A stretch of 64,000 nt of DNA, from the NCBI GenBank assembly GCA_017526745.1, contig JAFXQX010000015.1, positions 62,001-126,000 on the forward strand, in the 5' to 3' direction. The position numbers were made by a program, and so were the translations under genes. This document shows, in pieces, positions 1 to 64,000 of the stretch. The notes under the pieces are model-generated. The model ran no database searches. It saw only the letters and a program-made list of their open reading frames with translations, and was not told the DNA's origin. How positions within the stretch are numbered: position 1 is the stretch's first letter; each line of letters starts with the position of its first letter. The DNA is from Lachnospiraceae bacterium. Lineage in GTDB: Bacteria; Bacillota; Clostridia; Lachnospirales; Lachnospiraceae.

Positions 1-740
1 TGGTGAACAGGGTCAAGTACTTCGCATCGCATGGCTGCGTTGCAACGGACCACGGACCTGATTACATCCCGTTCAGAAAGATCCCCCGTAAAGCATGTGA
101 TGCCGCATTTGCAAAAGCGATGAGGGGAGAGAGCATAACGCTTGAAGAAGCCGAAGGGTACCAGACAGAAATCCTGATCGCACTCGGAAAAGCATATCAC
201 TTGCACAACATGGCAATGGAGCTTCACTATTCATGCCTTCGGAACATGAATGACAGGATGTACAGGATGCTCGGACCCGATACCGGCTATGACATGATCG
301 CCCAGAATACCTGCGGCGGTAACATCGCAAAGCTCCTATCGGAGCTTGACAGCACGAATGAACTTCCCAGGACGATCATCTTCTCGCTTAACCCTGCTGA
401 TAACGAGCAGATAGGAACGATACTCGGATGCTTCCAGTCAAGCGAAGTCCCGGGTAAGATCCAGCATGGTCCCGCATGGTGGTTCAATGATTCGAAGAGC
501 GGAATGGAAGATCAGATGAGATCGCTCGCAAATCTCGGACTGCTCGGAAACTTTATCGGAATGCTGACGGACTCACGTTCCTTCCTGTCATACACAAGAC
601 ACGAGTACTTCAGAAGGATCATGTGCAATCTGATCGGAAAGTGGGTTGAGGCAGGAGAGTATCCCGCAGACGAGGATGCACTGAAGAAGATAGTAACGGG
701 TATCTCATATTACAACGCAAAGAGATACTTCGGGTTATAG
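1..740 (+). CDS. uxaC: glucuronate isomerase UxaC, C-terminal part (cut by window edge)
   Basis: Uronate isomerase interconverts D-glucuronate/D-fructuronate and D-galacturonate/D-tagaturonate, the shared first step of both hexuronate routes in the cytoplasm. The frame is open to the left edge, so the start and roughly the first half of the protein are missing; about 246 residues remain. The remainder carries the family's C-terminal signature: an HGPAWWFND segment, a DSRSFLSYTRHEYFRR stretch (the conserved late Asp/Arg region of the amidohydrolase-like barrel) and the terminal NAKRYFGL. It is followed 20 nt later by the KDPG aldolase gene, so the two are probably cotranscribed, linking isomerisation to the last step of the pathway. 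Identity is secure from these motifs and the uxa/uxu neighbours. Confidence 0.93.
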   Translation, partial: VNRVKYFASHGCVATDHGPDYIPFRKIPRKACDAAFAKAMRGESITLEEAEGYQTEILIALGKAYHLHNMAMELHYSCLRNMNDRMYRMLGPDTGYDMIAQNTCGGNIAKLLSELDSTNELPRTIIFSLNPADNEQIGTILGCFQSSEVPGKIQHGPAWWFNDSKSGMEDQMRSLANLGLLGNFIGMLTDSRSFLSYTRHEYFRRIMCNLIGKWVEAGEYPADEDALKKIVTGISYYNAKRYFGL

Positions 741-760
741 AACGGATCGGAGGATATGAA

Positions 761-1738
761 GTGAACGAGATACTGAAGACTATCCATGATATAGGCATTG
801 TGCCCGTTATAGCGATCGATGATGCCAAGAAGGCAGTGCCGCTTGCAAAGGCTCTTACCAAAGGCGGTCTTGCGGCTGCGGAAGTAACGTTTCGGACCGA
901 AGCGGCCGAAGAGGCCATAAGACTGATATCCGAAGAGGTTCCCGAAATGCTCGTCGGTGCAGGAACGGTGCTGACGCGCGAGCAGGCCGACAGGGCAGTG
1001 GCAGCGGGCGCACGCTTTATCGTAAGTCCCGGATTCAATCCCGAGATAACAAAATACGTTCTGGATAAAGGAGTATGCATGATGCCCGGCACCGCGACCG
1101 CCGGTGAGATGGAGCAGGCAATGATGCTCGGGCTTGAGGCCGTCAAGTTCTTTCCCGCGGAACAGAACGGGGGTATCGCAAAGCTCAAGGCTCTTGCCGG
1201 CCCGTACAAAACGCTTAAATGGATGCCTACAGGCGGGATCAATACAGCCAACCTGTCCGACTACATGTCGTTTCACCAGATACTCGCATGCGGCGGTACA
1301 TGGATGGTCAAAAAGGATCTTGTGGAAGGCGAAAAATGGGATGAGATAACGGCTATATGCAAAAGCGCCGTTAAGAACATGCTCGGCCTTACGCTGAAGC
1401 ATGTCGGTATAAACTGTGAGAACGAGGATGAGGCCGCAAAGACGGCAAAGACTCTGTGTGCTCTGTTTGACCTTCCGTACAAGGCAGGCAACAGCTCGAT
1501 ATTTGCAGGGGATGATTTTGAAGTCATGAAGTCAAAGGGACTCGGAAGATGCGGTCATATCGCGATCGGAGCAAATGATGTCGACAGGGCAGTCTATCAT
1601 CTTAAAAGAGCCGGCGCGTCATTTGATGAGAGCACAAGAAAAACGGATGACAAAGGAACGAAGGTCATCTACCTTGACGGGGATTTCTCCGGCTTTGCCA
1701 TCCATCTTGCGAGAAATAGTTCAGTCCTTGATGTTTGA
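761..1738 (+). CDS. eda: KDPG/KHG aldolase fused to a C-terminal VOC-like domain
   Basis: Cleaves 2-keto-3-deoxy-6-phosphogluconate to pyruvate and glyceraldehyde-3-phosphate, the exit step of hexuronate breakdown. Starts with GTG at 761 behind a GGAGG site at 749-753; the ATG at 755 is followed by a stop. Residues 1-205 are a class I aldolase barrel: E41 in AAEVTFRT, the PGT stretch at 109-111 and the Schiff-base lysine K129 in AVKFFPAE are all visible. Residues ~215-325 are extra: HVGINCENEDEA and GHIAIGANDVDRAVYHLKRAG resemble the glyoxalase/VOC fold, while stand-alone Eda enzymes are about 200-215 residues long. The role of the extension is unknown (inference: ligand binding or oligomerisation). 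The 3' end overlaps the convergent SDR gene by 18 nt. Confidence 0.9.
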   Translation: MNEILKTIHDIGIVPVIAIDDAKKAVPLAKALTKGGLAAAEVTFRTEAAEEAIRLISEEVPEMLVGAGTVLTREQADRAVAAGARFIVSPGFNPEITKYVLDKGVCMMPGTATAGEMEQAMMLGLEAVKFFPAEQNGGIAKLKALAGPYKTLKWMPTGGINTANLSDYMSFHQILACGGTWMVKKDLVEGEKWDEITAICKSAVKNMLGLTLKHVGINCENEDEAAKTAKTLCALFDLPYKAGNSSIFAGDDFEVMKSKGLGRCGHIAIGANDVDRAVYHLKRAGASFDESTRKTDDKGTKVIYLDGDFSGFAIHLARNSSVLDV

Positions 1739-2539
1739 AGGATCCTGCCCGATATAGGCGGATATGCCTCCGTCGATATAGATGATCTGACCGTTAACGA
1801 AATCGGAAGCCTTTGATGCCAGAAATACTGCCAGCCCTTTCAGATCATCGGTGTGTCCCCACCTGCGGGCAGGGGTCTTGGACCGGATGAAGCGGTCGAA
1901 AGGATTCATGGAGCCGTCGGCGCCTCTTTCCCTTAAGGGGGCAGTCTGGGGCGTGTCGATATAGCCGGGACCGATCCCGTTACATTGGATATTGTATTGT
2001 CCGTATTCGGAAGCGATGTTCCTGGTGAGCATCTTGAGCCCGCCCTTTGCGGCAGCATATGCGCTTACGGTCTCTCGGCCGAACTCACTCATCATCGAAC
2101 AGGCATTTATGATCTTTCCGCCGCCCGCTTTTATCATTGCGGGAAGGACGGCCCTGCTGCAGATGAAAGGACCCGTAAGATCCACGTTGATGACCTGTTC
2201 CCATTCGTCAACGGACATCTCGGTCATCGGGATGCGTTTGATTATACCGGCGTTGTTAATAAGTATATCGATAGTACCGAATCTTTTTTCGACATCGGCG
2301 ACAAATGAAGCAACCTGATCTTCCTTTGTGACGTCGCATACAGCGCCGTATATGTCAAAGCCGGCAGTTTTGTATTCGGATATGGCCTTTTGCACGCGAT
2401 CTTCGTTGGAACTGTTGAATACGACCCTTGCACCTGCCTCGGCAAGTGCCATCGCATAAGCCATTCCAAGCCCGTATGACGCACCGGTCACCCAGGCCAC
2501 TTTACCGTCAAGACGAAAACTGTCAAGTATTCCTGCCAT
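1721..2539 (-). CDS. SDR-family gluconate 5-dehydrogenase / KduD-like oxidoreductase
   Basis: Classical short-chain dehydrogenase of 272 residues: the TGASYGLG nucleotide-binding loop at residues 18-25, NNAG, the catalytic Ser in ACSMMSE and the YxxxK pair in SAYAAAKGG. The string SMMSEFGRETVSAYAAAKGG and the TPARRWG segment look more like gluconate 5-dehydrogenase (IdnO) than E. coli KduD. Beside kduI it probably reduces 2,5-diketo-3-deoxygluconate to KDG, the KduD reaction (context inference). Start chosen at 2539 because the reverse strand has GGAGG seven bases before this ATG; the ATG two codons upstream sits too close to that site. Transcribed divergently from kduI, and overlaps the end of eda tail-to-tail by 18 nt. 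Confidence 0.85.
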   Translation of the reverse strand: MAGILDSFRLDGKVAWVTGASYGLGMAYAMALAEAGARVVFNSSNEDRVQKAISEYKTAGFDIYGAVCDVTKEDQVASFVADVEKRFGTIDILINNAGIIKRIPMTEMSVDEWEQVINVDLTGPFICSRAVLPAMIKAGGGKIINACSMMSEFGRETVSAYAAAKGGLKMLTRNIASEYGQYNIQCNGIGPGYIDTPQTAPLRERGADGSMNPFDRFIRSKTPARRWGHTDDLKGLAVFLASKASDFVNGQIIYIDGGISAYIGQDPSNIKD

Positions 2540-2643
2540 GATCATTCCTCCGTAAGAGTGAAACTGTTTATGTTCCGATAATAATGATTTTATATTTGTT
2601 TTACAGAAAATGAAAGACAAAAGTTGAAAGGATGGAAAATGAT

Positions 2644-3507
2644 ATGGAAGTAAGATGTGCATGTTCACCCGCCGATGCAAAGAACTATGATACAAAAAGG
2701 CTTCGCAGCGAATTTCTGATCGATGACCTGTTCGCCCCCGATGATATCAAACTGGTGTACAGCCATATCGACAGGATAATCACGGGATCGGCGGTCCCCG
2801 TATCGAAAAAGCTTGTCCTTACCGCAGGCGATGAACTTCGCGCCCGGTATTTTCTTGAGAGGCGTGAGATGGGTGTCATCAATATCGGAGGAGAGGGCAT
2901 CATAACGGTTGACGGAAAGGATCATACCGTAGGCTGCAGGGAAGGAATGTACATAGGAATGGGCAGTAAGGACATTTCTTTTGCATCAAAGGATCCGGGA
3001 TCACCGGCCTTGTTTTACATCAACAGCGCTCCGGCGCACATGACATATCCTACGGTCCTTATAAAGCGTGAAGGAACGCCTTCGGACGATGTTGTGATCA
3101 TCAGCGAAGAAAACAAAAAGGAACTCGGAACGCTTGAAGAGTCGAACCACAGAGTCATCAACAAATACATCCTTCCGGGACAGGTAAAAAGCTGTCAGCT
3201 CGAGATGGGAATGACCGAGCTGAAGGACGGAAGCGTATGGAATACGATGCCGGCACATACCCATGACAGGCGTATGGAAGTCTATCTGTACTTTGATCTT
3301 CCCGATGACGCTTACGTCTGCCATTTCATGGGACAGGCGCAGGAGACAAGGCACATAATCGTCAGAAACCGTCAGGCTGTGATTAGCCCCAGCTGGTCCA
3401 TACATGCCGGTGCGGGAACGAGAGCTTACACGTTCATATGGGGTATGGTCGGGGAAAATCAGGACTTTGACGATATGGACAACATAGATAACAGTGATCT
3501 TTTGTAG
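2644..3507 (+). CDS. kduI: 5-dehydro-4-deoxy-D-glucuronate isomerase KduI
   Basis: Converts 5-keto-4-deoxyuronate, which arises spontaneously from the unsaturated uronates released by pectin and other lyases, into 2,5-diketo-3-deoxygluconate. Length 287 aa matches the family (~280). Conserved blocks include LVYSHIDRIITG, YFLERREMGVINIGG, APAHMTYPT, WNTMPAHTHDRRMEVYLYF and QAVISPSWSIHAGAG. By alignment with the E. coli enzyme the zinc ligands would be H205, H207, E212 and H254, all present. ATG 2644 gives the family-like N-terminus MEVRCA; an ATG four codons upstream (2632) abuts the AAAGG ribosome site and is less likely. First gene of the long uxa/uxu operon; the 104 nt before it hold divergent control signals shared with the SDR. 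Confidence 0.95.
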   Translation: MEVRCACSPADAKNYDTKRLRSEFLIDDLFAPDDIKLVYSHIDRIITGSAVPVSKKLVLTAGDELRARYFLERREMGVINIGGEGIITVDGKDHTVGCREGMYIGMGSKDISFASKDPGSPALFYINSAPAHMTYPTVLIKREGTPSDDVVIISEENKKELGTLEESNHRVINKYILPGQVKSCQLEMGMTELKDGSVWNTMPAHTHDRRMEVYLYFDLPDDAYVCHFMGQAQETRHIIVRNRQAVISPSWSIHAGAGTRAYTFIWGMVGENQDFDDMDNIDNSDLL

Positions 3508-3534
3508 TGCAGGTTGATCAGCAGGCTGAGTGTT

Positions 3535-4986
3535 ATGGAAAGATTAAGCTATAAGACATTAGAGACATGCGGATACGACGGGTACATCCTGAAGGATGCT
3601 CCCGAACGCGTCCTTCAGTTCGGGGAAGGGAATTTTCTGCGTGCTTTTACCGATCATTTCATAGATGTATTAAATGAAAAGGCGGGATTTAACGGAAAGG
3701 TTGTGATCTGCCAGCCCAGAGGCGGCGCAAAGAGCGAGGTCATAAACGGACAGGACGGTCTGTATACGCTTCTTCTTCGCGGCATCAGCGGCGGACAGAT
3801 GGTGGAGGAGACGAGGATAATCTCCTGCATATCAAGATGCATCAATCCGCTTGAAGATGTCGACGCGCTCCTTGAGTGTGCCCATAATCCGGATATCCGT
3901 TTTATAACGAGCAACACGACGGAAGCGGGGATCGTATATGACAGCAGCTGCTCATTTTCAGACAGGCCTGCGGCAAGCTTTCCCGCAAAGCTTACACGAT
4001 TCCTGTATGAACGGTACAAGGCAGGTCTGCCCGGATTCATCATATTGTCATGTGAACTGATAGACAGAAACGGTGATGCCCTGCTCGACTGTGTCAGAAA
4101 ACATATAAGACAGTGGGATCTTCCCGACGGATTTGATGCATGGGTCCAAAATGAGAATTCCTTCTGTTCCACTCTTGTTGACAGGATAGTTACCGGTTAC
4201 CCGAAGGACGAGGCTGAAGGATTGTTTGAAAAGCTCGGATACATCGACGAACTGGCCGATGCCGGAGAAGTTTATGCATCCTGGGTCATCGAGGCCGACC
4301 CGAAGATACTTGATGAACTGCCCTTTGACAAGGCGCATCTTCCCGTGCAGATAACCGATAATGTCGATCCGTTCAAAAAACGGAAAGTCAGACTGCTCAA
4401 CGGCGCCCATACATCGATGTCGGTCTGCGCATACTCTTCAGGGATCAAAACAGTCGGTGACTGCATGAAAGATGAGGTCATAAGGGCTTATGTTAATAAA
4501 GCTCTGTACAGCGAGATAATCCCCGCTCTTGACGAGAAGGAACAGGACAGTGCCAAAGAGTTTGCCGATGCCATAAGCGACCGGTTTTCCAATCCTTTTA
4601 TCAGGCACGAACTCTTATCGATTCTGCTTAATTCCACCGCCAAGTGGAAAGCAAGGGTTCTTCCGTCGATAAAGGATTATCACGATAAATACGGGGCCCT
4701 TCCGAAACTTCTGACATTCTCTTATGCCGCTTACATATATCTTTATCATTCGTCACAAGAGCTTTCGGATGACGCATATGTGCTTGAGGCATTTGATTCG
4801 TTAAAGGACGAGGATCTTATATCAACAGCGGTTTCGATTATCAACAATAAAGATATCTGGCAGGATGATCTTTCATCTCTGAGCGATCTTACCGGTGAGG
4901 TCATAAGGGATCTGAAGCTTATCGGGGAAGCCGGTATGTATGAGGCGGTAAAAAGGATAGTTCCTGCCGCGGATTCGGAGGGATGA
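3535..4986 (+). CDS. uxaB: tagaturonate reductase (altronate oxidoreductase) UxaB
   Basis: NADH-dependent reduction of D-tagaturonate to D-altronate, second step of galacturonate catabolism. 483 aa, a typical length for the polyol-specific long-chain dehydrogenase family. Visible features: the N-terminal VLQFGEGNFLRAFTDHFID nucleotide-binding start, TSNTTEAGI, the mid-protein CSTLVDRIVTGYP segment, and K/N/H catalytic-region residues in FKKRKVRLLNGAHTSMS. A TTG at 3514 would add seven residues but has no spaced ribosome site; ATG 3535 yields the usual N-terminus. Lies 27 nt after kduI and 1 nt before uxaA, clearly one transcript. Distinguished from the later uxuB paralogue by the UxaB-type LLNGAH motif. 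Confidence 0.9.
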   Translation: MERLSYKTLETCGYDGYILKDAPERVLQFGEGNFLRAFTDHFIDVLNEKAGFNGKVVICQPRGGAKSEVINGQDGLYTLLLRGISGGQMVEETRIISCISRCINPLEDVDALLECAHNPDIRFITSNTTEAGIVYDSSCSFSDRPAASFPAKLTRFLYERYKAGLPGFIILSCELIDRNGDALLDCVRKHIRQWDLPDGFDAWVQNENSFCSTLVDRIVTGYPKDEAEGLFEKLGYIDELADAGEVYASWVIEADPKILDELPFDKAHLPVQITDNVDPFKKRKVRLLNGAHTSMSVCAYSSGIKTVGDCMKDEVIRAYVNKALYSEIIPALDEKEQDSAKEFADAISDRFSNPFIRHELLSILLNSTAKWKARVLPSIKDYHDKYGALPKLLTFSYAAYIYLYHSSQELSDDAYVLEAFDSLKDEDLISTAVSIINNKDIWQDDLSSLSDLTGEVIRDLKLIGEAGMYEAVKRIVPAADSEG

Positions 4987-4987
4987 C

Positions 4988-6469
4988 GTGAACACGATCA
5001 GGATACATCCGGATGATAATGTTGCAGTCGCACTTTCCGATATCAAAAAAGACACTGTCATAAACGAGAACAACAATGCGGTCATGACAACCGAGGATAT
5101 CAGAAGAGGGCACAAGGTGGCGCTTTTTGATATACCGGAAGGCTCACCCGTTATCAAGTACGGCTGTAAGATAGGCATTGCGACATCAGATATCGTAAAA
5201 GGCAGCCATGTACACGTACACAATCTTTCGACGGCGCTTCGCGAAGATGGCACTTACAGTTACGATCCCACCCCCCGGTACGTTTGTAACGGCGCAGGAA
5301 GGACCTTTAAAGGTTTTGTCAGGCCTGACGGGAGCGTTGGGATAAGGAACGAGCTGTGGATCATCCCGACAGTCGGATGCGTCGGCTCCGTTGCCGAGCG
5401 GCTCGCTGCCTCGTGCCAGGACCTTGTTACGGGTTCTCTTGAAGGGATATATGCATTCAATCATCCCTACGGATGCTCACAGCTGGGTGACGATCATGCG
5501 ACGACGAGAAAGATACTTGCCGATCTTGTACGTCATCCGAATGCGGCGGGAGTGCTCGTTCTGTCTCTTGGCTGCGAGAATCTTACAAAAGAGCAGTTTA
5601 TGGAAGAACTCGGTACATGGGATGAGAACAGGGTTAAGTTCTTGACCTGTCAGGATGCGGTGGATGAGGCTGCGGAAGGCAGAAAGATATTGGAAGAGCT
5701 TGCGGCATACGCCGGTACATTCGAACGTGTAGATGTTGATGCGTCAAAGCTTACGGTAGGGTTAAAGTGCGGCGGATCTGACGGATTGTCCGGTATAACT
5801 GCCAATCCCGTTGTCGGAGGATTTTCGGACAGGCTCGTATCTATGGGCGGGTCCACGATACTTACTGAGGTGCCTGAAATGTTCGGTGCCGAGTCGATAC
5901 TCTTTAACCGCTGTAAGGACAGGGAAACGTTTGACCGGGCCGTTTCGATGGTAAACGGTTTCAAGAAATACTACACGGATCACGGCCAGGTGGTCTACGA
6001 GAATCCCAGCCCCGGTAACAAAGAGGGCGGGATAACAACACTCGAGGACAAGTCGTGCGGATGCGTGCAAAAGGGAGGAAAATCACCTGTCGTTGATGTG
6101 CTTTCCTACGGGGACCATGTAAAGTGCCCGGGACTGTCGCTCCTGTCCGGCCCCGGAAACGATATGGTATCAACAACGGCGCTTACCGCGGCAAGAGCCC
6201 ACATGATCCTGTTTACGACGGGAAGGGGAACGCCTTTCGGCTCTCCGGTACCCACGGTAAAGATATCTTCAAACACCGGACTTTTTGACAGGAAAGGCGG
6301 GTGGATCGATTTTAACGCGGGAACGGTTGCCGACGGTACGAGATCGATCGATGAGGCGGCAGATGCGCTGACGGACTTTGTACTTGAGGTCGCATCGGGG
6401 AAAAGGACACGCCAGGAGATAAACGGATACCGCAGCATCGCCATATTAAAAGACGGTGTAACGCTGTAA
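4988..6469 (+). CDS. uxaA: altronate dehydratase UxaA
   Basis: Dehydrates D-altronate to 2-keto-3-deoxygluconate, third step of galacturonate breakdown. 493 aa with the normal two-part architecture: an N-terminal SAF-like domain (about residues 1-90) ending in VKGSHVHVHNL, then the large iron-binding UxaA domain with FNHPYGCSQLGDDH, LSLGCENLT, LKCGGSDGLSGITANP, the CGCVQKGG segment and TTGRGTPFGSPVPTVKISSN. GTG start at 4988 directly after the uxaB stop (1-nt gap) with AGGG upstream, indicating translational coupling. A full-length single-gene enzyme is present, not the split form seen in some organisms. Confidence 0.93.
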   Translation: MNTIRIHPDDNVAVALSDIKKDTVINENNNAVMTTEDIRRGHKVALFDIPEGSPVIKYGCKIGIATSDIVKGSHVHVHNLSTALREDGTYSYDPTPRYVCNGAGRTFKGFVRPDGSVGIRNELWIIPTVGCVGSVAERLAASCQDLVTGSLEGIYAFNHPYGCSQLGDDHATTRKILADLVRHPNAAGVLVLSLGCENLTKEQFMEELGTWDENRVKFLTCQDAVDEAAEGRKILEELAAYAGTFERVDVDASKLTVGLKCGGSDGLSGITANPVVGGFSDRLVSMGGSTILTEVPEMFGAESILFNRCKDRETFDRAVSMVNGFKKYYTDHGQVVYENPSPGNKEGGITTLEDKSCGCVQKGGKSPVVDVLSYGDHVKCPGLSLLSGPGNDMVSTTALTAARAHMILFTTGRGTPFGSPVPTVKISSNTGLFDRKGGWIDFNAGTVADGTRSIDEAADALTDFVLEVASGKRTRQEINGYRSIAILKDGVTL

Positions 6470-6507
6470 TACATGAGACACAGAGTAAAAATGGGAGGAT
6501 TAAGCAG

Positions 6508-7590
6508 ATGGAAATGACAATGAGGTGGTTCGGGACCGGATTTGATACGGTAACGCTCAAACAGATCAGACAGGTTCCGGGAGTGACGGGTGTTATCACC
6601 ACGCTGTATGACACGACGCCCGGTGAGGTGTGGACCAGGGAGCGCATACATGCCCTCAAGGAAGAAGTCGAGGCCTCCGGTCTTCGCATATCCGGTATCG
6701 AATCCGTTAACATCCATGACTCGATCAAGATAGGATCGCCCGATCGCGACAAGTATATCGACAACTATATCGAAACGCTTGCCAATCTCGGCAAAGAGGA
6801 CATTCACCTTGTCTGCTATAATTTCATGCCTGTTTTTGACTGGACAAGATCTGAACTTGCCAGAAAGCGTCCCGACGGATCGACCGTACTTGCATATTCG
6901 CAAAAAGCGATCGACGCTCTTGATCCCGAGACCATGTTCGATTCAATAAAAGGTGATGCAAACGGGGCCGTCCTTCCCGGATGGGAGCCCGAACGCATGG
7001 CAAAGATCAAAGAACTGTTTGAGGCTTATAAGCCGGTCACACAAGAGAAGCTTTTTGAAAATCTCAAGTATTTCCTTGAAAAGATCATGCCCGTTTGCGA
7101 CGAGTACGATATCAACATGGCGATCCATCCCGATGATCCCGCATGGAGCGTGTTCGGACTTCCGAGGATAATCATCAATCTCGAGAACATCATGAGGATG
7201 ATGAAGATGGTAGACAATCCCCACAACGGAGTGACTTTCTGCTCCGGTTCATACGGAACGAACAGGAAGAATGATCTTCCTGCAATGATCAGGGCGCTTA
7301 AGGGAAGGCTTCATTTTGCACATGTCAGGAACCTTAAGTTCAATTCGGACGATGATTTTGAAGAGGCTGCGCATCTTTCGAGCGACGGTGATTTTGACCT
7401 TTACGAGATCATGAGGGCCCTTTATGACATCGGCTTTGAAGGCCCGATACGTCCGGATCACGGAAGGATGATATGGGACGAGGTGGCCATGCCCGGATAC
7501 GGTCTTTACGACAGGGCTCTCGGGGCTACCTATCTTAACGGACTGTGGGAAGCCATAGACAAGAATGCAAAACGCTCCAAGGCGGATTAA
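6508..7590 (+). CDS. uxuA: mannonate dehydratase UxuA
   Basis: Dehydrates D-mannonate to 2-keto-3-deoxygluconate in the glucuronate branch. 360 aa, the usual UxuA length. TIM-barrel metal enzyme: the MRWFGTGFDTVTLKQIRQVPG opening, the YNFMPVFDWTRS stretch, MAIHPDDPAWSVFGLPRI, GVTFCSGSYG, HFAHVRNL and IRPDHGRMIW are signature blocks holding the His, Cys and Asp metal ligands known for this family. The start follows a GGGAGG ribosome site. It sits 38 nt behind uxaA and 14 nt before uxuB in the same operon, so both hexuronate branches are expressed together. Identification is firm. Confidence 0.96.
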   Translation: MEMTMRWFGTGFDTVTLKQIRQVPGVTGVITTLYDTTPGEVWTRERIHALKEEVEASGLRISGIESVNIHDSIKIGSPDRDKYIDNYIETLANLGKEDIHLVCYNFMPVFDWTRSELARKRPDGSTVLAYSQKAIDALDPETMFDSIKGDANGAVLPGWEPERMAKIKELFEAYKPVTQEKLFENLKYFLEKIMPVCDEYDINMAIHPDDPAWSVFGLPRIIINLENIMRMMKMVDNPHNGVTFCSGSYGTNRKNDLPAMIRALKGRLHFAHVRNLKFNSDDDFEEAAHLSSDGDFDLYEIMRALYDIGFEGPIRPDHGRMIWDEVAMPGYGLYDRALGATYLNGLWEAIDKNAKRSKAD

Positions 7591-7604
7591 CGGGAGGAAA
7601 TACT

Positions 7605-9239
7605 ATGAAACTGGTACAGATAAATGATCCTGCGGTAAGAAAGGAATTTGAAGACAAAGGATATGTCGTCCCTTCGTATGACAGGGACAAGGTAAGGCAG
7701 AAGACCGCCGAAAACCCTTCATGGATCCATTTCGGCACTGGAAACATCTTCAGGGCCTTTCCCGCAGCCGTGCTTGATAAGCTTCTTTGCGACGGCTCAT
7801 ATGATAAAGGTGTGATAGCGGTCGAAGGATTTGACTATGACATCATCGAAAAGGCATATAAGCCCTTTGATGACCTGAGCCTTCTTGTAACGCTCAAGAG
7901 CGACGGGAGCATAGAAAAGAGAGTCATCGGTGCCGTTACCGAGTCGTTGACCGCAGATACATCAAGTAAGTCCGATATGGAAAGACTCAAAGAGATCTTT
8001 ACTAATCCCTCACTCCAGATGGTCAGTTTCACGATCACGGAGAAAGGTTATTCACTTGCAGGTGCTGACGGAAACCTTTCGGGTGTCGTAAAAGATGATT
8101 TTGACAATAAGTGTTTTCCGCCCAAGCATCTGATGGGTAAGATGGCATACCTGCTTTATGAACGTTACAAAGCCGGTGCATTTCCGGTCGCCATGTCGAG
8201 CATGGACAACTGTTCCCATAACGGTGACAAGTTAAAAGCAGGTGTCCTTGCATATGCCGACAAATGGGTCGGGCAGGGACTTGCGGACAAGGGATTTGCC
8301 GAATACTTACGCAACGAGAGCAAGGTAACGTTCCCGCTCTCGATGATCGACAAGATCACTCCGAGACCGGACGGGAATGTGGTGGACATGCTTTCGGCTG
8401 ACGGATTTGAGGATACCGAAATAATCGTTACCGACAAAAATACGTATACGGCAGCTTTTGTCAATGCCGAAGAGACGCAGTACCTCGTGATCGAGGACAA
8501 GTTCCCGAACGGACGCCCTCCTTTTGACAAGGGCGGAGTGTATTTTACGGACAGAGAAACGGTGGACAAGGTTGAAAAGATGAAAGTGTGCACATGCCTT
8601 AATCCGCTTCATACGGCACTTGCCATATTCGGGTGCCTGCTGTCATACGATTCCATATCAAAAGAGATGAAAGATGAAGATTTGGCATCGTTTGTACGAA
8701 ATATGGGCTACACCGAAGGAATGCCCGTCGTTGTCGATCCGGGGATCATCAGGCCCGAGACCTTCATCGGTGAAGTCCTCGAGAAGAGACTGGTCAATCC
8801 CTTCATGCCGGATACTCCCCAGAGGATCGCGTGCGATACATCGCAGAAGATCCCGATCCGCTTCGGTGTTACGCTCTCTTCCTACCACGAAAAAGGCGAT
8901 GACCTTACAAAACTGAACTATATACCTGTCGTTCTTGCCGGGTATCTGCGCTATCTTACCGGAGAAAACGATGCCGGGGATGATTTTGAACAAAGCCCCG
9001 ATCCTCTTCTTGACGAGCTTTCTGCCACAATGAAGAAGTACAGGGGATTTAAGAGCGCGACAGCCGAAGATCTTCGCCCGGTACTGTCAAGAAAGGATGT
9101 ATTCGGTATCGATCTGTACGGATCGAATCTGGCAGACAAGATCACGCAGCTGTTTAATGAAATGAATGCTTCTGCCGGAAGCGTAAGAAAAGTTCTTCAC
9201 AGGGTAAATGAACAACAGACAGACAATTCAGGCAAATAA
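7605..9239 (+). CDS. uxuB: fructuronate reductase UxuB (mannitol dehydrogenase family)
   Basis: NADH-dependent reduction of D-fructuronate to D-mannonate, the step before UxuA. 544 aa, slightly longer than enterobacterial UxuB (~486), with the long-chain dehydrogenase blocks IHFGTGNIFRAFPAAVLDKL, SFTITEKGYSL, SMDNCSHNGDKL, STMIDKITPRP-type sequence and CLNPLHTALAIFG. The frame is open further upstream into uxuA, but the GGGAGG site at 7591-7596 and ATG at 7605 fix the start. Sits immediately ahead of the iron-sulfur oxidoreductase with only one nucleotide between (using start 9241). UxuB could in principle also act on other ketouronates; pairing with UxuA favours fructuronate. Confidence 0.88.
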   Translation: MKLVQINDPAVRKEFEDKGYVVPSYDRDKVRQKTAENPSWIHFGTGNIFRAFPAAVLDKLLCDGSYDKGVIAVEGFDYDIIEKAYKPFDDLSLLVTLKSDGSIEKRVIGAVTESLTADTSSKSDMERLKEIFTNPSLQMVSFTITEKGYSLAGADGNLSGVVKDDFDNKCFPPKHLMGKMAYLLYERYKAGAFPVAMSSMDNCSHNGDKLKAGVLAYADKWVGQGLADKGFAEYLRNESKVTFPLSMIDKITPRPDGNVVDMLSADGFEDTEIIVTDKNTYTAAFVNAEETQYLVIEDKFPNGRPPFDKGGVYFTDRETVDKVEKMKVCTCLNPLHTALAIFGCLLSYDSISKEMKDEDLASFVRNMGYTEGMPVVVDPGIIRPETFIGEVLEKRLVNPFMPDTPQRIACDTSQKIPIRFGVTLSSYHEKGDDLTKLNYIPVVLAGYLRYLTGENDAGDDFEQSPDPLLDELSATMKKYRGFKSATAEDLRPVLSRKDVFGIDLYGSNLADKITQLFNEMNASAGSVRKVLHRVNEQQTDNSGK

Positions 9240-9240
9240 A

Positions 9241-11033
9241 ATGAATGCTGACACGGCGGCCTTTCTGGACCGCTTTGTCAAACGCGTGAAGGCAACCCCT
9301 CCGGGAGTGTGCCCGATAGCAGTCCAGCTGGCATTCCTGCAGTGTGCCAGGTCGCAGACATGCGGAAAGTGCGTTCCGTGCCGTGACGGCCTTGAGCAGC
9401 TCGAAAAGATGATGCTCGCCATACTTGAAGGCCGCGCCGACATGGATACTTTCCATGACATGATCGCACTTGGCACGATGATAAGGGACAGTGCGGACTG
9501 TGCCATAGGATATGAGGCTGCAAGAGTCGTACTTGAGAGTACGCAGCTGTTCAGGGAAGAGTATATCAGCCATATAAGGGATCATTCATGCCGCGAGGAG
9601 GTCGGGCAGAAGATCCCGTGCATGCTCGCATGCCCGGCAAGTGTCAACATACCCGGGTATATAGCCCTGATAGGAAAAGGCCGCTATGCCGAGGCGATCA
9701 ATCTGATCAGGCAGGACAATCCATTTCCGACCGCATGTGCCTTCATATGCGAGCATCCCTGTGAGGCAAAATGCAGGAGGGAACTTCTTGATTCTCCCAT
9801 AAATATAAGGGGACTTAAGAAATATGCGGTCGACCGGATAGCAGCCGATCAGGTAAGGATACCCGCATGCAATGTTGCCACAAGAAAGAAAGTTGCCGTG
9901 ATCGGAGGCGGACCTTCGGGACTTACGGCGGCATACTATCTGTCGCTCATGGGACATCACGTTGACATATTCGAGCAGATGGACAAGCTTGGCGGTATGC
10001 TGCGGTACGGAATACCGAATTACAGACTGCCCAAGGACAGACTCGATCAGGATATAAATGCGATCCTCTCTTCGGGAAATATAACCGTTCATCTTGCCAC
10101 AGTGGTTGATGCCAAGATGGCGGATGAGATCGAAAAAGAATATGATGCCGTCTACATCTCGATAGGTGCCCAGAAGGGCAAGAACGTCAGGATAGACGGT
10201 GCCGATGCAAAAGGAGTCCTGTCGGCGGTTGATTTTTTGAGGGATATCGGAAAAGGGGATATCCTGATTTTTCCGGAAAGAGAGTGGTTGTCGTAGGTGG
10301 CGGCAACGTCGCAATGGATGCCGCAAGATCTGCGATACGCTGTCATGCCGACGAAGTGACCGTGATCTACAGACGCAGACAGGTCGATATGACAGCGCTT
10401 GCCTCCGAGATACAGGGGGCCATAGAAGAGGGCGTCGAGCTTCTTACGATGAACGCTCCGCGCTCGGTAAGAGTTGAAGGCGGTAAAGTGGCGGGTTTTG
10501 TTATGCAGCCGCAAAGAACGGGCGAGTACATCAACAGCAGACCGGGCGTGACAAACGCCAATTCGCCCGAACGCGAGGTCAGGTGCGAGATCGTTCTTCT
10601 GGCGATAGGCCAGGATATCGAGTACTCTCCTTTTGAAAAATATGGTATCAATACGGCCAGAAAAACGATCGAGGCATCTGAAAGCGCAAAGGTCGCGGGA
10701 TCCGAAAAGGTCTTTGCGGGAGGCGACTGTGTACTGGGACCCGCTACCGTTATCAAAGCCATTGCGGCAGGCAAGACTGCGGCACTTGGCATTGACGAGT
10801 ATCTCGGATATCACCATAAATATCTTGAAGAGATCGAAATACCGGAGCCGGAAGAGAACAACAGAAAACATTACGGAAGAGTGCATCTTGTCGACGTATC
10901 GGCACGAGAGCGCAAGAAGAATTTTGAACCCGTAGAGCTGGGGATGTCGTACGAAGAGGCCATGCAGGAATGCAATAAATGCTTAAGGTGTGACCATTTC
11001 GGATGCGGCAGCGTGATAGGAGGCAGTATCTGA
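9241..11033 (+). pseudogene. NuoF-C-terminal/GltD-like NAD(P)-FAD iron-sulfur oxidoreductase, interrupted by a frameshift
   Basis: Two abutting frames (to stop 10296, and from about 10273 to 11033) together encode one protein of roughly 597 residues. N-terminus: a NuoF-like iron-sulfur domain with SQTCGKCVPCRDG and a distal Cys (SADCAIG). Next comes a GltD/dihydropyrimidine-dehydrogenase-like Cys-rich domain (CMLACPASVNIPGY, CAFICEHPCEAKCRRE), an FAD-binding GGGPSG motif and, after the break, a second nucleotide site VVVVGGGNVAMDAARSA. The 5' frame runs into ILIFPEREWLS and stops; adding one T to the T5 run at 10268-10272 restores ILIFSGKRVVVVGGG. So it is a 1-nt deletion, a homopolymer sequencing error, or less likely a -1 frameshift. 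It would pass electrons between NAD(P)H and the following FdhF. An ATG at 9208 is an alternative start. Confidence 0.8.
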
Positions 11034-13723
11034 TGAGCAGGATCATTATTGACGGCCGGGAACTGGACGTATCGGATGATCTGACGATCCTTGAGGCGGC
11101 TGCCGAAAACGATATAAAGATACCGACTCTTTGTTATCTCAAAGGAGTTAACGAGATCGGGGCATGCAAGATGTGCGTTGTGGAACTTGAGGGATCGGAA
11201 AGCCTTGTGACGAGCTGCACGACAAAAGTATGCGACGGCATGACGGTATATACGGCTTCCGAAAAAGTCGTTTCGGCCAGAAAGGAGATGCTCCATCTCA
11301 TTCTGGCGCATCATGACAACAGATGCATCATATGCGGGAAAGCCGGCGAATGCCAACTTCAGGACCTTGCAAGAGAATACGGCATAGAGACTTCCAAATA
11401 CGAAAAAACGGTCCACAGGGCACTTCCCAAGAAGGAAAATCCCTTCCTGTCGTATTATCCCGAACTGTGCATAAACTGTCAGAGATGTGTTTCGACATGT
11501 CATAAGATCACCGGTAACAGGACACTCAAAAACGGAAAACTCGGAACCGTTACGCTCATAGATGCGCCTTTCGGTCCGAATTGGAAAGAGACCGACTGCG
11601 AGAGCTGCGGCAACTGCGCATCGGCTTGTCCGACAGGGGCTCTTATCGCCAAGAACCGGAGCAGATATCAGCCCGGAAGAGTCAGAAAGGTCCTGACCAC
11701 ATGCCCGCACTGTGCAACGGGCTGCCAGTATTATCTTGTCGTAAGGGATAACGTGATAGTCGATACCGAGCCTGCAGACGGTCCGTCCAATAAAGGACTC
11801 TTGTGCGTGAAAGGACGGTTCGGATCTTTCAACTTTGTCCATTCTTCGGACAGGCTCAGGCATCCCCTCATCAGGAACAGGGAAACCGGAGAGTTCAGAA
11901 AGGCCACGTGGGATGAGGCGCTTGACCTTATAGCCGAAAAGTTTTTGCATATAAAGGATAAGTACGGGGCGGATGCCCTTGCGGGTTTTGCATGTTCGCG
12001 TTCACCGAATGAAGACTGTTATATGTTCCAGAAGATGGTCAGATGCGCATTCGGGACCAATAATGTCGATAACTGCGCAAGAGTGTGCCATTCGGCAACG
12101 GTTGCCGGGCTTGCGATGACCCTCGGCTCCGGAGCCATGACCAACCCGATCGGTGATATCACAAACGATGTGGACTGCATCATGCTGGTGGGATCCAATC
12201 CAGAGGAAGCCCATCCGGTCATCGGAATGCAGATCAGGCAGGCGGTCGACAGGGGAACGAGACTGATCGTTGTGGATCCGAGAGATATAGGTCTTTCAAA
12301 GAGAGCGGACGTACATATCAAATTAAAGCCCGGGACAAACGTGGCGTTTGCGAACGGAATGATGAACGTGATCATCAACGAGGGCTATGCGGACGAGAAG
12401 TTCATAGCCGAGCGTACGGAAGGATATGAGCAGCTTAAGCAGATCGTCATGGAGTATACTCCGGAAAAGGTCGGCAGGATCTGCCATATAGATCCGGATC
12501 TTCTGCGTGAAGCTGCACTTATGTATGCAAAGGCAAAGAAGGCCCCGATCATATACTGCCTCGGCGTTACCGAACACTCCACCGGAACCGAGGGCGTAAT
12601 GTCCATGTCCAATATGGCGATGCTTGTCGGAAAGATCGGAAAGAGCGGCTGCGGGGTCAATCCGCTGCGCGGCCAGAACAACGTTCAGGGAGCATGCGAC
12701 ATGGGCGCGCTTCCGACAGACCTTCCGGGATACCAGAAGGTCACCGATCCGGCAGTCATCGAAAAGTTCGAGAAAGCCTGGAATACGAAACTTAGCACCA
12801 GACCCGGAACATTTGCCACCGAAGTGTTCGGCAAGGCGGTCAAAAAAGAGATAAGAGGGCTGTTCATATTCGGTGAAGACCCGGTCGTTACCGATGCCGA
12901 TCAGCACCATATCAGAAAAGCACTTGAAAGCCTTGATTTTCTCGTTATGTCCGACCTGTTCATGACCGAGAGCACCAGGTATGCCGACGTTATACTTCCC
13001 GGCACATCATATGCCGAAAAAGAGGGAACGTTCACAAACACCGAGCGCAGGGTCCAGCGTGTCAGAAAGGCCGTGACCGTTGACGGGCAGGCAAGGCTTG
13101 ATACCGATATATTCATAGATCTTATGAACCGTATGGGATACAGTCAGCCGCAGATGACGAGCGAGGAGATAATGGATGAGATTGCAGCTGTTACGCCGAG
13201 CTTTGCGGGGATATCTCACAGAAGGCTTGACAGCGGCCAGAGCCTGCAGTGGCCCTGCACGGACAACAGACATCCCGGAACGCCTATCCTTCATGTTGAC
13301 AGGTTCTCCAGGGGACTCGGATGGTTCTTCCCGGCCGAGTACAGGGAAAGCGCCGAGATGCCGGACAGCGAATATCCCTATCTGATGATGACCGGCCGGA
13401 TATTGTACCATTACAACACCCGTGCGATGACGGGAAGGACGCCGGGACTCGTCGAGAGGGAAAATCATTCGTTCATCGAGATCAATGTGGCGGATGCATC
13501 AAGGCTCGGTATCGTAAACGGGGAAAAGATCAGGGTATCTTCAAGGAGAGGGGCGCTCATATCAACCGCAAGGGTTTCGAAGAAGGTCTCCGAAGGCGAG
13601 ACATGGATGCCTTTCCATTTTCCGGACGGCAATGCCAATATACTCACAAATGCCGCGCTCGACAACTATGCGCACATACCTGAGTATAAAGTCTGTGCGG
13701 TAAATCTTGAAAAGATATTCTGA
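11033..13723 (+). CDS. fdhF: molybdopterin formate dehydrogenase alpha subunit with NuoG-like N-terminus
   Basis: Oxidises formate (or reduces CO2), passing electrons through a chain of clusters. 896 aa. Residues 1-80: a 2Fe-2S ferredoxin fold (C34, C45, C48, C62). Residues 93-107: the His/Cys cluster pattern HHDNRCIICGKAGEC. Residues 146-203: two 4Fe-4S motifs (CINCQRCVSTC, CESCGNCASACP). From 224 the catalytic part begins with a 4Fe-4S site CPHCATGC and bis-MGD binding. The metal ligand is Cys352 (NCARVCHSA, codon TGC) where E. coli FdhF has selenocysteine, so no recoding is needed. Overlaps the preceding oxidoreductase stop (TGATG), with an AGGAGG site. Probable NAD(P)-linked, possibly bifurcating, soluble FDH, placed oddly in the hexuronate operon. 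Confidence 0.92.
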   Translation: MSRIIIDGRELDVSDDLTILEAAAENDIKIPTLCYLKGVNEIGACKMCVVELEGSESLVTSCTTKVCDGMTVYTASEKVVSARKEMLHLILAHHDNRCIICGKAGECQLQDLAREYGIETSKYEKTVHRALPKKENPFLSYYPELCINCQRCVSTCHKITGNRTLKNGKLGTVTLIDAPFGPNWKETDCESCGNCASACPTGALIAKNRSRYQPGRVRKVLTTCPHCATGCQYYLVVRDNVIVDTEPADGPSNKGLLCVKGRFGSFNFVHSSDRLRHPLIRNRETGEFRKATWDEALDLIAEKFLHIKDKYGADALAGFACSRSPNEDCYMFQKMVRCAFGTNNVDNCARVCHSATVAGLAMTLGSGAMTNPIGDITNDVDCIMLVGSNPEEAHPVIGMQIRQAVDRGTRLIVVDPRDIGLSKRADVHIKLKPGTNVAFANGMMNVIINEGYADEKFIAERTEGYEQLKQIVMEYTPEKVGRICHIDPDLLREAALMYAKAKKAPIIYCLGVTEHSTGTEGVMSMSNMAMLVGKIGKSGCGVNPLRGQNNVQGACDMGALPTDLPGYQKVTDPAVIEKFEKAWNTKLSTRPGTFATEVFGKAVKKEIRGLFIFGEDPVVTDADQHHIRKALESLDFLVMSDLFMTESTRYADVILPGTSYAEKEGTFTNTERRVQRVRKAVTVDGQARLDTDIFIDLMNRMGYSQPQMTSEEIMDEIAAVTPSFAGISHRRLDSGQSLQWPCTDNRHPGTPILHVDRFSRGLGWFFPAEYRESAEMPDSEYPYLMMTGRILYHYNTRAMTGRTPGLVERENHSFIEINVADASRLGIVNGEKIRVSSRRGALISTARVSKKVSEGETWMPFHFPDGNANILTNAALDNYAHIPEYKVCAVNLEKIF

Positions 13724-13732
13724 AAAAATGTT

Positions 13733-13761
13733 TTGACCACAATAACCTTGTGTGGTATTAT
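13733..13761 (+). promoter_or_regulatory. sigma-A type promoter ahead of the small double-glycine peptide gene
   Basis: TTGACC at 13733-13738, a 17-nt spacer, then TATTAT at 13756-13761 preceded by TGG (extended -10). The spacing is ideal. The resulting leader of about 70 nt contains an inverted repeat (CTTATGT at 13771-13777 with ACATAAG at 13805-13811), so it may be structured. It begins ten nucleotides after the fdhF stop. Confidence 0.65.
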
Positions 13762-13840
13762 ATTTCGATACTTATGTGACAGATCCGATGTGTGCATCAT
13801 ATGTACATAAGGACGCCAGCTTTGAAAGCGAGGTAAAAGT

Positions 13841-14062
13841 ATGGATAAGTTAAATCTTGATCAGGCAGGAGAAGTCAGCGGCGGTTTCGTATTAAAGGAC
13901 GATGCCCTGAACAACTTTTGGGTAATAGGCCAGGACGGCAGCAAGATCACACCGGCTCCCACACTTGAGAAAGCACAGGAGTATGCAAAGGAATACAACG
14001 TCAGTCCGTCGGTGTATTCAACTGATTTTTACAAAACACATTTCGGACGTGACTTTGAGTAG
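13841..14062 (+). CDS. small protein with double-glycine leader-like N-terminus, function unknown
   Basis: 73 residues, not recognised as a named family. The first 15 residues (MDKLNLDQAGEVSGG) fit the double-glycine leader pattern used by C39-peptidase exporters: Leu at -12, Val at -4, Gly-Gly at -2/-1, although the usual Glu -8 and Leu -7 are Gln and Ala. The remaining 58 residues are soluble, mildly acidic and aromatic-containing (NNFWVIGQDG, KEYNVSPSVYSTDFYKTHFGRDFE), without cysteines. It has its own promoter and an AGCGAGG ribosome site. No peptidase, transporter or modification enzyme is nearby, so export is only a possibility; a chance GG or a Nif11-like intracellular small protein are alternatives. 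Confidence 0.6.
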   Translation: MDKLNLDQAGEVSGGFVLKDDALNNFWVIGQDGSKITPAPTLEKAQEYAKEYNVSPSVYSTDFYKTHFGRDFE

Positions 14063-14086
14063 ATCATTCGGAAGGAAGGATATGAC

Positions 14087-14323
14087 ATGTCATTTATAGT
14101 AGCTCTTATTCTGGGCGGCGTTTCCGGCTGGCTTGCAGGCAAGATCATGGGAACGGACCACTCGGTCATCATCAACATCGTACTCGGCCTTGTAGGGGGA
14201 CTTCTCGGCGGATGGCTCGGAAGCCTTATCGGTATCGGCGCGACCGGCTGGATCGGAACGATCGTCATCTCGGTCATTGGCGCATGCATCCTTATATGGA
14301 TCGCACGCAAGATAATCAAGTAA
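14087..14323 (+). CDS. GlsB/YeaQ/YmgE-family small membrane protein
   Basis: 78 residues, three hydrophobic segments and a high glycine content (LILGGVSGWLAGKIMG, IVLGLVGGLLGGWLGSLIG, WIGTIVISVIGACILIWIARKIIK), exactly the layout of the transglycosylase-associated/GlsB membrane family linked to general stress and envelope homeostasis. The molecular function of the family is not established. It follows the small peptide gene by 24 nt with an AAGGAAGGA ribosome site, so the two are probably cotranscribed. A short palindrome ATCAAG-TAAA-CTTGAT spans its stop codon (14315-14330), without a T-run. Confidence 0.88.
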   Translation: MSFIVALILGGVSGWLAGKIMGTDHSVIINIVLGLVGGLLGGWLGSLIGIGATGWIGTIVISVIGACILIWIARKIIK

Positions 14324-14394
14324 ACTTGATATGATTGCCGCTTTCTGATATCATTAGCCCATTACACGAAAATGTGAGGTGACTTTTCCATATC

Positions 14395-15732
14395 ATGGAC
14401 CCGGACAGTCGAACGTCGATAGTTGTGCTGCTTTTGTTTATCGCTTCAGCGTATTTTGCGCTTACCGAAACAGCGATAGCATCTGTATCACGGAACAGGA
14501 TCAAGGTGAGGGCGGACAAAGGTACTCCCGGAGCCAAAAAGGTCCTGTATGTTCTCGACAATTTCGAGGATGCCATTACAACGCTTCTCGTTTGTACGAA
14601 TATTGCCCATATAGCCGCTGCCGCTCTTGTGACGCTTGACGTTACGAGAAGATGGGGGCTGACATGGGTTACGGCATCCACATTCATCACAACTCTTGCC
14701 ATGTTCTTTATCGGCGAGATGCTTCCCAAAAGTATCGGTAAGAAGACAAGTGAAAGATCTAGCCTTGTTTGCGCAGGGCTTCTTGTCGTGCTCATGAAAG
14801 TGCTGAGGCCCGTAACGTTCCTGCTGTCGGGGATCGGCAGGCTGACCCTTAAGCTCATGCATAAGAATGAGGAGCTTTCCGTCACCGAGGATGAGATATA
14901 CGATATCATCGAGGATATGACGGAAGAGGGGAGCCTCGACGAAGAACAGAGCGAACTCATCTCGTCAGCGCTATCATTCGGAGACCTTACCGTAACATCC
15001 ATCATGACTCCGCGCGTTGATGTTGAAGGGATAGATATCAATACACCGAGCGAAAAGATTCTTGAGAACCTTCTGTCCCAGACTCATTCGAGACTCATCG
15101 TATATGACGGTACGGTTGACAATGTAGTCGGGGTACTTCAGCTTCGAAGGTTTTTAAAATCATACATTTCAAGAAAGATTATCCCCAATATCAGACGCAT
15201 GACCGACAAGGTGTTTTTTGCCCATCAGAGCATGCCGATCGATGAACTGTTCGACAACATGACTTCGAACAAGTTCAATATCGCCGTTGTTCTCGACGGA
15301 TTCGGCGGAACTGCCGGCATCGTTACGATAGAAGATATCATTGAAGAGATCGTCGGAGAGATCTGGGATGAGGATGATGAGATAAAAGAACCGATAGTAC
15401 GGCTGTCGGACGATACGATAATCGCCAGCTGCGACGAGACCGTTGAGTCCGTATTTGAGGAGGCCGGCTACGAGGAAAAGGACGAAGGCGAGGAAGAGAG
15501 GTTCAAAAACCTCCTTCTCGGTGATTTTATATGTGAAAAGATGGGAGTCATCCCGAAAAAGGGAGATTCGTTCGAATACAACAACTTAAAGATCAGGGTC
15601 GAAGAGGTCGATCACAACAGGGTGATGAATGCAAAGATAGTCACAAGACCGGTATCTTCAGAACCCGAATCCGAGGATAAGGACCGGACGGACGGCTCCG
15701 GCGAAAACGATGATAAGGAGGCCGGATCATGA
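14395..15732 (+). CDS. CorC/HlyC-type CBS-pair membrane protein (DUF21)
   Basis: 445 residues. N-terminal DUF21/CNNM domain with about four membrane segments (residues 5-140, beginning TSIVVLLLFIASAYFALTETAIAS), then two CBS motifs (about 205-325; SIMTPRVDVEGI, GGTAGIVTIEDIIEEIVGEIWDE) and a C-terminal CorC_HlyC domain. Family members are implicated in Mg2+/Co2+ or Na+ transport; older names (hemolysin) are misleading. Membrane-bound, with the CBS part facing the cytoplasm. The ribosome site is poor: AGGTG lies 15 nt before the ATG. Overlaps the next, paralogous gene by 4 nt (ATGA), so the pair may work as a heteromer. Confidence 0.88.
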   Translation: MDPDSRTSIVVLLLFIASAYFALTETAIASVSRNRIKVRADKGTPGAKKVLYVLDNFEDAITTLLVCTNIAHIAAAALVTLDVTRRWGLTWVTASTFITTLAMFFIGEMLPKSIGKKTSERSSLVCAGLLVVLMKVLRPVTFLLSGIGRLTLKLMHKNEELSVTEDEIYDIIEDMTEEGSLDEEQSELISSALSFGDLTVTSIMTPRVDVEGIDINTPSEKILENLLSQTHSRLIVYDGTVDNVVGVLQLRRFLKSYISRKIIPNIRRMTDKVFFAHQSMPIDELFDNMTSNKFNIAVVLDGFGGTAGIVTIEDIIEEIVGEIWDEDDEIKEPIVRLSDDTIIASCDETVESVFEEAGYEEKDEGEEERFKNLLLGDFICEKMGVIPKKGDSFEYNNLKIRVEEVDHNRVMNAKIVTRPVSSEPESEDKDRTDGSGENDDKEAGS

Positions 15733-17000
15733 GCGCTCTTATCATCACCGGTATCGGGATAATAGCATGTATCATACTCTCGGGAGTATTCTCCGCAGCG
15801 GAGATGGCCATCAGTTCCTGTAACAGGGTCCGTATGGAGAACGAGGCAAAAGACGGCAACAAAAAAGCGGCCAGGGTGCTGAAACTGACCGACTCTTACG
15901 ACAATACGCTGTCCACGATACTCCTGTCCAATAACCTTGTAAATATCGCCGCATCATCCCTCTCTACGGTTTACATAATATTGCTTACCGGATCGGATGA
16001 TCTGACTTGGCTCATGACAGTTGTTGTTACCGTTCTTGTTATCATCTTCGGTGAGACGATACCCAAGATCATAAGCAAGAGGCATGCAAACTCGCTCTCA
16101 CAGGGGATGTCGGGATTCATCATGTTCCTTTACCGTCTTCTTTGGCCCGTTAACTTTATCGTTGTAACGATCACCGCATATCTATCCCGGCCTTTCGGGA
16201 AAAAAGAGGTTGCCGCCGAGGATGAGAAGACGGAAGAGCTGCAGGCGATCATCGAGACGGCCGAGGATGAGGGCGTCATCGACAGCGACCGGTCGGAGAT
16301 AGTAGCTGCGGCGATCGATTTTTCGGATGTGTCGGCGTCTGATGTCATGACAGCCAGAGTCGATATCGAAGCAATTGATATAGACGATCCCGTGTCCAAA
16401 GTGATGAAGCAGGTATCCAGATCCCGCAAGAGCCGTTTCCCGGTTTACCGCGACAGTATCGATAACATCATAGGCGTTATGCACCTTAATCCGTTCTTAA
16501 AAGCCATGGCCTCGGGAGAGAAGGTCGACATCGAAAAACTCATGAATGAGCCGTGCTACGTTTACAAGACGGCAAAGCTCCCGCATGTTCTCGACGTATT
16601 AAAGGATGCGAGACAGCACCTTGCCATAGTTACCGATGAGTATTCCGGAACGCTCGGGATCGTAACGATGGAAGATGTTCTCGAGGAGATCGTCGGAGAC
16701 ATATGGGATGACAATGATGAGATCGAGGAGGAAGTTGTCGAGTCGGAAACGGGTGAACTCATCGTTGACGGCGACATGCCGACAGGTGATTTTCTCGAAA
16801 GGCTCGGTATCGATGAGGACGACTGGGAGTACGAGTCGCAGACCGCAGGCGGATGGGCCATAGAGTATATGGAAGATTTTCCAAAGGAAGGCGATGCGTT
16901 TGACTACAAAGACTTTCATATCGTCGTTTCCGAAGCGGAAGAACGCCGGGTTGTACAGCTGACCATCATGCGGACATCCGATACGGGCGATGAAACGTGA
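15729..17000 (+). CDS. second CorC/HlyC-type CBS-pair membrane protein (DUF21)
   Basis: 423 residues, paralogous to the gene before it and translationally coupled through ATGA with an AAGGAGG site. N-terminal membrane domain (LIITGIGIIACIILSGVFSA, LTWLMTVVVTVLVIIFGETIPK), acidic linker, CBS pair (DVMTARVDIEAIDIDDPV; EYSGTLGIVTMEDVLEEIVGDIWDD) and C-terminal CorC_HlyC domain ending in HIVVSEAEERRVVQLTIMR. A tandem pair of such genes suggests duplication and a two-subunit transporter or regulator (inference). The exact ion cannot be read from the sequence. Confidence 0.88.
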   Translation: MSALIITGIGIIACIILSGVFSAAEMAISSCNRVRMENEAKDGNKKAARVLKLTDSYDNTLSTILLSNNLVNIAASSLSTVYIILLTGSDDLTWLMTVVVTVLVIIFGETIPKIISKRHANSLSQGMSGFIMFLYRLLWPVNFIVVTITAYLSRPFGKKEVAAEDEKTEELQAIIETAEDEGVIDSDRSEIVAAAIDFSDVSASDVMTARVDIEAIDIDDPVSKVMKQVSRSRKSRFPVYRDSIDNIIGVMHLNPFLKAMASGEKVDIEKLMNEPCYVYKTAKLPHVLDVLKDARQHLAIVTDEYSGTLGIVTMEDVLEEIVGDIWDDNDEIEEEVVESETGELIVDGDMPTGDFLERLGIDEDDWEYESQTAGGWAIEYMEDFPKEGDAFDYKDFHIVVSEAEERRVVQLTIMRTSDTGDET

Positions 17001-17008
17001 TTTTTGTG

Positions 17009-17037
17009 TTGCAATGAACCGTAACTTGTGGTAAATT
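17009..17037 (+). promoter_or_regulatory. promoter of the rpsB-tsf operon
   Basis: TTGCAA (17009-17014), 17-nt spacer, TAAATT (17032-17037) with TGG immediately upstream. The expected leader of about 105 nt includes CCGC/GCGG and GTG/CAC pairings between roughly 17070 and 17102, consistent with a structured ribosomal-protein leader; whether S2 binds it is untested. Confidence 0.55.
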
Positions 17038-17147
17038 CTAGAAGTTGCAAATAAACACTCATGCGGATGAGCCGCGGGTGCCTGTTGCTCACGGGCTGCG
17101 GATACAGAAGATGCATGAGGAAGCCAAAAACCAGGAGGTAATTGAAT

Positions 17148-17909
17148 ATGAGCGTAATTTCCATGAAACAGCTGCTTGAGGCAGGTGTTCATTTCGGACA
17201 CCAGACAAGAAGATGGAACCCCAAAATGGCTCCATACATCTACATGGAGAGGAATGGTATCTATATCATCGATCTCCAGAAGTCTGTCGGAATGGTCGAT
17301 GATGCGTATAATGCCGTATCGGAGATCGTGTCAAACGGTGGAACAATTCTTTTCGTAGGAACCAAGAAGCAGGCTCAGGATGCCGTTCAGTCGGAAGCAG
17401 AGCGTTGCGGAATGTACTACGTCAATGAGAGATGGCTCGGAGGAATGCTTACAAACTTCAAGACCATCCAGTCACGTATCAGGAGACTTAAGGATATCGA
17501 GAGAATGAGCCAGGACGGCACATTCGATGTTCTTCCCAAGAAGGAAGTCATCGGCCTTCGCAAAGAGTGGGATAAGCTCGAGAAGAACCTCGGCGGTATC
17601 AAGGACATGAAGAAGATCCCCGATGCGATATTCGTTGTAGACCCCAAGAAAGAACATATATGCGTTAAGGAAGCCCAGTCACTCGGCATCACTCTTATCG
17701 GTATAGCCGATACGAACTGCGATCCCGAAGAGCTTGATTACGTTATCCCCGGAAACGACGATGCTATAAGAGCCGTTAAGCTCATCGTGTCCAAGATGGC
17801 CGATGCCGTTATCGAGGCAAAGCAGGGCGAGACAGCTGAAGAGAGCGCTGAAGGCGTTGACGCTGCAGATGCATCCCAGGATGAGGCAGCGCAGCAGGCT
17901 GAAGCATAA
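17148..17909 (+). CDS. rpsB: 30S ribosomal protein S2
   Basis: Ribosomal protein S2, 253 residues, with the canonical start [27 protein letters not shown] (17148; an upstream in-frame TTG is not needed), [44 protein letters not shown] and [28 protein letters not shown]. The C-terminus carries an extra acidic/alanine tail (residues ~225-253), common in Firmicutes. Preceded by AGGAGG and a structured leader with its own promoter; followed by tsf in the near-universal rpsB-tsf order. Binds the 30S head/body junction. Confidence 0.98.
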
Positions 17910-17944
17910 TCGTTTTTTAGTCAGATCCACAGGAGGAATTACAA

Positions 17945-18862
17945 ATGGCAGATATAACAGCAGCAATGGTTAAAGAGTTAAGAGAGATGACCGGTGCCGG
18001 CATGATGGACTGTAAGAAGGCACTCGGCGAGACAGACGGTGATATGGATGCCGCTGTTGAGTTCTTAAGAAAATCAGGTGCGGCCAAGGCCGAAAAGAAA
18101 GCAAGCCGTATCGCGGCAGAAGGTATATGCCGTGTTGCTATGGCTGAGAATAAGAAGGCAGTTGTTGTCGAGGTCAATTCCGAGACAGACTTTGTTGCCA
18201 AGAACGAAGTGTTCCAGGAGTTCGTTCAGTCTGTTGCCGATACAGCCCTTGTTACGGGACTTGCCGGCGGCGCTGACGGCGAGGATGTAGAGACTCTTCT
18301 TGACAAGGACGGCCTTCGTGAGGTCGTTGTCGAAAAGACCGCCAAGATCGGTGAGAAGCTGTCCGTCAGAAGATTCATCAGAGTAGAGGGAGACTGCGTC
18401 GTTTCCTATCTGCACGGCGGCGGAAGGATCGGTGTTCTCGTATCCGCCAAGTGTGCAAATGTTACGGATGCGGTCAAGGAAGCTCTCCAGAACATCGCAA
18501 TGCAGGTTGCCGCACTTTCACCCAAGTTCATCTCACAGAAGGATGTCGATCAGGATTTCCTTGCAAAGGAAAAAGAGATCATCATGGCTCAGATCGAGAA
18601 CGATCCCAAGGAAGCTGCCAAGCCCGACAAGGTTAAGGAAGGCATGGTGATGGGACGTATCAACAAGGAGATGAAAGAGTTCTGTCTCCTTGACCAGGTA
18701 TACGTAAGGGCGGAAGACGGAAAGCAGTCTGTTGCCAAGTACCTTGAGTCTGTTGACAAGGATCTTGTGATCGATAAGTTCGTACGTTTTGAAGTCGGCG
18801 AAGGAATGGAGAAGAAGAACGAAGACTTTGCCGCTGAAGTAGCAGCTCAGATGAATGCCTGA
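17945..18862 (+). CDS. tsf: translation elongation factor Ts
   Basis: Guanine-nucleotide exchange factor for EF-Tu, 305 residues, normal length. N-terminal UBA-like domain (ITAAMVKELREMTGAGMMDCKKAL), the EF-Tu-contact motif NSETDFVAKNEVF that inserts into EF-Tu, and the dimerisation/core repeats follow. Start ATG 17945 is preceded by AGGAGGAATT. It lies 35 nt after rpsB, and codon choice resembles other highly expressed genes (GTT, GCT, AAG). Identification is unambiguous. Confidence 0.98.
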   Translation: MADITAAMVKELREMTGAGMMDCKKALGETDGDMDAAVEFLRKSGAAKAEKKASRIAAEGICRVAMAENKKAVVVEVNSETDFVAKNEVFQEFVQSVADTALVTGLAGGADGEDVETLLDKDGLREVVVEKTAKIGEKLSVRRFIRVEGDCVVSYLHGGGRIGVLVSAKCANVTDAVKEALQNIAMQVAALSPKFISQKDVDQDFLAKEKEIIMAQIENDPKEAAKPDKVKEGMVMGRINKEMKEFCLLDQVYVRAEDGKQSVAKYLESVDKDLVIDKFVRFEVGEGMEKKNEDFAAEVAAQMNA

Positions 18863-18882
18863 ATCAAAACGGAGGGTTTAGC

Positions 18883-20076
18883 ATGGCAGAAAGAAGAGTA
18901 GGCACCGTATCAAGAGGTATACGCTGTCCTATCATACGTGAAGGCGATGACCTTATACAGATCGTAACGGACAGTGTTATAGAAGCAGCTCAGATCGAAG
19001 GGTTCGAGCTTCATGACAGGGATGTCATCTCAATGACCGAGTCCATCGTTGCAAGAAGCCAGGGTAATTACTGTACGGTAGATGATATCGCAAAAGATGT
19101 CAGGACCAAGCTCGGCGGAGGCACGGTAGGCGTTATGTTCCCTATCTTATCGAGGAACCGCTTTGCGATCTGCTTGAAGGGTATAGCAATGGGCTGCAAG
19201 AAGATAGTCCTTCAGCTTTCATATCCGTCCGATGAGGTCGGTAATGAACTCGTTTCCCTTGATAAGGTCGACGAGGCGGGGATCAATCCCTACAGCGATG
19301 TGCTGAGCCTTGAGAAGTACCGTGAGGTTTTCGGATATACAAAGCATGAGTTCACCGGCGTGGATTATGTCGAGTATTACAGCGACATAATCAGGGAAGA
19401 GGGTTGTGACGTTGATATAATATTTGCCAACCAGCCCAAGGCGATACTCGACTACACGAAGAGTGTAATAAACTGTGATATCCATACGAGAGCAAGGACC
19501 AAGAGGATACTTAAGGCAGCGGGCGCCGAGAAGGTGTTCGGCCTTGATGAGATAATGAACGCCCCGGTTGACGGAAGCGGATATAACGAGAAGTACGGAC
19601 TGCTCGGATCCAACAAGGCGACCGAAGGACAGGTCAAACTGTTCCCGAGAGACTGCCAGGATCTTGTGGAAGGAGTCCAGAAGGTCATCCTCGAGCGGAC
19701 AGGAAAGCACGTTGAAGTCATGGTATACGGAGACGGTGCGTTCAAGGATCCCAAGGGCAAGATATGGGAGCTCGCGGATCCGGTTGTATCCCCCGCATTC
19801 ACAAAGGGTCTTATCGGAACACCGAACGAGGTCAAGATCAAATACCTTGCGGATAATGATTTTGCAAAGCTCTCCGGAGAAGAGCTCCGTGAGGCGATCT
19901 CGAAGAGCATCAAGGAAAAGGATTCGAACCTTGTGGGCAAGATGGTCAGCGAGGGAACGACGCCCAGACAGCTTACGGACCTGATCGGATCGCTGTGCGA
20001 CCTTACATCGGGATCGGGCGACAAGGGAACACCGGTCGTGCTCGTACAGGGATATTTCGATAACTATACGAACTGA
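18883..20076 (+). CDS. coenzyme F420-0:L-glutamate ligase (CofE)-like protein
   Basis: 397 residues. The N-terminal half resembles the CofE/FbiB ligase fold: GTVSRGIRCPIIREGDDL, DRDVISMTESIVARSQGN, and a mid-protein VMVYGDGAFKDPKGKIWELADPVVSPAF segment of the type that binds metal and nucleotide in this family. F420 is not expected in this lineage and no other F420 gene is visible, so the real substrate is unknown; related Firmicute proteins are annotated only by homology. The C-terminus ends in a GTPVVLVQGYFDNYTN segment. It is 20 nt downstream of tsf with GGAGG and probably rides the rpsB-tsf transcript. Very likely cytoplasmic: no signal or membrane segment. Confidence 0.75.
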   Translation: MAERRVGTVSRGIRCPIIREGDDLIQIVTDSVIEAAQIEGFELHDRDVISMTESIVARSQGNYCTVDDIAKDVRTKLGGGTVGVMFPILSRNRFAICLKGIAMGCKKIVLQLSYPSDEVGNELVSLDKVDEAGINPYSDVLSLEKYREVFGYTKHEFTGVDYVEYYSDIIREEGCDVDIIFANQPKAILDYTKSVINCDIHTRARTKRILKAAGAEKVFGLDEIMNAPVDGSGYNEKYGLLGSNKATEGQVKLFPRDCQDLVEGVQKVILERTGKHVEVMVYGDGAFKDPKGKIWELADPVVSPAFTKGLIGTPNEVKIKYLADNDFAKLSGEELREAISKSIKEKDSNLVGKMVSEGTTPRQLTDLIGSLCDLTSGSGDKGTPVVLVQGYFDNYTN

Positions 20077-20100
20077 GTACGGCTAAAATCATACTATAAC

Positions 20101-20234
20101 GAAGAAGACTTACATGTTTGTACAAAAAGGCGCTTTCGCTCCTTCTACGGACGTTGCGTTACTAGACTTGATAAAACCTCGTCAAGTAACGACGTCCTCT
20201 AAGGCTTTTTGTTACAAACATGTAAGTCTTCTTC
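20101..20234. repeat. 134-nt long hairpin / inverted-repeat element
   Basis: Outer arms 20101-20122 and 20213-20234 are perfectly complementary over 22 bp; after a single bulged base (20212) another 7 bp pair (CAAAAAG 20123-20129 with CTTTTTG 20205-20211). Inside, GGACGT/ACGTCC (20149-20154, 20192-20197) and CGTTACT/AGTAACG (20157-20163, 20185-20191) continue the fold. The element could be a MITE-like repeat, a structured RNA, or an oversized terminator separating the converging tsf-side and SGNH transcripts. The ~105 nt after it (20235-20340) show nothing recognisable. Confidence 0.8.
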
Positions 20235-20340
20235 TGTTGTGTATACATCAAAGATGCTTCCGTTTAACAAGCGCAGACCCCTTCACAGGGTTTTATCGGA
20301 ATCACTTTGCTGTACTCCTTGATTACTGATTGCTCAGGTT

Positions 20341-21186
20341 TCAGATGTAACCGAGGGCCTTGAGCTTGTCGCAGACGGCGTCTGCTATGGCATCATAAGA
20401 GGCCTGTGACAGATGGGTGTTGTCTTCGCTGTAGCCGTACCTGTTTATGAGGTTTATGCAGTCCATGTAGTGACTTCCGTAATGTGCCGCAAGATCGTTG
20501 TTGATGGGAACATACAGATCACCGAGTCTCCACCTTGATGTCGTGCCGATGACTATGTAGTTGTTAACACCGCCGTTCTGGGCAAGGAAGTTATCGATCT
20601 GGCTGATGACCGGCGCAGTATTTGCGTTGGGTCCTTCATCAGGGCACCAGTCACATGATCCGACCCAGAAAATATATACCTTATCCGGGTCTATCTCCTG
20701 ACCTTTCTGGGTCTCGTCCCTGTACATCCAGAATATATCGTGCGTGTTATGTCCGTAGAATCCGTAGCCTTCGACCGGAACGCTGACCTTTTTTGACAGC
20801 CTGACATACGGGGCATTGGCAAGGTTGTCGTCCTCATCACCCAGGGATCCCTGGGTAAGAGAGTCTCCGAGCCAGACTATGGCTTTGGGTTTTCCGGCTG
20901 ATCTTTCCGATCCTTTTTCCGTTTCGGATAACTGTTCCGGGGCTGCGGCAGCAGCTTCTTCGGGTATATCCTCCACGACAGGCTCTTCAGCGGCCGGCTC
21001 CTCAGTTGCAGGCTCATCTGCAGCAGGCTCTTCTGCGACAGGTGCTTCTGTGGCAGCGGGTGCGGCATCAGTTTCGGTAACGACGGTTATCTCATTGTTT
21101 TTCGGTGCTTCGGATATGTTTTCGTCCGAACCGCATCCCGCAAGAAATGCTGCTGTTATCATTAATGCTGTGATCGTTTTTTTCAT
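20341..21186 (-). CDS. SGNH/GDSL-hydrolase lipoprotein
   Basis: 281 residues. A lipoprotein signal peptide (MKKTITALMITAAFLAGC, lipobox LAGC with Cys18) is followed by a low-complexity Glu/Pro/Ala linker (about 36-85, repeats such as EEPAADEPATEEPAAEEP) and an SGNH hydrolase domain. The domain has WLGDSLTQGS with nucleophile Ser109, a GSCDWCPDEG segment, and the C-terminal Asp/His pair in SEDNTHLSQASYDAI. It is therefore surface-anchored on the membrane with the catalytic domain extended beyond it, and probably deacylates a polysaccharide or glycan; the substrate is unknown. Start 21186 has AAGGAGC upstream on the reverse strand. Convergent with the tsf-side operon and divergent from the GH115-like gene. 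Confidence 0.85.
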   Translation of the reverse strand: MKKTITALMITAAFLAGCGSDENISEAPKNNEITVVTETDAAPAATEAPVAEEPAADEPATEEPAAEEPVVEDIPEEAAAAAPEQLSETEKGSERSAGKPKAIVWLGDSLTQGSLGDEDDNLANAPYVRLSKKVSVPVEGYGFYGHNTHDIFWMYRDETQKGQEIDPDKVYIFWVGSCDWCPDEGPNANTAPVISQIDNFLAQNGGVNNYIVIGTTSRWRLGDLYVPINNDLAAHYGSHYMDCINLINRYGYSEDNTHLSQASYDAIADAVCDKLKALGYI

Positions 21187-21222
21187 ACTGTGCTCCTTTA
21201 CTGTTTGACACCTATGGCATGT

Positions 21223-21252
21223 ATTATATGTTATAATGTGTTCAATGTGCAA
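21223..21252 (-). promoter_or_regulatory. promoter of the SGNH lipoprotein gene, in a shared divergent region
   Basis: On the reverse strand TTGCAC (21247-21252), 18-nt spacer, TATAAT (21223-21228). On the opposite strand TTGACA (21205-21210) and TATAAT (21232-21237) are 21 nt apart, too far for a standard promoter, so the forward promoter of the GH115-like gene is unclear. The two sets of elements overlap, which would make divergent transcription mutually exclusive. Confidence 0.45.
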
Positions 21253-21271
21253 ATCATAAAGAGGGCGTGTC

Positions 21272-23017
21272 ATGGGATTTACTTTTTCGGATAAACTCAT
21301 CAGGAACAATCAGATAGTATTCATATACGAGGAATGCGCCACGACCGGAGTGTGCACTGTCGCAGGACAGGTCAGGGAAGATGTGGGGAAGGTGTTCGGC
21401 TCCCGTCCCATCGGGGTTGAGTACGCAAACTTTAAGGATACCGCCGATTTCTTTTCGTATCCGGTGTTCTTCGGAACCGTCGGAAACAGTGCGATACTGG
21501 ATGCTCTTGCTAGGTCATCGGCCATCGACCTTTTTGCCATTGCCGGCGAAAAGGAAGTTTACATGATAAATGTCGTTGACGGCCTCGAGTTCGAAGGATT
21601 CCGGTTCGAGTCTGCACTTGTCATCGCAGGCGCTGACGATCTCGGCACGATATACGGCCTTTACAGGATCTCGGAAATGATAGGGATCCCGGCCCTTTCC
21701 GACTGGATGGATATCATGCCGAAACGAAAGGACAAGCAGACCCTGTCGCCGATATCCCCGATCGTCTCCCCGGCACCTTCCGCTGCCTTCAGAGGTTTTG
21801 CGGTCGATGACGATAAGAAAGCACTTGCGGGCAAATGCAAAAAATACATCGAACTGTTGCTGAGGCTTCGGGGAAACACTCTTGTATGCAAAGATGAAAC
21901 GTGTGCGGCTATCGCCAATGAATACGGCATAAAGGTCAAAAGCAGTTGTGATGCGGCGTTCGAGCCTTCGTACCTTCCCAAACTGTCCGAGAAGGAATAT
22001 GCGTATCTGGACCGGGAGGATCACGGGGAGCTGATACTTAATGCGCGCACTGTCTATGCCTGCGAATTCCCTCTTGCATATTTTCTGTCCGTTGCATACG
22101 ATGCCGGCAGATGGGGCTGTCCGGGAGAGGACAGCGCACATCTTTTTACCGAGGAGTTTGTAAAGTCCACGTTCCCGGAAAGGACGGAAGAAGAGTGCGA
22201 GGATATATGTTACATATTACTGGGATATACCGCGATCACCGAAGCATTTCCGATACTTGAACTGGGGAAGAGGACATACGAGGAACTTTCCTATTCGCAA
22301 AGGGAAGCCCTTATCGCACAGTGCGACGCGATGATAGATATGGCCTGCGGCATGCGGGATAAGAACAGCGGGGATGGCGAAGCGTTCTTCGGACTTGTAT
22401 ATATTCCGGCCGTATTCAGCCTCAATATGGTCAGAATGTGGGCCCTTACCGGCCAAAATCATGCGCTTGCGGATGCGGGCTCCACGGCGGCAAACTATTA
22501 TGCCAAACGAATAAATGACAGCGTAAAACTGGACAGGAAGATCATCGCCAAGCTTCATGAAGTGATCGACGGAAAATGGAAGAAGATGGAGCTTCCGGTC
22601 CCGGTTAAGAATCCCGTGGTCCATACCGTCATCCCGTCCAAGACACCGGATCTTATGATCATGATCCCTGGCAGCGGAATGTGCGTGTCGGTCTCGGAGG
22701 CAGGCCCGGAGCCGCTTATCCTGCCGTATCCTTTAGGGGGCAGGGCAGATGCATGCTTTGAACTGTCTTCCGGATCTGAAGGAAAGATAAAGTATGAACT
22801 GTCGGCAGATGATGACAGGATCGTATTATCCGAACAGGCGGGGAAGGTCAAATGCGGTAAGATCAGGAAAGTGTTCATAAGCCTTAACGAGATCGCACCG
22901 GATACAAAAGGCCTTATAGGAACGATAACTGTTTCGTTCGAACGTGGAAGTGCTAATATACAGGTGGTCATTACCGATGACGCGGCGGATGATACACAGA
23001 CACAGGAGGATGAGTGA
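21272..23017 (+). CDS. shortened GH115-like protein (alpha-glucuronidase family relative)
   Basis: 581 residues, no signal peptide. The N-terminal region resembles glycoside hydrolase family 115: VFFGTVGNSAILDAL (66-80), EVYMINVVDG, and the hallmark ALVIAGADDLGTIYGLYRISEMIGI (115-139). At 172-200 it continues as FRGFAVDDDKKALAGKCKKYIELLLRLRGNTLV, where family members have the RGIF-IND and ELLLRLKAN motifs. The following barrel is much shorter than in typical GH115 enzymes (about 800-1000 aa), and the conserved HHEPM-type active-site loop is not visible. A C-terminal beta-rich domain (about 450-575) remains. GH115 removes (4-O-methyl)glucuronic acid from xylan; whether this copy is catalytic is doubtful. 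Coupled to the next esterase gene by TGATG. Confidence 0.65.
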   Translation: MGFTFSDKLIRNNQIVFIYEECATTGVCTVAGQVREDVGKVFGSRPIGVEYANFKDTADFFSYPVFFGTVGNSAILDALARSSAIDLFAIAGEKEVYMINVVDGLEFEGFRFESALVIAGADDLGTIYGLYRISEMIGIPALSDWMDIMPKRKDKQTLSPISPIVSPAPSAAFRGFAVDDDKKALAGKCKKYIELLLRLRGNTLVCKDETCAAIANEYGIKVKSSCDAAFEPSYLPKLSEKEYAYLDREDHGELILNARTVYACEFPLAYFLSVAYDAGRWGCPGEDSAHLFTEEFVKSTFPERTEEECEDICYILLGYTAITEAFPILELGKRTYEELSYSQREALIAQCDAMIDMACGMRDKNSGDGEAFFGLVYIPAVFSLNMVRMWALTGQNHALADAGSTAANYYAKRINDSVKLDRKIIAKLHEVIDGKWKKMELPVPVKNPVVHTVIPSKTPDLMIMIPGSGMCVSVSEAGPEPLILPYPLGGRADACFELSSGSEGKIKYELSADDDRIVLSEQAGKVKCGKIRKVFISLNEIAPDTKGLIGTITVSFERGSANIQVVITDDAADDTQTQEDE

Positions 23018-24633
23018 TGTCACAGGCAGCATTTGCAAGGATATTTTCTGACGGTGCCGTGCTTCAGCGCGGCAAAAAGATAAATGTCTGGGGATTTGCC
23101 GAAGCGGGGATCGCTCTTAGCGTCCGGCTCGGCGATAAAGTGTGCAATTGCCGTGCAGATGCGGACGGCAGATTTGACGCATCGTTTCCGCCTATGGAAA
23201 AAGGCGGGCCCTATGTCCTTTGTGTAACGGACGGGGACAAACAGGCGGCCGAAAGCCGGGATATCATGATCGGTGACGTTCTTTTGATATCCGGCCAGTC
23301 GAACATGGAATATCCCATGGAGAATGTCAGGGAATCATATCCTTCCGAGTGGGATGAGCCGAACGATCCGCTTCTTCGCTCATTCAAGGTCATTGAAAAC
23401 GGGGTGTTTACCGATACTCTTCCGGATGTGCTGACCGGCGAGTGGAAGAGCCTTTCAAAGGATTCCATAGATGCTATGTCCGCAGTCGGATACTTTACGG
23501 CAAAACAGCTTCGCAGCAAGGAGGACGTTGCGGTAGGGCTTGTTGACATTTCGCTTGGCGGTGCACCGCTTGAAGCGTTCATGAGCCGGCAGATGCTTGA
23601 AGGATATGATGAGGCATTAAATGAAGCCAGGCCGTTTGAAGATGATGATTATAGAGAAGGAGTTCTTTCCGATAACGAAAGATATGAAAACGAGTGGTTA
23701 AGAGATCTTGATGAGGGCGACAGGGGACTTAAGGAGCATTTCGAGGATGGCCGGGCGATACTTGAGAAGGGAAGCCCGATAGTCCTTCCCGACTATTTTT
23801 CGGACACCGAACTTGACGCATTTTGCGGAAGCGTCTGGTTTGCAAGGACATTTGAGGTACCCGAAGAGTATGCCGCAAGAAAGGCAAAACTGTGGTTCGG
23901 GATCATTACCGATCTTGACAGCTGTTATGTGAACGGACAGTTTATCGGTAATACCGAGTTCACATACCCTTCGCGCAGGTATGAGATACCCGAAGGACTT
24001 CTTCATGCGGGCACGAACACTGTTGTGTTCAGGATCGGCGTGGAAAAAGGCTATGGCAAGGTCGCACCCGGAAGACTGCTTGCAGTCATATTCGGAGACG
24101 GTGTAAGAACGACCGACGGATATAACGAAGGCTTTGAAGGCGCCGATCACATTATCAGTCTTGGCGGACTGTGGAAGTATATCATCGGCAACAAGACAAA
24201 AGCCTCCCGGGACCAGATATTTGTCAACTGGAAACCGACTGCGCTGTTTTACGGTATGCTCGGCCCGCTTGCGGGATTTTCCATCAAGGCATTCGTGTTT
24301 TACCAGGGAGAGTCCAACTGCAGGAAATACAACGAATATGCGGATCTTACGAGAAGGTTTGTTATGGGCCTTCGCAAACTCTGGGATGATGATTTTTACT
24401 ATGTGTGCATTCAGCTCCCCGAGTTCGGACCGAGGATGGAAGAGATCACATACGATAAAGGAGTGGCCTGGCGCGGCCTTATGAAGGCGCAGGAAGAGGT
24501 CGTAAAGATTCCGGGTGCATTTCTCGTAAAGGCATACGGCACCGGAGAACTGAACGACCTGCATCCGCAGCGCAAGGCACCTTTGGGCCGTATGATCGCC
24601 GAGATACTGTACAAACTGCAGATAGGACCTTAG
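23017..24633 (+). CDS. sialate O-acetylesterase-family (SASA) carbohydrate esterase
   Basis: 538 residues, cytoplasmic (no signal). SGNH-type esterase with nucleophile Ser95 in ISGQSNMEYP, the oxyanion block FVFYQGESNC and the C-terminal catalytic Asp/His motif NDLHPQRK. A beta-sandwich inserted in the middle (about 270-345; WFARTFEVPEEYAARKAKLWFG, DLDSCYVNGQFIGNTEF) resembles the jelly-roll insert of sialate-9-O-acetylesterase-like proteins. In Firmicutes such enzymes often deacetylate xylan oligosaccharides; next to a GH115-like gene that reading is favoured over sialic acid. Starts at ATG 23017 behind AGGAGG, overlapping the preceding stop by one base. Confidence 0.85.
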   Translation: MSQAAFARIFSDGAVLQRGKKINVWGFAEAGIALSVRLGDKVCNCRADADGRFDASFPPMEKGGPYVLCVTDGDKQAAESRDIMIGDVLLISGQSNMEYPMENVRESYPSEWDEPNDPLLRSFKVIENGVFTDTLPDVLTGEWKSLSKDSIDAMSAVGYFTAKQLRSKEDVAVGLVDISLGGAPLEAFMSRQMLEGYDEALNEARPFEDDDYREGVLSDNERYENEWLRDLDEGDRGLKEHFEDGRAILEKGSPIVLPDYFSDTELDAFCGSVWFARTFEVPEEYAARKAKLWFGIITDLDSCYVNGQFIGNTEFTYPSRRYEIPEGLLHAGTNTVVFRIGVEKGYGKVAPGRLLAVIFGDGVRTTDGYNEGFEGADHIISLGGLWKYIIGNKTKASRDQIFVNWKPTALFYGMLGPLAGFSIKAFVFYQGESNCRKYNEYADLTRRFVMGLRKLWDDDFYYVCIQLPEFGPRMEEITYDKGVAWRGLMKAQEEVVKIPGAFLVKAYGTGELNDLHPQRKAPLGRMIAEILYKLQIGP

Positions 24634-24638
24634 GACGT

Positions 24639-24667
24639 TTGCAGACGGTGAGGCTGTGTGGTATTAT
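24639..24667 (+). promoter_or_regulatory. promoter just upstream of the phosphopantetheinyl transferase gene
   Basis: TTGCAG (24639-24644), 17-nt spacer, TATTAT (24662-24667) with TGTGG before it. The next ATG is at 24678, so transcription would start about 3-4 nt before the coding region; the mRNA would be nearly leaderless unless a promoter further upstream is also used. Confidence 0.5.
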
Positions 24668-24677
24668 GTGAGGCGGT

Positions 24678-25382
24678 ATGTTAAAAACTGGACGGAATTT
24701 GGCCTTTGATGTACGGCTCTATGCTGCGGACACATCAGGTGACGGACAATTTTTTGACCGTTGGTACGCCCGCATGCCCGAAGCAAGAAGAACAAGGTGC
24801 GACAGGTTCCGGCAGGAAGCTGACCGGAAACGGTGCATCACGGCATATGCACTTTTGTCGTATGCGCTTTCCGATATCACCGGGACCTGCAGATATACAT
24901 GGGACATGACAGAGGGAGCCGGAGGCAAACCTTATCTTACGGATATTCCGGTATCATTTAACATTTCACATGCGAAGGACCGGGTCATAGCAGCTCTTTC
25001 GCCGGCGGATGTCGGATGCGACGTGGAGTGCAAAAACAGAAACGCACTTATGGTCGCAAAGAGATTCTTTTCTCCCGACGAATATGCGTACCTTACCGCC
25101 GCACCTAATGAAGAGACCTTAAAACGCAGTTTTACCAGACTGTGGTCCATAAAGGAAAGCGTGGTAAAGTGCTGCGGCGAAGGGATCAGAATGCCTTTTT
25201 CCGATTTTTCCGTTGTGGATGATAAGGGACATATAAAAGATACCGTCACCGTTCCCGGGGCGGATGAAGAGTATCATATAAGGGAATTTGCGGCAGAAGG
25301 CATGTACTGCTACAGCCTTTGCAGCGTATACGACAGGATAGAGGACGATATCAGACGCATAGATTGCGATAGGATGATATGA
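24678..25382 (+). CDS. Sfp-type 4'-phosphopantetheinyl transferase
   Basis: Transfers phosphopantetheine from CoA to carrier proteins, making holo-ACP/PCP. 234 residues with the family's ordered motifs: GGKPYL, FNISHAKDRVIAALS, the metal-binding VGCDVE and the second metal/catalytic segment RLWSIKESVVKCCGEG. Length fits Sfp (~224) rather than AcpS (~120). No polyketide or peptide synthetase is in the window, so the partner carrier protein is elsewhere. It overlaps the downstream synthase gene by 4 nt (ATGA), although that gene's better start lies 30 nt further on. Confidence 0.92.
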   Translation: MLKTGRNLAFDVRLYAADTSGDGQFFDRWYARMPEARRTRCDRFRQEADRKRCITAYALLSYALSDITGTCRYTWDMTEGAGGKPYLTDIPVSFNISHAKDRVIAALSPADVGCDVECKNRNALMVAKRFFSPDEYAYLTAAPNEETLKRSFTRLWSIKESVVKCCGEGIRMPFSDFSVVDDKGHIKDTVTVPGADEEYHIREFAAEGMYCYSLCSVYDRIEDDIRRIDCDRMI

Positions 25383-25411
25383 ACGTTTCCAAACGAGGAG
25401 ATGATTGGATA

Positions 25412-26839
25412 ATGAGCGTAAATGATTCAGATCACTTTTTGAACCGGCCGGTTTCGATGAACGAGCAGAACAATCTTCTGCAGATAGAGGAGCACATGTA
25501 TATCCTTGATGATGTGCAAAAGCCCAATGTCTTCAGAAACATGTTCCCCTATTCGGAAGTGCCGAAGATCCCTTTCAATGACAGGATCGTTCCCCATAAT
25601 ATGCCGAAGGAGATCTGGATAACGGATACCACATTCCGTGACGGACAGCAGTCAAGGGCACCGTACACGACCGAGCAGATAGTTACCATCTACGACTATC
25701 TTCACAAGCTCGGCGGCCCCAACGGAATGATCAAGGCGAGCGAGTTCTTCCTGTATTCGAAGAAGGACAGGGATGCGGTCGTAAAGTGCATGGAGCGCGG
25801 CTACAAGTTCCCGGAAGTCACTAGCTGGATCAGGGCCAGCAAGGAAGATTTCAAGCTTGTCAAAGAGCTCGGAATGCCGGAGACCGGAATACTGGTCAGT
25901 TGCAGTGATTACCATATATTCTTGAAACTGAAGATGACAAGGCGCCAGGCCATGGACCACTATTTGAGCGTTGTAAGGGACTGCCTCGAAGAGGGTATCT
26001 CGGTCAGATGTCATCTTGAAGATATCACAAGAGCGGATATATACGGTTATGTCGTGCCTTTCTGCGTTGAGCTCATGAAGCTTCGCGAGGAATACAACAT
26101 CCCGATCAAGGTGCGTGCGTGCGACACGATGGGGTATGGTGTCAACTATCCCGGTGCCGTTATCCCCAGAAGCGTTCAGGGTATCATCTATGCGATACAT
26201 ACCCATGCGGGAGTACCGTGTGAACTTATCGAGTGGCACGGACATAATGATTTTTACAAGGCGGTATCGAACTCAACGACGGCATGGCTGTACGGATGCT
26301 GCGGTGTCAACACATCGCTGTTCGGAATAGGAGAGCGGACCGGCAACACTCCCCTTGAGGCAATGGTATTTGAGTATGCCCAGCTTCGCGGGACCCTGAA
26401 CGGCATGGATACAACGGTGATCACCGAACTCGCCGAGTACTATGAGAAGGAGATCGGGTACGAGATCCCGCCGAGGACTCCGTTCGTCGGCAAGAACTTT
26501 AACGTGACCCGCGCCGGGATACACGCAGACGGACTGCTGAAGAATGAAGAGATCTATAACATATTCGATACAGAGAAATTCCTGAACCGTCCGGTGCTGT
26601 GCGCCGTCTCCAACACATCGGGACTTGCGGGCATCGCTCATTGGATCAACACATATTACAAACTGAAGGAAGACAGGCAGTATCAGAAGAACGATACCCT
26701 TATCACCGAACTGAAAAAATGGGTAGATGAGCAGTACGATGAGGGAAGGGTCACAGTACTTACTGACGACGAACTTGTCGCGCAGATCGACAAGGTATGC
26801 GAAAAGCTCGGCCTTACCAGGCCTTCCGACAGGACCTAG
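25412..26839 (+). CDS. Re-citrate synthase-like / isopropylmalate-homocitrate synthase family protein
   Basis: 475 residues. A DRE-TIM metallolyase: IWITDTTFRDGQQSRAPYT supplies the Arg-Asp metal/substrate site, CHLEDITRADIYG and the metal-binding EWHGHNDF follow, then FGIGERTGNTPLEAMV. The long ASEFFLYSKKDRDAV and SCSDYHIFLKLKMTRRQAM segments and absence of a LeuA regulatory domain are the pattern I associate with clostridial Re-citrate synthases, which condense acetyl-CoA with oxaloacetate in anaerobes lacking the usual enzyme. Isopropylmalate or homocitrate synthesis remain alternatives. Start taken at 25412 behind GAGGAG; the in-frame ATG at 25379 would overlap the previous stop. A strong terminator follows. 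Confidence 0.7.
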   Translation: MSVNDSDHFLNRPVSMNEQNNLLQIEEHMYILDDVQKPNVFRNMFPYSEVPKIPFNDRIVPHNMPKEIWITDTTFRDGQQSRAPYTTEQIVTIYDYLHKLGGPNGMIKASEFFLYSKKDRDAVVKCMERGYKFPEVTSWIRASKEDFKLVKELGMPETGILVSCSDYHIFLKLKMTRRQAMDHYLSVVRDCLEEGISVRCHLEDITRADIYGYVVPFCVELMKLREEYNIPIKVRACDTMGYGVNYPGAVIPRSVQGIIYAIHTHAGVPCELIEWHGHNDFYKAVSNSTTAWLYGCCGVNTSLFGIGERTGNTPLEAMVFEYAQLRGTLNGMDTTVITELAEYYEKEIGYEIPPRTPFVGKNFNVTRAGIHADGLLKNEEIYNIFDTEKFLNRPVLCAVSNTSGLAGIAHWINTYYKLKEDRQYQKNDTLITELKKWVDEQYDEGRVTVLTDDELVAQIDKVCEKLGLTRPSDRT

Positions 26840-26847
26840 ATCAGACA

Positions 26848-26875
26848 ACGGGAACGGTTCTTCCGTTCCCGTTTT
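26848..26875 (+). terminator. intrinsic terminator after the Re-citrate-synthase-like gene
   Basis: Ten-bp stem ACGGGAACGG/CCGTTCCCGT with loop TTCTT, followed by a short T-run. It separates this unit from the metal-resistance operon. Confidence 0.85.
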
Positions 26876-26904
26876 ACAGTCCGGCAAAAGATCTGAAAAA
26901 GGTG

Positions 26905-26932
26905 TTGACATGATCGCGAAAGGATGTATAAT
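26905..26932 (+). promoter_or_regulatory. promoter of the metal-efflux operon
   Basis: Consensus TTGACA (26905-26910), 16-nt spacer, perfect TATAAT (26927-26932). Transcription is expected to begin just ahead of or inside the palindromic operator at 26941, so repressor binding would block it. Confidence 0.85.
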
Positions 26933-26940
26933 AAAATCAA

Positions 26941-26962
26941 CATATGAACAAATGCTCATATG
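26941..26962. promoter_or_regulatory. ArsR/SmtB-family operator
   Basis: Palindrome CATATGA-N8-TCATATG, containing the ATATGAACA half-site typical of CadC/CzrA/SmtB-type operators (12-2-12 architecture). It lies 8 nt downstream of the -10 element and about 40 nt before the first gene of the operon, which itself encodes an SmtB-type repressor at 29344-29637. Binding is inferred from motif and position. Confidence 0.75.
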
Positions 26963-27002
26963 TCAAAACTAAAATCATCAGGACATACAAAGGAGATAAG
27001 AA

Positions 27003-27230
27003 ATGGCAAAGACATACAGTATCGAAGTAGACTGCGCAAACTGTGCAAACAAGATGGAGCAGGCAGCAAAGGAAACAAAAGGAGTCAAGGACGCATCCGT
27101 TAATTTCATGGCCCTGAAGATGCATGTCGAATTTGAGGAAGGCATCAAGGGACACGAGGAACTTGACGTTATGAAAGAAGTCCGCAAGAACTGCAAGAAG
27201 GTCGAAGACGACTGCGAAATATACATATAA
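27003..27230 (+). CDS. stand-alone heavy-metal-associated (HMA) domain protein
   Basis: 75 residues, a single ferredoxin-like HMA domain with the metal-binding Cys pair C11/C14 in VDCANCANKMEQ and the typical beta-alpha-beta continuation (GVKDASVNFMALKMHVEF). The usual MTCAAC spacing is kept but the Met-Thr is Val-Asp, an acidic residue next to the first Cys as in zinc/cadmium-binding HMA domains such as that of ZntA. The P-type ATPase encoded next lacks an N-terminal HMA domain, so this protein probably delivers or senses the metal in trans. AAGGAG ribosome site. First gene of the operon, under the operator at 26941. Confidence 0.88.
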   Translation: MAKTYSIEVDCANCANKMEQAAKETKGVKDASVNFMALKMHVEFEEGIKGHEELDVMKEVRKNCKKVEDDCEIYI

Positions 27231-27252
27231 TGGAACAGTGGGAACTGTTCCA
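27231..27252 (+). other. intercistronic hairpin between the HMA gene and the ATPase
   Basis: Nine-bp perfect stem TGGAACAGT/ACTGTTCCA with GGGA tetraloop directly after the HMA stop codon and 14 nt before the ATPase start. There is no T-run, so it is more likely a processing or stability element that lets the small chaperone be made in excess than a terminator. Confidence 0.6.
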
Positions 27253-27266
27253 CTCGGAGAATTCTT

Positions 27267-29186
27267 ATGACAAAAAAGCAGAAGAAAATACTATATAGGA
27301 TAATAGCGACGGCTGTGATGCTGATCCTGCTTGCGATCGCGGAGCCCTTTATTGAGGAACTCGAACCCGAATACCAGGCAGTGCCGTATGCAAAGATCAT
27401 ATCGTTTGTCCTGTATCTGATCCCTTACTTCGTGATCGGGCATGACATATTAAGGAAGGCATTCAAGGGAATAGTTCACGGTCAGGTCATGGATGAGAAC
27501 TTCCTGATGGCGGTCGCAACTATCGGTTCGATGATACTCGGTGAATACCGGGAGGCCGTTGCGGTAATGCTCTTTTACCAGATAGGAGAGCTGTTCCAGA
27601 ACATAGCCGTGGGAAAGAGCCGCAAAAGCATTGCTGCTCTTATGGATATAAGACCTGATGTCGCAAACCTTGTGACCAAAGAGAACGGTAAAGAGACGGT
27701 AACAAAGGTCGATCCCGAAGAGGTTGCGGCCGGAAGCATTCTTGTTGTATCGCCCGGCGAGAGGATACCGATCGACGGGACCGTCACAGACGGCGATTCC
27801 ACAGTTGACACGACGGCACTTACCGGAGAGGCCGTGCCGAGATCCGTACATGCCGGAGACGAGGTGATAAGCGGAACGATCAACTTGAGCGGCGTTATCC
27901 GCATCAGGACGACAAAGCCGTTTGCCGAATCCACGGTCACAAAGATCCTCGAACTTGTTGAAAATGCGAGCTCGCAAAAATCACGGTCTGAGAACTTCAT
28001 CACGAGATTTGCAAGAGTATACACACCGGCTGTATGTATCATGGCACTGCTGGTTGCTGTCATACCGCCGATAGTAAATATGATATGCGGTAATCCCGCA
28101 AGATTCGGAGAGTTTGTTTACCGTGCGCTCACATTCCTTGTCATCAGCTGCCCCTGTGCAATGGTGATATCGATACCGCTTGGTTTTTTTGCGGGAATAG
28201 GCGGAGCGTCAAAGGCCGGCATTCTTGTAAAAGGCTCCAATTATCTTGAGGCCCTGTCCAAGATCGGAACAGTAGTGTTCGACAAGACCGGAACACTTAC
28301 GAAGGGCGTGTTTGAGGTAACATCCATTCACAAACAGCGATTTTCGGACCAGCAGATACTGAAGTTTGCGGCATATGCGGAAAGCTACAGCACACATCCG
28401 ATCAGCCGGTCGATAGTAAACGCATATGCGCTTGAAATAGACAAGAAGGAGATATCTGATGTGTCCGAGATATCCGGACGCGGCGTATCGGCTGTAGTTT
28501 CGGGAAACAGGGTGCTGGCGGGAAACGACAAGCTCATGAATGACAACGGGATCACACCAGTAATGTGCCATGACGGCGGGACCATAGTGCATATCGCTGT
28601 CGATGGTCAGTATGCCGGACATATTCACATCTCGGACATAATAAAGGAAACATCGAAGGATGCGATAAGTAGTTTACATAATATGGGAGTCCGCAATACC
28701 GTGATGCTCACGGGGGATGCTTATGAAGTTGCCGAAAATGTTGCCGATACACTTGGAATACGTGATTTTCGCGCGGAACTCCTCCCGCAGGACAAGGTCG
28801 GGATCGTTGAATCCATGCTTGAGGGCGGAACAAAGAGAAGGCATGAGGTTGCATTTGTCGGAGACGGCATAAACGATGCACCGGTACTGACACGTGCCGA
28901 TGTCGGAATAGCCATGGGAGCGCTCGGAAGCGATGCAGCGATCGAGGCGGCCGATGTCGTGATAATGGATGACGATCCGATCGGCATTGTCAAAGCTGTA
29001 AAGATCGGAAAAAAATGCATGCGTATCGCTTATGAGAACATCTACTTTGCGATCGGCATAAAGATCATAGTGCTGATCCTGTCCGCGTTCGGCCTTACCA
29101 ACATGTGGCTGGCCGTGTTCGCAGATGTAGGCGTCATGATCCTTGCGGTGATCAACGCTGTACGTACACTCAAGCCGATAAAATAA
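27267..29186 (+). CDS. P1B-type heavy-metal-exporting ATPase (Zn/Cd/Pb class)
   Basis: 639 residues, membrane pump exporting divalent soft metals at the cost of ATP. Features in order: two N-terminal helices, the actuator loop with LTGEAVP, the transmembrane metal motif SCPCAM, the phosphorylated VVFDKTGTLTKG, the HP locus (YSTHPISRSI), GDGINDAPVLTRADVGIAMG, and the last helices with Lys in AIGIKIIVLIL and Asp in VFADVGVMILAVINA. That Lys/Asp pair marks the ZntA/CadA subclass rather than copper pumps. There is no N-terminal HMA domain; the separate HMA protein upstream supplies it. Operon with HMA and the SmtB-type repressor, consistent with metal-induced efflux. Confidence 0.93.
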   Translation: MTKKQKKILYRIIATAVMLILLAIAEPFIEELEPEYQAVPYAKIISFVLYLIPYFVIGHDILRKAFKGIVHGQVMDENFLMAVATIGSMILGEYREAVAVMLFYQIGELFQNIAVGKSRKSIAALMDIRPDVANLVTKENGKETVTKVDPEEVAAGSILVVSPGERIPIDGTVTDGDSTVDTTALTGEAVPRSVHAGDEVISGTINLSGVIRIRTTKPFAESTVTKILELVENASSQKSRSENFITRFARVYTPAVCIMALLVAVIPPIVNMICGNPARFGEFVYRALTFLVISCPCAMVISIPLGFFAGIGGASKAGILVKGSNYLEALSKIGTVVFDKTGTLTKGVFEVTSIHKQRFSDQQILKFAAYAESYSTHPISRSIVNAYALEIDKKEISDVSEISGRGVSAVVSGNRVLAGNDKLMNDNGITPVMCHDGGTIVHIAVDGQYAGHIHISDIIKETSKDAISSLHNMGVRNTVMLTGDAYEVAENVADTLGIRDFRAELLPQDKVGIVESMLEGGTKRRHEVAFVGDGINDAPVLTRADVGIAMGALGSDAAIEAADVVIMDDDPIGIVKAVKIGKKCMRIAYENIYFAIGIKIIVLILSAFGLTNMWLAVFADVGVMILAVINAVRTLKPIK

Positions 29187-29201
29187 AACAGGGTGACGGT
29201 G

Positions 29202-29303
29202 AGACAGGCGGACGGAGAACTGAGACAGGGGGACGGAGGTATTGTCTCAAAAAATTTGAGACAATACCTCCGTCCCCCTGTCTCAGTTCTCCGTCCCCTG
29301 TCT
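29202..29303. repeat. 102-nt nearly perfect palindromic repeat inside the metal operon
   Basis: Left arm 29202-29251 and right arm 29255-29303 pair over about 49 bp, with a single bulged C at 29209 and a 3-nt AAA loop. The arms carry an internal direct repeat (GAGACAGG-GGACGGAG occurs twice). Such GTCTC/CCGTCCCC-rich palindromes resemble dispersed extragenic repeats seen in clostridia (from memory; copy number cannot be checked here). It lies between the ATPase and the repressor gene and would fold into a long RNA hairpin. Confidence 0.85.
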
Positions 29304-29343
29304 TAAATATGATTTGATTTTGAAAGGGTGGGAATATATAATC

Positions 29344-29637
29344 ATGTCTATGAATGAAGAAGCTAAATGGACCGATCTTGCGGACCTGTTCAAGGTTTTC
29401 GGAGACAGCTCGAGGATAAGGATATTGTACAGCCTTCTCGAGAAGGAGCATTGTGTACAGGAACTGGCTGATAAGCTTTCCATGACCCAGTCCGCCGTGT
29501 CTCATCAGCTGAAGATCCTGAAGATGAACAAGCTTGTTGCCAGCCGCAGGGACGGAAAGCAGATCTATTACCGCCCGGCTGACGATCATGTCAGCACGAT
29601 CCTTTCCATGGGCAAAGAGCATATAGAGGAATTATGA
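29344..29637 (+). CDS. SmtB/ArsR-family zinc-responsive repressor
   Basis: 97-residue winged-helix repressor. The recognition helix region is ELADKLSMTQSAVSHQLKILKMNKL (40-64) with wing SRRDGKQIYY. The C-terminal helix carries the complete alpha-5 zinc site D80-x-H82-x10-H93-x2-E96, the same residue pattern as in SmtB, so zinc (or cobalt) is the likely inducer. Only one Cys (C37) lies in the alpha-3 region, so a CadC-like soft-metal site is unlikely. Start chosen at 29344 (MSMNEE); ribosome site weak (GGGTGGG). It probably represses its own operon through the palindrome at 26941. The stop overlaps the next regulator's ATG by 4 nt. Confidence 0.92.
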   Translation: MSMNEEAKWTDLADLFKVFGDSSRIRILYSLLEKEHCVQELADKLSMTQSAVSHQLKILKMNKLVASRRDGKQIYYRPADDHVSTILSMGKEHIEEL

Positions 29638-31256
29638 TCAAGGTTTTCCTTTGTGAGGACGAGTTTGTCGTCCGCGAGGGTATCAAGAACAACATAGACT
29701 GGGCCGCCAACGGCTTTGAGTTTGCAGGGGAAGCTTCCGACGGGGAGCTTGCCCTTCCTTTGATCAGAAAGACTCAGCCCGACATTGTGATAACCGATAT
29801 CAAGATGCCGTTCATGGACGGGCTTGAACTGTCGCGCATCATCAAGAAGGAGATGCCCTTTTCCGAGATCGTGATACTGTCCGGGTACGAAGAGTTCGAA
29901 TATGCCAAGCAGGCCATCTCTATCGGCGTTGCCGAGTATCTGACAAAGCCCATTTCGGGAGATGATCTTCTGGCCAAATTAAATACCCTCCGTGACAAGA
30001 TAAATGCCGGCAAGGAACAGCGCACGATGAAGGAACGTTTCAAGAAGGAGATGGAAGAGAACGACCGGCGCGACAAAAGTGAGCTCTTCAACTATCTTGT
30101 ATCCGGAACGGCAACCGTCAAGGAACTGCTTGACCGTTCCGAAAAGCTTGGGATGAACCTTTCGGCGATGTGGTACAACATCATCCTTCTGTTTATGAAG
30201 TCCGATCATCATGAGATCGAGGAATACTCGAAAAGTTCCGTAACGATAGATGAGAGGATTGATGCGATAGTATCCGACATGGGATGCGTCAGCTTTGACA
30301 GGGACCTTGAAGGAAAGGCCATTTTACTGCTGTCCGATTCGAAAGAAAATCTTGACGCATGTCAGGAAACCCTTACCGAACGGTTCCGCAATGTCTTCAA
30401 GGACTATGCACACGTAAGGTACTGCGGCGGTATAGGAAAGAGCGTCAACAGGCTGTCACAGCTCAACGAATCATTCGATGAAGCGGGCCGGGCGCTTGCC
30501 AACCGGTTCTTTGTGAGCGAGAACGGGTTCTATAATTCCCACAGACTGTCCGGCAACACTCCGAGAACGGATACGAAACTGGATATAAGCTCCATAGACG
30601 TTGAGCGCATAGACAAGAACAATGTGCTTAACTTCCTGAAGCTCGGAAGCGTAGATGAGATCGATATTTATATCGAGGAGTTCATGAAGAGCGTGGGCGC
30701 CGATGCGTTCAATTCATACATATTCAGGCAGTACATCGCAATGGATGTGTACTTTGCGGTATCTGTTTTCATGAAGGACCTTCCCGGAAGCCGTGACCAT
30801 GAACCGATAGAAGAAGTATCGGGAGATTCGATCGTCGGCATAGACAGTTTCAAACAGTATGTATCGGGTATCATCAGGACTGCGATAGGATACAGGGACT
30901 CAATCTCACTTAACAGGCACAAGGAGATCGTAGACGAGGTCTTGAAGCATATGGAAGATCATTATGAGGACAGCGAACTGTCCCTTAATCATCTCGCAAG
31001 CCTTGTAAACGTTTCCCCCAATCACCTCAGCACTATATTCTCGGCCCAGACCGGAAGATCCTTCATCAAGTATCTGACGGAACTTCGTATGAACAAGGCA
31101 AAAGAGCTGCTCAGATGTACCAGCAAACGTTCCAGCGAGATAAGTGAAGCCGTGGGATACAAGGATCCTCATTATTTCTCCTATATGTTCAAGAAAACCG
31201 TCGGAATGACGCCGACAAACTACCGCGAGGGAACTGATGAAGAGATACTTTCATAA
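29634..31256 (+). CDS. YesN-type response regulator with AraC output domain
   Basis: 540 residues. Receiver domain (1-120) with acidic pocket CEDE (8-11) and phospho-acceptor Asp in PDIVITDIKMP, Lys in YLTKP. A long middle region (~130-430) typical of the YesN family follows, then a C-terminal AraC/XylS pair of helix-turn-helices (ELSLNHLASLVNVSPNHLSTIF; SSEISEAVGYKDPHYFSYMFKKTVGMTPTNYR). It would activate carbohydrate genes, very likely the ABC importer that follows its kinase. The gene overlaps the zinc repressor gene by 4 nt (ATGA) with AGAGGA upstream, an unexpected coupling, and overlaps the kinase gene by 20 nt. Confidence 0.93.
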   Translation: MIKVFLCEDEFVVREGIKNNIDWAANGFEFAGEASDGELALPLIRKTQPDIVITDIKMPFMDGLELSRIIKKEMPFSEIVILSGYEEFEYAKQAISIGVAEYLTKPISGDDLLAKLNTLRDKINAGKEQRTMKERFKKEMEENDRRDKSELFNYLVSGTATVKELLDRSEKLGMNLSAMWYNIILLFMKSDHHEIEEYSKSSVTIDERIDAIVSDMGCVSFDRDLEGKAILLLSDSKENLDACQETLTERFRNVFKDYAHVRYCGGIGKSVNRLSQLNESFDEAGRALANRFFVSENGFYNSHRLSGNTPRTDTKLDISSIDVERIDKNNVLNFLKLGSVDEIDIYIEEFMKSVGADAFNSYIFRQYIAMDVYFAVSVFMKDLPGSRDHEPIEEVSGDSIVGIDSFKQYVSGIIRTAIGYRDSISLNRHKEIVDEVLKHMEDHYEDSELSLNHLASLVNVSPNHLSTIFSAQTGRSFIKYLTELRMNKAKELLRCTSKRSSEISEAVGYKDPHYFSYMFKKTVGMTPTNYREGTDEEILS

Positions 31257-32667
31257 CACATCGCTTTCAACAAAGATCAGGATATCTTATCTTCTTCTTG
31301 TCATACCGCTCGTCCTGCTCCTTATCGTGAGCTTTTACATGATGCAGCGGTCATCGAAAAAGTACAATGAAATGATCAGTTCCGCAGCCCTTGCGGGTGA
31401 TTTTTCCCTTGATTTCAAAAAAGATTTCGATTATGAGACATACCTTCTGATAGTCGGTAACAATACGGTCGAGGAGTCCCGCCTTGACGAACTGATAAAG
31501 GACGCGGACACGGTAGTAGACGGACTGATCGATATCACGACGAATTCCGACAATCTCGAAAGACTAAAGGGTGTCAAGAAATACCTGGAAAACCTCCGCA
31601 AATATAAAAGGAGGATAGAGAGAAATCTTGCCGCCAATGTTGAATACGACATCAATATGGAAATATGGGAAAACGATGTCCAGATAGTGACGGGCCTCAT
31701 ACGCGAAGAGATCTTTGAGTATCTGTTCTATGAGATAAGGGACATGCAGACCGAGAAGGCCGAGATGGACGTTTTTTACCAGAGGGTTCTGACCGGAAGC
31801 ATGATAGCTTTTGCCGTCCTGACCCTTATGGTGCTTGCTTTTTCCATCTATCTCCCCAAAAGCTTTACCAGGCCGATCACCGATCTTGTCGGGGTCACGG
31901 ACAGGATATCCAGGGGAGACCTTACTGCGCGGAGCCACAATGATTCGTCTGATGAAGTCGGTGTGCTTGCCCATTCCATGAACCAGATGATCGAGAAGAT
32001 CAATGAACTCCTGTCGCAGATCACAAAAGAGCAGATAAGGATCAGGGAAGCGGAGCTTGAGCTCCTTCAGTCCCAGATAAATCCCCACTTCCTGTACAAT
32101 ACACTTGATACGATCATATGGCTTGCGGAGGGCGGGGACCAGAAGAAGGTCGTTGAAATGGTCAAGTCTCTGTCGGCGTTCTTTAGAACATCGCTTTCAA
32201 GGGGCAAGGATATAATCATGATAAGGGAGGAACTCCTTCATGCCACGAGCTATCTGGAGATCCAGCAGTTCAGGTATCAGGATATACTGGAATATGAGAT
32301 AGACGTGCCCGAGGAATTCCATGATTATATGATACCGAAGATCACGATACAGCCTCTTATAGAAAATGCCCTGTATCACGGGATCAAGAACAAGCGCGGC
32401 GGCGGTATGATCAGGATAGGAGCAGAGCGCGCCGGGGATGATTTTGTGATAACGGTTTCCGACAACGGGATAGGGATGACGCCCGAGCGCCTGGCAGAAG
32501 TCAGGGCGGTCCTGATGAGCGATGCCCCTGCCGACAATACGATATACGGACTGTATAATGTTAACGAACGCATAAAACTCAAATTCGGCAGTAAATACGG
32601 CATTTCGCTAGATAGTGTATACGGAGAGGGGAGCACATGCAACATATTGTTGCCGGCCCAAACGTAG
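31237..32667 (+). CDS. YesM-type sensor histidine kinase
   Basis: 476 residues. Transmembrane helix 1 near residues 10-28, an extracytoplasmic domain of ~155 residues with a four-helix look, helix 2 near 184-205, a HAMP linker (ARSHNDSSDEVGVLAHSMNQM) and a His_kinase/HATPase module: phospho-acceptor His in LLQSQINPHFLYNTLDTI, N-box IQPLIENALYHGI, G-boxes SDNGIGM and GLYNVNERI. The extracellular domain presumably senses a sugar directly or through a binding protein; the second binding lipoprotein at 37729 is a candidate partner (inference). Pairs with the response regulator immediately upstream. Confidence 0.93.
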   Translation: MKRYFHNTSLSTKIRISYLLLVIPLVLLLIVSFYMMQRSSKKYNEMISSAALAGDFSLDFKKDFDYETYLLIVGNNTVEESRLDELIKDADTVVDGLIDITTNSDNLERLKGVKKYLENLRKYKRRIERNLAANVEYDINMEIWENDVQIVTGLIREEIFEYLFYEIRDMQTEKAEMDVFYQRVLTGSMIAFAVLTLMVLAFSIYLPKSFTRPITDLVGVTDRISRGDLTARSHNDSSDEVGVLAHSMNQMIEKINELLSQITKEQIRIREAELELLQSQINPHFLYNTLDTIIWLAEGGDQKKVVEMVKSLSAFFRTSLSRGKDIIMIREELLHATSYLEIQQFRYQDILEYEIDVPEEFHDYMIPKITIQPLIENALYHGIKNKRGGGMIRIGAERAGDDFVITVSDNGIGMTPERLAEVRAVLMSDAPADNTIYGLYNVNERIKLKFGSKYGISLDSVYGEGSTCNILLPAQT

Positions 32668-32726
32668 AAATCTTAACCTGCCGGATAAAAAAATCAACTT
32701 TCGAAAAAATTCGGATAGAAATATTA

Positions 32727-32763
32727 ACCATGAACGTAAAAATGTTCATGGTTTTTTATTTTT
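32727..32763 (+). terminator. intrinsic terminator after the two-component system
   Basis: Nine-bp stem ACCATGAAC/GTTCATGGT, 8-nt A-rich loop, then a long T-tract (TTTTTTATTTTT). It separates the regulator operon from the highly expressed sugar-binding protein gene 80 nt further on. Confidence 0.88.
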
Positions 32764-32839
32764 CAAATGATTAAAATCATAATCACCGGGGCGAAGGATT
32801 GGCCTTTGTCCCCAAAAAATAATCCAGGGAGGATAAAAG

Positions 32840-33979
32840 ATGAAGAAGAAAGTTTTAGCAGCAATCCTGGCAGCATCAATGGTTGCACTTACAGCTTGTG
32901 GCGCAGCAGCTCCCGCAGCTCCTGCAGCAGAAGCTCCCGCAGCTACAGAGGAAGCAGCTCCTGCAGAAGAAGCAGCTCCCGCTGAAGAAGCAGCTCCCGC
33001 AGAAGAGGCTTCCGCAGAAGAGGCTCCCGCAGAAGAGGCAGCCGGCGGCGCAATCAAGGTTGGTTTCGCACAGGTTGGACATGAGTCTGACTGGCGTACA
33101 GCTTCAACAAAGTCCTGTCAGGACGTTTTCTCAGCAGAGAACGGTTATGACCTCAGCTTTGTTGACTGTGATAACGACGAGGCAGCTCAGAAGGAAGCAG
33201 TTCGTTCCTTCATCGAGCAGGGTGTTGATTACATCATCATCGACCCTATCATCGCTACAGGTTGGGACACAGTTCTTACAGAGTGCGAAGATGCAGGTAT
33301 TCCTGTTATCGTTATCGACAGAACTATCGACGATTCAGACAAGTACGTTTCATGGGTAGGATCTGACTTCCTTACAGAAGGTAAGGCAGCAGGCGAATGG
33401 CTCAAGGCTTATGCTGATGCTCAGGGTATCAAAGAGATCAACGCTCTTATCATCCAGGGTACGATCGGTTCTTCAGCTCAGATCGGACGTACAGACGGCT
33501 TCAATGAAGTTGCTAAGAGAGAAGGCTGGACAGTTCTTGATCAGCAGACAGGTGACTTCACAGAGGCAGGCGGACAGGAAGTTATGGAGAGCTTCTGCAA
33601 GTCTTATGCAGGTAAGTTCAACGTAGTTGTTTGTGAGAACGATAACGAAGCTTTCGGTGCTATGACAGCTATGGACAATGCTGGTGTTACTTACGGCCCC
33701 GGCAACGACGTAATCCTTATCTCTTACGATGCTTGTACAGCAGGTCTTAAGGACGTTAAGGCCGGCAAGATCACAGCTGATTTCGAGTGCAACCCTCTTG
33801 CAGCTCCTACAGTTGAAGGCGTTATCAAGCAGCTCGAAGCAGGCGAGACACCTGAAAAGCAGATCCTTGTTCCCGATAACTGGTACGCACTTAAGGATCA
33901 GATCGTTGACTTCTCAGTTGACGGCAACGCTCAGAAGATGATCGAAGTTACTGACGAGGTTATCGAAGCTCAGTACTAA
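32840..33979 (+). CDS. ytfQ: sugar ABC transporter substrate-binding lipoprotein (YtfQ/ribose-type)
   Basis: 379 residues. Lipoprotein signal MKKKVLAAILAASMVALTAC (Cys20), then a striking Ala/Glu/Pro linker (21-68), then a type-1 periplasmic-binding fold beginning AIKVGFAQVGHESDWRTA. Core motifs VDYIIIDPIIATGWDT, IPVIVIDRTI, QGTIGSSAQIGRTDGF and CENDNEAFGAM match galactofuranose/arabinose-type binding proteins. Captures a pentose or furanose sugar outside the membrane for the ATPase/permeases that follow. Codon use differs from neighbours (GTT, GCT, ACA, TCT rich), as in very highly expressed genes. GGGAGG ribosome site; a hairpin after the stop probably keeps this cistron more abundant than the rest of the operon. 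Confidence 0.93.
   Translation: MKKKVLAAILAASMVALTACGAAAPAAPAAEAPAATEEAAPAEEAAPAEEAAPAEEASAEEAPAEEAAGGAIKVGFAQVGHESDWRTASTKSCQDVFSAENGYDLSFVDCDNDEAAQKEAVRSFIEQGVDYIIIDPIIATGWDTVLTECEDAGIPVIVIDRTIDDSDKYVSWVGSDFLTEGKAAGEWLKAYADAQGIKEINALIIQGTIGSSAQIGRTDGFNEVAKREGWTVLDQQTGDFTEAGGQEVMESFCKSYAGKFNVVVCENDNEAFGAMTAMDNAGVTYGPGNDVILISYDACTAGLKDVKAGKITADFECNPLAAPTVEGVIKQLEAGETPEKQILVPDNWYALKDQIVDFSVDGNAQKMIEVTDEVIEAQY
32940..33045 (+). repeat. tandem EEAAPA-coding repeats in the binding-protein linker
   Basis: Direct repeats of a GAAGAAGCAGCTCCC-type 15-18 nt unit, diverging toward the 3' end, encode the Ala/Glu/Pro tether between the lipid anchor and the sugar-binding domain. Repeat number probably varies between strains. 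Confidence 0.7.
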
Positions 33980-34028
33980 GATCAGACGGCCTATAAGGTC
34001 TAAAAGGGTATAGAATACAAATATCCTC

Positions 34029-34066
34029 GGGAGCTCCCGCAATTTCCGGGAGCTCCCTTAAATTTT
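34029..34066 (+). terminator. GC-rich hairpin after the binding-protein gene (partial terminator/stabiliser)
   Basis: Eleven-bp stem GGGAGCTCCCG/CGGGAGCTCCC (34029-34039, 34047-34057) with a 7-nt loop, followed by TTAAATTTT. The weak T-run suggests leaky termination or 3'-end protection, the usual way to make more binding protein than membrane components. Confidence 0.75.
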
Positions 34067-34090
34067 GCAGGTCAAGAAAGGAGAAGGTAC

Positions 34091-35602
34091 ATGGAAGACA
34101 ATGTTGTGCTGACTGCGCGGGGCATATCAATGACATTCCCCGGAGTCAAGGCTCTGGATAATGTGGACTTCACATTGCGCAAAGGCGAGATCCATGCACT
34201 GATGGGTGAGAACGGGGCAGGAAAATCAACGCTGATAAAGTGTATCACCGGTATCAATGATTATGAGGCCGGCGAGATCCGCGTTGAGGGAGTAGAAGGG
34301 CCCGTAAAGAACAGATCCACGAGGGATGCCCAGAATATCGGTATATCCACCGTGTATCAGGAGGTTAACCTTTGTCCGAACCTTTCCGTTGCGGAAAATC
34401 TCTTTATCGGACGTGAGCCTCTGACAAAGCTTCATACCATCGACAGAAAATCATATAACAGTCGTTCCAGGAAGATCATGGAAGACCTTGGTATTTCAGT
34501 CGATGTTACTCAGAATCTGGAAAATTATTCCCTTGCGATCCAGCAGATGGTCGCAATAGCAAGGGCTGTAGATATGGAATGTAAGGTGCTGATCCTTGAT
34601 GAGCCCACATCATCGCTTGATGATGAAGAAGTTGAAAAACTCTTCAATCTGATGAGAAAGCTCAAGGAAAAGGGTGTCGGCATCATTTTCGTAACACATT
34701 TCCTGGAGCAGGTTTATGCGGTATGCGACAGGATCACCGTTCTTCGAAACGGTGCGTTCGTCGGTGAGTACCCGATAGCGGATCTTCCGAGAGTCAAGCT
34801 TGTTGCAGCCATGATGGGTAAGGATCTTGATGACCTTGCCGAGATCAAGAAAGAGCAGAAAGACTTTGCAAAGGAGCCGATGGAGATCAATGCGAACGGA
34901 CTGTCCCACGCAGGTACGATCAAACCTTTTGATCTGAAGATTCATAAGGGAGAGGTTGTAGGTATAGGCGGACTGCTCGGATCCGGAAGAAGCGAGCTCG
35001 CACGGTGCATATACGGTGCCGACAAGGCTCAGACCGGAACACTCGAGGTTGACGGGCAGATCGTTAAGATCAATCAGCCGATAGACGCGATGAACAAAGG
35101 AATGGGAATGCTTCCCGATGACCGTAAGGCCGAAGGTATCATAGCCGATCTGTCGGTAAGAGAAAACATCATTCTTGCCCTTCAGGCAAAGCGCGGAATG
35201 TTCCGCCAGCTTTCACGTTCACAACAGGAAGAGATCGCAGACAGGTATATCGATCTTGTACAGATCAAGACGGCGAGCAAGGAAACGCTTGTCAAACAGC
35301 TTTCGGGCGGCAACCAGCAGAAAGTCATACTTGCAAGATGGCTTGCGACCGATCCGGATTTCCTTATCCTCGATGAGCCCACGCGAGGCATCGATATCGG
35401 TACCAAGTCCGAGATCCAGAAGCTTATCGTCAAGCTTGCTGGTGAAGGAAAGAGCGTACTGTTCATTTCATCGGAGATAGAGGAGATGCTCAGAACCTGT
35501 AACAGAATGGTCATAATGCGTGACGGCCAGAAGGTCGGCGAGCTCGACCACGATCTGTCACAGGAGAATGTCATGAAAGCCATAGCGGGAGGTGAGTCAT
35601 AA
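34091..35602 (+). CDS. ytfR: sugar ABC transporter ATP-binding protein (two ATPase domains)
   Basis: 503 residues, RbsA/MglA/YtfR type. First domain: Walker A GENGAGKST (about 37-45), Walker B VLILDEPTSSLD. Second domain: degenerate P-loop GGLLGSGRSELARC, signature LSGGNQQKVILARWL and Walker B FLILDEPTRGID, as usual for this subfamily where the second site is partly atypical. Energises uptake through the two permeases encoded next. Start ATG follows AAGGAGAAGG. It overlaps the first permease gene by 1 nt (TAATG). Confidence 0.94.
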   Translation: MEDNVVLTARGISMTFPGVKALDNVDFTLRKGEIHALMGENGAGKSTLIKCITGINDYEAGEIRVEGVEGPVKNRSTRDAQNIGISTVYQEVNLCPNLSVAENLFIGREPLTKLHTIDRKSYNSRSRKIMEDLGISVDVTQNLENYSLAIQQMVAIARAVDMECKVLILDEPTSSLDDEEVEKLFNLMRKLKEKGVGIIFVTHFLEQVYAVCDRITVLRNGAFVGEYPIADLPRVKLVAAMMGKDLDDLAEIKKEQKDFAKEPMEINANGLSHAGTIKPFDLKIHKGEVVGIGGLLGSGRSELARCIYGADKAQTGTLEVDGQIVKINQPIDAMNKGMGMLPDDRKAEGIIADLSVRENIILALQAKRGMFRQLSRSQQEEIADRYIDLVQIKTASKETLVKQLSGGNQQKVILARWLATDPDFLILDEPTRGIDIGTKSEIQKLIVKLAGEGKSVLFISSEIEEMLRTCNRMVIMRDGQKVGELDHDLSQENVMKAIAGGES

Positions 35603-36678
35603 TGAAAGCATGGAATAAGATCAAGAACTGGCCGCTTCTTCTGCCGGTACTCGCACTCATACTCGTAATGGCCGTAAACATCATACATGATGCCGCAACC
35701 GGCGTTAACCCGATGTCATTCTTTGCGGTATCGCTCCGTGACACTACAACGAACGGAACGATCCTCTACGGCCGTATCATCGATATCATAAACAGAGGAT
35801 CGGAAGTAGCTATCCTGGCGATCGGAATGACACTTGTTGTTTCGGCTTCGGCCGGTACCGATATCTCGGTAGGCTCGGTAATGAGCCTGTGTGCAAGCTT
35901 CATGTGCATGAACCTTGCCGGATACGGTGTTTCATCAACCACAACGCTTGCAAAGCCCCTTATTGTCGGACTTCTTGCAGCAGTTCTTATGGGAGTCGTC
36001 TGCGGAGCCTTTAACGGAACACTGGTCGCACATCTGTCGATCCAGCCGATGGTCGCAACCCTCATCCTGTACTCGGCGGCAAGAGCGATCGGACTGCTTC
36101 TGTGCAACGACCTTATCGTTTACGTCAGGAACCCTTCGTTCGCTTTTATCGGAGCCTTCTGCGGCCCGATACCCACACCGATCATCATCACGATCGTATG
36201 TATCATCATAGTGTCGATTGTCCTTCGCAAGACGGCACTCGGAATGTATATCCAGTCGGTAGGTATCAATGCCAAGGCCAGCCGTATAGCCGGACTTAAT
36301 TCCAAGCTCCTTATTTTCCTGGCATACATGCTCTGCGGAATATTTGCCGCAATAGCCGGTATAGTTGCTTCATCAAGGATCACATCCGCAGACTCCAACA
36401 ATATCGGTCTTTACCTTGAAATGGATGCCATCCTTTCGGTGGCACTTGGCGGTAACAGCCTCGGCGGCGGTAAGTTCAACCTCGCAGGTTCCATAATCGG
36501 TGCATATACGATCCAGGCTATCACCACAACGCTTTACGCACTCGGTGTTTCCTCGATCCAGGCGCCTGTTTACAAGGCGATAATCGTTATAATCATAGTC
36601 GTTATCGAGGCACCTCCGTTCAAGGCATTTATTAGGAGATTTAATGCACAGCGTGCAGCAAAGGGGGTGAAGGCATGA
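35602..36678 (+). CDS. ytfT: sugar ABC transporter permease 1 (YtfT-like)
   Basis: 358 residues with about ten hydrophobic helices of the BPD_transp_2 (ribose/galactofuranose) family. Landmarks: IGMTLVVSASAGTDISVGSVMSL, GAFNGTLVAHLSIQPMVATLI, and the coupling-helix segment GINAKASRIAGLNSKLLIFLAYMLCGIFAAIAGI, then ALGGNSLGGGKFNLAGSIIGA. Forms a heterodimeric channel with the next permease. GAGGTG ribosome site inside the preceding gene; ATGA overlap with the next gene. Substrate inferred from araD-type neighbours: L-arabinose or an arabinofuranose/galactofuranose. Confidence 0.93.
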   Translation: MKAWNKIKNWPLLLPVLALILVMAVNIIHDAATGVNPMSFFAVSLRDTTTNGTILYGRIIDIINRGSEVAILAIGMTLVVSASAGTDISVGSVMSLCASFMCMNLAGYGVSSTTTLAKPLIVGLLAAVLMGVVCGAFNGTLVAHLSIQPMVATLILYSAARAIGLLLCNDLIVYVRNPSFAFIGAFCGPIPTPIIITIVCIIIVSIVLRKTALGMYIQSVGINAKASRIAGLNSKLLIFLAYMLCGIFAAIAGIVASSRITSADSNNIGLYLEMDAILSVALGGNSLGGGKFNLAGSIIGAYTIQAITTTLYALGVSSIQAPVYKAIIVIIIVVIEAPPFKAFIRRFNAQRAAKGVKA

Positions 36679-37709
36679 ACTCGAAGATCAAGGCAAAAAA
36701 GAATTTTAACAGTAACACCCTTTTGCTTGTTATCACGATAGTACTGTTCTGCGTGCTCTACGCAGGAGGATGCATAGCGTACGGATCAAGAGGCTTCACA
36801 CATTTCCAGACGTTCCTTAACATCCTTATCACGAACGCCGGTCTGATATGTGTTGCCTGCGGAATGACGTGCGTAATGCTGACAGGCGGTATCGATATTT
36901 CTGTCGGTGCGCTTATCGCGATGGACTGTATGATGCTCGCAGTCGGCATGTCAAAGGGTATCGGTGCGGTACCGATGGTCCTTCTGGTTCTTCTTGTGGG
37001 AGTTGTTTTCGGTATCTTCCAGGGCTTTCTGGTAGGTTATCTGGAGATACAGCCGTTCATCGTATCGATGGCGGGAATGTTCTTCTGCAGAGGCATGACG
37101 GCAGTCATCTGTACCGACCAGGTTTCGATCACGGAAAAGGTTAATGCCACATTTTATAAATGGGCAAACTCCAAGATCACGATACCGTTTGGGGGTTATA
37201 CGAACAACAAAGGCAAGTACATGGTTCCTTATGTAAGGCCCGGCGTAGTCGTAGCCCTGCTCGTACTTGTTGTCATATTCATAATGCTGCGTTACACGAA
37301 GTTCGGCCGTTCGCTTTATGCCGTAGGCGGAAGCGCACAGTCGGCTGCGATGATGGGTCTTAATGTCAAGCGCATCAAGATGGGTGCTTACATGCTCTCA
37401 TCGATCCTGTGCTCGATCGGCGGCGTCTGCTACTGCCTCAACACGATGGCAGGATCGGTCACCCAGGCTCTCGGGCTGGAGATGGATGCCATTTCATCGG
37501 CCGTTATCGGCGGAACGCTTCTTACCGGAGGTGTCGGAAACGTTATAGGTTCATTCTTCGGAGTGCTCATAAACGGTACGATATCATCGATAGTCAAGAC
37601 CAACGGTAAGCTTGCAAGCTCCTGGCCCAACATCCTGACGGCAGCACTGCTGTTCATATTCATAGTCATTCAAAGCATATTTGCGGCGATAAGAGCCAGA
37701 AGAAAATAA
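36675..37709 (+). CDS. yjfF: sugar ABC transporter permease 2 (YjfF-like)
   Basis: 344 residues, second BPD_transp_2 permease: GMTCVMLTGGIDISVGALIAMDCMM, GIFQGFLVGYLEIQPFIVSMAGMFFCRGM, GLNVKRIKMGAYMLSSILCSIGGV and IGGTLLTGGVGNVIGSFFG. The presence of two distinct permeases after a fused ATPase is the YtfQ-YtfR-YtfT-YjfF arrangement rather than the single-permease ribose system. Start overlaps ytfT's stop by 4 nt. Followed 19 nt later by a second binding protein gene. Confidence 0.92.
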   Translation: MNSKIKAKKNFNSNTLLLVITIVLFCVLYAGGCIAYGSRGFTHFQTFLNILITNAGLICVACGMTCVMLTGGIDISVGALIAMDCMMLAVGMSKGIGAVPMVLLVLLVGVVFGIFQGFLVGYLEIQPFIVSMAGMFFCRGMTAVICTDQVSITEKVNATFYKWANSKITIPFGGYTNNKGKYMVPYVRPGVVVALLVLVVIFIMLRYTKFGRSLYAVGGSAQSAAMMGLNVKRIKMGAYMLSSILCSIGGVCYCLNTMAGSVTQALGLEMDAISSAVIGGTLLTGGVGNVIGSFFGVLINGTISSIVKTNGKLASSWPNILTAALLFIFIVIQSIFAAIRARRK

Positions 37710-37728
37710 TATAAGAGCGTTTTTCGGC

Positions 37729-38793
37729 ATGACAAAACATAATTTATCGCTCACCAAATATATCCTTATTATCTTATGCCTCTTGGTATTTTCTGCCGGG
37801 TGTTCATCCCGGCAGGAAACCATTGAGGCTGATCGTGATGTTAAAGAAGATGATCTGATAGTCGTCGGTTTTTCACAGGTCGGATCAGAGTCCTACTGGA
37901 GAAACGTTAACACGGAATCGATGCAGTCTGTCTTTACAAAAGAGAACGGGTACAGGCTCATATTTGAGAATGCCCAGCAGAAGCAGACGAACCAGATCAC
38001 GGCCATCCGCAGTTTTATCCAGAGAGAAGTAGATTATATCGTTCTTGCCCCGGTTGTTGAGACCGGATGGGACACGGTCCTGTCGGAAGCAAAAGAGGCA
38101 GGTATCCCGGTGATAATCGTCGACAGACAGGTTAACGTTTCCGATGACAGTCTGTTCACGTGCTGGGTGGGTTCCGATTTTGAACTTGAAGGTTCCCTCG
38201 TCTGCATGTGGATGTCCAAGTATTTCAACATGCACAATATCCCCGCATCCTCGATCCATATTGCGGATATCCAGGGGACGCTCGGCAGCAGCGCCCAGAT
38301 AGGAAGGACACAGGGCTTTAAGCACATGTCCGGGTTGTACGGATGGGATGTTGTTGCATACGAAGAAGGAGAATTCACAAAAAGTAAAGGCAAAGAGGCC
38401 ATGTCCAAGATACTTGCGGCAAACAAAGATGTCAACGTTGTTTACTGTGAGAACGACAGCGAGGCCCTCGGCGCTATAGAAGTGCTTGAAGCCGCAGGGA
38501 AAAAATGCGGCAGCAATATCACAAAAGGCGAGGTGATGCTCGTTGCTTTTGACGGGATAAACGAAGAAGCAAGGGCAAGAGTCGCCGACGGAAAGATCTC
38601 ATGCATCGGTGAATGCAATCCGATGCACGGACCGAGAGTGGAATCGATCATCAGAAAACTCGAGGCCGGAGAGACACCTGAGAAGTACCAGTATGTAACG
38701 GAAGGTATCTTCTCAAACACATCCGACATCCCGTCCGTGATGATAAGCGGACAGGAGCGTACGGTCACGGTGATCACCAAAAAGGATCTGTAG
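37729..38793 (+). CDS. second sugar-binding lipoprotein (YtfQ-like), possible sensor partner
   Basis: 354 residues. Lipoprotein signal with lipobox SAGC (Cys25), followed by a periplasmic-binding domain related to the first binding protein (VGFSQVGSESYWRNVNTESMQ; VDYIVLAPVVETGWDTVL; QGTLGSSAQIGRTQGF; YCENDSEALGAIE). It lacks the long Ala/Glu/Pro tether and uses ordinary codons, so it is made at much lower level. Such a low-copy paralogue may serve the same importer with another specificity or present sugar to the YesM kinase (inference). Weak ribosome site; 20 nt before the kinase gene. Confidence 0.88.
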   Translation: MTKHNLSLTKYILIILCLLVFSAGCSSRQETIEADRDVKEDDLIVVGFSQVGSESYWRNVNTESMQSVFTKENGYRLIFENAQQKQTNQITAIRSFIQREVDYIVLAPVVETGWDTVLSEAKEAGIPVIIVDRQVNVSDDSLFTCWVGSDFELEGSLVCMWMSKYFNMHNIPASSIHIADIQGTLGSSAQIGRTQGFKHMSGLYGWDVVAYEEGEFTKSKGKEAMSKILAANKDVNVVYCENDSEALGAIEVLEAAGKKCGSNITKGEVMLVAFDGINEEARARVADGKISCIGECNPMHGPRVESIIRKLEAGETPEKYQYVTEGIFSNTSDIPSVMISGQERTVTVITKKDL

Positions 38794-38813
38794 AAGGAAG
38801 GAGATTATAATCC

Positions 38814-40406
38814 ATGGATGCAAAAAATCTTATAGCAGAAGGAAGATCATACTTGGGGATCGAATTCGGATCAACAAGGATCAAGGCGGTAGTCATAGAC
38901 GAGAACGGAACTGTTCTTGCCACCGGGGGCCATGCCTGGGAGAACCGGCTTGACAACGGTATCTGGACATATACGCTTGATGATATATGGGGCGGTCTTT
39001 CAGACTGCTACAGCGACCTTGTAAAGGACATCAGGGAGAAGTACGGGATCACGCCCACAAAGTATGCATCTATGGGATTTTCCGCGATGATGCACGGCTA
39101 TCTTGCGTTTGATAAGGAAGGCAATCTTCTTGTTCCTTTCAGAACATGGAGAAATACGATAACGGAAGAAGCAGCAGGGGTTCTTACAAAAGAATTCGGC
39201 TTTAACATACCTCAGAGATGGAGCATCGCTCATCTGTACCAGGCTATCCTCAATAAGGAGGAGCATGTGGCGAACATTGATTTTGTCACAACTCTTGCCG
39301 GCTATGTGCACTATATCATGACAGGCCGGAAGGTGCTCGGTGTCGGCGATGCATCGGGAATGTTCCCGATCGATTCATCAACAAACGATTACGATAAGAA
39401 TATGATGGAGAAGTTCGACTCCCTGATCTCGGGATGCGGATTTTCATGGAAACTTGCGGATATCCTTCCCCGGTCACTGTCTGCGGGAGAAGATGCCGGA
39501 ACACTTACGGCAGAAGGCGCCGCAAAGCTTGACGTATCGGGGACGCTTCAGGCCGGTATCCCCGTATGTCCTCCGGAAGGTGATGCCGGAACAGGCATGG
39601 TCGCAACCAATTCCGTCGGCCTTCGCACGGGTAATACTTCTGCCGGAACGAGCGTATTTGCCATGGTCGTTCTCGAAAAGCCCCTCTCGAAAGTGTACGA
39701 ACAGATTGACATGGTCACGACTCCAGACGGAGCCGCTGTTGCCATGGTTCACTGCAATAACTGCACAAGCGATATAAATGCATGGGTCAATCTCTTCAAG
39801 GAATACTCGGAGATGATGGGACATGAGGTCGACATGAACGAACTGTTTACCAAACTGTACAGTGTCGCCCTTACCGGAGACCCCGACTGCGGAGGGTTGC
39901 TCTCCTACAACTATATCTCGGGTGAGCCCGTTACCGGATTTGACAAGGGAGCACCGCTGTTTGTAAGAAACGCCGATTCCAAGTTCACACTCGGAAATGT
40001 AATGAGGATGCATCTGTATTCGGCACTTGCGGCATTAAAGTCCGGGCTTGATATCCTCATCAACGAGGAGGGCGTTAAGGTTGACAAGATGTACGGTCAT
40101 GGAGGATACTTTAAAACAAAAGGCGTCGGACAACAGATCGCAGCTGCAGCGATACATGCTCCGGTTTCCGTTATGGAAACGGCAGGAGAGGGCGGCCCCT
40201 GGGGAATGGCGATCCTTGCATCGTTTGCCGACGGAAGGAATCTCGGTGAGAAGCTTGAGGATTTCCTTAACCGCAAGATATTTGCCAATGCCGAAGGTAC
40301 TACGGTTTCCCCTGACCCGGCAGATGAGAAGGGATTTGATGATTTCATGAAGACATATATGCACGGACTTAAGATAGAGCGTGCTGCAGTGGAGGTACTG
40401 TCATAA
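38814..40406 (+). CDS. FGGY-family carbohydrate kinase, probable L-ribulokinase
   Basis: 530 residues. FGGY kinase fold: the N-terminal phosphate-binding segment [20 protein letters not shown], the hinge [13 protein letters not shown], the second-domain [14 protein letters not shown] phosphate loop and the C-terminal adenosine motif VYGHGG-type ([11 protein letters not shown]) with [15 protein letters not shown]. The gene overlaps araD by 1 nt, so the product handed on is L-ribulose-5-phosphate and the kinase would be a non-orthologous AraB; xylulokinase is the alternative. No araA (isomerase) is in the window. AAGGAAGGAG ribosome site. Cytoplasmic, following the importer genes in one operon. 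Confidence 0.82.
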
Positions 40407-41098
40407 TGCTTGAGGAACTGAAGAAACAGGTATATGAAGCGAACATGATGCTTCCCAAGTACGGGCTTGTAACGTTCACATGGGGAAATGTATCCCAGAT
40501 CGACAGGGACTCGGGACTGTTCGCGATCAAGCCGAGCGGAGTCGATTACGATAAACTCACACCCGATGACATGGTCATCATGGATCTTGACGGTAACCGC
40601 GTTGAAGGCCGATACAAGCCTTCAAGCGATACGCCGACCCATCTGGAGCTTTATAAGGCATTCCCCGAGATCGGCGGCATAGTCCATACACATTCTTCGT
40701 ATGCGACAAGCTGGGCACAGTCCGGCCGCAGCATTCCGTGCTACGGAACGACACACGCCGACTATATTTACGGGGAAGTACCGTGTGTCAGGTGCCTGAC
40801 CAAGGAAGAGATAGACAGCGCTTATGAGACCAATACAGGGCTTCTCATAATAAACGAGTTCAAACGCATGAATAAGGACGTGATGGGAGTGCCCGCAGTC
40901 CTTTGTAAAAATCACGGGCCCTTTGCGTGGGGGAAGGATGCACACGATGCCGTGCATAATGCGGTTGTGCTTGAAGAAGTAGCCAAGATGGCCTTCCGCA
41001 CAGAGCTGATCAATCCCGATGTCGAGCCGGCACCCGCCGAACTTCAGGATAAGCATTATTTCAGAAAACACGGTGCAAACGCATATTACGGGCAGTGA
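40406..41098 (+). CDS. araD: L-ribulose-5-phosphate 4-epimerase
   Basis: Interconverts L-ribulose-5-phosphate and D-xylulose-5-phosphate, linking arabinose to the pentose phosphate pathway. 230 residues, the same as E. coli AraD (231), and the class II aldolase-type zinc site is complete: H94 and H96 in IVHTHSS and H170 in CKNHGPF; the catalytic acids D75 and D119 (THADY) are at the expected places. The N-terminal block [15 protein letters not shown] and IKPSGVDY bind the phosphate end. TAATG overlap with the kinase gene and GGAGG upstream. Firmly identified, and the main argument that the ABC importer handles arabinose. Confidence 0.96.
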
Positions 41099-41128
41099 GC
41101 GGTCCATACCTTTGGAAAGGGGTTAAGA

Positions 41129-41566
41129 ATGTTCGACAATACAGCCCTTATGTTTGAGGGATACAGGGCAATGCTCAAAAAGATCAAAAAGAAGACGTAC
41201 GAAGAAAGATTTGCATCATTCTTCGGCCGGAACAGATCGTTTTTTTCGGATATGACCCAGTATATCAAAGGCCGCGAGGATACAGCCGTCGCGGCCGGAG
41301 AAGTTGCGAACATCTTTGCGGAGAACGTGTTTTCCGAATACGGACGTGCGGGGAAGCTTTCCGCAAGTGATACGACCGACCTGTCGCTGTTTATGATCTA
41401 TTTCGTATTTCCTTCGATCCTGTCGCTCGATGATGAGAACTCGAAGGTTCTGTGCGATGCAATAAGGGATGAGTGGAGAGTACGGACGAACAATCCCGCT
41501 TACGATTACACCACCTACGAGGATCTTCATGGGTCATTCCAGGAAAAAATATTCGGACTGTTTTAG
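41129..41566 (+). CDS. hypothetical protein, 145 residues
   Basis: Not recognised. A soluble, helix-rich, charged protein (KKIKKKTYEERFASFFGRNRSFFSDMTQYI near the start; DTTDLSLFMIYFVFPSILSLDDEN in the middle), no signal peptide or cysteine. ATG 41129 has an AAAGGGG ribosome site. The 3' end overlaps the following DUF2298 membrane protein gene by 38 nt, pointing to translational coupling and possibly a shared role. It starts 30 nt after araD but does not look like a sugar gene, so it may begin a new functional group on the same transcript. Confidence 0.7.
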   Translation: MFDNTALMFEGYRAMLKKIKKKTYEERFASFFGRNRSFFSDMTQYIKGREDTAVAAGEVANIFAENVFSEYGRAGKLSASDTTDLSLFMIYFVFPSILSLDDENSKVLCDAIRDEWRVRTNNPAYDYTTYEDLHGSFQEKIFGLF

Positions 41567-43733
41567 TCTTGTCATTATAGCGCTTGTCATCATCTGTTTT
41601 CTGATGATACCTGATCCCGGAACAACTGCGGCGCTGCGCCATCTCGCAGTTGTTTTTTGCATATCATTTTTTACGAGATCGTTCATGCCTGCCGGCGGAT
41701 CGTTTGATGAAAGGTTCGGGCTGCGGTTCGGACTGGGACTTTTTTTGTGCTTTTACCCGGCGTGGGTGATATCGGCAGTTTTTTCCGTCGAATACTCGTA
41801 TCTGTTATGCTATATCACTTTCGGCATTATGGCTGTCGGAAGTTTTGCGATAAGGGAATTCTCCGAAAAGAAACCATACTTTATCCGGAGTGAATTATCC
41901 GGGATGCTGAAAGGCTTTGCGATCTTTGCGGTCATCTATCTTGCTTTTTTCTGGATGATCGGCTTCAATCCCGTAATAGATTCGGGAACGGAGAACTACA
42001 TGGACTTCGGGTTCATGCAGACGATCTGGCGGCAGAAGGCGGCCATCCCGAAGGATATATGGTTTTCGGGAACGGATCTTAACTATTATTATCTCGGACA
42101 GTCCGCATCGGTGTACTTGTGCATCCTTTCGCATGTATCCCCGGAGTACGGATATAACCTGATGCTTGCGACCTTTATCGGCATGGTGTTCGTGATGGTG
42201 TTTGAGATCGTGTATTCTCTCGCGCTCCGTCTTCTTCCCGGAAAGGATACGGCAGGCCCTGCCGCGCTTTCCGGCGGCCTGGCGGGCGCCTTTACCGCAG
42301 CGCTCGGAGCCAATCCGCACTGGCTGATCTACGGCATAATCGTCCCTTTCATCAATAAGATCAAAGGGACCCCTTCGGATGAACAGTACTGGTTTCCCGA
42401 CGGGACTGTGTATATCAGGACGGATCTAGGGGATCCCGATAACGGGAAAAATGAGTTTCCGGCATACTCGGCACTGCTGGGCGATCTTCATGCTCATGTC
42501 ATAAACCTGATATTTGTACTCCCCCTCATCATCCTTTTATTTGACTGCTGTTTTGATGACGAGGAGGAAGACGGGAAGTTTCCTGGGCTTTGGCAGCTCA
42601 TTCTTATCTCGATGCTGCTCGGATATTATAAGGGGAGCAATTACTGGGATTTTGCGATCTATTTTGTGATAACCGGAGCCGTGATAACGTTTACGCAGAT
42701 CAGCCGGAGAGGATTTACTCTGTCTGCCCTGCTGCAGATAGTCATAAGAGCGGCTGTTGTGACTGCGGTATCTTTTATCATCATAATCCCGTTTACTGTC
42801 GGTTTTGTCAAGATGGAATCCGGCATCGGGATCGCACAAGCGCATTCCCCGGCGTTCAAGCTTTTGGTATTGTGGGGCCTTCCTGTGGCAGCATCCGCTG
42901 TCCTGATCGGTCTTCTTTATGCCGGAAAGGACAAAGATTCTGTTCCCTCAGTCGTACGCTCGGGTCTTCTTGCCTTTATACTGTGCACGATTGGGCTTGT
43001 GATCACACCGGAATTTGTCTTCGTCAAGGACATTTACGGAGATGCCAATGCGAGGTTTAACACGATGTTCAAGCTCACATACCAGGCGTATGTCCTGTTT
43101 GCGATCATCATCGGGATACTTTTTGCCGTAACGGCTTCCCATGCATTTGACAGACATTGCAGACACAGGTGTGCCGATGCGTTTTTGTGCGTCATGGGGC
43201 TCCTTATCATACTTACAACTGCGTATACCCCGCAGTCCGCATACAGGTGGTTCGGAGATATCACTGACCTCTCACAAAGAAAAGGCATATCGGGACTTGA
43301 ATATTTAAGAGATGATATGACATACGGGTTTGAGATGGAGGCATATGATGTTCTTGCCGCAGATCCCGGAAAGATCGTCAATATCGTTGAAGCTGCCGGA
43401 GACAGCTATACCCATGAGAGTGCCCTTTCGGTCTATTCGGGCGCATGCACGCCGGCAGGGTGGTTCGTACATGAATGGATGTGGCACAACGATCCCGAAC
43501 CGATAAGGGAAAGATCGGACCGTGTTTCTTATTTCTACAGATGCGGAGATGAGGAGTATTGCAGGGATTTCCTGAAATTATATGACATAGATTATATTTT
43601 CGTAGGTCCCGCCGAGGTATGCAAATATCCGGTCAATTGGGACGGCTTTAAGAACCTCGGGGATGTATGTGTAAAAACCGTCTGGAGTGGTGTTGATCTG
43701 GCTCTTATTAAAGTTGACAGAAACAGGCTCTGA
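41529..43733 (+). CDS. DUF2298 (YYY-domain) polytopic membrane protein
   Basis: 734 residues with a dozen or more membrane helices. Family landmarks: DFGFMQTIWRQKAAIPKDIWFSGTDLNYYYLGQ (the LNYYYxG signature), LGDLHAHVINLIFVLPLIIL, and ANARFNTMFKLTYQAYVLFAI. A C-terminal soluble domain (~600-734) faces out or in; it resembles the end of lipid-linked-sugar glycosyltransferases of the GT-C type (inference). Function of DUF2298 is unproven. Start at ATG 41529 behind GAGGA; the frame is open further upstream, but that part overlaps the previous gene more extensively. Sits 18 nt before the FIST gene. Confidence 0.82.
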   Translation: MGHSRKKYSDCFSLVIIALVIICFLMIPDPGTTAALRHLAVVFCISFFTRSFMPAGGSFDERFGLRFGLGLFLCFYPAWVISAVFSVEYSYLLCYITFGIMAVGSFAIREFSEKKPYFIRSELSGMLKGFAIFAVIYLAFFWMIGFNPVIDSGTENYMDFGFMQTIWRQKAAIPKDIWFSGTDLNYYYLGQSASVYLCILSHVSPEYGYNLMLATFIGMVFVMVFEIVYSLALRLLPGKDTAGPAALSGGLAGAFTAALGANPHWLIYGIIVPFINKIKGTPSDEQYWFPDGTVYIRTDLGDPDNGKNEFPAYSALLGDLHAHVINLIFVLPLIILLFDCCFDDEEEDGKFPGLWQLILISMLLGYYKGSNYWDFAIYFVITGAVITFTQISRRGFTLSALLQIVIRAAVVTAVSFIIIIPFTVGFVKMESGIGIAQAHSPAFKLLVLWGLPVAASAVLIGLLYAGKDKDSVPSVVRSGLLAFILCTIGLVITPEFVFVKDIYGDANARFNTMFKLTYQAYVLFAIIIGILFAVTASHAFDRHCRHRCADAFLCVMGLLIILTTAYTPQSAYRWFGDITDLSQRKGISGLEYLRDDMTYGFEMEAYDVLAADPGKIVNIVEAAGDSYTHESALSVYSGACTPAGWFVHEWMWHNDPEPIRERSDRVSYFYRCGDEEYCRDFLKLYDIDYIFVGPAEVCKYPVNWDGFKNLGDVCVKTVWSGVDLALIKVDRNRL

Positions 43734-43751
43734 CACTACAATTATAAGCAT

Positions 43752-44876
43752 ATGAAGAGATGTTACATCGCTCAGGCCGAAGATAAGATCGGCACAAAAG
43801 TATATCCGCAGATAGAGCAGCAGCTGTCCGAAAACGGGGACCCGATCAAACCGGTCCTTGTGATCTTTGCGTCCGATAATGCCAATTTCGGATGGTATTC
43901 CAGAATGCTCTCCAATTCATTTCCCGAAGCTACAGTCATCGGAACAACCTCAAGCACGGTATATTCAAATAAGGGACTGGCCAGAACGGGTCTTTGCGTT
44001 ATGGCTGTGACGGAAGGCATCACCGTATCTTCCGGACTTTTATTTGAGGCGAGCCGTTATCCCAAACGTTCAGCCGATTCGATAAGAAAGGCTCTTTCCC
44101 AATTTCCTTCGGAGAACAGTGTATGCCTTGAGTTCAACGCATCCGCGGAGAACTGCGAGGAGCTCGTGATGGATACATTCCGTGAGGTCATGAAGGATTC
44201 CGGTATTCCCCTGCTCGGATGCTCGGGAGCGACTGCGGAGAATCCCGACAGACCTTCGGCGGTCTCTCTTAACGGGATACTGTATATGGACACCTGTGCG
44301 TTTGTGTTCATTCACAATGAGACGGGTAAGATCTCCATAGTCAAAGAGAATATGTTCGAGCCGACCAAGCATTTCTTTGTCGCAACGGATGTTGACTGTG
44401 ATGCGAGAAAAGTCTATGAATTCGACCATAAGGGTGCGACAGGTGTTGTTGCAAGCGCCCTTGCGATCCCCGAAGATGAACTTGCCGCAAATTCATTTTT
44501 CCACCCGCTCGGCCGTATTGAAGACGGCGACCTTTCCATAGTCGGGGTGCGTGAGATGTTCCCCGATAACAGCATGAGCTTTTTCTCGAGAATATACAAC
44601 GAGACAAGGGTCGAACTGCTGGACCCGATCGAGCCCGTCGAAGACGTGTGGGCAGATACTTCCAGGAAGATACATGATCAGATAGAGGCCCCCTCGTTTT
44701 CGGTTGTGATCAACTGCTTCTCGAGGATGAGATACTTTACGGAACAGGGTAAACTTTTGGAATACAACCGTACCCTTGCTGATGATTACGGTGATTATAT
44801 CGGCTTTTCCGGACACGGTGAGCAGTATATGTTCAGGCATCTGAACCAGACTATGCTCATTCTGGCTTTTGAATGA
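43752..44876 (+). CDS. FIST-domain sensory protein
   Basis: 374 residues made of FIST_N (about 30-215) and FIST_C (about 225-360) domains, a small-molecule sensory module found in signalling proteins and proposed to bind amino acids. Seen: KPVLVIFASDNANFGWYSRMLSNSFPEATVIGTTSSTVYSNKGL, LLGCSGATAENP, and in the C-terminal half NSFFHPLGRIEDGDLSIVGVREM plus GFSGHGEQYMFRHLNQTMLILAFE. Here it is stand-alone, without fused kinase, PAS or GGDEF domain, but the next gene starts 17 nt later and encodes an iron-sulfur c-di-GMP phosphodiesterase, so the FIST protein is probably its dedicated input or regulator (context inference). No signal peptide; cytoplasmic. Confidence 0.85.
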   Translation: MKRCYIAQAEDKIGTKVYPQIEQQLSENGDPIKPVLVIFASDNANFGWYSRMLSNSFPEATVIGTTSSTVYSNKGLARTGLCVMAVTEGITVSSGLLFEASRYPKRSADSIRKALSQFPSENSVCLEFNASAENCEELVMDTFREVMKDSGIPLLGCSGATAENPDRPSAVSLNGILYMDTCAFVFIHNETGKISIVKENMFEPTKHFFVATDVDCDARKVYEFDHKGATGVVASALAIPEDELAANSFFHPLGRIEDGDLSIVGVREMFPDNSMSFFSRIYNETRVELLDPIEPVEDVWADTSRKIHDQIEAPSFSVVINCFSRMRYFTEQGKLLEYNRTLADDYGDYIGFSGHGEQYMFRHLNQTMLILAFE

Positions 44877-44892
44877 TATTAACAGGAGTGAT

Positions 44893-47460
44893 ATGAGACG
44901 ATATAACGATGGAATGGTCTATACAAATGACAACTGCGTGGCCTGCAATCACTGCGTCCATGTATGTCCCGCTGTCGGTGCGAACGTCTCTTCCAACGAC
45001 GACGGAAGGATCAGTATAGACGTTTCCGACAAAAACTGCCTTCACTGCGGTACCTGTATCCGGGGATGCGTCCATCATGCACGACGTTTCCATGACAGTT
45101 TCGGTGACATGCTCCATGATATTTCAAGGGGAGCAAAGATCCCGGTGATCATCGATCCCGCGTTTATCGTTGTTTACGGCGAAAAGAAGGCCAGGAATGT
45201 ATTCGGATATCTCAGGTCGCTCGGAATAACCGGCATCTATGACGGGTCGATCGGTGCGGATATAAGCATATATATGCACGCAAAATATCTTCGCGAGAAC
45301 ACGGGTGATCTCGGCGTGTGCGATAAGTTCATGTCACATAACTGTCCCGGCTTTTCCAATTACGTTTCCAGATATGCACCCGATGCGCTTGACAGGTTCA
45401 TTCCCGTTCAGCTCCCGAGCGTATGCGCGGCGATATACTATCGCAAATACAGGCAGATAGCCGGAAGATTCGCACTTCTGTCCCCGTGTACCGCCATGTT
45501 TGATGAGTTCTCGTCATTCAACTCCGGAAGGAACATAAACTATCTCATAGGATTTTCCACTCTTCTTGAGCATATAGGCGATACCGACATCTCATCGATG
45601 GATGCCTGGTTTGATATCGACGAAGCGGCAATGGGATCGGTCATATGCGAGAACGGTGGATTCTCCCGCCTTACGTCTTCTTTCTTTGCACCTGAAAAGC
45701 TTTTCAAGACATATACCGGGATCGGACACCGGCTTGAAGGGATCATCAAGTCGGAGTCAATGAAGACGAAGCAGATGCACCCCTTTATGATAACGGTCGA
45801 CATGTGCGAGCAAGGCTGTGTCAGCGGGCCCGCCATCGATCCTTCATCGGTGGATCAGCTTCTGGCTGTCAACGAGTATGAAAGGGTCTACGGACAGTCA
45901 ATGAGACTTGAGGATGATCCGTTGAACTCTCCTGATGAGCGCTTTGCGAGACTTGCCTCAAGGTTTGAACAGCTCAATCCCCTTGATTTTGCCTGGGAAG
46001 GCGAAGAGAACTATCATCAGAAATGCCAGGTGCCCGAGACCGTGATCGAAGAGATATTCGCATCCATGCATAAGACGACTGCCGTCAAGAAAGAGCTTGA
46101 CTGCCAGGCATGCGGATATTCAAGCTGCCGTGAGATGGCCAGTGCGGTCGCAAACGGGTATTCAAGGATAGAGGACTGCGTTCATTACCTCAACGATGAG
46201 ATGAAGAACCAGCTCGGCATAGACTCGCTTACGCAGCTTTACAACCAGAGAGGATTTTTCCCGCTCGCGACAAGGCTTGTAGCCGATAATCCGGACAAGA
46301 GATATGTGCTCGCCATAGGCGACATAAACGGTCTGGGAGGCATAAACGACCTTTACAGCAACACCGGCGGAGACCTTGTAATATCATATGTTTCCAAGGT
46401 CCTTGCGGAATTTGCGGACGGTCGGGGATTATGCGCACGTATCGGCTCGGGAACCTTTGCGGTCATATTCGAGAACACCGAAGAGAACATGGAAAAGCTA
46501 AAAGCGGATACCCAGGTCTCGATAGCCCATCTGGGAATGGAATACCCGTTGTCGATGAAGTTCGGCATATATGAAATGGGCGACAATTCCGTCACGATCA
46601 GCCGTGCGGTCCTCTATGCGACGTATGCATACAGGACCACGAACGACAAGAGTCGGAATACATATGTATTATATACGGATGAGATGTCAAAGAGCATGTC
46701 GGAAGAGGCCGAAGTCACCCAGAAGATGAAGAGCGCAATGGCAAACGGCGAGTTCGTGATATATCTGCAGCCGAAGTTTGACCACACATCCGGCCGGATG
46801 GTCGGGGCCGAAGTGCTCTCAAGATGGATAAAGCCTGACGGTGAGATAGTCAGTCCCGGAGTGTTCATCCCCGTATTCGAAAAGAACGGGTACATCTCCG
46901 AACTTGACAGATACGTGTGGAAGACCTCGTTTGAGACAGTATCAAAGTGGATCGATGAAGGCAGGACCGCTGTCCCGGTATCGGTGAACATTTCCAGGAT
47001 CAGTCTTCTGGATGAAGCCATCCTACCCTTTATCGAACAGCTGAAAATGCAGTATCCCAAAGCTTCGGAGTTTATACAGTTTGAGATAACCGAGAGCGCA
47101 TATGCCGGAAATACCGACGAGATATTCGGAAGGGTCAGGCGGATCCAGGATATGGGCTTTAAGATAGACATGGACGATTTCGGAAGCGGGTATTCTTCGC
47201 TCAATCTCTTAAAGGATGCGCCTATCGACATAGTCAAGCTCGATATGGGATTTTTGCGCGGAGAAGATCATACCGACAGAGGAAAAGTCATCATATCCGC
47301 GATCGTGAACATGACACGGGAACTCGGCTTTGATATCATCGCCGAGGGTGTCGAGACAAAGGAACAGGCGGATACGCTTGCCTCGATGGGCTGCAGCGTG
47401 ATACAGGGTTATTACTATGCAAGACCCATGCCCGAGGATGATTTTGCCACAATGTTATAG
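44893..47460 (+). CDS. [FeFe]-hydrogenase-like iron-sulfur sensor fused to GGDEF-EAL (c-di-GMP phosphodiesterase)
   Basis: 855 residues. 15-59: two 4Fe-4S ferredoxin motifs (C15/18/21/25, C49/52/55/59). ~80-330: hydrogenase large-subunit-like domain; the four H-cluster-type cysteines are kept (C151 in NCPGF, C199 in SPCTA, C305 and C309 in MCEQGC) but the proton-relay Cys before the first is Asn150 and the Lys of the MPC-x2-K motif is Met202, so H2 catalysis is unlikely. 404-429: a further Fe-S domain (CQACGYSSC, distal C429). ~440-595: degenerate GGDEF (GSGTF). 612-855: intact EAL with E640, N699, E731, D761/D762, K782, E818, Q838. Predicted redox- or gas-sensing c-di-GMP hydrolase. AGGAG before ATG 44893. 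Confidence 0.85.
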   Translation: MRRYNDGMVYTNDNCVACNHCVHVCPAVGANVSSNDDGRISIDVSDKNCLHCGTCIRGCVHHARRFHDSFGDMLHDISRGAKIPVIIDPAFIVVYGEKKARNVFGYLRSLGITGIYDGSIGADISIYMHAKYLRENTGDLGVCDKFMSHNCPGFSNYVSRYAPDALDRFIPVQLPSVCAAIYYRKYRQIAGRFALLSPCTAMFDEFSSFNSGRNINYLIGFSTLLEHIGDTDISSMDAWFDIDEAAMGSVICENGGFSRLTSSFFAPEKLFKTYTGIGHRLEGIIKSESMKTKQMHPFMITVDMCEQGCVSGPAIDPSSVDQLLAVNEYERVYGQSMRLEDDPLNSPDERFARLASRFEQLNPLDFAWEGEENYHQKCQVPETVIEEIFASMHKTTAVKKELDCQACGYSSCREMASAVANGYSRIEDCVHYLNDEMKNQLGIDSLTQLYNQRGFFPLATRLVADNPDKRYVLAIGDINGLGGINDLYSNTGGDLVISYVSKVLAEFADGRGLCARIGSGTFAVIFENTEENMEKLKADTQVSIAHLGMEYPLSMKFGIYEMGDNSVTISRAVLYATYAYRTTNDKSRNTYVLYTDEMSKSMSEEAEVTQKMKSAMANGEFVIYLQPKFDHTSGRMVGAEVLSRWIKPDGEIVSPGVFIPVFEKNGYISELDRYVWKTSFETVSKWIDEGRTAVPVSVNISRISLLDEAILPFIEQLKMQYPKASEFIQFEITESAYAGNTDEIFGRVRRIQDMGFKIDMDDFGSGYSSLNLLKDAPIDIVKLDMGFLRGEDHTDRGKVIISAIVNMTRELGFDIIAEGVETKEQADTLASMGCSVIQGYYYARPMPEDDFATML

Positions 47461-47477
47461 GATTTACCGGGTTTTTG

Positions 47478-47501
47478 GGGCGACATCTGTCGCCCATTTT
47501 T
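47478..47501 (+). terminator. intrinsic terminator after the hydrogenase-like GGDEF-EAL gene
   Basis: Seven-bp stem GGGCGAC/GTCGCCC with ATCT loop, then ATTTTT. It ends the FIST/hydrogenase-like transcript before xpaC. Confidence 0.85.
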
Positions 47502-47515
47502 GTTGCCTGTTTTGT

Positions 47516-47543
47516 TTTACAAAAAGGGAAATTATGATAAAAT
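47516..47543 (+). promoter_or_regulatory. putative promoter of xpaC-telA
   Basis: TTTACA (47516-47521), 16-nt spacer, TAAAAT (47538-47543). The predicted start of transcription would be within a few bases of the xpaC ATG at 47553, giving a nearly leaderless message; no ribosome site precedes that ATG. The only AAAGGG site in the region serves an 11-codon reading frame at 47534-47566. Confidence 0.4.
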
Positions 47544-47552
47544 ATACTTTGT

Positions 47553-48845
47553 ATGCGAAAAAGTGAGAAAAAAGGCTTCGGCAGGGACTTTGAGCGTGCC
47601 TGGACCGAAGGAATGGAAAATCAGGACTGGTCGCTCTTAAACGAGGTCATAGTAAAGAGCGTCGATAACTTCCTTGACGGTGTCGGCGACAGGATGAACG
47701 AGGCCATGGGACAGCCGAACGCAACGCCGTTGTCCAAGCGGCACGAAGACTTTTCGGGTCAGACACAGACTGCAAGAGCACAGAGACAGCTTCATGCAGA
47801 ACGTCAGAAACAGCGTGAGCGCATGGAGGCCGAAAGAAGAGCGCGCGAGGAGGCAAGGCGCGCCAGGAGGATGGCAAAGAGCAATCCGGCGGGAAATACG
47901 GCACTTGCCTTTCCCTTTAAGAATGTCGGCTCGGGCTCATCGACGGCGCTTTCGGTCGTGGGAGGGATCGGACTCGGAGTGACAGCGGTTGCGGCGCTTA
48001 CGAGTATCCCCGCACTTATACTCGGGACGGCATCAGCCGTGGGAATGATCGTATCTGCTGCATTTATGGGGTTCTTTTCGGTCCTGCTGGGCAAAGGCAT
48101 ATACCGTGGCAAGACATCGCAGCTTGCCTCAAGATATGTTCAGATCATCGGAGACCGCAAGTACATTGATGTTGAAACGCTGGCGCTTTCCCTAAACAGA
48201 TCAACGAGAAAGGTCATCCGGGAAATTAAGAAAATGCTCTCAGACGGTTATTTTCCGCAGGGACACCTTGACCGCGACAATAAGACGTTCATCCTTACGG
48301 ATGAGGTCTTTAACCAGTATCTCGAACTTGACAAGCCGCAAAGACGTCGTGATGTTATAGATACGACTGCAAGGAGCGAGGACGAGCCGGAGTTTCCGTC
48401 CCTGTCGCCCGAGGATTCGGCCGAACTGTCACGAATGATAAGAGCGGGCGAAGATTATATCACGAGATTTCATGCGCTTAACAACGACATTCCCGGTGTT
48501 GAGATATCCGCAAAGCTTGACAGGCTTGAGGGACTTCTTCGCGAGATATTCGCAAACATCAGAAAACACCCGGAGCAGATGTCAAGGATCCAGGAACTGA
48601 TGGAGTATTATCTTCCGACGGCCTCAAAGCTCGTCAGTGCATACAGGGAGTATGACAGCGTGAGCGAACCCGGCAAGGAGATATTATCAGCCAAAGGCGA
48701 TATTGAGAATACACTTGATACGATAAATTCCGCACTCGGAAAACTGCTGAACAAGCTGTTCAAGGATTCCGTGCTGGATGTCACGACAGATGCACAGGTA
48801 TTAAAGACGGTCCTTGTACAGAAAGGGCTTTCGGAAACAAACTGA
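47553..48845 (+). CDS. xpaC: XpaC-family protein (companion of TelA)
   Basis: 430 residues. N-terminal amphipathic, very Arg/Glu-rich coiled-coil region (~60-110; QRQLHAERQKQRERMEAERRAR), a hydrophobic hairpin (~133-185; ALSVVGGIGLGVTAVAALTSIPALILG and IVSAAFMGFFSVLLG), then a C-terminal XpaC domain with LNRSTRKVIREIKKMLSDGYFPQGHLDRDNKTFILTDE. XpaC is historically called a bromo-chloro-indolyl phosphate hydrolysis protein, but its true function is unknown; it is consistently paired with TelA in Firmicutes, in tellurite/stress-type loci. Start ATG 47553 lacks a ribosome site; an internal ATG at 47613 (GAAGGA adjacent) is possible. telA follows 34 nt later. Confidence 0.85.
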   Translation: MRKSEKKGFGRDFERAWTEGMENQDWSLLNEVIVKSVDNFLDGVGDRMNEAMGQPNATPLSKRHEDFSGQTQTARAQRQLHAERQKQRERMEAERRAREEARRARRMAKSNPAGNTALAFPFKNVGSGSSTALSVVGGIGLGVTAVAALTSIPALILGTASAVGMIVSAAFMGFFSVLLGKGIYRGKTSQLASRYVQIIGDRKYIDVETLALSLNRSTRKVIREIKKMLSDGYFPQGHLDRDNKTFILTDEVFNQYLELDKPQRRRDVIDTTARSEDEPEFPSLSPEDSAELSRMIRAGEDYITRFHALNNDIPGVEISAKLDRLEGLLREIFANIRKHPEQMSRIQELMEYYLPTASKLVSAYREYDSVSEPGKEILSAKGDIENTLDTINSALGKLLNKLFKDSVLDVTTDAQVLKTVLVQKGLSETN

Positions 48846-48879
48846 TCCGGTTGATATAAAAGATATGGAGGATAGTAAA

Positions 48880-50061
48880 ATGAGTGAAGTTATCGATGCA
48901 CAGGTAGTTGGCGATCAGGCAGTGACTGTAGGGCAGGCAGTGGCCGAAAAGAATACGGCGGATCCGCTCGCGCAGCTTCTTGCCACTCCCCAGAAGGCTC
49001 CGATAGTAGAGACGAGGGAGGATGACCTTTCGCCTGAGGACCGCGAGACTGTCGAGAAATTCGTATCCCAGATCGATATAAAGGATTCGCAGATGGTGCT
49101 CCAGTACGGTGCCGCTGCCCAGAAGAATGTTGCGGAGTTCTCCGAGGGAGCTCTTGCAAGCGTCAAGACAAAGGATATGGGCGAGATCGGTTCCATGCTC
49201 ACGGGTGTTGTTACGGAATTAAAAGGATTTTCCGTTGAGGAACAAAAGGGCGGATTCCTCGGACTGTTCAAGAAGACAAGCAACCAGCTCACATCACTTA
49301 AGGCAAAATACGACAAGGCAGAGGTTAATGTCAACAAGATAAGCAAGGCTATGGAGGGCCATCAGCAGGTGCTCCTTAAAGACGTGGCCATGCTCGACAA
49401 GATGTATGAGGAAAACCTTGATTATTTCAAGCAGCTGAGCCTTTACATCATCGCCGGCAAGAAGAAACTCGATGAGGCCAAGACCACGGAACTTCCGAGA
49501 CTCCTTAAAAAGGCCGAGGAGACAGGCCTGCAGGAGGATTCACAGGAGGCAAGGGATTACGCTGCCATGATCGAGAGATTTGAGAAGAAGATATACGATC
49601 TTGAACTTACAAGAAACATATCCATGCAGATGGCGCCGCAGATCCGTCTCATCCAGAACAATGATACGGTGATGGCGGAGAAGATACAGTCAACGCTCGT
49701 CAACACCATCCCGCTGTGGAAGAGCCAGATGGTGATCGCGATCGGCCTTGATCATTCACAGGATGCCGCCAAGGCACAAAAAGAAGTTACCGACATGACC
49801 AATGAACTTCTCAAGAAGAATGCGGAGGCGTTAAAGATCGCATCCGTCGAGTCGGCCAAAGAGAGCGAGAGAGGCATTGTTGATATCGAGACACTTACCG
49901 AGACGAACCGGATGCTCATAGAAACATTCGACGAGGTCATGAAGATACAGGCTGACGGAAGGCAGAAGAGACTTGCTGCAGAGACTGAACTCAACCGTAT
50001 CGAGACGGAGATGAAGGATAAGATACTGCAGATCAGTAGGGAAAGCCTGAAAGTTGAATAG
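48880..50061 (+). CDS. telA: TelA/toxic-anion-resistance family protein
   Basis: 393 residues, cytoplasmic, almost all helical. TelA core: FLGLFKKTSNQLTSLKAKYDKAEVNVNKISKAMEGHQQVLLKDVAMLDKMYEENLDYFKQLSLYIIAGKKKL and IRLIQNNDTVMAEKIQSTLVNTIPLWKSQMVIAIGLDHSQDAAKAQKEV are the family's diagnostic stretches. The N-terminal ~50 residues are variable. TelA proteins are linked to tellurite, antibiotic and envelope-stress tolerance, mechanism unknown, and co-occur with TerD-type systems (none seen here). Start at ATG 48880 behind GGAGG. Its stop overlaps the following membrane EAL gene by 8 nt, an unusual coupling of TelA to c-di-GMP signalling. Confidence 0.93.
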   Translation: MSEVIDAQVVGDQAVTVGQAVAEKNTADPLAQLLATPQKAPIVETREDDLSPEDRETVEKFVSQIDIKDSQMVLQYGAAAQKNVAEFSEGALASVKTKDMGEIGSMLTGVVTELKGFSVEEQKGGFLGLFKKTSNQLTSLKAKYDKAEVNVNKISKAMEGHQQVLLKDVAMLDKMYEENLDYFKQLSLYIIAGKKKLDEAKTTELPRLLKKAEETGLQEDSQEARDYAAMIERFEKKIYDLELTRNISMQMAPQIRLIQNNDTVMAEKIQSTLVNTIPLWKSQMVIAIGLDHSQDAAKAQKEVTDMTNELLKKNAEALKIASVESAKESERGIVDIETLTETNRMLIETFDEVMKIQADGRQKRLAAETELNRIETEMKDKILQISRESLKVE

Positions 50062-51979
50062 TTTTATATACTTTGATCATTGCGCCTTCATTGTTGAGGC
50101 GATCATACTGTTTTCCCTTATAGTCAGGAGAATGACCAGGGGCAGGGTCAACAGATGGGCACTTGCACTCATAACAGATATCATGTTGACGACTGTTGCC
50201 GATATATGTGCGCTTACTTTTGAGGCACTTGACATAGGCAGCAATACGGTCAGGTACATTGCCAATATGTTTGACATATGGGGGACCACCCAGACTGCCG
50301 TGATATTTACGGGCTACCTTTTCGCTCTTATCGGTATCTGGCATAAGATACACGAAAAGCGTGCGCTCACGTACGTATACGTGATCCCGAGCATAATCAT
50401 GACAGTGCTCGTGATAGTGGTCAACCCGTTTGTTAATATCATCTTCCGTATTGATGAGAACGGGATATACCAGAGAGGTCCTGCGTATTTTGCCCTGTAT
50501 GCCCTGTCATACTGCTATGTGCTTGTCGGATACTTCGAAGTCATAAAATACCGCAAGCTCTTTTCATCCCGCAAGATGTTCAGTATATTCCTGGTCTTCG
50601 TGATCATGGTATGTGCGAGCATCATACAGGGAGTGTTCCCCGACCGCTTTGTTCAGATGTTTTTCCTGTCGATCACGTTCCTTATCACCGTACTCGGCGT
50701 CCAATCCCCGGAAGAGAGGATGCACGGGAGCACGGGGCTGTTCTCAATGAACGCGTTTGTACAGGATGTTAATAAGTACAAGATATTGGATGCACCTATA
50801 GGTGTCACGATCTCCGTTATGACGAATTACAATGCACTCACGGAGATGCTGGGGTATTTCACCGTTCAGTCGATAATAGCCGATACGGCAAAAAGACTGG
50901 AAAAGTGGGCAACGATCAGCCGGGTCGACGCAGATCTGTATTATCTCGGAGGCGGAAGATTTGCCGTTATCACCGATGACAGATATGAAGAAAACTGGCT
51001 CACGATCTCCCAGGGCGTAAACGCGGTCCTTGCAAAGGAAGCCGAAGTCGGTGAGATGTCCGTAAAGGTCATGAACAATGTTTGCTTTATAAACTGGCCG
51101 AAGGATATCGACGATCCGGAATTCCTGTTCTCGTTTGACGGGCGTCTGGAAAAGGAAGCATACAGCGGTGAACTGCGTTACGCCGAGAAACTGTTTGACA
51201 AGAAGCGGTTTGAACTCAGGCGGGATATCTCGAAGGTTATTGATAGGGCATTTGAACAGAAACTGTTCGCCCTTCATTTCCAGCCCGTATTTTCCGTTAA
51301 GGACAATAGGTTTGTCAGAGCGGAAGCCTTCCTTCGCCTTAACGATCCCGAATTCGGACAGATCCTTCCCGACATTCTTATCAGCGAAGCGGAGAAGATC
51401 AATTCGATACATGCGATCACAACGTTTGTCATAGAAGAAGTGTGCCGGTTTATCTCTTTGCCCGACTTCCTGCTCCTTGGATTGGACTATGTCGAGATCA
51501 ATCTGTCACCGACACAGTGCATGTGGAGCGATCTGCTCCCGGTTCTTCTATCTACCATGAAGAATTACAATGTCCAGGCCAAGAACATAGGCTTTAACAT
51601 AACGGACGTTGACAGCCAGGAAGTGTTTGAAAAGATGTGCGATAACATAGATGCGCTGTCCCAGGTCGGTTTTACCATATTCATGGATGATTTCGGTGCG
51701 GGAATATTTGAGGTTGAACGTATTGCCAGGATGCCGCTTTCCGGTATCAAGTTTGATCGCCATTTTGTAAAGGAAGGCTTAAAGACCGAGAATGATGCCG
51801 TATTTGAGGGGAGCCTCCGGATGATCAGGGATCTTGAGATAGATGCCGTCTGTGTCGGCGTTGAGGACGAGAATATGCGCGACCGCCTCATCGAGTGCGG
51901 ATGTAATTACCTGCAGGGATACTACTACTGCAGACCTCTTGAAAAAAAGGAACTTATCAGGTTCATCCTGATGGGATAG
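50054..51979 (+). CDS. membrane GGDEF-EAL protein, probably catalytically inactive EAL
   Basis: 641 residues. About seven N-terminal membrane helices (residues 8-216; starts FDHCAFIVEAIILFSLIV), a degenerate GGDEF (LGGGRFAVI at 298-306), and an EAL domain (~385-641). Metal and catalytic positions are eroded: EAF (424-426), N483, DDFG (545-548), K566 and Q621 are kept, but the Glu of the EITE motif is Asn515 (FNITD) and the Glu of AEGVE is Val601 (CVGVE). It therefore more likely binds c-di-GMP or a partner than hydrolyses it. The start is probably TTG 50054, overlapping telA by 8 nt; later ATGs would lose the first helix. Tandem paralogue follows after 7 nt. Confidence 0.85.
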   Translation: MNSFIYFDHCAFIVEAIILFSLIVRRMTRGRVNRWALALITDIMLTTVADICALTFEALDIGSNTVRYIANMFDIWGTTQTAVIFTGYLFALIGIWHKIHEKRALTYVYVIPSIIMTVLVIVVNPFVNIIFRIDENGIYQRGPAYFALYALSYCYVLVGYFEVIKYRKLFSSRKMFSIFLVFVIMVCASIIQGVFPDRFVQMFFLSITFLITVLGVQSPEERMHGSTGLFSMNAFVQDVNKYKILDAPIGVTISVMTNYNALTEMLGYFTVQSIIADTAKRLEKWATISRVDADLYYLGGGRFAVITDDRYEENWLTISQGVNAVLAKEAEVGEMSVKVMNNVCFINWPKDIDDPEFLFSFDGRLEKEAYSGELRYAEKLFDKKRFELRRDISKVIDRAFEQKLFALHFQPVFSVKDNRFVRAEAFLRLNDPEFGQILPDILISEAEKINSIHAITTFVIEEVCRFISLPDFLLLGLDYVEINLSPTQCMWSDLLPVLLSTMKNYNVQAKNIGFNITDVDSQEVFEKMCDNIDALSQVGFTIFMDDFGAGIFEVERIARMPLSGIKFDRHFVKEGLKTENDAVFEGSLRMIRDLEIDAVCVGVEDENMRDRLIECGCNYLQGYYYCRPLEKKELIRFILMG

Positions 51980-51986
51980 GAGATTT

Positions 51987-53936
51987 ATGGCAGCGGATAT
52001 TACAAATGATGTTGTCGCATATGATTATTGTGCTTTTGTACTGCTTCTGATCATCGTGGTATATTATTTCCGCACGAGCGTTCACGGGACATACCGTGCA
52101 AGGATCATGACACTTATCGTTGCGGTCACCATTGCAGCTTCAGTCTGCGATGCCACACGGGTAAGGTTTGCAAATCTTCCCCGGGTATCACAGAGCAGAT
52201 ACTTTTTTGTCAATTATGCTTATCTGATGTTCCTGTCCTTTATCACCCCTCTCTTTCTGATGTATGTCATCGCGACAACGGATATGTGGCATAAGTTCTC
52301 TATGGTCACGGTAAGAGCCGCTCTTATTGCGGCACCCTTAGTTGCTTTTAATATCATACTGATCATCAACTTTATAAGACCGGTGGCCTTTGAGATCGGA
52401 GCAGACAGGCTGTTCATCAAGCACTGGGGCTATTACATGGGCTATATCATCTTCCTGTTCTATATGCTGATCACGGCGCATTTTGTCAGGAAAAATGTCC
52501 GCCCGATAGACCACAGGAGACATTTTGTTCTCATGGCCCCCATAATCGCCGTCGCAATGGGAATGGTCGTAAATGTTTTTGCCCTGCACCACCACGTGAT
52601 CTGCTTTGCCGTGACCATCTGCATACTGATGCTGATCCTCATAAACAGAAGAGTGGAGGATTCGGTCGATATTTCGACCGGGATGCACACATATAAAGTG
52701 TTTGCCGAAGACATGGATATCAATTTCAAGACCGGTAAGCAGATGGATATAATCCTTCTCAACATTGTGAATTACAAGTATGCATTAAGGATGGTCGGGT
52801 ATGATGCGATGATAGCCATGATGACTCCGGTATCTTCCGAGATACTCCGGATCATGAAGAGATATCATGCCCAGTTCATGTGCTATTACAACGGTGACGG
52901 AAAGTTCGCTATAGAACTGTCCAAGAGGCATTTCGCATATGCCCACGAGATCGCGGATGAGATAGGACGCTCCATCCGTCAGAATATCAGACTGGAAGTG
53001 GCTGATTTCGAGCTTGCGATCAACACCTGCCTTGTCAACTGTCCCGACGATATCTCGGATGTTGATTCGCTCTTTATGCTGATCTCCGATCTTGATCTTG
53101 CGGAAGCGGACGGGAAGGTTGTTTCCGCATCGAGCATCACCGATACAAAAGAGTTCACCATGAAAAAGGAAATGTCGACGATAATCGACAGAGCTCTTAC
53201 CAATCACTATTTCTCGGTATTCTACCAGCCGATCTATGACACGAAGACCGGAAAGTTTTCATCAGCGGAAGCGCTGCTGCGACTGCGCGATCCCAAGTAC
53301 GGATACATCTCGCCGGCACTCTTTATACCGATCGCCGAAAAGAGCGGGGCGATACATGCCATCGGTGATTTTGTGCTCGAGGAAGTCATCAAGTTCATTG
53401 CATCCCCTGATTTTAAGCCTCTCGGAGTCGATTACATCGAGATAAACCTTTCGGCAATGCAGTGCTTAAGGAGCGATCTTTCCAATGACATCATCTCCCT
53501 TGCTTCAAAGTACGGAGTCGATCCCGCGAAGGTCAATCTTGAGATAACCGAGACGGCCAGCGGATATTCGCAGTCAAAACTCTACGGAAATATACAGGCG
53601 CTTTCGGACTACGGATTTACCGTATCACTGGATGATTTCGGCACGGGCTATTCGAACCTTATGAGGATAGCTTCGCTCCCGCTTGACATAGTGAAGCTTG
53701 ACCGTGTGTTCGTTCTGATGGAAGAAGGCGGCGGTCATCATGTCATCATCAGGAACCTGATAAAGATGCTCAAGGAAATGAAACTTAAGGTTTTGGTCGA
53801 AGGCGTTGAGACAAAAGAAATGCTTGATTCGTTCGTGCAGATGGGAGTGGATGAGGTCCAGGGATTCTATTTCTCAAAACCTCTGACCAAATCAGCTTAC
53901 ATTAGATTTCTGAACGCACAGACACATTCGGCATGA
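51987..53936 (+). CDS. membrane GGDEF-EAL protein, active-type c-di-GMP phosphodiesterase
   Basis: 649 residues, paralogous to the preceding gene with the same layout: N-terminal seven-helix region opening with DYCAFVLLLIIVVYYFR, degenerate GGDEF (YNGDGKFAIEL near 301-311), and an EAL domain with all catalytic positions: E428 of EAL, N487, E519 and E522, D549/D550, K570, E605, E608 and Q625. Expected to hydrolyse c-di-GMP to pGpG at the membrane; the membrane part is the likely sensor. GGAG ribosome site, start ATG 51987. An inactive/active tandem pair suggests hetero-oligomer regulation (inference). Confidence 0.9.
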   Translation: MAADITNDVVAYDYCAFVLLLIIVVYYFRTSVHGTYRARIMTLIVAVTIAASVCDATRVRFANLPRVSQSRYFFVNYAYLMFLSFITPLFLMYVIATTDMWHKFSMVTVRAALIAAPLVAFNIILIINFIRPVAFEIGADRLFIKHWGYYMGYIIFLFYMLITAHFVRKNVRPIDHRRHFVLMAPIIAVAMGMVVNVFALHHHVICFAVTICILMLILINRRVEDSVDISTGMHTYKVFAEDMDINFKTGKQMDIILLNIVNYKYALRMVGYDAMIAMMTPVSSEILRIMKRYHAQFMCYYNGDGKFAIELSKRHFAYAHEIADEIGRSIRQNIRLEVADFELAINTCLVNCPDDISDVDSLFMLISDLDLAEADGKVVSASSITDTKEFTMKKEMSTIIDRALTNHYFSVFYQPIYDTKTGKFSSAEALLRLRDPKYGYISPALFIPIAEKSGAIHAIGDFVLEEVIKFIASPDFKPLGVDYIEINLSAMQCLRSDLSNDIISLASKYGVDPAKVNLEITETASGYSQSKLYGNIQALSDYGFTVSLDDFGTGYSNLMRIASLPLDIVKLDRVFVLMEEGGGHHVIIRNLIKMLKEMKLKVLVEGVETKEMLDSFVQMGVDEVQGFYFSKPLTKSAYIRFLNAQTHSA

Positions 53937-54006
53937 TCATCATAAAAAGTGGAAAAATTGTCGGATTTCTGATATTATATGATCAGGAAAAAGAGGAGGA
54001 GACAAA

Positions 54007-55251
54007 ATGCTTGCTACATTAATTCCTTTATTTGACCGGAACACGGCGGTAAGTGCATATTCGGTTTTTGCGCAGAAACAGAACTTTCTGCTGAATCCGA
54101 GCATGCTCGGTACAGGGTCGCTTGACGGAGCCGGTTCCATACTCGGACTTGAGGTTGTTGAGAGCCTTGGAGCGGGAACGCTTTCCGATAATCAGGAAGT
54201 GTTCGTGGAGCTTTCCAAGATCTCGATGTTCTCCCCGATCGAAGAAGTATGCTCGATGCCGCATGACAAGGTGGTCCTTTTGTTCGACCATAATGTTCCG
54301 GCCGAGGAGATGTATATAAAGAGACTCCAGCAGCTCAAGTTCATGGGCTACAAGCTGGCCATCAGGAATCTTGCGATCGAGCAGTTCAAGGAGTATGCTC
54401 CCATACTTCAGCTCCTTGACTATATCATGCTCGACTACAAGAAGATGAACATGGAGGCCGCAAGGAATTTCTTCTCAAAGGTATATCCCGATATGTCGCT
54501 TATCGCGGTCAACGTTGATTCGATCGAGGATTTTGATGAACTTGCAAAGGGCGAGGCATATTCCCTTTATGAGGGTGATTTCTACAGACTTCCCGTAACA
54601 AAGGGCAAGACAAAGGTCTCACCTCTTAAGGTCAACTATATCGAACTTCTTAAGATAGTCAACAATCCCGATTTCGAGCTGACCAAAGCGGCAGACATAA
54701 TCGGAAGGGATACGGCTCTTGTAATAGACCTTCTCAAGATGGTCAATCATATGGCGGTCAATTCGGAGATCACTTCGATAAGACATGCGGCTGCCATGCT
54801 CGGCCAGAAGGAACTGAAGAAGTGGATCAATGCGGTCGTATCCAAGCAGCTGTGTGCGGACAAGCCCAATGAGATCACGAGACTCTCACTCCTTCGTGCC
54901 AAGTTTGCCGAGAATCTCGCACCCACATTTGAAATGGCATCCCTGTCATCGGAACTGTTCCTTTCAGGGCTGTTCTCGGTGCTTGATATTATCCTTGACA
55001 AGCCCATGACGGAAGCCCTCAAGATGGTAAACGTTTCCAAGGAGATCACGGAAGCGCTCGTTGAAAGAAAAGGTGAACTTGCCAAGGTTCTTGACTTCAT
55101 CGAATGTTATGAGATCGCTTCATGGACCGAACTGTCACGGCAGATGATACTGTTCAACATCAAGGAAGGCCCGGTATATGATGCATATATCGATGCACTT
55201 TCATGGTACAGGGATCTGTTCGGAGACGTGGCCGACAATAAGCAGAAGTGA
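54007..55251 (+). CDS. EAL-remnant plus HDOD-domain signalling protein
   Basis: 414 residues, YuxH type. The N-terminal ~190 residues are a degenerate EAL-like barrel (LIPLFDRNTAVSAYSVFAQ, VFVELSKISMF, LDYIMLDYKKM) without the EAL or DDFG residues, so it cannot hydrolyse c-di-GMP. Residues ~200-400 are an HDOD domain (YIELLKIVNNPDFELTKAADIIGRDTALVIDLLKMVNH; AAAMLGQKELKKWINAVV), an HD-like fold without metal ligands found in bacterial signalling. Starts behind AGAGGAGG after a 70-nt gap with no clear promoter. Probably a c-di-GMP-network effector or scaffold; partners unknown. Confidence 0.87.
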   Translation: MLATLIPLFDRNTAVSAYSVFAQKQNFLLNPSMLGTGSLDGAGSILGLEVVESLGAGTLSDNQEVFVELSKISMFSPIEEVCSMPHDKVVLLFDHNVPAEEMYIKRLQQLKFMGYKLAIRNLAIEQFKEYAPILQLLDYIMLDYKKMNMEAARNFFSKVYPDMSLIAVNVDSIEDFDELAKGEAYSLYEGDFYRLPVTKGKTKVSPLKVNYIELLKIVNNPDFELTKAADIIGRDTALVIDLLKMVNHMAVNSEITSIRHAAAMLGQKELKKWINAVVSKQLCADKPNEITRLSLLRAKFAENLAPTFEMASLSSELFLSGLFSVLDIILDKPMTEALKMVNVSKEITEALVERKGELAKVLDFIECYEIASWTELSRQMILFNIKEGPVYDAYIDALSWYRDLFGDVADNKQK

Positions 55252-55269
55252 TCACCGGCAGGACAGGCT

Positions 55270-55563
55270 ATGATGGGTTATGCGATAACATCGATCGTCG
55301 ATGATCATATAAATATCAAACATGATTACCGGGACGAACTGGACGGGTTCATAATGCTGCTCAAGAGTATAGAAGGGGAAGTGAACGGCAGGATCATCCA
55401 GATGGACGGTGATGATGTCAGGTACATGATCCAGAACGATCCGTACGATCTGATATTCAGGTGGGACGGGGACCGTAAGACTTCGGTGATCGTTCCCGAC
55501 CCGTCAAACATAGATGCGGTCGCCAGGATGCTGGAACGTCATTTCGAAAGACTGAACAATTGA
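55270..55563 (+). CDS. hypothetical protein, 97 residues
   Basis: Not recognised. Small acidic alpha/beta-looking protein (MGYAITSIVDDHINIKHDYRDELDGF, DDVRYMIQNDPYDLIFRWDGDRKTSVIVPD), no cysteine, signal or membrane segment. Two adjacent ATG codons (55270, 55273) and a weak GGACAGG upstream leave the exact start open. It closes the c-di-GMP gene cluster 18 nt after the HDOD gene and is followed directly by a terminator. Confidence 0.65.
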   Translation: MMGYAITSIVDDHINIKHDYRDELDGFIMLLKSIEGEVNGRIIQMDGDDVRYMIQNDPYDLIFRWDGDRKTSVIVPDPSNIDAVARMLERHFERLNN

Positions 55564-55567
55564 ACCA

Positions 55568-55602
55568 AAGCTCCTTCGATGCGGAGGAGCTTTTATTTTA
55601 TT
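55568..55602 (+). terminator. intrinsic terminator before priA
   Basis: Eight-bp stem AAGCTCCT/AGGAGCTT with a 9-nt loop and a TTTTATTTTATT tract. Its right arm contains the only GGAGG near the priA start, so the hairpin might also limit priA translation. Confidence 0.8.
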
Positions 55603-55608
55603 CTGATC

Positions 55609-57840
55609 ATGAAACAAGAGTATGCACAGATAATCGTTGATATATCCCACGAGAACCTGGACCGGACGTTTGCGTACAGGATCCCGGAGAAGCTTGCGGG
55701 CCGGGTCGCGGTAGGAGACCGGGTCCTTATCCCTTTTGGACGCTCCAACAGGCAGATATCCGGATTTGTGCTCGAGATCACGGACAGCTGTCCGATCGAT
55801 CCGCGGTCGGTAAAGGATATCCTGGAGGTGACCGGTGACGATCTTCTCGTTGAGCAAAAGCTCATAATGCTCGCATACTGGATGAAGAGCAGATACGGCT
55901 CCACCATGAACCGGTCGCTTGCGACCGTCCTTCCGGTCAAAAAGAAGGTAAAGGCTGTCGAAAAACGGGAGGTCGTACTGGCCCTGTCAGATGAGGAAGC
56001 AGCCTTAAAACTGGAGGAGATGAAAGATAAGAGGATGGTGGCACGTTACCGCCTCCTTCGTGAACTGATCAGCGAGAAAGCCATAGACTACAGGCTCGTT
56101 ACGGGAAAGCTCAATATATCTTCGGCGACCCTCAAGGCTCTTTGCGAACAGAACATTATAAAGATCGATTCAAAAAGAGTATACAGAAATACCGTTAATC
56201 CCTTATCAAGGGGTGAGGCCGTAACGCTGTCCGCCCCCCAGCGGGCCATAGCGGATGATTTTATCAGAGAGTACGGCGAAGGCATCAGAAGGACCTATCT
56301 TCTCCACGGAATAACCGGAAGCGGCAAGACCGAGGTGTATATGGAGATGATCGCCGATGTCGTCTCCCGCGGACGCTCCGTCATCGTGCTGATCCCTGAG
56401 ATATCACTTACGTACCAGACCGTGATGAGGTTTTATAAAAGGTTCGGAGACCGGGTATCAACGCTTCACTCGAGACTGTCGGACGGTGAGAGGTATGACC
56501 AGTTCGAAAGGGCCAGAAAGCATGAGATAGATATAATGATAGGACCGAGGTCCGCACTTTTCACCCCGTTTGACAACCTCGGGCTCATAGTTATGGATGA
56601 GGAACACGAGGGAAGTTATAAGAGCGATAACATGCCAAGGTACCATGCCAGGGAAGTGGCCATAAAGCTTGCCGAACTTCATGGGGCATCGGTAGTTCTC
56701 GGCTCCGCAACGCCTTCCGTTGAGTCGTTTAAGAAGGCCGTGGACGGCGTCTATAAGCTGTATACTCTTGCCGAGCGGGCCAAGAAGGCTGACCTTCCCG
56801 ATGTTATCGTGGCAGATCTTAGGGAAGAGTTAAAAAGCGGAAACAGGTCCATGTTTTCACAAAAACTGAAGAGCGCCATAGAGGAAAGGCTTGCAAGACG
56901 GGAACAGGTCATGCTGTTTCTTAACAGGCGCGGGATAGCATCTTTCGTATCGTGCAGGGCGTGCGGAGAGAGCGTCAAATGCCCTCATTGCGATGTTTCA
57001 CTTTCCAGGCATATGAACGGTAAACTCAAGTGTCATTACTGCGGATATGAGCAAAGCGATGTGAAGACATGCAGTAAATGCGGCAGTAAACTGATAGGCG
57101 CTATGGGCACGGGACTGGGAACTCAGTCGGTCGAGCAGCAGATCAGGTCCATGTTCCCTTATGCCGAGGTTCTGCGTATGGATGCCGACACGACCAAACA
57201 GAAGGGTGACTACGACTCGATACTCTCCACGTTTGCCAACCGGGAGGCCGACATCCTGGTCGGGACCCAGATGATAGTGAAAGGACATGATTTTCCGTAT
57301 GTGACCCTTGTCGGGATACTGGCGGCAGATATGTCGCTTAATGCCAATGATTACAGAGCGGGAGAGAGGACATTCCAGCTGCTTGTCCAGGCTGCGGGAA
57401 GAGCCGGAAGGGATGCAAGAAAAGGTGAAGTCATAATACAGACGTACAGGCCGGATCATTATGCGATAAAGGCTGCCGTAACGCAGGATTACGAAGCTTT
57501 CTTCGAAGAAGAGATGATGTACAGAAGACTTCTGTCATATCCTCCGGCGGGACATATGCTTGCCATAATGATCGAAAGCGGCTCTGAAAATGATGCCGCT
57601 GAATTTGCCGGCTCGTTGGCAGGCGCTCTTTCGGGGTGTATAATGGGCAGGGCGGTCCTTATAGGTCCCACGCCCGCATCGATACGTAAACTGAAAGACA
57701 TATACAGGCATATGATCTATGTTAAGAGTACCGATGCGGATATGTTAAGAACAGTCAAGGATAAGGCCGAGGAATATCATGCATCCTGCGGCTCGAAGGT
57801 CCGTATCAGTTTCGATCTGGACCCGATGAACGGATATTAA
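55609..57840 (+). CDS. priA: primosomal protein N' (replication restart helicase PriA)
   Basis: 743 residues. Superfamily 2 helicase that reloads the replisome at stalled forks. N-terminal 3'-DNA-binding domain (YAQIIVDISHENLDRTFAYRIPE... GRSNRQISGFVLEI), Walker A HGITGSGKTEVYM, Walker B VMDEEHEGSYK, motif III LGSATPSVES, paired zinc fingers (SCRACGESVKCPHCDVSLSRH, KCHYCGYEQSDVKTCSKCG) and the late helicase motifs GTQMIVKGHDFPYV and QAAGRAGRDARKGEV. Start at ATG 55609 rather than 55579, which lies inside the terminator stem. First gene of the housekeeping operon. Confidence 0.97.
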   Translation: MKQEYAQIIVDISHENLDRTFAYRIPEKLAGRVAVGDRVLIPFGRSNRQISGFVLEITDSCPIDPRSVKDILEVTGDDLLVEQKLIMLAYWMKSRYGSTMNRSLATVLPVKKKVKAVEKREVVLALSDEEAALKLEEMKDKRMVARYRLLRELISEKAIDYRLVTGKLNISSATLKALCEQNIIKIDSKRVYRNTVNPLSRGEAVTLSAPQRAIADDFIREYGEGIRRTYLLHGITGSGKTEVYMEMIADVVSRGRSVIVLIPEISLTYQTVMRFYKRFGDRVSTLHSRLSDGERYDQFERARKHEIDIMIGPRSALFTPFDNLGLIVMDEEHEGSYKSDNMPRYHAREVAIKLAELHGASVVLGSATPSVESFKKAVDGVYKLYTLAERAKKADLPDVIVADLREELKSGNRSMFSQKLKSAIEERLARREQVMLFLNRRGIASFVSCRACGESVKCPHCDVSLSRHMNGKLKCHYCGYEQSDVKTCSKCGSKLIGAMGTGLGTQSVEQQIRSMFPYAEVLRMDADTTKQKGDYDSILSTFANREADILVGTQMIVKGHDFPYVTLVGILAADMSLNANDYRAGERTFQLLVQAAGRAGRDARKGEVIIQTYRPDHYAIKAAVTQDYEAFFEEEMMYRRLLSYPPAGHMLAIMIESGSENDAAEFAGSLAGALSGCIMGRAVLIGPTPASIRKLKDIYRHMIYVKSTDADMLRTVKDKAEEYHASCGSKVRISFDLDPMNGY

Positions 57841-57849
57841 GGAGGATAT

Positions 57850-58389
57850 ATGGCACTTCGTCAGATCAGGGAAATAGGGGATGACTGCCTTTTGAAGGTA
57901 TGCAAACCCGTAAAAGAAGTAAACAAAAGAACGCTGGATCTTATCGAAGATCTTCTTGACACAATGTATGATGCCGAGGGGGTCGGACTTGCGGCTCCGC
58001 AGGTTGGCATACTGAAGAGGATCGCGGTCATAGATGCGGGAGAGGAATACCAGGACGGCCCGATCGTACTGATCAATCCCGAGATCATAGAGACGTCGGG
58101 AGAACAGACGGATTACGAAGGATGTCTTTCCGTACCGGGCAAGGTCGGAAGAGTCACGAGGCCCGACAGGGCGGTCGTAAAGGCATATGATACCGAAATG
58201 AACGAGTATACCGTTGAGGGCGAGGGCCTTCTTGCAAGAGCGCTGCTCCATGAGATCGAGCATCTTGACGGACATATGTATGTTGAAAAAGTTAGCGGTC
58301 CTTTGCTTACGAACGAGGAGCTTGCACAGATACTGAAGGAACAGGAAGAAGCCCAAAAGGCCGAAGCGACGGAGACATTAAGCGAATGA
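57850..58389 (+). CDS. def: peptide deformylase
   Basis: Removes the formyl group from nascent N-terminal Met. 179 residues with the three PDF motifs: GVGLAAPQVG (44-53), EGCLSVPG (C92 metal ligand) and HEIEHLDG (H134, E135, H138 of the HExxH metal site; the position normally Asp in HExDH is Glu137). The C-terminus has an extra acidic tail (about 155-179). It follows priA by 9 nt with GGAGG and overlaps fmt by 4 nt, the usual def-fmt pairing. Cytoplasmic, ribosome-associated. Confidence 0.96.
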   Translation: MALRQIREIGDDCLLKVCKPVKEVNKRTLDLIEDLLDTMYDAEGVGLAAPQVGILKRIAVIDAGEEYQDGPIVLINPEIIETSGEQTDYEGCLSVPGKVGRVTRPDRAVVKAYDTEMNEYTVEGEGLLARALLHEIEHLDGHMYVEKVSGPLLTNEELAQILKEQEEAQKAEATETLSE

Positions 58390-59321
58390 AGATACTGTTC
58401 ATGGGGACACCGGATTTTGCCGAAGTGATATTACGTGCGATCACGCTTTGCAAAGAGCACGAAGTGGTCGCTGCAGTAACCCAGCCGGACCGCCCGAAGG
58501 GGCGCAAAAAAGCCCTGTCGGAAAGCCCGGTCAAGATATATGCAAGACAGTGCGGTATACCTGTCCTTCAGCCCGAAAGGATCAAAAATGCGGATGAGAT
58601 TGCAAGACTTCGGGAATATGATGCAGATATATACGTAGTGGCGGCGTTCGGACAGATACTGTCAAAGGAGATACTTGCGATCCCGCGTTACGGCTGCATA
58701 AACGTTCATGCCTCGCTCCTTCCCAAGTACAGGGGGTCCTCTCCGATCCAGAGGGCCATAGCCGACGGGGAAGAAGTTACCGGAGTGACTGTACAGCAGA
58801 TGAACGAGGGAGTGGATACAGGAGATATCATAGACTTTGTAAGGGTTGCGATAAGCCCCGATGAAACGGGAGGATCGCTTTTTGATAAACTTGCCGAAGA
58901 AGGTGCAAAGCTCATCGTTAAGACGCTTTCTGACATAGAAGCCGGAAGAGCAAAGCGTACACCTCAGGATGATACCAAGGCGACATATGCCGGCATGCTC
59001 AAAAAAGAAATGGGCAGGATCGACTGGCAGGCGGACGCTTCCTCGATCGAAAGGATGATAAGAGCATATACACCGTGGCCCGGCGGGTTCACATATCTGT
59101 CACAAAAAGTGCTTAAGATAACAGAGGCCGAAGCATTGACCGGAAATGCAGACGGATCGTGCGGGACTGTCACGGAAGTTTCGAAGGATCATTTTCTGGT
59201 CGCATGCAAAAGCGGAATGCTTCGCGTAACAAAAGTGCAGGCTGAAGGGAAAAAGGAGATGACGGTCCATGATTTTCTCCTCGGAAACAGCCTAAGTGTC
59301 GGAACAATACTTGGAGGTTAG
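58386..59321 (+). CDS. fmt: methionyl-tRNA formyltransferase
   Basis: Formylates Met on initiator tRNA using 10-formyl-THF. 311 residues, normal length. N-terminal Rossmann-type catalytic domain with ILFMGTPDFAEVIL, VTQPDRPKGR, the catalytic INVHASLLPKYRGSSPIQ segment and the conserved Asp region NEGVDTGDII; C-terminal OB-fold (about 205-311) with RAYTPWPGGFT. Coupled to def by ATGA, and followed 3 nt later by a zinc metallopeptidase gene. Confidence 0.97.
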   Translation: MKILFMGTPDFAEVILRAITLCKEHEVVAAVTQPDRPKGRKKALSESPVKIYARQCGIPVLQPERIKNADEIARLREYDADIYVVAAFGQILSKEILAIPRYGCINVHASLLPKYRGSSPIQRAIADGEEVTGVTVQQMNEGVDTGDIIDFVRVAISPDETGGSLFDKLAEEGAKLIVKTLSDIEAGRAKRTPQDDTKATYAGMLKKEMGRIDWQADASSIERMIRAYTPWPGGFTYLSQKVLKITEAEALTGNADGSCGTVTEVSKDHFLVACKSGMLRVTKVQAEGKKEMTVHDFLLGNSLSVGTILGG

Positions 59322-59324
59322 ACA

Positions 59325-60056
59325 ATGTCAGTTACAAATTACGGCGGATACGGATACGGTTACGGTATGGGAGGGATGAGCTATCTTCTCGTTCTTATCG
59401 GTGCGGCACTCTGCCTTATCACATCCGGACTGGTAAAGTCCACGTTCAACAGGTATTCACGCATTACCGCGATGTCACATATGACAGGCTGTGAGGTCGC
59501 CTCATCCATACTGAGAAAAGAAGGCATATATGACGTCAAGGTCGAAAGGATCGAGGGCAGCCTTACGGATCATTTCGATCCGGCAGCAAAGGTCGTAAGG
59601 CTCTCGTCAGCTGTTTATGATTCGGACAGCGTTGCCGCTATCAGCGTGGCGGCACATGAATGCGGACATGCGATGCAGCATAACGAGGATTATTTCCCGC
59701 TCAAGCTCAGAAGCGCGATACTCCCGGCAGCCAGTTTCGGCTCCAAGTACGGACTGTGGATCGTTATCGCGGGACTGTTCATAAGCTTTTTCAGACCGCT
59801 TGTATTTATCGGGATAGTGCTGTTTGCATTCGGAGTCCTGTTCCAGATCGTAACGCTCCCGGTTGAATTTGATGCTTCGCACCGGGCCCTTGTTACGCTT
59901 TCCGAGATGGGTATCCTCGGAGACGAAGAGTCCGAGGGAGCACGAAAAGTCTTAAGGAGTGCGGCCATGACCTATGTCGCTTCCGCAGCCGCATCGATAC
60001 TGTCGCTTATAAGGCTCATCCTTATATCCCGCGGAGGCAGGAGCAGACGTGACTGA
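59325..60056 (+). CDS. yugP: YugP-type zinc metallopeptidase, membrane-bound
   Basis: 243 residues of the Zn_peptidase_2 (YugP) family. An N-terminal Gly/Tyr-rich stretch (GGYGYGYGMGGM), membrane helix at ~20-35, the metal motif HECGH (111-115) in SVAAHECGHAMQH, two further helices near 150-180 and one at the C-terminus. Expected to be an integral membrane peptidase; substrate unknown. Encoded between fmt and rsmB, a neighbourhood often seen in Firmicutes. The end overlaps the rsmB start by 8 nt. Confidence 0.92.
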   Translation: MSVTNYGGYGYGYGMGGMSYLLVLIGAALCLITSGLVKSTFNRYSRITAMSHMTGCEVASSILRKEGIYDVKVERIEGSLTDHFDPAAKVVRLSSAVYDSDSVAAISVAAHECGHAMQHNEDYFPLKLRSAILPAASFGSKYGLWIVIAGLFISFFRPLVFIGIVLFAFGVLFQIVTLPVEFDASHRALVTLSEMGILGDEESEGARKVLRSAAMTYVASAAASILSLIRLILISRGGRSRRD

Positions 60057-61368
60057 CGTTCGGCGTATCGCCTATGAAGCGCTTCTTGCGGCGGATGAGA
60101 AAAAGGCGACCAATAGTCTTACAAAGGATGTCCTGGACAAGTATTCCTATCTTGATATCCGTGACCGCAGGCTGCTTAAAAGGCTTATCGAGGGAGTTAC
60201 CGAAAGAAGAATATCGATCGATCACGTTCTTGACCAGTTTTCCACCGTTAAGGTACAGAAGATGAAAAAGCAGGTGAGGACCCTTCTTCGGATGGGTGTT
60301 TATCAGCTGCTGTACATGGATAAGGTCGATGATCATGCGGCAGTCTTCGAGACCGTAAGGATCGCCAAGAAGACCAAAGCTTCCGCCCTTTCGGGCTTTA
60401 TAAATGCGGTGCTTCGAAACATCGCAAAGAACCGGGATGCCATCAGATGGCCGGATCCCGGCAAAGATACCGTAAAGTATCTGTCGGTTGCATATTCATG
60501 TCCCGAATGGATCGTCTCAAAGCTTATCGAACAGCAGGGGGCACAAAATGCGGAGGACCTTCTGCGTCTTTCGGTAAGCATCCGCCCCGTTACCGCAAGG
60601 ATCAATCTGTCCAAAACATCACTATCGTCCGTTCTTGATACGGAAGATATCACACCATCGGATATCTGCGATATTGCCGTCATACTTAATGACTGCGGCG
60701 ATATATCTTCGATCCCGGCCGTATCCGACGGCAGGATCTGCGTCCAGGACATTGGATCCATGCTAGTATGCCTTGCCGCCGGGATCAAAAAGGATGATAC
60801 TGTTCTGGATCTTTGCGCCGCCCCGGGTGGAAAATCACTCCATGCGGCCGATATCGCCACGGACGGAAGAGTTATCGCATGTGATATTTCCGCCGAAAGA
60901 CTCGGACGTATAGAGGAAAATGCCGGAAGATGCGGGTTTTCTAACATTACATGCCGGTTAATGGATGCAACTTTGTATGAACCGGAATTTGAAGGCCTGG
61001 CCGATGTGGTCATCGCGGATGTTCCGTGTTCCGGACTGGGTGTAATGGGAAGAAAGAACGATATCAAATACAATATCACTCCGGAAGCGATCTCATCGCT
61101 TACCCTTGTTCAGAGACAGATAGTTGAAAATGCGGCAAAGTACGTAAAGAAGGGCGGGACGCTCATCTTCTCAACCTGCACATGCACAAGGGAAGAGAAC
61201 ATGGACAATGCAATGTACCTGAAGGATGAACTCGGACTTGTGCCGGTTGATTTTTACGCTCTCCTTCCCCCGGCCCTTGCGGATGCTACCGCTAAGGAAG
61301 GATATATACAGCTTTACGGAAAGGATGCGGCGACCGACGGATTTTTCATAGCCAGATTTGCAAAATGA
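60049..61368 (+). CDS. rsmB: 16S rRNA m5C methyltransferase RsmB
   Basis: Methylates cytosine 967 (E. coli numbering) of 16S rRNA. 439 residues: N-terminal NusB-like RNA-binding domain (1-135; RIAYEALLAADEKKATNSLTKDVLDK), then a Rossmann SAM domain with DLCAAPGGKSLHAADI, CDISAERLGRI, the first catalytic-type Cys in IADVPCSGLG and the second in IFSTCTCTREEN. GTG start at 60049, overlapping yugP by 8 nt, with GGAGG upstream. Stop overlaps rlmN by 4 nt. Confidence 0.96.
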   Translation: MTDVRRIAYEALLAADEKKATNSLTKDVLDKYSYLDIRDRRLLKRLIEGVTERRISIDHVLDQFSTVKVQKMKKQVRTLLRMGVYQLLYMDKVDDHAAVFETVRIAKKTKASALSGFINAVLRNIAKNRDAIRWPDPGKDTVKYLSVAYSCPEWIVSKLIEQQGAQNAEDLLRLSVSIRPVTARINLSKTSLSSVLDTEDITPSDICDIAVILNDCGDISSIPAVSDGRICVQDIGSMLVCLAAGIKKDDTVLDLCAAPGGKSLHAADIATDGRVIACDISAERLGRIEENAGRCGFSNITCRLMDATLYEPEFEGLADVVIADVPCSGLGVMGRKNDIKYNITPEAISSLTLVQRQIVENAAKYVKKGGTLIFSTCTCTREENMDNAMYLKDELGLVPVDFYALLPPALADATAKEGYIQLYGKDAATDGFFIARFAK

Positions 61369-62423
61369 ACCGGACGAACGATATAAGATCATTTACATAT
61401 GACGAACTGTTAAAGGTTGCGGCCGAAGCCGGTGCCAGGGATTATACTGCAGGGCAGATATTCGGCTGGCTCCACCGGAAAAAAACCGGATGCCTTTCGC
61501 AGATGACTAACGTTTCCAAGGACGTAAGATCATTTCTCGAAAAGAATTATCCCATATTCTCCGTCACCCGCCGGGAAGTTCTCGTATCCTCCATCGACGG
61601 GACGCGGAAGTATATCCACAGCCTTTGCGACGGCAATGTGATCGAGACCGTACTGCTTCGGTATGACTACGGGAATACCGTATGCATCAGCTCACAGGCC
61701 GGCTGCAGGATGGGCTGCGCCTTCTGCGCATCAACTATCGACGGACTTGCCAGGAACCTTACCGCAGGTGAGATGGCGGCCCAGGTTTACAGCGTTGAAG
61801 AAGACATCAATGAAAGGGTCAGCCACGTTGTAGTCATGGGGTCGGGCGAGCCTTTGGATAATTACGAAAACTTTACAAGGTTCGTGGATATTATAACCGA
61901 CAAAAGGGGTGCCGGCCTTGGTGGCAGGAACATAACCGCCAGCACATGCGGGCTTGCGGATAAGATCAGGGAACTTGCCGACAGGAAATATGCGCTCACG
62001 CTTGCCCTTTCGCTCCATGCGGTCACGGATGAAAAGAGAAAACAGATCATGCCCGTTGCCAACAAATATCCGCTGAAAGAGGTCATAGATGCATGCAGGT
62101 ACTATTTTGACACGACCGGGCGGCGTATAACGCTTGAATACAGCCTGATTGCGGGATTTAACGATACCGATGAGGATGTAAGGGGACTGGCTGATATCGC
62201 ATCGTATCTTTCGGCCCATGTGAACCTCATTCCGGTCAATCCGATAAAGGAGCGCAGCTTTGCTCCGACAGGCCCGAAAGACGCGGTATTGCTTAAAAAT
62301 AAACTTGAAAAAAACAATATTAATGTTACTATAAGAAGGGAAATGGGGCGCGATATTTCTGGGGCCTGTGGTCAGTTGCGCCGTAGTTTCCAAAGTAAGT
62401 ATGTAGGAGAACGGAATGCTTAA
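61365..62423 (+). CDS. rlmN: dual-specificity 23S rRNA/tRNA methyltransferase RlmN
   Basis: Radical-SAM enzyme making 2-methyladenosine at 23S A2503 and tRNA A37. 352 residues. The radical-SAM CxxxCxxC cluster site is GCRMGCAFCAST, preceded by CISSQAGC; the SAM/GGEP-equivalent segment is MGSGEPLDNYENF, and the methyl-transfer Cys near the C-terminus is in DISGACGQLRR. N-terminal HhH-like accessory domain (GQIFGWLHRKKTG). ATGA overlap with rsmB and 8-nt overlap with the phosphatase gene. Confidence 0.97.
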   Translation: MNRTNDIRSFTYDELLKVAAEAGARDYTAGQIFGWLHRKKTGCLSQMTNVSKDVRSFLEKNYPIFSVTRREVLVSSIDGTRKYIHSLCDGNVIETVLLRYDYGNTVCISSQAGCRMGCAFCASTIDGLARNLTAGEMAAQVYSVEEDINERVSHVVVMGSGEPLDNYENFTRFVDIITDKRGAGLGGRNITASTCGLADKIRELADRKYALTLALSLHAVTDEKRKQIMPVANKYPLKEVIDACRYYFDTTGRRITLEYSLIAGFNDTDEDVRGLADIASYLSAHVNLIPVNPIKERSFAPTGPKDAVLLKNKLEKNNINVTIRREMGRDISGACGQLRRSFQSKYVGERNA

Positions 62424-63150
62424 GACATATTCAATGACGGATATAGGCAGAAAGAGGAAGCTCAATCAGGATACTGTCTATTCCTGCGAGCATCCGCTGG
62501 GCAATCTTTCCAACCTGTTCATAGTGTGTGACGGGATGGGAGGCCATAAGGCCGGAGATTATGCATCGGCATATACCGTTAAGGCGATCGAACGCGAGGT
62601 GGAGGCGTGCGAGGACAAGTCCCCGATCAAGATACTCAGGGAAGCGATAACGATCGCAAATGCCGAAATATACGAGAAGGCATCGACAGAGGCTGATTTT
62701 GCCGGTATGGGCACGACGTGCGTCGCCGCGACCATAGCGGATGATGTACTTTATGTGGCGAATGTCGGCGACAGCAGGCTGTATCTTATAGATAAGGCCA
62801 TCACGCAGGTCACCAAGGATCATTCGCTCGTTGCGGAGCTTGTCAGAAAAGGTTCTCTTGATGAGAGCCAGGCAAAAGCTCATCCGGATAAGAATATCAT
62901 AACCAGAGCGATCGGAGCAGCTCCCTCGGTAGAGATCGATTTCTTTGAAGTCGAGCTTTCCGCAGGAGATGTTATCTTAATGTGCACCGACGGGCTTACG
63001 AACATGGTGGACGATGATGAGATACTCCGCATTGTAAGGACCGGCGTTGACGTTCCGGACATTGCGGAAAACCTGATCAGGATGGCTAATCATAACGGCG
63101 GGAAGGATAATATAGGGGTTGTTATCATTGAGGCGTCAGAGGAGAGATAA
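62416..63150 (+). CDS. prpC: PP2C-family Ser/Thr phosphatase (Stp/PrpC)
   Basis: 244 residues, Mn/Mg-dependent phosphatase that reverses PrkC phosphorylation. Metal-binding Asp residues are seen in FIVCDGMGGHKAGDYAS, VGDSRLY, MCTDGLTN and GKDNIGVV; the N-terminal SMTDIGRKRKLNQDTV is the usual opening. No membrane segment. It overlaps rlmN by 8 nt and is followed directly by prkC, the standard Firmicute phosphatase-kinase pair acting in cell-wall and growth control. Confidence 0.95.
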   Translation: MLKTYSMTDIGRKRKLNQDTVYSCEHPLGNLSNLFIVCDGMGGHKAGDYASAYTVKAIEREVEACEDKSPIKILREAITIANAEIYEKASTEADFAGMGTTCVAATIADDVLYVANVGDSRLYLIDKAITQVTKDHSLVAELVRKGSLDESQAKAHPDKNIITRAIGAAPSVEIDFFEVELSAGDVILMCTDGLTNMVDDDEILRIVRTGVDVPDIAENLIRMANHNGGKDNIGVVIIEASEER

Positions 63151-64000
63151 ATGCTTGAGATAGGTACGTTTTTAGGAGACAGATACGAGATCCTCGAACT
63201 GATCGGAAGCGGGGGCATGGCCGATGTATATAAGGCCAAATGCCACAAGCTTAACAGGTTCGTTGCAATAAAAGTGTTAAAGAGCGAGTTTTCATCCGAC
63301 TCGAGTTTTGTATCCAAGTTCAAGGCCGAGGCACAGGCCGCTGCGGGTCTGATGCATCCGAACATCGTAAATGTTTACGATGTCGGCGAAGAACGTCGGA
63401 TGTACTACTTTGTCATGGAGCTGGTTGAGGGCATAACGCTCAAACACTATATCGAGAAGAAGATAAGGCTTACCGCCAAAGAGGCCGTGAGCATAGCGAT
63501 CCAGGTATCCATGGGTATCGAGGCGGCACACAACAACGGGATCATTCACCGCGATATCAAGCCGCAGAACATAATCATCTCCAAGGAAGGAAAGGTTAAG
63601 GTTGCGGACTTCGGCATAGCCAAGGCTGCGACCAGCAATACCGTAACTTCCCATGCCATGGGCAGCGTTCATTACACTTCGCCCGAACAGGCACGGGGCG
63701 GATATTCCGATGCCAAATCCGATATCTATTCGATCGGTATCACTCTGTATGAAATGATTACGGGGCATGTTCCTTTTGACGGGGAGACCACGGTTGCCGT
63801 TGCGATCAAGCATATACAGGAGGAGATGCCTTCCCCGCGCGTATATGTTCCGGATGTTCCGATAAGCGTAGAGCAGATAATCGCCAAATGCTGCCAGAAG
63901 AATCCCGACAGACGCTATGCGAACGTCGGACAGCTTATCCGCGACCTTAAGCATTCGCTCACCAATCCCGATGAGGAATTTGTCGTGATCCAGGAACCCG
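63151..64000 (+). CDS. prkC: Ser/Thr protein kinase PrkC, N-terminal part (cut by window edge)
   Basis: The first 283 residues are present and the frame is open at the right edge. Hanks-type kinase domain: glycine loop ELIGSGGMADVYKA, ATP-binding Lys in FVAIKVLK, catalytic loop IIHRDIKPQNIII, DFG in VADFGIAKA, activation segment with TSHAMGSVHYTSPEQARGG and SDIYSIGITLYEM. The expected juxtamembrane region, single membrane helix and extracellular PASTA repeats lie beyond the window. ATG 63151 sits immediately after the phosphatase stop, behind AGGAGAG. Usually followed by rsgA/engC (not visible). Confidence 0.96.
   Translation, partial: MLEIGTFLGDRYEILELIGSGGMADVYKAKCHKLNRFVAIKVLKSEFSSDSSFVSKFKAEAQAAAGLMHPNIVNVYDVGEERRMYYFVMELVEGITLKHYIEKKIRLTAKEAVSIAIQVSMGIEAAHNNGIIHRDIKPQNIIISKEGKVKVADFGIAKAATSNTVTSHAMGSVHYTSPEQARGGYSDAKSDIYSIGITLYEMITGHVPFDGETTVAVAIKHIQEEMPSPRVYVPDVPISVEQIIAKCCQKNPDRRYANVGQLIRDLKHSLTNPDEEFVVIQEP

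Follow-up and report, generated by a model that had tools for sequence, protein, structure and literature searches.

A hydrogenase-like iron-sulfur sensor fused to a predicted c-di-GMP phosphodiesterase, most likely without H2 chemistry in its clade

Introduction

What does a hydrogenase-like protein read when it is joined to a domain for second-messenger breakdown? The question is raised by one gene in a 64,000-nucleotide stretch of a Lachnospiraceae draft genome (GCA_017526745.1, contig JAFXQX010000015.1, positions 62,001 to 126,000; the whole stretch is called the window here), in which an [FeFe]-hydrogenase-like iron-sulfur region is fused to an EAL domain. The source is a gut anaerobe. 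Strict anaerobes that swim have to sense redox state and oxygen; the sensors involved are poorly known. A preliminary description of this DNA proposed that the fusion ties redox state, H2, CO or O2 to second-messenger loss, and held that such a hydrogenase-EAL fusion was, to its author's knowledge, undescribed; our literature searches likewise found no paper describing one. Our analysis indicates that the fusion belongs to the sensory-hydrogenase kind, most likely without H2 chemistry in the clade of the window protein, and that it most likely reads the redox state of the cell rather than H2.

Results

A hydrogenase-like sensor region joined to an EAL domain

The features of the locus are collected in Table 1. 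Pfam matches and a structure model place an [FeFe]-hydrogenase fold behind an N-terminal dicluster ferredoxin region, and all four cysteines of the H-cluster cubane are present. The EAL domain scores 209.6 bits against a curated Pfam cut-off of 31.3 and carries 8 of 8 metal- and substrate-binding residues; as a predicted phosphodiesterase, this part of the protein should destroy c-di-GMP. The GGDEF domain lacks the GGDEF/GGEEF active-site motif, and Pfam finds GGDEF-EAL in the fusion protein where group C HydS proteins have a PAS output. We infer that Fe-S clusters occupy the conserved cysteines.

Table 1. Features of the fusion gene and its upstream neighbor (positions in the window).
Feature	Position	Strand	Basis
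FIST (NosP-like) gene, 374 aa	43752..44876	+	Pfam FIST and FIST_C, predicted fold
AGGAG, probable ribosome-binding site of the fusion gene	44884..44888	+	Seen in the DNA sequence itself
Fusion gene, 855 aa: Fer4x2, hydrogenase-like, FeS, GGDEF (degenerate), EAL	44893..47460	+	Sequence, Pfam, structure model
Two [4Fe-4S] ferredoxin sites, C15 C18 C21 C25 and C49 C52 C55 C59	44914..45069	+	Pfam Fer4_10
[FeFe]-hydrogenase-like domain; cubane Cys 151, 199, 305, 309 present; relay Cys and pocket Lys gone	45145..45831	+	Pfam Fe_hyd_lg_C, predicted fold, pocket table
PF04060 Fe-S site, C404 C407 C412 C429	46096..46182	+	Pfam FeS, 3e-9
Degenerate GGDEF domain, motif GSGTF	46219..46629	+	Pfam GGDEF, 3.6e-13
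EAL phosphodiesterase domain; complete set E640 N699 E731 D761 D762 K782 E818 Q838	46726..47427	+	Pfam EAL, 5.8e-62

What the preliminary description had observed holds up: its two ferredoxin clusters correspond to the Fer4_10 match with eight conserved cysteines, its further Fe-S domain to PF04060, and its dead GGDEF beside a complete EAL site to the motifs above. The pocket comparison below agrees with its account of four H-cluster cysteines kept and of the relay Cys and pocket Lys lost (Asn150 and Met202), and the model shows a hydrogenase-like fold. Its interpretation survives only in part: the fusion of a sensor to an EAL domain stands, and sensing of H2 or CO through an H-cluster is not supported.

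The fusion is conserved and widespread

A relative of residues 1-437 occurs in 87 of 397 genomes of the same family (E<=1e-25). Nine of 20 fetched family regions, picked mainly by ORF length, hold EAL fusions, and a FIST gene adjoins five of these nine. Among 554 relatives in named GTDB genomes, the best 80 comprise 37 EAL fusions, 41 fusions to methyl-accepting chemotaxis protein (MCP) domains and 2 others; two of the contigs, L110 and L118, come from genomes also counted in the family set (G076 and G241). Within these best 80, the hosts of EAL fusions include Lachnospiraceae, Oscillospiraceae (Ruminococcus, Ruminiclostridium) and Spirochaetota, mostly Treponema. Since it recurs across family genomes, named genomes and several host groups, the fusion is real, conserved and widespread. 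A search for the same architecture had been proposed in the preliminary description, which missed both this frequency and the FIST gene that precedes the fusion.

All 16 cluster cysteines and all eight EAL catalytic residues are kept in every one of the 37 EAL fusions among the best 80 relatives. None of the 37 has a GG[DE]EF motif, the nearest being GGDDF in L096, and by motif the fusion is therefore not a cyclase. A ten-member family alignment contains two deviants, one without the cubane Cys305 (G249, L064) and one with a degenerate EAL domain (G290, L057). Comparison with L072 gave dN/dS values of 0.024 for the ferredoxin region, 0.086 for the hydrogenase-like domain, 0.026 for FeS, 0.041 for GGDEF and 0.036 for EAL, with no value obtained for linker 331-395; these figures are rough because dS is near saturation.

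In a midpoint-rooted tree of 61 rows, which leaves out the MCP rows that have odd locus numbers, the window protein and L072-L076 form one clade (100/100), and of the output types only MCP occupies one side of a branch (100/99). A single origin of the EAL fusions was rejected, as the tree needs several label changes. The window's own genome encodes a second hydrogenase-like sensor (contig C17, L012:5557-7491), which is fused to a chemoreceptor signaling domain, keeps the pocket Lys and has Pro at the relay site. Further outputs among the relatives include histidine-kinase/receiver/Hpt chains, the sensors at L067:3810-7844, L068:2336-6580, L065:3721-7146 and L141:5980-9144 carrying histidine-kinase, receiver, Hpt, PAS or GAF domains. 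The 1,143-aa EAL fusion of Treponema bryantii (L080:6001-9432) has a PAS region C-terminal to its EAL domain, and several other Treponema fusions are similar in length.

The diiron pocket is replaced in the window's clade

We compared the pocket of the window protein with that of CpI, whose residue numbers are used here. The window protein has Asp at A230, Met at K358, Ile at F417, Cys at G418 and Asp at M497, and the residues that hold the [2Fe] subsite, as kept in TmHydS, are absent from it. Among the window protein and its five nearest relatives, A230 is Asp in all six, K358 is Ile or Met in all six, and M497 is Asp in five. In the same comparison, the HydA encoded in the window's own genome keeps every [2Fe] contact intact. 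The sensor of this clade has thus probably lost its H2-handling part.

Across the best 80 of 554 relatives, the relay Cys is missing from all 37 EAL fusions, and the pocket Lys is present in 18 of the 37 and in all 41 MCP fusions. Part of the wider family might therefore still hold an H-cluster.

HydE, HydF and HydG are not found in the window's genome

Neither HydG nor HydE had a match at E<=0.001 in the window's genome (99.86% complete, 43 contigs), and HydF matches there lie below the cut-off and cover the GTPase region only. In a genome of the same genus (G193), hydF, hydG and hydE stand in a row; HydG was identified by model, while HydE, HydF, the genes around hydFGE and HydB were named by eye. 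Markers flanking these genes in G193 (71% and 77% DNA identity) lie 3.9 kb apart in the window's genome, both on a single contig free of gaps, and the contiguous DNA between them has no N and holds other genes, phosphatase-like and flavodoxin-like by eye. The sister species' hydF-hydG-hydE is thus replaced at the same locus (L163:4019-8928 versus L152:6256-11647), which rules out an assembly gap at this syntenic position as the explanation for the missing maturases; a copy may lie on unassembled DNA of the organism.

Presence of the sensor does not track presence of HydG. Of the 397 family genomes, 87 carry the sensor, and 40 of these have HydG, as do 136 of the 310 others; the two show no association (Fisher p 0.81). 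HydG is missing from 17 of the 33 carriers that are at least 99% complete. We also searched by locus (E<=1e-60) the genomes of 50 of the best 80 of 554 relatives (all 37 EAL fusions, L094 and 12 of the 41 MCP fusions), which are mostly MAGs by title. Among EAL-fusion genomes, HydG was found in 12/37, HydF in 14/37 and HydE in 14/37; all three were found in 12 and all three were missing from 23, including T. bryantii NK4A124, B25 and XBD1002. HydG was found in 7 of the 12 MCP-fusion genomes. L090 and L108 have HydE and HydF with no HydG match, and the HydG and HydF matches in the genome of L128 are fragments.

The absence of HydEFG may not mean the absence of an H-cluster, because HydA with intact motifs persists in genomes where no maturase is found. 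We surveyed HydA in 15 genomes, 14 chosen for strong HydA matches plus the window's own. Eleven lack HydE, HydF and HydG, ten of them from the chosen set and the eleventh being the window's own, and in nine of these eleven, again including the window's own, the L1-L3 motifs are intact. The exceptions are L169, with Ser for one cubane Cys, and T. bryantii L177, which departs at several places. The HydA of the window's genome (contig C43, L013:2531-4216) has every H-cluster motif intact and adjoins a HydB-like gene, named by eye. Such HydA proteins may work without a diiron site, the assemblies may have missed the maturases, or there may be another route. The window also encodes a molybdopterin oxidoreductase of the formate dehydrogenase type (11003-13723), whose N-terminal domains are Fer2 and 4Fe-4S and which might be a partner of the maturase-less HydAB. 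The pocket argument is independent of this puzzle, since L074, L076 and G193 have maturases in their genomes and yet have lost the same pocket residues.

A FIST gene lies directly upstream of the fusion

The FIST gene ends 16 bases upstream of the fusion gene, and its product is a probable partner of the fusion, probably encoded in the same operon. Among the best 80 of 554 relatives, a FIST gene lies directly upstream of 23 of 37 EAL fusions versus none of 41 MCP fusions, and the pairing spans Bacillota and Spirochaetota. It is absent next door in 14 EAL fusions, and for 12 of these the available upstream sequence reaches 1.5 kb or more. We rejected a NosP identity for the gene, which scores 87.2 bits with the NCBIfam NosP equivalog against a cut-off of 450. 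The protein has no sequence relatives in the PDB at E<=0.001. No histidine is invariant among 21 aligned FIST proteins, and any heme binding is therefore putative.

Downstream, the fusion gene is followed by XpaC-like (PF10112) and TelA (PF05816) genes (47553-50061), relatives of which also follow the fusion in G193 (L052). Then come two membrane EAL proteins, one with degenerate-looking motifs (FNITDV, CVGVED; 50054-51979), which by its sequence is probably not an active phosphodiesterase, and one with apparently complete motifs (51987-53936). Three EAL genes, the fusion included, thus lie within about 9 kb, before an HDOD gene (54007-55251).

Discussion

We favor the reading, to which we give a probability of roughly 0.55, that the fusion acts as a c-di-GMP phosphodiesterase under the control of four [4Fe-4S] clusters, which form a chain in a hydrogenase-shaped sensor without a diiron H2 site. 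It draws on sequence and model together: the architecture, the fold, the conservation of the cysteines and EAL residues, the replaced pocket, the failure to find HydEFG in the window's genome, and FIST adjacency. Redox or O2 sensing is our preferred account of the input, and the MCP and kinase outputs of sibling proteins fit a general redox sensor. Ferredoxin-like electron donors, or oxidants such as O2, would govern the state of the clusters at the N terminus and in the hydrogenase-like domain, and the change would travel by way of the FeS domain, a helix and the dead GGDEF to the EAL dimer; the FIST protein may add a second input or dock on the sensor. Reduced, intact clusters might permit c-di-GMP hydrolysis, favoring motility, with oxidation or O2 damage stopping it. 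This direction of control is a guess, and the part of the scheme of which we are least sure.

Three other explanations deserve weighing. The unlikely possibility that FIST is the real sensor (of NO, heme or another ligand) acting on the fusion, with the Fe-S module mainly a docking site or secondary input, gains from the 23/37 versus 0/41 adjacency in two phyla among the best 80 relatives and from the roles of NosP and CdpA, FIST proteins that act in c-di-GMP circuits according to the 2022 sensor census (PMC8846402). It sits poorly with the 14 EAL fusions in that set that have no FIST gene next door, with Fe-S cysteines invariant in all 37, and with the lack of an invariant His and the unreached NosP cut-off. 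Improbable to a greater degree is a true sensory [FeFe]-hydrogenase whose H-cluster reads H2 (or CO) and sets phosphodiesterase activity, as first proposed. The fold, the four cubane cysteines, and the two N-terminal clusters and C-terminal FeS site resembling HydS all speak for it, as do the intact-motif HydA in the same genome and, among the best 80 relatives, the presence of HydE, HydF and HydG together in 12 of the 37 genomes with EAL fusions; HydS too is described as lacking the relay Cys (PMC10055695). The same source reports that TmHydS keeps the [2Fe]-stabilizing residues, and these are replaced in the window protein and its five nearest relatives; HydEFG is not found in the window's genome, its locus is replaced, and the sensor shows no association with HydG in 397 genomes. 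Because the pocket residues are replaced and HydEFG was not found, we demoted the H2 sensor as the main reading.

We give least credence to the idea that the EAL domain serves as a receptor for c-di-GMP and not as an enzyme, or that the fusion is a trigger enzyme acting on another partner. The relative G290 keeps its sensor despite a degenerate EAL domain, and no GG[DE]EF motif is seen in the 37 EAL fusions; in opposition stand eight catalytic residues kept in all 37 of these named relatives (best 80 of 554) and strong constraint on EAL (dN/dS about 0.036 versus L072).

The redox-sensing phosphodiesterase reading has consequences for annotation. Hydrogenase-like matches of this kind can be read by surveys as H2 sensors and need a check of pocket residues and maturases, because in the 397 family genomes the sensor turns up equally often with and without HydG; one gut survey handles group C as putative H2 sensors (PMC12578642). 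The FIST and Fe-S hydrogenase-like EAL pair, found in two phyla, offers a direct, testable link from Fe-S state to c-di-GMP. Tentatively, and at somewhat less than even odds, the hydrogenase fold may serve gut and rumen anaerobes as a general diiron-free [4Fe-4S] redox sensor acting on c-di-GMP hydrolysis, chemotaxis or histidine kinases. If so, the EAL branch with FIST would be the first iron-sulfur-controlled c-di-GMP phosphodiesterase known to us, and the "putative H2-sensing" label on many hydrogenases would be mistaken.

The closest known systems are the HydS proteins of groups C and D. TmHydS and TamHydS share the FeS layout of the fusion (PMC10055695, PMC13104023). Common to HydS and the fusion are two N-terminal [4Fe-4S] sites, the H-domain fold with its cubane cysteines, a lost relay Cys, and an FeS site that lies C-terminally, ahead of the output. 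HydS has a PAS output or none, whereas the fusion has GGDEF-EAL; the window's clade has in addition lost the pocket Lys and other [2Fe] contacts, no maturases were found in the window's genome, and a FIST gene lies alongside. HydDB lists [FeFe] groups C1-C3 as histidine-kinase-, chemotaxis- and phosphatase-linked, all putative, and the table rows examined contain no c-di-GMP-linked [FeFe] class, its diguanylate-cyclase-linked class being [NiFe] 2c (PMC5037454). C1-C3 share with the fusion a hydrogenase-like sensor and a signaling output, and the 41 MCP fusions among the best 80 relatives recall the chemotaxis-linked class. A Butyrivibrio genome survey reports 20 genomes in which the HydA large subunit is the sole subunit present (PMC4478896); MCP fusions like those described here may account for them. 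An earlier example of a hydrogenase-like protein that lacks the H-cluster motifs, and possibly carries electrons, is HylA, from formate dehydrogenase-Hyl complexes (PMC6085437); it is a metabolic electron-bifurcating subunit and not a sensor.

On the output side, DosP/PdeO, RmcA and CdgF also place a c-di-GMP phosphodiesterase under a redox- or gas-sensing part, but sense through heme or flavin PAS domains, whereas the fusion would do so through predicted Fe-S clusters. The terms iron-sulfur, Fe-S and hydrogenase have no text matches in the 2022 c-di-GMP sensor census, which lists NosP and CdpA and describes inhibition of CdpA, a FIST-type phosphodiesterase, by heme (PMC8846402). As in the window's locus, CdpA and NosP of Vibrio cholerae link a FIST domain to c-di-GMP turnover; CdpA is listed as a FIST-FIST_C phosphodiesterase and NosP acts through a kinase, whereas the FIST protein of the window has its own gene, adjacent to an Fe-S/EAL fusion.
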